A stretch of DNA of 15,398 nt, from positions 1 to 15,398 of the forward strand of contig CAJKOS010000025.1 in assembly GCA_905201565.1 (NCBI GenBank). Direction: 5' to 3'. Source of the stretch: an uncultured Erysipelotrichaceae bacterium (GTDB lineage: Bacteria > Bacillota_I > Bacilli_A > Erysipelotrichales > Erysipelotrichaceae). Positions 1 through 15,398 of the stretch are shown piece after piece (position 1 is the stretch's first letter; each line of letters opens with the position of its first letter). The position numbers and the translations under genes were made by a program. Below the pieces are notes generated by a model. The model saw only the letters and a program-made list of their open reading frames with translations, was not told the origin of the DNA and did no database searches.

Positions 1-50
1 AGCCAAAAGCTTCCTGGAAGCTCCGACTTCTATAAGTCGGAGTAGTTCAC
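1..50 (+). mobile_element. Right end of an IS200/IS605-type (TnpB) element, partial; omega-RNA 3' scaffold
   Basis: Seen: positions 21-29 and 34-42 form a perfect 9-bp hairpin (CTCCGACTT / AAGTCGGAG, loop CTAT), followed by the tail TAGTTCAC ending at 50; a GCTTCC/GGAAGC-type structure lies just before it. The whole 50 bases recur, inverted and identical, at 15344-15393. Known: IS605/IS1341-type elements lack terminal inverted repeats and end on the right in a subterminal hairpin plus a short tail such as GGTTCAA in ISDra2; this end is also the 3' part of the omega-RNA, and the next ~16-20 flanking bases become the guide. Inference: the element body lies left of position 1 and its right boundary is at about 50. 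No transposase or tnpB sequence is in the window, so the family call rests on structure alone. Confidence 0.65.
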
Positions 51-74
51 AATCATCCTGACGAAAAATACACC

Positions 75-371
75 ATGAAGAAAAAGAAGTATAACAAGCA
101 GGAAGCGGATAAGCGATTATCAGAAGCGAAACCATGGCTTTTGGAATGTACTTGCTCACCGGTGCACATAGTACGAAAATACCGCAAGCAGTTTCACCTG
201 GATAATGTGACCGCCGTGAAAGATCTGCAGAATTTTGGTATCCAGTTTACCAGAGAACAACTTAAAGCACTACACGCCTCACGTGCGGGAAATGCCATAG
301 AAGAAAATCTCTATGAATCAGATGAAACTGACCACAGTCATTTCATGTCTTCCGATGATCTTCCATTTTAA
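75..371 (+). CDS. Small HTH-like hypothetical protein with SSB-type C-terminal tip, probably 5'-truncated
   Basis: I do not recognise a named family. The 98-residue product has a basic start (MKKKKYNKQEADKR), a helical middle with a pattern like a winged-helix DNA-binding segment (about residues 29-66, SPVHIVRKYRKQFHLDNVTA onward), then an acidic tail ending in SSDDLPF. That ending matches the C-terminal tip of single-stranded DNA-binding proteins (DDIPF/DDLPF), which recruits repair and replication partners. No ribosome binding site precedes the ATG at 75, and the frame stays open upstream through the host bases 51-74 and into the IS-like end. The gene was therefore probably interrupted by the insertion and its real start lies outside the window. 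It converges on uvrB, with 14 bases between the stop codons. The coding call is fairly safe; the function is unknown. Confidence 0.6.
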   Translation: MKKKKYNKQEADKRLSEAKPWLLECTCSPVHIVRKYRKQFHLDNVTAVKDLQNFGIQFTREQLKALHASRAGNAIEENLYESDETDHSHFMSSDDLPF

Positions 372-395
372 AAAGAAGACTATTGCTAGTCTTCT
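367..395 (-). terminator. Intrinsic terminator of the ftsEX-ctpA-uvrB unit
   Basis: On the minus strand AGAAGACTA (387-395) pairs perfectly with TAGTCTTCT (374-382) around a 4-base loop, and TTTT follows (373-370). The stem overlaps the uvrB stop codon at 386-388. On the plus strand the same hairpin has an A-run before it but no good T-run after it, so it mainly serves the leftward transcript. Confidence 0.7.
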
Positions 396-2368
396 GATTT
401 GAGTTCAAAGATAATATCTCTGAGTTCTGCAGCTCTTTCAAAGTCAAGGCTCTTGGCAGCTTCACGCATCTCTTTTTCAAGATTATCGATCATCTTCGCC
501 TTTTCCTTCTTGCCCATGCGGTTATGCTTCTTCATGTACTTCGCTGCCATCTCCTGTGTTTCCACACCACGGATTGCATCCGCAACACTCTTTTTGACCG
601 TATGCGGCACAATACCATGTTCCTCATTGTATTTCATCTGGATGGAACGGCGGCGGTTTGTATCATCAATGGCACTCTGCATGGACTCTGTCATCGTATC
701 CGCATACATGATGACTTCACCATTCTCATTGCGGGCAGCACGGCCAATAGTCTGTACAAGAGACCGCTTTGCACGTAAGAACCCCTCCTTATCCGCATCG
801 AGTATGCAGACAAGGGAAACCTCCGGAATATCAAGACCTTCCCTCAGAAGGTTGATACCGACAATGACATCAATCTTGCCAAGTCTCAACTGCCGGATGG
901 TCTCTGTTCTTTCCAGGGTCTTTGTCTCATGGTGGAGATAGGCAACCTTGTAATTCCTCTCCTTGAGATATTCCGTCAGGTCCTCTGCCATGCGCACGGT
1001 CAGGGTTGTGATCAATACCCTTTCATTGCGCTTGATACGCTTATCGAGCTCCATACAGATATCATCAATCTGTCCATGGGTTGGACGGACGGAAATCTTT
1101 GGATCCAATAAGCCGGTAGGACGGATGATCTGTTCTACCACATGATGATCCACTTCTTCCAGTTCATAATCACCAGGGGTAGCTGAACAATAGATGACCT
1201 GTGGACGGATCTGTTCAAACTCATCAAAGCGCATCGGACGATTATCCAGAGCACTCGGCAGGCGGAAACCATAATTGACAAGTGTCTCCTTACGCTGTCT
1301 GTCACCATTGTACATACCACGGATCTGTGGCAGAGAAACATGGGACTCATCCACAAACATCAGATAGTCCTTTGGAAAGTAATCAAACAGGTTCCATGGC
1401 CTTTGTCCCGGCTTTCTGCCATCGATGTGCATCGAATAGTTTTCAATACCTGCACAATAGCCATTTTCCCGCAATGCTTCAAGGTCAAAGCGGGTTCTCT
1501 GTTCCAGCCTCTCCTTTTCCAATAGTTTTCCAGCATCCTGGAAGTAGCGAAGCCTTTCTTCAAGCTCTGCCTCTATTTCATCACATGCCCGTAACATCTG
1601 ATCTTTCTGCCGGGCATAACCACTAGCCGGGAAGATATTGTAGAACGCATATGCCTGGATGATATGACCGGTGAGTGGATCCACTTCCGCAATCCGCTCA
1701 ATCTCATCCCCGAACATCTCAATCCGGATGTTGAACTGGTCAGTCCAGGAAGGAGTCAGATCAATCACATCACCCCTGACCCGGATCGTACCACGGCTTT
1801 GTTCCATATCATTGCGGGTATATTGCAATTCAATAAACTTCCGCAACAGTGCATTGCGCTCATAACACTCGCCTACCCTGATGGTCACAAACATATCCGC
1901 ATACTGTTTTGGATCACTTGCGGCATAGATGCAGGCAACCGAAGCTACCACAATCGTATCGTGCCTCTCAATCAGGGAATTCAGCGTGCTCTCTCTGAAC
2001 ATATCAAGTTCTTCATTGATCGCCGCCGTCTTTTCAATATACATATCATTCTTTGGCATATACGCCTCTGGCTGATAGTAATCAAAGTTTGACACAAAAA
2101 ACTCCACCCGGTTATGAGGAAACAGTTCCTTGAACTCCCCATAGAGCTGACCAGCCAGGGTTTTGTTATGAGAAAAGATCAGGGTTGGACGGTTGACCCT
2201 TGCTATGATATTTGCCATCGTAAATGTCTTACCTGTACCGGTAGCACCTTCCAATACCTGTTCGCGCTTGCCTTCCTGCAAACCTTTCACAAGGGCATCG
2301 ATGGCATAGGGCTGATCACCAGTCGGTTTGAATTTTGAAACAAGTTCAAAAGGATGTGAATTATCCAT
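386..2368 (-). CDS. uvrB: UvrABC system protein B (excinuclease subunit)
   Basis: UvrB is the damage-verifying helicase-like subunit of nucleotide excision repair; it is loaded by UvrA and recruits UvrC. The 660-residue product has the usual UvrB length. Visible in order: Walker A GATGTGKT (residues 41-48), the beta-hairpin region [12 protein letters not shown] that clamps one DNA strand, the DESH Walker B box, helicase motifs [14 protein letters not shown] and QTIGRAARN, and a C-terminal UVR motif ([20 protein letters not shown]) for UvrC contact. The start at 2368 is chosen because AAAGGAGA precedes it at good spacing and the protein begins like other UvrBs; a longer frame to 2410 would add 14 residues inside ctpA. 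The ATG overlaps the ctpA stop by 8 bases, so translation is probably coupled. uvrA, a common neighbour, is not downstream. Confidence 0.98.
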
Positions 2369-3896
2369 TGAGAATCTCCTTTGCGGCAGAAAGCTGCGTA
2401 TCATGTGCATCGCTCATCGCATAATCATAAATGACTTCCGCAATTGCGGCAGTATATTCTTCCTGATCCATCTGTCCATCAACCGAATAATCATGGTCTT
2501 CTTCAAAAGCTGTCCAGGCAGCCTCAGTACCCGTTGAGAAATACCCATCTGTACGATCGATATCATATCCGAAGTATTGCAGGATATATTGCATCCCTTC
2601 TACACAACCGGACACATCATCATAACCAAGCACCTCTTCTTCCATTTCCGGATAGCTGATGGTCAATGCCACTGGAAGATCCACCTCTTCATCCGGTGTG
2701 ATACCTGTACCATTAATCCATTCCTCATCCGGGGAAAGCCAGCGGGAAGCAGTATATTTAAGGGTTGAACCATCAGAGAAAGAAGCACTCACCTGGGCAG
2801 TACCCTTACCATATGTCGTTTTGCCAAGGATTGTCACATCATCCCTGTTTTCCTTCAAAGCAAGTGTCATGACCTCTGCAGCACTTGCCGTAGAGGCATC
2901 TGTCAATATGACAATATCATGGATGGCATCATTTTTATCATCCAGTGCTTTGATTTCATTGCGGCTTCCATCCGTAAACTCCTGAATCATGACAATATCT
3001 CCTTCATCGAGGAAAAAGGATGCACATTCCTGTACGGAATCAAGATATCCTCCACCATTGCCCCTTAAATCGAGAATCAGCTTCACATTGCCATTTTCCG
3101 CAACCATATCATCAAAATACGTCAGCATCTTGTCATGGGTACCAGCCCCAAACTGGTACAGCCTCATATACATGAGATCCTCATCGAGCATTTCCGCATA
3201 ACAGGTACTTTCCACCTGTCCACGTGTGACAACGATGTCCATCTCTTCCATCTTGCGCTCTACATGCAAGGTGACATCCGTTCCTTCATCGCCACCAATC
3301 CTTGAAGATATTTCATCATTGGACAGACCAGAAATATCATCCCCATCCACTTCCCGGATGACATCCCCTGCCTGCAACCCTGCCTTTTCAGCAGGTGAGT
3401 CCACAAAGACCCTTGTCACAACCGGATAGTTATCGTGCATGATGAACTCTGCACCAATACCGACATAGTCACGGTTGATTGACTGTACAAAGGCTTCATT
3501 TTCTTCTTTGGACATATATTCGGTATGGGGATCTTCTTCATTAGTGGTCATACCGGCAATTGCCTGGTCTTCAAGTCTTTCATCAAGATCTTCGATATCT
3601 TCACCAAAGTACCAGTCATTTTCCATGATGTCCTTTACCGCATCCACCTTATCCCCATGCAGTCCTAAAGCCCCACGCAAAGCAGTGCGCAAAGAACCGG
3701 TAAAGGGCAGCGGCACAAAGCTGCCAGACAACCAGCCAACGCCAAGTCCTGCCACAAGTGTCACAACCGCAATCCTCTTCCAGAAAACAACATTGCGCTT
3801 TGTATTGCGCAATTCTACTTCATCTGGCCATAAATGCCGCTTCAGCTTTATGCGATGAATCGGATCTTTTTCATTTTCTTTTGTATTGTTATCCAT
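2361..3896 (-). CDS. ctpA: Carboxyl-terminal processing protease, S41 family, with PDZ and peptidoglycan-binding domains
   Basis: A membrane-anchored serine protease of the CtpA/CtpB (Tsp/Prc) family that trims extracytoplasmic proteins. The 511-residue product has about 40 charged cytoplasmic residues, one membrane segment (about 42-60), a PDZ domain (about 140-225, with [11 protein letters not shown]), the S41 core, and a C-terminal PG_binding_1-like domain (about 435-485, YILQYFGYD to YSVDGQMD). The expected catalytic residues are visible: Ser338 in TASAAE, Lys364 in YGKG and Gln368. The start at 3896 has AGAGGA about six bases upstream. It lies 45 bases after ftsX with a hairpin in the gap, and overlaps uvrB by 8 bases. 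Linkage to ftsEX suggests processing of an FtsEX-controlled cell-wall hydrolase or its partner; that substrate is inferred, and ctpA versus ctpB naming is arbitrary. Confidence 0.95.
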
Positions 3897-3910
3897 TCTG
3901 TTCCTCTTTT

Positions 3911-3934
3911 TAAAATCCCGGATTTCTCCGGGAT
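3911..3934 (-). promoter_or_regulatory. GAAA-tetraloop hairpin between ftsX and ctpA
   Basis: On the minus strand ATCCCGGA, GAAA, TCCGGGAT (3934-3915) forms a perfect 8-bp stem with a stable GNRA-type loop, followed by only TTT and then an A-run. It is the only sizeable gap in the cluster. It could be a weak attenuator or a structure that protects one side of a processed mRNA. It lies 19 bases upstream of the ctpA ATG, so it does not mask the ribosome binding site. Confidence 0.55.
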
Positions 3935-3941
3935 ATGTGTT

Positions 3942-4838
3942 TTATCGTTTGACTTTGAGATAGCGGGATACCGAGAAGTAAGAACCGACAAGACCGACAA
4001 GCACACCTACCGCAAGCAGTGCAGCGGACAAATAGAGCACAAATGGCATCGGTTCTACAAGGCGGAACATCGAAGAGATGAGATACCCACCCGTAAACTG
4101 GTATGCATAGTAGTAACCGTAAACAGTCAGAGCAATCGGAATGATGGCACCCATCACACCGATGACCGTACCTTCTACCACAAATGGTGCACGGATGAAT
4201 CCATTTGTCGCACCGACACTCTGTTCGATGGATATTTCATCCTGGCGGGCATAGATTGTCAATTTGATCGTATTCTGGATCAGGAAGATGGCAAGCACTG
4301 TCAAAGCCACAACAAGTACAGTACCACCTGTTCTCACCGCATTCATGGCATTGACCATACCTACGGTAGAAGAACCACCATAGTTGACGGAATCCACACC
4401 TTCAATCGTGGAAATTTCATCTGCGATGGAAGAGAGCATATTACCATCTGTCACCTCAACATAATAGGCATTATGCATCGGATTCTCTTCGACAAGTGAC
4501 TCGACAGCTTCACGTGTCTCATCATCATCGAACTGTTCAATATAATATTGCAATTCCTCATCCTTTGTCCGGTATGTCACATTACTGACACCATCGATCG
4601 CTTCGATTTCATCTTTGATGCGATTTTGTTCTTCTTCTGCTTCATAGTTCCAGTCAATCATGACCGAAATCTCCATACCCTGTTCGACATTCGTCGTAAA
4701 CTGGCGGACATTGATCATGAAGATCATGAACAGGGAAATAATCAGAAGGGTGATCGTGACCGCAATGGCGGAAGAAATAGCCATTGCCCAGTGTCTGCCA
4801 ACACCACGAAAACCTTCTTTAATAGGTCTACTGATCAT
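3942..4838 (-). CDS. ftsX: Cell division protein FtsX (ABC transporter-like permease)
   Basis: FtsX is the membrane half of the FtsEX complex, a mechanotransmitter that activates peptidoglycan hydrolases outside the cell in Bacillota. The product (298 residues) shows the family layout: a short basic cytoplasmic start (RPIKEGFRGVGRH), one membrane helix (about 16-43), an extracellular loop of roughly 115 residues rich in acidic residues, then three membrane helices with the conserved FtsX signature RQDEISIEQSVGAT after the second. I prefer the ATG at 4838: AAGGAGG ends 11 bases before it, but only two bases before the alternative ATG at 4847, too close for normal initiation. The start overlaps the ftsE stop by 11 bases, so the two are coupled. 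A frame reaching 4889 would add residues inside ftsE and is not supported. Confidence 0.95.
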   Translation of the reverse strand: MISRPIKEGFRGVGRHWAMAISSAIAVTITLLIISLFMIFMINVRQFTTNVEQGMEISVMIDWNYEAEEEQNRIKDEIEAIDGVSNVTYRTKDEELQYYIEQFDDDETREAVESLVEENPMHNAYYVEVTDGNMLSSIADEISTIEGVDSVNYGGSSTVGMVNAMNAVRTGGTVLVVALTVLAIFLIQNTIKLTIYARQDEISIEQSVGATNGFIRAPFVVEGTVIGVMGAIIPIALTVYGYYYAYQFTGGYLISSMFRLVEPMPFVLYLSAALLAVGVLVGLVGSYFSVSRYLKVKR

Positions 4839-5520
4839 GCTGTACATATCCTCCTTCCGCAAGATCTGCCACAATATGGCCATGTTCAAGAACCACAGTT
4901 CTGCGGCGATAGCGGTTGACGATCGTCAGATCATGGGTGACCATGATGATCGTTGTATTGTAATCACTGTGAATCTTCTCAAGAAGTTCCATGATTTCAG
5001 CACTCTTTGCCGGGTCAAGGTTACCGGTAGGCTCATCCGCAATGAGAACCTTTGGACGGTTGGCAATCGCCCTGGCAATTGCCACACGCTGCTGCTGACC
5101 ACCAGAAAGCTCACGCGGGAAAGAATCCGCCTTGTCTTTGAGACCGACAACATCGAGGATTTCTTCCACCCTCTTGCGGATCATCTTTTTCTTCACCTGA
5201 ATAACTTCGAGTGCATAGGCGACATTTTCGGCAACCGTCTTCTGTGGCAGAAGCTTATAATCCTGGAAGACAACACCGATATTACGCCGATAGATCGGAA
5301 CCTGTTTGTTCTTCAAAGAACCAACATCGATACCAACTACTTTGACAATACCCTTTGTCGGGGCAATTTCACCATCCAGCAGTTTGATCAGTGTCGACTT
5401 TCCAGAACCGGTTGGACCGATGATATAAATAAACTCTCCCTGATCGACTTTCAGGTTGATATCATATAGAGCATTTGTGCCGGTTTTATACCGTTTATAC
5501 ACATGTGCGCATTCAATCAT
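4828..5520 (-). CDS. ftsE: Cell division ATP-binding protein FtsE
   Basis: The cytoplasmic ATPase of the FtsEX complex; its ATP cycle drives FtsX to switch on cell-wall hydrolases during division or elongation. The 230-residue product is of normal length and has Walker A GPTGSGKST (35-43), a Q-loop (VVFQDY), the ABC signature LSGGQQQR, Walker B VLIADEPTGNLD, and the switch histidine in VTHD. GGAGGT sits five bases upstream of the ATG at 5520. It is the first gene of ftsE-ftsX-ctpA-uvrB. The 55 bases separating it from the end of yitT contain a possible -10 (TAGAAT, 5548-5553) without a convincing -35, so I cannot say whether it has its own promoter or reads through from yitT; I see no terminator in this gap. 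Confidence 0.97.
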   Translation of the reverse strand: MIECAHVYKRYKTGTNALYDINLKVDQGEFIYIIGPTGSGKSTLIKLLDGEIAPTKGIVKVVGIDVGSLKNKQVPIYRRNIGVVFQDYKLLPQKTVAENVAYALEVIQVKKKMIRKRVEEILDVVGLKDKADSFPRELSGGQQQRVAIARAIANRPKVLIADEPTGNLDPAKSAEIMELLEKIHSDYNTTIIMVTHDLTIVNRYRRRTVVLEHGHIVADLAEGGYVQHDQ

Positions 5521-5575
5521 AGCGTACCTCCGTATATTAACGCATGTATTCTATCACAAGTTCACAAAGACCGTA

Positions 5576-6427
5576 TCACATTCGTGATGCGCCAAGATCC
5601 GCAAACCCTTCTCCACGCATATCGCTGGCATCGGTTGTAATCACAAAGGCGTTAGCATCTTCTTCATGAATAATATCCAGCAAATGCGGATACTGCCTGT
5701 TTGTCACCACCGCAAGAATCATCTTCTTTCCATCCTGCTTGTAACCACCCTGTGCATCGATGAGTGTCACACCTCTGCCAAGTTCATCCTGTATGCGGGT
5801 ATTGATCTTTTCCCACGAGACAGAAATGATCTCTACGCGCTTGGCTTCTCCCTGTCCGATGGACAACACCTTGCCCACCGCAAAAGAAGACACAAACACC
5901 GACAAAAGACCAATCAATGCTGCACTGATGTCATAGGCAATTACACCAAGCAGCACCGTAAACCCATCCACAATCAGCACCATGGTCGACAGCCTGATAT
6001 GAAACAGCTTCGATAAGATCATCGTCGGTATATCCACACCACCCGTCGATGCCCCGGTGCTCATGACAATACCAATACCAGCCCCACCTAATAGACCAGC
6101 ATAGATGGAAGCTACCTCCAATGGCACATCGGTCACATACATCAACCCACTGCACAATGTAGTAAATACCGGATAACAAAGTGAGGCAAGCACCGAGTCC
6201 ATCACAAACTGTTTTCCAAGCACCAGCCACCCCATCACCATAAAGCCAACGGTCAGAATATTGGCAAACAGGGTTTCATCATAGTGGAAAAACGGTTCGA
6301 GGGCAACCGCAATACCAGCAACACCACCAGAGAGGATGTTGTAAGGAATGATGAACATCTCTACTGACAACGCCAACAGAAATGTACCAAACAATATTTT
6401 GCATATTCTTACAATACGATTTGACAT
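5576..6427 (-). CDS. YitT family membrane protein (DUF161 / DUF2179)
   Basis: A 283-residue integral membrane protein of the YitT family, widespread in Bacillota and of unknown biochemical role. Five or six hydrophobic segments fill roughly residues 8-205, including the glycine-rich GGVAGIAVAL and STGASTGGVDIPTM motifs, and a soluble C-terminal DUF2179 domain follows (about 210-275, with RGVTLIDAQGGY and VVTNRQYPHL). The frame is open back to 6673, but the extension is antisense to the vanZ-like gene and has no family similarity; the ATG at 6427 gives normal YitT length. There is no ribosome binding site: an extended -10 (TGGTATAAT) ends only six bases before the ATG, implying a leaderless transcript. 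It is divergent from the vanZ-like gene. Confidence 0.92.
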   Translation of the reverse strand: MSNRIVRICKILFGTFLLALSVEMFIIPYNILSGGVAGIAVALEPFFHYDETLFANILTVGFMVMGWLVLGKQFVMDSVLASLCYPVFTTLCSGLMYVTDVPLEVASIYAGLLGGAGIGIVMSTGASTGGVDIPTMILSKLFHIRLSTMVLIVDGFTVLLGVIAYDISAALIGLLSVFVSSFAVGKVLSIGQGEAKRVEIISVSWEKINTRIQDELGRGVTLIDAQGGYKQDGKKMILAVVTNRQYPHLLDIIHEEDANAFVITTDASDMRGEGFADLGASRM

Positions 6428-6433
6428 GCGTTC

Positions 6434-6442
6434 ATTATACCA
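6434..6442 (-). promoter_or_regulatory. Extended -10 promoter of yitT, leaderless
   Basis: On the minus strand TGGTATAAT has a perfect -10 hexamer (6439-6434) with an upstream TGn. I see no matching -35 at 16-18 bases. Six bases separate the hexamer from the yitT ATG, so transcription should start at or next to the start codon. Confidence 0.65.
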
Positions 6443-6457
6443 TGCAGGGCAATTCTT

Positions 6458-6466
6458 TGGTATGAT
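6458..6466 (+). promoter_or_regulatory. Extended -10 promoter of the vanZ-like gene, leaderless
   Basis: TGGTATGAT gives a TGn-extended -10 (hexamer 6461-6466, one mismatch). Six bases separate it from the ATG at 6473, the same geometry as the divergent yitT promoter. No clear -35 is visible. Confidence 0.6.
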
Positions 6467-6472
6467 AGTGGC

Positions 6473-6934
6473 ATGCGCAAACAAAGACACATATTCGTAT
6501 GGGTCATCGCACTTGCCATGATCCTGTTCATCTTCTATAACTCTCTGCAGAACGGTACATCCTCTGGTTCCCTGAGTGAGAAGGTCACCCAGTTCCTGCT
6601 TCAATTTGTTCATCAGGCAGGATTTTCCATCGACTTCGACCTCTTCCACCACTATGTAAGAAAACTCGCCCATTTCACAGAGTATTTCATACTCGGTTCC
6701 TGGATTACCATGGCTTCTTATGTTTCACCACTCACCAAAAGAAAAAGGCTTCAGCCTTTTCCATTCCTGTTCCTTGTCCCCCTCATCGATGAAGGCATCC
6801 AGCACTTTGTGCCAGGACGCTTTGGGGCACTATCAGATGTGTTCATCGACATGTCCGGTTTCTTCACCGGTATGGTCATCCTGTATATCCTGATACTGAT
6901 CTATCAGGACATCCGGTCGCTCATCCGCGGGTGA
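6473..6934 (+). CDS. VanZ family membrane protein
   Basis: A 153-residue protein of the VanZ-like family (PF04892 type), named after the teicoplanin-resistance accessory gene, although most members have no proven role. It has an N-terminal membrane helix (about 8-22), the family motif HHYVRKLAHFTEYFILG (about 59-75) leading into the second helix, then two more helices, the last ending near residue 145. The DEGIQHFVPGRFGALSDVFI stretch (about 105-124) with its acidic and histidine residues is the other family hallmark. No ribosome binding site precedes the ATG, fitting a leaderless message. It is the only long-supported plus-strand gene in the interior; its 3' end overlaps the convergent ybaK gene by 14 bases, with no clear terminator between them. 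Confidence 0.9.
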   Translation: MRKQRHIFVWVIALAMILFIFYNSLQNGTSSGSLSEKVTQFLLQFVHQAGFSIDFDLFHHYVRKLAHFTEYFILGSWITMASYVSPLTKRKRLQPFPFLFLVPLIDEGIQHFVPGRFGALSDVFIDMSGFFTGMVILYILILIYQDIRSLIRG

Positions 6935-7403
6935 TGGCAGCGGTAATGCCATTGGTTATCGCCAAAAGATCATCCGGTGCCACTTCGATCTGGGTACCAA
7001 TCCTTCCCCCAGACACCAATATCGTATCAAACAACACGATGGTCTCATCATAGATCGTCGTGTATTTTTTCTTCATGCCAACCGGTGAACACCCTCCACG
7101 GATATACCCTGTCGTCTTCAGAAGATCTTTGACATGGATCATCTCCACACTCTTGACACCTGCCGCCTTTGCACAAGCCTTGAGGTCGAGCTCTTCCCCT
7201 ACCGGTATGACAAAGACATAGAAATTGTTATCATTTCCCTTTGTCACAAGGGTCTTGAATACCTGTTCGGGGTCTTCGTTGCACTTCATGGCGACAGAGA
7301 CACCATCAATATGTCCATCTTCTGTGTCATAGGTATGTACCGTGTAGGAAATACCTGCACTGTCGAGCATGCGCATCGCATTTGTTTTTGTTTCTTTTGC
7401 CAT
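6921..7403 (-). CDS. ybaK: Cys-tRNA(Pro)/Cys-tRNA(Cys) deacylase, YbaK/EbsC family
   Basis: A trans-editing enzyme that hydrolyses mischarged aminoacyl-tRNA, classically Cys-tRNA(Pro). From the ATG at 7403 the product is 160 residues, matching E. coli YbaK (159). The family lysine is in VFKTL (Lys50), and the GYIRGGCSPVGMKKK, LVSGGRIGTQIEV and DDLLAIT segments are typical. The frame also allows a GTG at 7427 that overlaps the upstream ATPase stop (GTGA); neither start has a convincing ribosome binding site, so translation is probably coupled and the eight extra residues are uncertain. It is the last gene of the T-box operon, which would put a tRNA proofreading enzyme under tryptophanyl-tRNA control. 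The exact substrate in this organism is inferred. Confidence 0.92.
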   Translation of the reverse strand: MAKETKTNAMRMLDSAGISYTVHTYDTEDGHIDGVSVAMKCNEDPEQVFKTLVTKGNDNNFYVFVIPVGEELDLKACAKAAGVKSVEMIHVKDLLKTTGYIRGGCSPVGMKKKYTTIYDETIVLFDTILVSGGRIGTQIEVAPDDLLAITNGITAAITRG

Positions 7404-7423
7404 ATCGCTATTATAAATCAGTT

Positions 7424-8221
7424 TCACGCATTCTGCAGAAGAATGCGGTCATCCACAATTGTCTTGCCAGACTTTGCCTCAAACTGCTTCAACAGATCTT
7501 CTTCACGCAGATCATGGGTATTTCTGATATCGTTCACAATCCTGCCATCCTGCATCATGATGATGCGATCTGCCACTTCAAGGGCACTGCGCATATTGTG
7601 TGTCACCATCAGACAGGCAATATGATTCTCTCTGACAACCTGCACCGTCAGTTCCATCATCCTTTCCGCAGCCTTTGGATCAAGGGCTGCCGTATGTTCA
7701 TCGAGCAATAACAGCCTTGGTGTCACAATCGTTGCCATCAATAATGTTAATGCCTGCCTCTGACCACCAGACAACAGACCAACCGGTGTCTTCATCCTCT
7801 CTTCCAGTCCCATACCCATGGCCTTGAGCCTTTCATAGAACAACTGCCTTTCCTTCTTTGAAACAAAGGACAAACCAATCTTCTTATCACTTGCCCTGAG
7901 ATACGACAAAGAGAGATTTTCTTCAATGGTCATATGCGGGGCAGTACCGGAAAGCGGATCCTGAAACAATCTTCCAATGTAACGGGCACGCTTATGTTCT
8001 GGCAGGTATGTCACATCTTTTTCATCGAGAAGAATCTGTCCTTCATCGACAAAATACGTCCCGCTGATGCAATTGAGCAATGTTGACTTACCTGCCCCAT
8101 TATTGCCAAGGATGACCACAAACTCACCATCTTCCACCACAAGGTCTACACCTTTGAGAACCTTGTGTTCATCTGGTGTTCCTTCACCAAATACCTTTTC
8201 AAGATTTCTGACGCTGAGCAT
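7424..8221 (-). CDS. trpZ: ABC transporter ATP-binding protein of a tryptophan-type (TrpXYZ) uptake system
   Basis: The cytoplasmic ATPase of the three-gene importer. The 265-residue product has Walker A GNNGAGKST (39-47), a Q-loop (LFQDP), signature LSGGQRQAL (150-158), Walker B LLLLDEHTAALDP (170-182) and the switch histidine in VTHNM. DEHTAALDP is characteristic of ATPases paired with ABC_sub_bind-type binding proteins. GAGGTG lies seven bases upstream of the ATG at 8221, and the start overlaps the permease gene by 23 bases. The tryptophan assignment comes only from the T-box specifier upstream and from known trpXYZ operons, not from the ATPase itself. Confidence 0.9.
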   Translation of the reverse strand: MLSVRNLEKVFGEGTPDEHKVLKGVDLVVEDGEFVVILGNNGAGKSTLLNCISGTYFVDEGQILLDEKDVTYLPEHKRARYIGRLFQDPLSGTAPHMTIEENLSLSYLRASDKKIGLSFVSKKERQLFYERLKAMGMGLEERMKTPVGLLSGGQRQALTLLMATIVTPRLLLLDEHTAALDPKAAERMMELTVQVVRENHIACLMVTHNMRSALEVADRIIMMQDGRIVNDIRNTHDLREEDLLKQFEAKSGKTIVDDRILLQNA

Positions 8222-9116
8222 AGCGCTTCACCTCATTTCTTTTGATCTGTTTTTCTTTCATCTTCTGTCGGATATATGGGGCACTGATTGCTGCAGCTAC
8301 AACAATTGCCGTAAAGAGCTTGAGACACTCCACTGGTATTACACCAGAAGAAAGCATGAGCGCATAAATCAGGCGGTAAATGAGATTTCCAACAAGGACA
8401 GAAAGGATGTTGCGGGCAATGGACTTTCTGCCCCGTAGAACTGTTTCACCGATGATCAGACATGCCAGTCCCACAACCACAATTCCTGTGCCGGAATTGA
8501 TATCCGCTGTCTTCTGGTATTGCCCAGCCAGGGCACCAGACAAACCGGTCATCATGTTCGCCAGCACCAGACCAATCGTAATGGTCAAAGAAGAAGATAT
8601 CGAAGAGGCGGATACCATTTTCCGATTATCCCCTGTCGCCCGTACTGATAAGCCAATCCTTGTCTTAAGAAACAGAAACATAAACAACATTGCAAGCAAT
8701 GCCACAACCAGGGAAAGAAGGATGTCGCTGTATGGCAGCCCGGTATCACGGAATAATGAATAGATTGTTTCGTTCTTCAACAGGGAAATGTTGGCACTCC
8801 ATCCCATCGCAAACAAATTCACCGTATACAATCCGGTATTTGTAATAATCCCGGCAAGGATGTCCGGTATACCCATATGGGTATGCAGAAACGCCGTCAC
8901 AAAGCCAGCACATCCCCCGGCAAGCATACCGGCAAGAATACCCCATACCGGATGACCTGCTGCACATCCAGAAACAGATACCGCTGCCCCAAGTACAAAA
9001 CAGCCATCGGTAGAAAGATCCGCAATATTCAATATCCTGAAACTCAGAAACAACCCCAATGTCACAAGACTGTAGATCGCCCCAAGCTCCAATGTCACTT
9101 CAACAATGTAATTCAT
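8199..9116 (-). CDS. trpY: ABC transporter permease of a tryptophan-type (TrpXYZ) uptake system
   Basis: A 305-residue inner-membrane permease of the branched-chain/sugar-type class (BPD_transp_2). It is hydrophobic throughout, with about eight membrane segments; the conserved cytoplasmic coupling region is around LFLKTRIGLSVRATGDNRKM (about residues 148-167), with the GLACLIIGETVLRGRKSI motif near 216-233. A single permease gene implies a homodimer. The start overlaps the binding-protein stop as ATGA, and AGGGGAAGG lies just upstream, so the genes are coupled. The C-terminus is strongly basic. Substrate is inferred from the T-box. Confidence 0.9.
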   Translation of the reverse strand: MNYIVEVTLELGAIYSLVTLGLFLSFRILNIADLSTDGCFVLGAAVSVSGCAAGHPVWGILAGMLAGGCAGFVTAFLHTHMGIPDILAGIITNTGLYTVNLFAMGWSANISLLKNETIYSLFRDTGLPYSDILLSLVVALLAMLFMFLFLKTRIGLSVRATGDNRKMVSASSISSSLTITIGLVLANMMTGLSGALAGQYQKTADINSGTGIVVVGLACLIIGETVLRGRKSIARNILSVLVGNLIYRLIYALMLSSGVIPVECLKLFTAIVVAAAISAPYIRQKMKEKQIKRNEVKRYAQRQKS

Positions 9117-10135
9117 TGGCCTTCCCCTGTCACAACTTCCTGCACTTCACCAAAGTCACCAAATGCACTGTAGTCAAAGTCTCCCTGCTCTGCAGTTTCC
9201 GTATTGACGGTGATGATATTACCATCAAGCACATAGTAGTTATCTTCCTTCCTTGTGCCTTCCATTTCAAAGGTAGACAAGCTTTCCATTCCAAGAGACA
9301 TCACAGCATAGGCAAGGTCTGCCGTCTTTGTGCCAAGGTCTGTATAATTGATGCCACATGTCGCAAATGCACCACTATAAACAAAGGAGTCCGCACCACA
9401 ATAGTGAGGAATGCCAGCTTCCAACAACATTTCCGCAATGGCATTTTCACTTGCCATGACCGTATTATCCGTCGGTGTAAATACCGCATCCACACGAGAA
9501 AGCAGTGTTCCTGCAGCAGAAAGCAGTTCATCTGCCGTATTGCCTGTTGCCTCAACGTAAGCAATTCCCTTATCTTCCAGGTATGCCTTTGCCTCTGCAA
9601 TCGGCTTTTCACTATTGACTTCTGACCTCGAATACAATAATCCTACTGTTTCAATGGAAGGATCACTTGCAAACATCATATCCATCATCTTCTCTGTATC
9701 AAGGGCATCCGATGTGCCTGTCACATAGTTCAGGTCCGCAAGACCTGCACTTGCCGGATCGGAGATCGCCGCAAAGACTACCGGAATATTCTCTTCTTCT
9801 GCAGCAATTGCCATCGTTTCTGCCGCAAGGGTCGCAACAGGAATGATGACATCCGGCTGCCCGGCAACAACCTGCGAAGAAATCGTTGTTAACTGCGCCT
9901 GATCATTTTGACCATCGTACACTTCACCATAGTCAATTGTGATACCCTCCTCCTCTGCAATCCTGTCAAGTTCTGCACAAATCGCATCCGTAATTTCATC
10001 AAGAGAAGAATGCGTCATCTGTTTGACAATCGCAACCTTGTAGCCATTACCGGATGTTTGTGAATCACAACCACAAAGAGATGCACAAAGAGATGCACAA
10101 AGTGCTGCACTGCATAAAACCGCCATTTTTTTCAT
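9113..10135 (-). CDS. trpX: ABC transporter substrate-binding lipoprotein (ABC_sub_bind family, TrpX type)
   Basis: The extracellular binding protein of the importer. The start at 10135 is chosen for its AGGAGG seven bases upstream and the lipoprotein signal it exposes (MKKMAVLCSAALC, hydrophobic core, then LCGC with Cys23 as the lipidated residue); a longer frame to 10204 would begin inside the T-box terminator. The mature part is two-lobed, PF04392-like: KVAIVKQMTHSSLDEITDAI opens lobe one, and IPVVFAAISDPASAGL and VFTPTDNTVMASENAIAEML are family motifs. The signal peptide is unusually cysteine-rich (Cys8, 13, 17, 21, 23) because it is encoded by 12-base tandem repeats. Total length is 340 residues, normal for the family. 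Tryptophan specificity is inferred from the riboswitch. Confidence 0.93.
   Translation of the reverse strand: MKKMAVLCSAALCASLCASLCGCDSQTSGNGYKVAIVKQMTHSSLDEITDAICAELDRIAEEEGITIDYGEVYDGQNDQAQLTTISSQVVAGQPDVIIPVATLAAETMAIAAEEENIPVVFAAISDPASAGLADLNYVTGTSDALDTEKMMDMMFASDPSIETVGLLYSRSEVNSEKPIAEAKAYLEDKGIAYVEATGNTADELLSAAGTLLSRVDAVFTPTDNTVMASENAIAEMLLEAGIPHYCGADSFVYSGAFATCGINYTDLGTKTADLAYAVMSLGMESLSTFEMEGTRKEDNYYVLDGNIITVNTETAEQGDFDYSAFGDFGEVQEVVTGEGQ
10073..10108 (-). repeat. 12-bp tandem repeat inside the trpX signal-peptide coding region
   Basis: On the plus strand ACAAAGAGATGC occurs at 10073-10084 and exactly again at 10085-10096; a third copy with two changes (ACAAAGTGCTGC) follows at 10097-10108. 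Each unit encodes four residues (CASL-type), so copy-number change would keep the frame and lengthen or shorten the signal-peptide core. Confidence 0.85.
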
Positions 10136-10173
10136 ATCATTTCCTCCTTTACTGCACCCCTTCTGAATGAAAC

Positions 10174-10204
10174 AAAAAGTGCCTGTCCACTTAAGGACAG
10201 ACAC
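10174..10204 (-). terminator. T-box regulated intrinsic terminator
   Basis: On the minus strand GTGTCTGTCC (10204-10195) pairs with GGACAGGCAC (10188-10179), ten base pairs with one G-U, loop of six, followed by TTTTT (10178-10174). It lies 38 bases before the trpX ATG and just after the T-box sequence, the standard position for the tRNA-controlled terminator. Confidence 0.88.
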
Positions 10205-10430
10205 GAGATCTGCGGTACCACCTTAATTGACTGATAACAGCCCACTCAGAAAGAAATGCAAACACATTTCCTGTCATTAACGCCGACACTGCGTCCTGAG
10301 ATACTCACCACTGCTTTCATCAGGCCCTCACGGGTCCATTTGCATAACACCTGCCACCGGCTTCCACCATCCCGGCTCTCTTTGGACTGTTCTTTATGTT
10401 TGATCTCCCGCTCACTGGTTTATGGTTTCA
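10174..10430 (-). ncRNA. T-box riboswitch, predicted tryptophan (UGG) specifier
   Basis: The minus strand carries the T-box AAGGTGGTACCGC (10224-10212) and a terminator further down. Upstream is a typical stem I: the AGTGA kink-turn strand (10416-10412), GCGGG pairing with CCCGT, the distal AGAGAGCCGG/CCGG element with GATGGTGGAAG (10382-10356), and the 3' strand reading CAAA-UGG-A-CCCG-UGAG (10342-10327). Known stem I elements such as glyQ read GAA, specifier, A, short stem, GA; aligned to this, the specifier is UGG (10338-10336), Trp. This agrees with the TrpXYZ-like transporter it precedes. UGC or AUG a few bases upstream fit the stem pattern less well. The variable base after UGG in the T-box is U, which would pair as U-G with the G73 usual in bacterial tRNA(Trp). 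Confidence 0.88.
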
Positions 10431-10458
10431 GTCTATAGGCATTACATTGCATCGTCAA
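10430..10458 (-). promoter_or_regulatory. Candidate promoter of the T-box / trpXYZ-ybaK operon
   Basis: On the minus strand TTGACG (10458-10453, five of six to consensus) is followed by TATAGA at 15-base spacing (10437-10432) or TAGACT at 17 (10435-10430). Neither -10 is perfect. Position fits, because stem I begins a few bases downstream. Confidence 0.5.
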
Positions 10459-10480
10459 CAGCACATTGATAACAATTTCG

Positions 10481-10507
10481 AGAAAATGATAAAAATTACA
10501 TTATCAT
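10481..10507 (-). terminator. Weak AU-rich terminator after the MFS gene
   Basis: On the minus strand ATGATAA (10507-10501) can pair with TTATCAT (10492-10486), followed by a T-rich run (10485-10481). The stem is entirely weak except for one G-C pair, so efficiency is doubtful. A self-complementary GAAAATATTTTC lies just upstream, beside the MFS stop. Confidence 0.4.
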
Positions 10508-10519
10508 ATGAAAATATTT

Positions 10520-11671
10520 TCAATTCTTCTTCCGCATCTTCATCAATGACATCACTACCGGTATGACCATCACACATAGACCAAGCCAGGCAACAGACTT
10601 TGCCCCAAAGCTGTCCATCATCCAGCCACTATAGAGAAGTGCAAGAATGCCAGCAAAGTTACCAAACACCGCATCGGTAAGACTTCTTGCTGTGTTCTTC
10701 AATTCATCCGGTACGGTATCTTCGGTAATTTCCCGCATCGTTGGCAGCATGATACCATAGCTTGCATTGGTAAACAGTGTTCCTACAATGATGAACAGCG
10801 GATCAGCAGCCACAATGACACATACCATGGTCAAAAATACTGTAAAGGCAACAAGAAACAGGCGCAGGTGCTTGTCAATCCTTGCCATCTTACCGGAAAG
10901 GAAGATGAAGAACGCCTGTAACATGACACCAAGGAAGGCATCAATACCAATTGTACCAACATCTCCTCCCACACTTTCCAAAAGTACATTCTTCAGATTG
11001 TTCACCGGTGAGATAGCAAGTCCGGTAAAGAAAAGAATGGCCAGCAGAAATAAGAATGGTCCAATTTTCAACAGTCCTGCCGGATTAGCAGGTTTCAGGG
11101 TTCTTGCCCTTTCTCCATATGGAGATTCCTTTGCCGTAAAGGCAAGGATGAAGACAAGGATGGAAAGAATACCAAAACATACCGGCAAAGCTCCAAAGCC
11201 AAGTCTGTTAACAACCTGCCCCACCACAAGCATCGCTACGGCATAGCCTGAAGAACCGATGGCACGTGCCCTTCCATAGAGTGCTGCATCGAGGTGAAAT
11301 CCCCGTAACATCCACCCATCGATGTTGGCACCAAGTGGTGAAATGAGAAATCCGGCAACCGGATATAACAAAGCTGCCGCAACCAACACATTTCCAGCAA
11401 GGAAGTATGTCACAAAGGCAAGGATGGCAGAAACCGCAAAGGCCACAAGGAACACCTTTCGGTTTGTGCGCAGTTTGTCACACTGCCCACCCCAGAAGAA
11501 AGCACCGATAAACGACAGTAACATAAATGCCGCAAGCACAAGGGAAAGGGCAGTGCTGTCCATGCCACAATTGAGCATATAGGTTGTGATAAAGCCACAA
11601 AATGAAGCATTCCATGCCCAGTACAGACCATCGAGAATGCTGAAGCGTATCAATAATTTCTCATTTATCAT
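10520..11671 (-). CDS. MFS transporter
   Basis: A 383-residue major facilitator superfamily permease with about eleven to twelve hydrophobic segments. The conserved cytoplasmic loop after the second helix reads GGQCDKLRTNRKVFL, and a second related loop, GKMARIDKHLRLFL, lies in the C-terminal half. Overall it resembles the MFS_1-like / nucleoside-symporter-like group rather than the 14-helix drug exporters; substrate and direction of transport cannot be read from sequence. The start at 11671 has AAAGGG five bases upstream, lying across the end of the preceding gene, whose stop is only eight bases away. It is therefore co-transcribed, and probably translationally coupled, with the GTPase-nuclease fusion. 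That pairing recalls ribosome-protection plus efflux gene pairs, but the link is inference. Confidence 0.88.
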   Translation of the reverse strand: MINEKLLIRFSILDGLYWAWNASFCGFITTYMLNCGMDSTALSLVLAAFMLLSFIGAFFWGGQCDKLRTNRKVFLVAFAVSAILAFVTYFLAGNVLVAAALLYPVAGFLISPLGANIDGWMLRGFHLDAALYGRARAIGSSGYAVAMLVVGQVVNRLGFGALPVCFGILSILVFILAFTAKESPYGERARTLKPANPAGLLKIGPFLFLLAILFFTGLAISPVNNLKNVLLESVGGDVGTIGIDAFLGVMLQAFFIFLSGKMARIDKHLRLFLVAFTVFLTMVCVIVAADPLFIIVGTLFTNASYGIMLPTMREITEDTVPDELKNTARSLTDAVFGNFAGILALLYSGWMMDSFGAKSVAWLGLCVMVIPVVMSLMKMRKKN

Positions 11672-11679
11672 AATTCCCT

Positions 11680-14202
11680 TTAGATATGCATCTTCAATGC
11701 AATTTCATTTTCCAATTCACGTGATGACATCCGCCTTGCCCCTCCGGCAAGCACCGCATTCTGAATCAATGCATCACTTGTCACCACCGTAAGGTCCACC
11801 TTCCCTTTCAGGTCATGAACCCTTTTTTCAATCCAGGCATCAGCGGTCATATCCGTACGTGTATAAATAATCTCAAGACCACCGCGCTTCATGCTGGAAC
11901 CGCTGTTATCCTTTCTCTGGTAGCCATCAAAGACAAGCTGGACTGGCGATTTATAATAAGCTTGATAGGCAAAGATGACATCAATCAGCTTTTCCCTGGC
12001 AACAGAAACCGCATCATCCTTATATTGTTTCATCGACTCCCAGGCATAAAGACAATTATACCCGTCAATAATCATCAACCTGTCTTTCTTTTCCATGTCT
12101 TTGATCTCAACATGTTCGCGATCATCATCTTTTTTCTTCTTTGGTACATAGTGCTTCTTCTCATTCCGGTTATTGCTGGAAGCACTCTTCAATATGCCAT
12201 CGAGATCCTTTTCCTCCACCTTCATCGTCACATGCCTGTAACCGCCTGAACTCTCTTCCTTATGCAGGTCGATATGCATATGCTTTTCAACATCAGCCCA
12301 TGGCACATAGTAACCTGCCCCATTGGCACAGAAGACTGAACCTGTCGGATTGCGCAGATCACTTTCCGGATCATAGCCTCTTTCTGCAACAATGCCTTCC
12401 TGGTTTTTCACTTCCTGATAACCGGCAAGTTCAAAGAAGAACCTTCCCCTGCCCTTTGTGTAAGCAGAAAGATCTTTCTGGTAATTCATGAGTGTTCTTA
12501 CTGGACCTTCACCCTCCACACTCTGGTATTCACCATCCATTTCGCCTACCATAACCGTACAATCCTTCTGTTCCATTTCATACAGGCATCTGGAAAGAGA
12601 TTCCTCAGGCAGGGTAATGCGGAAATGATAATATGGTTCAAGCAATACACTTTCTGCTTTCATCAATCCCTGGCGGACAGCACGGCGGGCTGCCTCGCGG
12701 AAGTCACCACCACTTGTATGTTTGAGGTTTCCTTTTGCCGCAATGAGCACAATTCTTACATCGGTGAGTGGAGACCTTGTCAATACACCTTTATGTTCAC
12801 GTGAAAGATGGGAGAGGATGGACTTTTCCCACACTGCAGATAGAGTACCGCGCGGCACTTCACTGACCACTTCTACACCACTGCCGCGCTTCAATGGTTC
12901 AAGACGGACAACAACTTCGGCATAATGGCGTAATGGTTCAAAGTGACCTACACCGATGACACTGTCCGCAATGGTTTCTGCCATGACGATACCACCTGTG
13001 CCAAAACCTACGGAAATCCCACTTCTTTCTTCGATCTTTTTCTGCAATACCTCCATCTGCATTTCACCCATGATGCGCACATGGATGGAATGATGGTCAG
13101 CGTCAAGATCAATCATCAATTGCGGGTCTTCTGAAGACAATGCTGTACAGACATCGCTGAGCTGTAACACATCCGCTCCTTCTGGCAACAGTAACTTATA
13201 GTCAAGGTATCCGTTCAATAATGGTTTCTCAGCATCCTCTTCTTCGCCAAGACCTTGTCCTGGGTAGGTGTGTTCAAGGCCTTTGAGCGTACAGATCATA
13301 CCCGCTTCTGCCTTCTGTACCATCTCATAGCTTTCTCCTGTATACAGGCGGATCTGGTCTACCTTTTCTTCTTCATCGAGTTTCTGCTTTGCGACAAGCA
13401 CACCACCTGTCACTTTGACATGGGTCAGCCGGTTGCCTTCTTTATCATTCGATATCCGGAATACCCTTGCCCCAAAAGCCTCAGGATATACCTTGTCACA
13501 TGACAAATACGATACCGCATCCAGCAGCTGCTCAACCCCTTCATTCTTCAAAGCAGATCCATATAATACAGGAAAGAATTCCCTGCTCATAAACGCTTGT
13601 TGCACAAGTGTTGCATCCAGCTCACCGCGTTCAAGATAGTCTTCCATGATTTCTTCATTGACCATGGTCAATGCGTCTTCTTTATTCTCCCAGTCTATGC
13701 ACAAAGAACTACAATGTTTCAACAAATCCTGCATGAGAGCATCTTTGCTGTGGTGGGAGATATCCATCTTGTTTACAAACAGAAGACATGGTACATCATA
13801 GTGTTCCAGGCACTTCCATATCGTTTCGGTATGGCTTTGTACACCATCCTGTCCATTGATGACAATGATTGCCATATCAAGAACCGATAGCACACGTTCC
13901 ATTTCTGCAGAAAAGTCAACATGACCAGGCGTATCAATAACAAATACCTCATCTCCTTTCCAGGAAAAACAGGCATCTTTTGCATAGATGGTAATACCGT
14001 GTTTTCTCTCTTCTTCATCAAAGTCAAGCACCGTATCCCGATGATCTACACGACCCTGTTTACGGATCTTTCCACTTTTATATAACATGCTCTCGATACA
14101 GGTTGTCTTACCCGCATCAACATGGGCCAACAGACCCGTACAAATATGTTTTGACGGGATATTTTTTGTTAAATTTTCTTTATTTTCAGACGTATTTTCC
14201 AT
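11680..14202 (-). CDS. TetM/EF-G-like ribosomal GTPase fused to a C-terminal Rae1/YacP-type NYN endonuclease
   Basis: An 840-residue translation-factor-type GTPase. The G domain has G1 AHVDAGKT (26-33), RKHGIT (66-71) at switch I, G3 DTPGH (90-94), G4 NKMD (144-147) and SAL at G5; domains II-V follow to about 660 and align with TetM/TetO (LEPYYHF, LSRCLYE, SAYTKGRGRF). The TetM tip loop YSPVS is replaced by KHTSGG (494-499). A lysine-rich charged linker (about 660-707) leads to a full NYN domain (708-840): DGYNCLYAWE (Asp713), LVFDGYQ (Asp759), TDMTADAWIEK (Asp784, Asp788) and VTSDALIQ (Asp810), closely like B. subtilis YacP/Rae1, an A-site mRNA endonuclease. The ATG at 14202 follows AAAGGGG at good spacing; a TTG at 14238 lies in the promoter. 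It is first in an operon with an MFS gene. Tetracycline resistance is not established. Confidence 0.93.
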   Translation of the reverse strand: MENTSENKENLTKNIPSKHICTGLLAHVDAGKTTCIESMLYKSGKIRKQGRVDHRDTVLDFDEEERKHGITIYAKDACFSWKGDEVFVIDTPGHVDFSAEMERVLSVLDMAIIVINGQDGVQSHTETIWKCLEHYDVPCLLFVNKMDISHHSKDALMQDLLKHCSSLCIDWENKEDALTMVNEEIMEDYLERGELDATLVQQAFMSREFFPVLYGSALKNEGVEQLLDAVSYLSCDKVYPEAFGARVFRISNDKEGNRLTHVKVTGGVLVAKQKLDEEEKVDQIRLYTGESYEMVQKAEAGMICTLKGLEHTYPGQGLGEEEDAEKPLLNGYLDYKLLLPEGADVLQLSDVCTALSSEDPQLMIDLDADHHSIHVRIMGEMQMEVLQKKIEERSGISVGFGTGGIVMAETIADSVIGVGHFEPLRHYAEVVVRLEPLKRGSGVEVVSEVPRGTLSAVWEKSILSHLSREHKGVLTRSPLTDVRIVLIAAKGNLKHTSGGDFREAARRAVRQGLMKAESVLLEPYYHFRITLPEESLSRCLYEMEQKDCTVMVGEMDGEYQSVEGEGPVRTLMNYQKDLSAYTKGRGRFFFELAGYQEVKNQEGIVAERGYDPESDLRNPTGSVFCANGAGYYVPWADVEKHMHIDLHKEESSGGYRHVTMKVEEKDLDGILKSASSNNRNEKKHYVPKKKKDDDREHVEIKDMEKKDRLMIIDGYNCLYAWESMKQYKDDAVSVAREKLIDVIFAYQAYYKSPVQLVFDGYQRKDNSGSSMKRGGLEIIYTRTDMTADAWIEKRVHDLKGKVDLTVVTSDALIQNAVLAGGARRMSSRELENEIALKMHI

Positions 14203-14217
14203 GAAAATACCCCTTTC

Positions 14218-14237
14218 TGTGCTATAATCATAGCACA
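14218..14237 (-). promoter_or_regulatory. Perfect inverted repeat over the -10, putative operator
   Basis: TGTGCTAT (14218-14225) and ATAGCACA (14230-14237) are perfect inverted arms separated by four bases. The repeat covers the -10 and reaches about to the predicted transcription start near 14220, so it would be only partly transcribed; a protein-binding operator is more likely than an RNA hairpin. No regulator gene is in the window. Confidence 0.6.
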
Positions 14238-14255
14238 AAACGGGGCATAAGTCGA
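14227..14255 (-). promoter_or_regulatory. Promoter of the GTPase-nuclease / MFS operon
   Basis: On the minus strand TCGACT (14255-14250, four of six) and TATGAT (14232-14227, five of six) are 17 bases apart, and the -10 is preceded by TGC (extended -10). The predicted start leaves a short leader of about 17 bases containing AAAGGGG. Confidence 0.65.
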
Positions 14256-14298
14256 TAAATCAATCTTTGTAATTCTCGTATAGTATCGTTTGACCGTA

Positions 14299-15343
14299 TT
14301 ACTTTGGCAGTTTCGAATATATGTGTATTCTGAATTCGCCTTCAGGAGTTCTGTAAGCTGTAATTTTCTCCATTACCATTTTCCACAATTCATTCTTCTC
14401 CGTTGCCGTCAACTGATCATAGCTGTCGAGAATACGCTGAGTGGTAGGAATGATTTTCTCTTCTGTTGATCTCTTTTCTCTCACAGCCGATTGTTTATTC
14501 ATAAGATCTTTTTCTGATTGCTGCAGCTTTTTCATTTCCTTTTGCAGAAGATCGTTTCTCTTTGTAAACATCTCAACGGTATACGTTCCCTTTTCAAGAT
14601 GTTCACAGATTTTATTCTGCTGATTTTGTAAATCCGACAGTTGATCCTGAATAACAGAAAGGGCAATCTCGGTATTATCCGTTTGAGGCAGATTGTCTGA
14701 ACTAATTTTTATTTTATATTCTGCCAGCCATTTTTCCATAGCTGTTACAACAGATTTTTCTACTAAATCACATTTCATTGCTTTGCACTTACATCCCCTT
14801 GTCGGGCATCTATACCAAGGGGCAGTGTTTTGATTTTTCGCTGGCACATTTCTTTTTAATACAGCGCCGCATTTCTCACAAACCAGGATTGTCGAAAAAG
14901 GATTCATTAGTTTTCGTTCTGTATTTACTGAAGAATGCCCTCTGCTCCGCTGCTTTTCCTTTACCCGATTCCATTCTTCCTGTTCAATAATCGGCTCATG
15001 CAGACCACCATACAGCTCATAATCCCGGTTCAACACTCTTTTCTTGGAAAGCATTCCATCTTTTATAATACGTTTTGTAGGCTCCCGTCTCCAGCGAATT
15101 TTCCCAAGATATACCTCATTATTCAATATATTTGTGACAGATGTTTGTCCCCATGTGCCTGTCTGTGAAGGAATTTGCATTTGATTCAACTGATATGCAA
15201 TCGTGTTATACCCTATTCCTTGCTGACCATACATATTGTAAATCATTTTAACTATTTTGGCCTCTTCCGGTATTACCTTTAAACTGTTCCCTTTTTCCCC
15301 TTGTAATTTATATATCTGATAACCATATGGAGGAATTGAACCC
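14299..15343 (-). pseudogene. Large serine recombinase, 3' part only, interrupted by the IS605-like end
   Basis: The C-terminal part of a site-specific large serine recombinase (TndX/phage-integrase type). The frame reads on from the ATG at 15246 upstream to 15343 as SIPPYGYQIYKLQGEKGN and so on, matching the start of the Recombinase domain (PF07508), before hitting the IS-like end and a stop. So the ATG at 15246 is internal. Counting from it: Recombinase domain to about 95 (YNTIAYQLNQ, TNILNNEVYLG), zinc ribbon with Cys123, Cys126, Cys147 and Cys152, then a coiled coil (about 195-265). The resolvase catalytic domain with its serine nucleophile (normally about 140 residues) is missing and should lie beyond the insertion. 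The fragment is intact otherwise. It marks an integrative element whose end should be near 14240-14298. Confidence 0.85.
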
Positions 15344-15398
15344 GTGAACTACTCCGACTTATAGAAGTCGGAGCTTCCAGGAAGCTTTTGGCTTCCCT
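15344..15398 (-). mobile_element. Second IS200/IS605-type right end, inverted relative to position 1-50
   Basis: Read on the minus strand, 15393-15344 is identical to 1-50, with five more bases of the element visible (AGGGA). The 9-bp CTCCGACTT/AAGTCGGAG hairpin is at 15373-15352, and the tail TAGTTCAC ends at 15344. With the extra bases GGAAGC and GCTTCC can pair around CAAAA (15396-15380). The element body lies right of 15398. The junction with the recombinase gene is at 15343/15344, so the first 20 bases that a TnpB omega-RNA guide would copy here are recombinase sequence. Confidence 0.65.

Follow-up and report, generated by a model that had tools for sequence, protein, structure and literature searches.

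When EF-G-type translational GTPases occupy the factor site of the ribosome, their domain IV reaches into the A site. In the ribosomal-protection protein TetM, Pro509 at the tip of this domain is reported to overlap bound tetracycline (PMC7456112). Another protein of the same site, Rae1 (YacP) of Bacillus subtilis, is described as an mRNA endonuclease that acts in the ribosomal A site, to which stalled ribosomes may give it more access (PMC6613710, PMC12320835), and the substitution R166P in its C-terminal tail is reported to behave as a loss of function (PMC6613710). The two kinds of protein meet in a fusion that has been in print since Atkinson 2015 and, therefore, is not itself new: there, the Tet proteins of ten clostridial species are reported to carry a YacP-like NYN domain, an RNase-based resistance mechanism is suggested, and a proposal that the NYN domain serves in maturation is cited (PMC4342817). 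No other description of the fusion was found among the titles listed in the literature searched, in which subscription and Rae1-specific papers were only partly covered, and this agrees with the first-pass annotation of the locus considered here, which knew of no described mechanism. Our protein shares with the clostridial fusions the order of its parts, a translational GTPase followed by a YacP-like NYN domain in one frame, as well as the GTPase and NYN families involved; however, whereas Atkinson 2015 treats the clostridial proteins as tetracycline-resistance proteins (PMC4342817), the GTPase described here is not a Tet protein. This non-Tet GTPase, the near-absence of stand-alone Rae1 across an entire bacterial order, and a natural deletion series within one genus are what is new in the present analysis.

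The window, that is, the whole stretch of 15,398 nucleotides that was analyzed, contains on its minus strand an open frame of 840 aa (14202-11680) that runs without interruption from an ATG at 14202 to a stop at 11680-11682 (Table 1). The GTPase and the nuclease had been taken to form a single frame, and so they do: no frameshift or stop separates the two halves, and the same architecture is found in relatives, which carry the same frame and thus rule out a frame artifact. GTP_EFTU and NYN_YacP are present together in 238 of the 240 best relatives (two lists of 120, precomputed Pfam domains; P0159 and P0160 each miss one of the two), so the fusion is not a matter of chance; the nearest of 21 loci compared (L001) encodes a fusion protein that is 91% identical. 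The AlphaFold2 model of the full-length protein (mean pLDDT 79.3, pTM 0.47) is mostly confident in the folded parts and mostly not in the linker, and with such a pTM, the placement of the NYN domain relative to the GTPase is not fixed by the model. In the 50 matches listed, Foldseek pairs this model with EF-G structures.

Table 1. Parts of the fusion gene and its putative ribosome-binding sequence, in positions of the window
Feature	Positions	Strand	Basis
trGTPase-NYN fusion gene, whole, 840 aa	11680..14202	-	Open frame from ATG to stop; same architecture in relatives
G domain, residues 18-231	13510..14151	-	Pfam GTP_EFTU, 2e-49; motif alignment
Domain II, residues 244-311	13270..13473	-	Weak PF22042 match, under cut-off; TetM alignment
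Domain III, residues 344-400	13003..13173	-	Weak PF14492 match, under cut-off
Domain IV, residues 423-517 (A-site arm of EF-G/TetM)	12652..12936	-	Pfam EFG_IV; missing in two reduced relatives
Domain-IV tip loop KGNLKHTSGGDFR, residues 490-502, family signature KHTxGGDF	12697..12735	-	Alignment of relatives; unlike TetM SPVSTPADF
Domain V, residues 519-601	12400..12648	-	Pfam EFG_C, 3e-15
C-terminal extension, residues 601-646, motif SVFCANGAGYYVPW...MH	12265..12402	-	Common to GTPase-only relatives; no counterpart in TetM/W/B(P)
Linker, residues 647-706, short helix 664-675	12085..12264	-	AlphaFold2 pLDDT mostly low; helix alignment
Rae1/YacP-type NYN domain, residues 710-835; D713, D759, D788, D810	11698..12075	-	PF05991, 5e-36; 5mq8/5mq9 by sequence and fold
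Putative ribosome-binding sequence AAAGGGG, 7 nt 5' of ATG	14210..14216	-	Sequence reading

The identity of the C-terminal part is clear from several directions. Residues 710-835 match NYN_YacP (PF05991) with 124.8 bits against a cut-off of 24.6 (E 5e-36), and by sequence, B. subtilis Rae1/YacP is the sole match of this part among solved structures (E 3e-15). Modeled alone, the domain has a mean pLDDT of 90.8, and the only chains retrieved by the fold search at E < 0.001 are those of 5mq8 and 5mq9, so that the NYN fold expected here is borne out by sequence and structure comparison alike. In 132 de-duplicated fused proteins, Asp713 and Asp759 are kept without exception, and Asp788 and Asp810 are kept in 131, the exception being an alignment gap. 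The first-pass annotation had described a complete YacP/Rae1-like nuclease with all its acidic residues; the acidic residues are indeed there, but completeness does not hold. The match extends over residues 3-128 of the Rae1 chain, and little of the window protein is left beyond it, from which it follows that the Rae1 C-terminal tail, the region of W164 and R166, is absent. B. subtilis Rae1 thus provides the strongest match in sequence and fold, with the NYN fold and the acidic active site in common, but it is a stand-alone protein with a tail, whereas the NYN domain of the window is tail-less and follows 700 residues of GTPase and linker. One may speculate that the GTPase stands in for the contribution of the missing tail.

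The GTPase half has the G-II-III-IV-V architecture of EF-G, with domains II and III recognized through weak matches, and G-domain motifs that align as AHVDAGKTT, GITI, DTPGH, NKMD, and GSAL. It had been labeled TetM/EF-G-like; the likeness to EF-G is confirmed by Pfam and Foldseek, and the identity as a ribosomal-protection Tet protein is not. Against NCBIfam tet_protect, the window protein scores 353.5 bits, below the cut-off of 775, whereas six Tet proteins from genomes of the same order, used as positive controls, all pass (831.9-969.7), and all six have the SPVSTP tip. In the fused set, the tip of domain IV reads KHTxGGDF, with H495 and T496 in 132 of 132 proteins, where TetM and TetW have SPVSTPADF and TetB(P) has SPASTPADF; in the alignment, the window tip has no counterpart of Ser508-Pro509-Val510 of TetM and its loop is two residues shorter. 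A tree of 45 GTPase parts, in which TetM, TetW, and TetB(P) are represented, TetO is not, and many rows are of unusual composition, sets the six Tet rows apart from the relatives, both fused and GTPase-only (100/100, on a branch of 2.56 changes), and the C-terminal extension of the relatives (SVFC..GAGY...MH) aligns with nothing in Tet proteins. Thus, TetM, TetO, TetW, and TetB(P) share with the window GTPase the EF-G-like domains and about 30% identity, but differ from it in the tip, the extension, and, TetO aside, the clade. Taken together, score, tip, tree, and extension place the GTPase in a sister family of the Tet proteins, and it is on this sister family that the fusion arose.

No description of the function of this sister family was found in the literature searched. 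Its GTPase-only members, known from Ligilactobacillus, Paenibacillus, and Subdoligranulum, keep HTxGGDF; an example of 644 aa from Ligilactobacillus salivarius pMP118 has the same tip, a SVFCAHGAGY extension, and about 40% identity over residues 18-643, but, unlike the window protein, these relatives lack the NYN domain. Judged by their sequences, they show that the GTPase would have a function of its own without the nuclease. Five genomes (G187, G110, G105, G120, and G153) contain, in addition to the fusion, a separate protein that exceeds the cut-offs of both tet_protect and tet_protect_M_W and has the SPVSTP tip.

The distribution of the nuclease across the order had been proposed as a check, and here, where NYN_YacP occurs, the fusion proves to be present nearly always instead of stand-alone yacP. 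NYN_YacP was detected in 140 of the 195 sampled genomes of the order and is lacking in 55; with open-frame length as a proxy for fusion, 128 of the 142 places in these 140 genomes lie in frames of at least 800 aa. Nine of the 14 shorter places were examined by sequence and the other five by coordinates only. They comprise two NYN-only genes (G149, G157), two reduced forms (G027, G114), a divergent one (G143), frames that reach a contig end (G059, G146, G165), frames that, by coordinates, begin at or near one (G115, G147, G168, G170), and that of G173. In G066 (locus L056), a GTPase at 443-2578 and an NYN domain at 2536-3015 occupy two overlapping frames of 712 and 160 aa, which may reflect a true split of the gene, a frameshift site, or a fault of the assembly. 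Stand-alone Rae1 is, accordingly, nearly absent from the order, with two genes shown to be stand-alone among 142 places and a third split from a neighboring GTPase frame. In the 21 genomes of the compared fusion loci, all 22 NYN_YacP places are in frames of 387-894 aa, and none is Rae1-sized. Searching with a model of the family, with the four best candidates scored per genome, gave matches at E 1e-100 in 137 of the 195 genomes, of which 134 have NYN_YacP and three do not (G084, G096, G106, each matched over 584-599 positions only); the G084 protein, the one of the three checked by sequence, exceeds the tet_protect cut-off and is a Tet protein. Under the same scoring, both halves are found in 134 genomes and neither in 52, and the six genomes that have NYN_YacP but no family-model match are those with the reduced (G027, G114), divergent (G143), NYN-only (G149, G157), and contig-cut (G165) forms. 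Among 392 sampled genomes of the phylum, 39 exceed the Pfam cut-off for NYN_YacP, with one place each, and 37 of the 39 frames are longer than 800 aa, the others being those of G027 (615) and G066 (160).

A natural deletion series was found within a single genus, where 32 of 36 genomes surveyed have NYN_YacP, at 33 places: 23 in frames of at least 800 aa (810-872), six NYN-only, two reduced, and two running to a contig end (G598, G599). The reduced proteins (603 aa in G114 and 594 aa in G027) consist of domains G, II, and III, a linker, and the NYN domain; they align up to query residues 401-405, and domains IV and V and the extension are missing (Pfam scan for G114 only), whereas motifs G1-G5 and the histidine of DTPGH are intact. 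In the 764-aa protein of G143, the GTPase motifs and the NYN domain are likewise kept, and neither domain IV nor domain V was recognized. The six NYN-only genes (G149, G157, G585, G596, G600, and G595) encode 201-218 aa. All but that of G595 are flanked by ung-like and dusB-like genes, names read from the protein sequences, as is the full fusion of G203; the same pair surrounds the full fusion of G198, with one extra gene (779 aa) ahead of the fusion, whereas other genes flank the two reduced forms and the full fusions of G112, G131, and G583. In an NYN tree that is midpoint-rooted and partly unresolved inside the genus, five NYN-only domains and eight database hits form a clade (100/99) within a genus clade (97/96) that also contains full and reduced forms. 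The NYN-only proteins start at the linker helix that precedes the NYN domain in the fusions, and none of the four aspartates is lost in any of the 73 NYN-only proteins that measure 195-215 aa among the 77 best hits.

In our reading, these five NYN-only genes probably lost their GTPase in place and retained the nuclease. Since fusions occupy several loci and the genus tree is partly unresolved, this reading draws on G203, G198, and parsimony. The alternative that NYN-only genes are ancestral stand-alone Rae1 is rejected for the main clade by the tree, the shared linker helix, and synteny, with the direction given by parsimony; the rejection does not extend to the gene of G595, which lies outside the 100/99 clade and has other neighbors. 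As a separate observation, the two reduced forms (L096 and L097, in G114 and G027) each adjoin a gene in the opposite orientation, from the same family in both (cluster c13), which, as we read it, may encode an RNA methyltransferase of the SpoU type; in B. subtilis, rae1 is reported to be co-transcribed with the methyltransferase gene yacO (PMC6613710).

What, then, does the fusion do? On balance, we lean toward the view that it is the Rae1 of its lineage, with the GTPase half serving as a ribosome-docking module for the nuclease. For the fusion, we infer ribosome binding, use of GTP, and cleavage of mRNA in the A site. The NYN domain would be the effector and, like B. subtilis Rae1, would act as an endonuclease on mRNA in the A site of the ribosome; the EF-G-like GTPase, in its GTP form, would dock at the factor site of ribosomes, probably paused ones; domain IV would probably probe or clear the A site beforehand; and hydrolysis or domain movement would then bring the flexibly tethered NYN domain to the A-site codon. 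Because domain IV and the NYN domain could hardly share the A site, either the action would be stepwise or the NYN domain would replace domain IV, and the reduced forms, in which domains IV and V are lost and the GTPase motifs and nuclease kept, favor the latter in their own lineage. These forms show that GTPase and nuclease can be retained together without the A-site arm, which favors a docking role for the GTPase. More generally, that relatives devoid of the arm or of the whole GTPase keep the nuclease suggests that the GTPase brings the nuclease to the ribosome; the same NYN-only relatives, however, imply that the GTPase is not strictly needed for the role of the nuclease, which speaks against docking. 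Also against the lineage-Rae1 reading are the 55 genomes without any NYN_YacP, the missing Rae1 tail, and the GTPase-only relatives, whose GTPase would act without a nuclease. Of the two roles previously envisaged, placement of the nuclease by GTP hydrolysis fits the forms without domains IV and V, with the use of GTP itself inferred, whereas the sensing of a blocked ribosome, if the block is a drug, finds no support in this analysis; nuclease placement fits better than drug sensing.

Among the alternatives, a ribosome-protection factor directed against an A-site blocker other than tetracycline, be it a drug, an arrested nascent chain, or a damaged tRNA, seems unlikely, yet accounts for some of the evidence. 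Domain IV would clear the site, and the NYN domain would cut if clearing fails. Indeed, domain IV is the best conserved of eight compared regions in the 132 de-duplicated fused proteins (mean 0.755), with its invariant HT tip, and, therefore, does something in most lineages; the retention of HTxGGDF in the GTPase-only relatives points to a specific task. However, the reduced proteins dispense with domains IV and V and keep the GTPase motifs and the NYN domain, G143 has no recognizable domain IV, and a resistance neighborhood is not conserved, with no neighboring family present at more than 8 of the 62 examined loci. We assign a still smaller chance to two tethered but separate activities, whereby the NYN domain would mature or degrade rRNA or tRNA, the function initially predicted for NYN domains of the YacP kind and cited by Atkinson 2015 (PMC4342817), while the GTPase would act in another step of translation. 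The tether, which is long, spanning 64-144 residues from the MH of the extension to D713 across 132 fused proteins, and mostly of low confidence in the model, would allow this, but work since then describes Rae1 as cleaving mRNA on the ribosome (PMC6613710, PMC12320835), and the two halves tend to occur both or not at all in the genomes of the order. The proposal of Atkinson 2015 (PMC4342817), a tetracycline ribosomal-protection protein to which an RNase has been added, is highly improbable here: TetM is the closest solved structure by sequence and some public records name relatives TetM, TetW, TetO, or TetS, but the tet_protect score, the tip, the separate clade, and the co-occurrence of Tet proteins in fusion-bearing genomes lead us to reject tetracycline resistance as the function.

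The literature searched gives no settled account of how Rae1 selects its ribosomes. If the whole order attaches Rae1 to a translational GTPase, ribosome choice would become open to genetics through the full, IV-V-less, and NYN-only forms. Moreover, if the docking reading is true, proteins of gut bacteria that are annotated as tetracycline resistance would be mRNA-decay factors.

The upstream region of the gene presents another facet. In relatives, the fusion gene often appears to have the promoter signature of a leaderless mRNA. An exact TATAAT ending 5-11 nt before the ATG precedes 8 of the 18 fusion genes of set 1 (18 usable of 22 loci) versus none of 207 control frames from other genes of the same loci, and 3 of 37 in set 2 (37 of 40 loci) versus 5 of 241, which alone is not significant (p 0.076); the relatives are not independent. 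With ten TATAAT variants, chosen after set 1 had been seen, the counts are 12/18 versus 7/207 and 15/37 versus 19/241. Shine-Dalgarno-like words are rarer upstream of the fusion than of the controls (1/18 versus 85/207 in set 1 and 5/37 versus 119/241 in set 2). For targets, the last ATG upstream of the P-loop was taken as the start, and for controls, the first ATG; when the first ATG is used for both, a box 3-14 nt before the start is seen in 7 of 18 versus 0 of 207 in set 1. The loci with an exact box and no Shine-Dalgarno-like word flagged are L004, L006, L008, L009, L010, L015, L016, and L020, as well as L126, L136, and L149. A bolder version of the docking reading, which we offer tentatively and regard as doubtful, is a GTP-driven A-site nuclease: the EF-G-type GTPase would carry Rae1 to stalled ribosomes, the NYN domain would replace the arm in the relatives without domains IV and V, and the leaderless mRNA in many relatives would let the factor be made when ordinary initiation fails. 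The window copy has a Shine-Dalgarno sequence and lacks the leaderless signature. Adjoining the ribosome-binding sequence on its upstream side, at 14218-14237, is a perfect 8-bp palindrome, TGTGCTAT-GATT-ATAGCACA, which none of 59 upstream stretches from relatives contains and which could be read as operator-like or as a hairpin.

An acquired resistance or defense cassette finds no support in the genes around the fusion, since neighbors are not conserved across the 62 loci. In the window, an MFS transporter gene (10520-11671) on the same strand begins 8 bp past the fusion stop, but the MFS cluster has only two members among the 62 loci, so that this pairing is not general. On the other side, a frame at 14299-15246, ending 96 bp upstream of the fusion gene, encodes the C-terminal parts of a serine recombinase (Recombinase, Zn_ribbon_recom) without the N-terminal catalytic domain, and may be the end or a remnant of an integrated element. 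Beside the GTPase-only relative on L. salivarius pMP118 lies a plasmid copy of rpsN (L046, 3526-3795).
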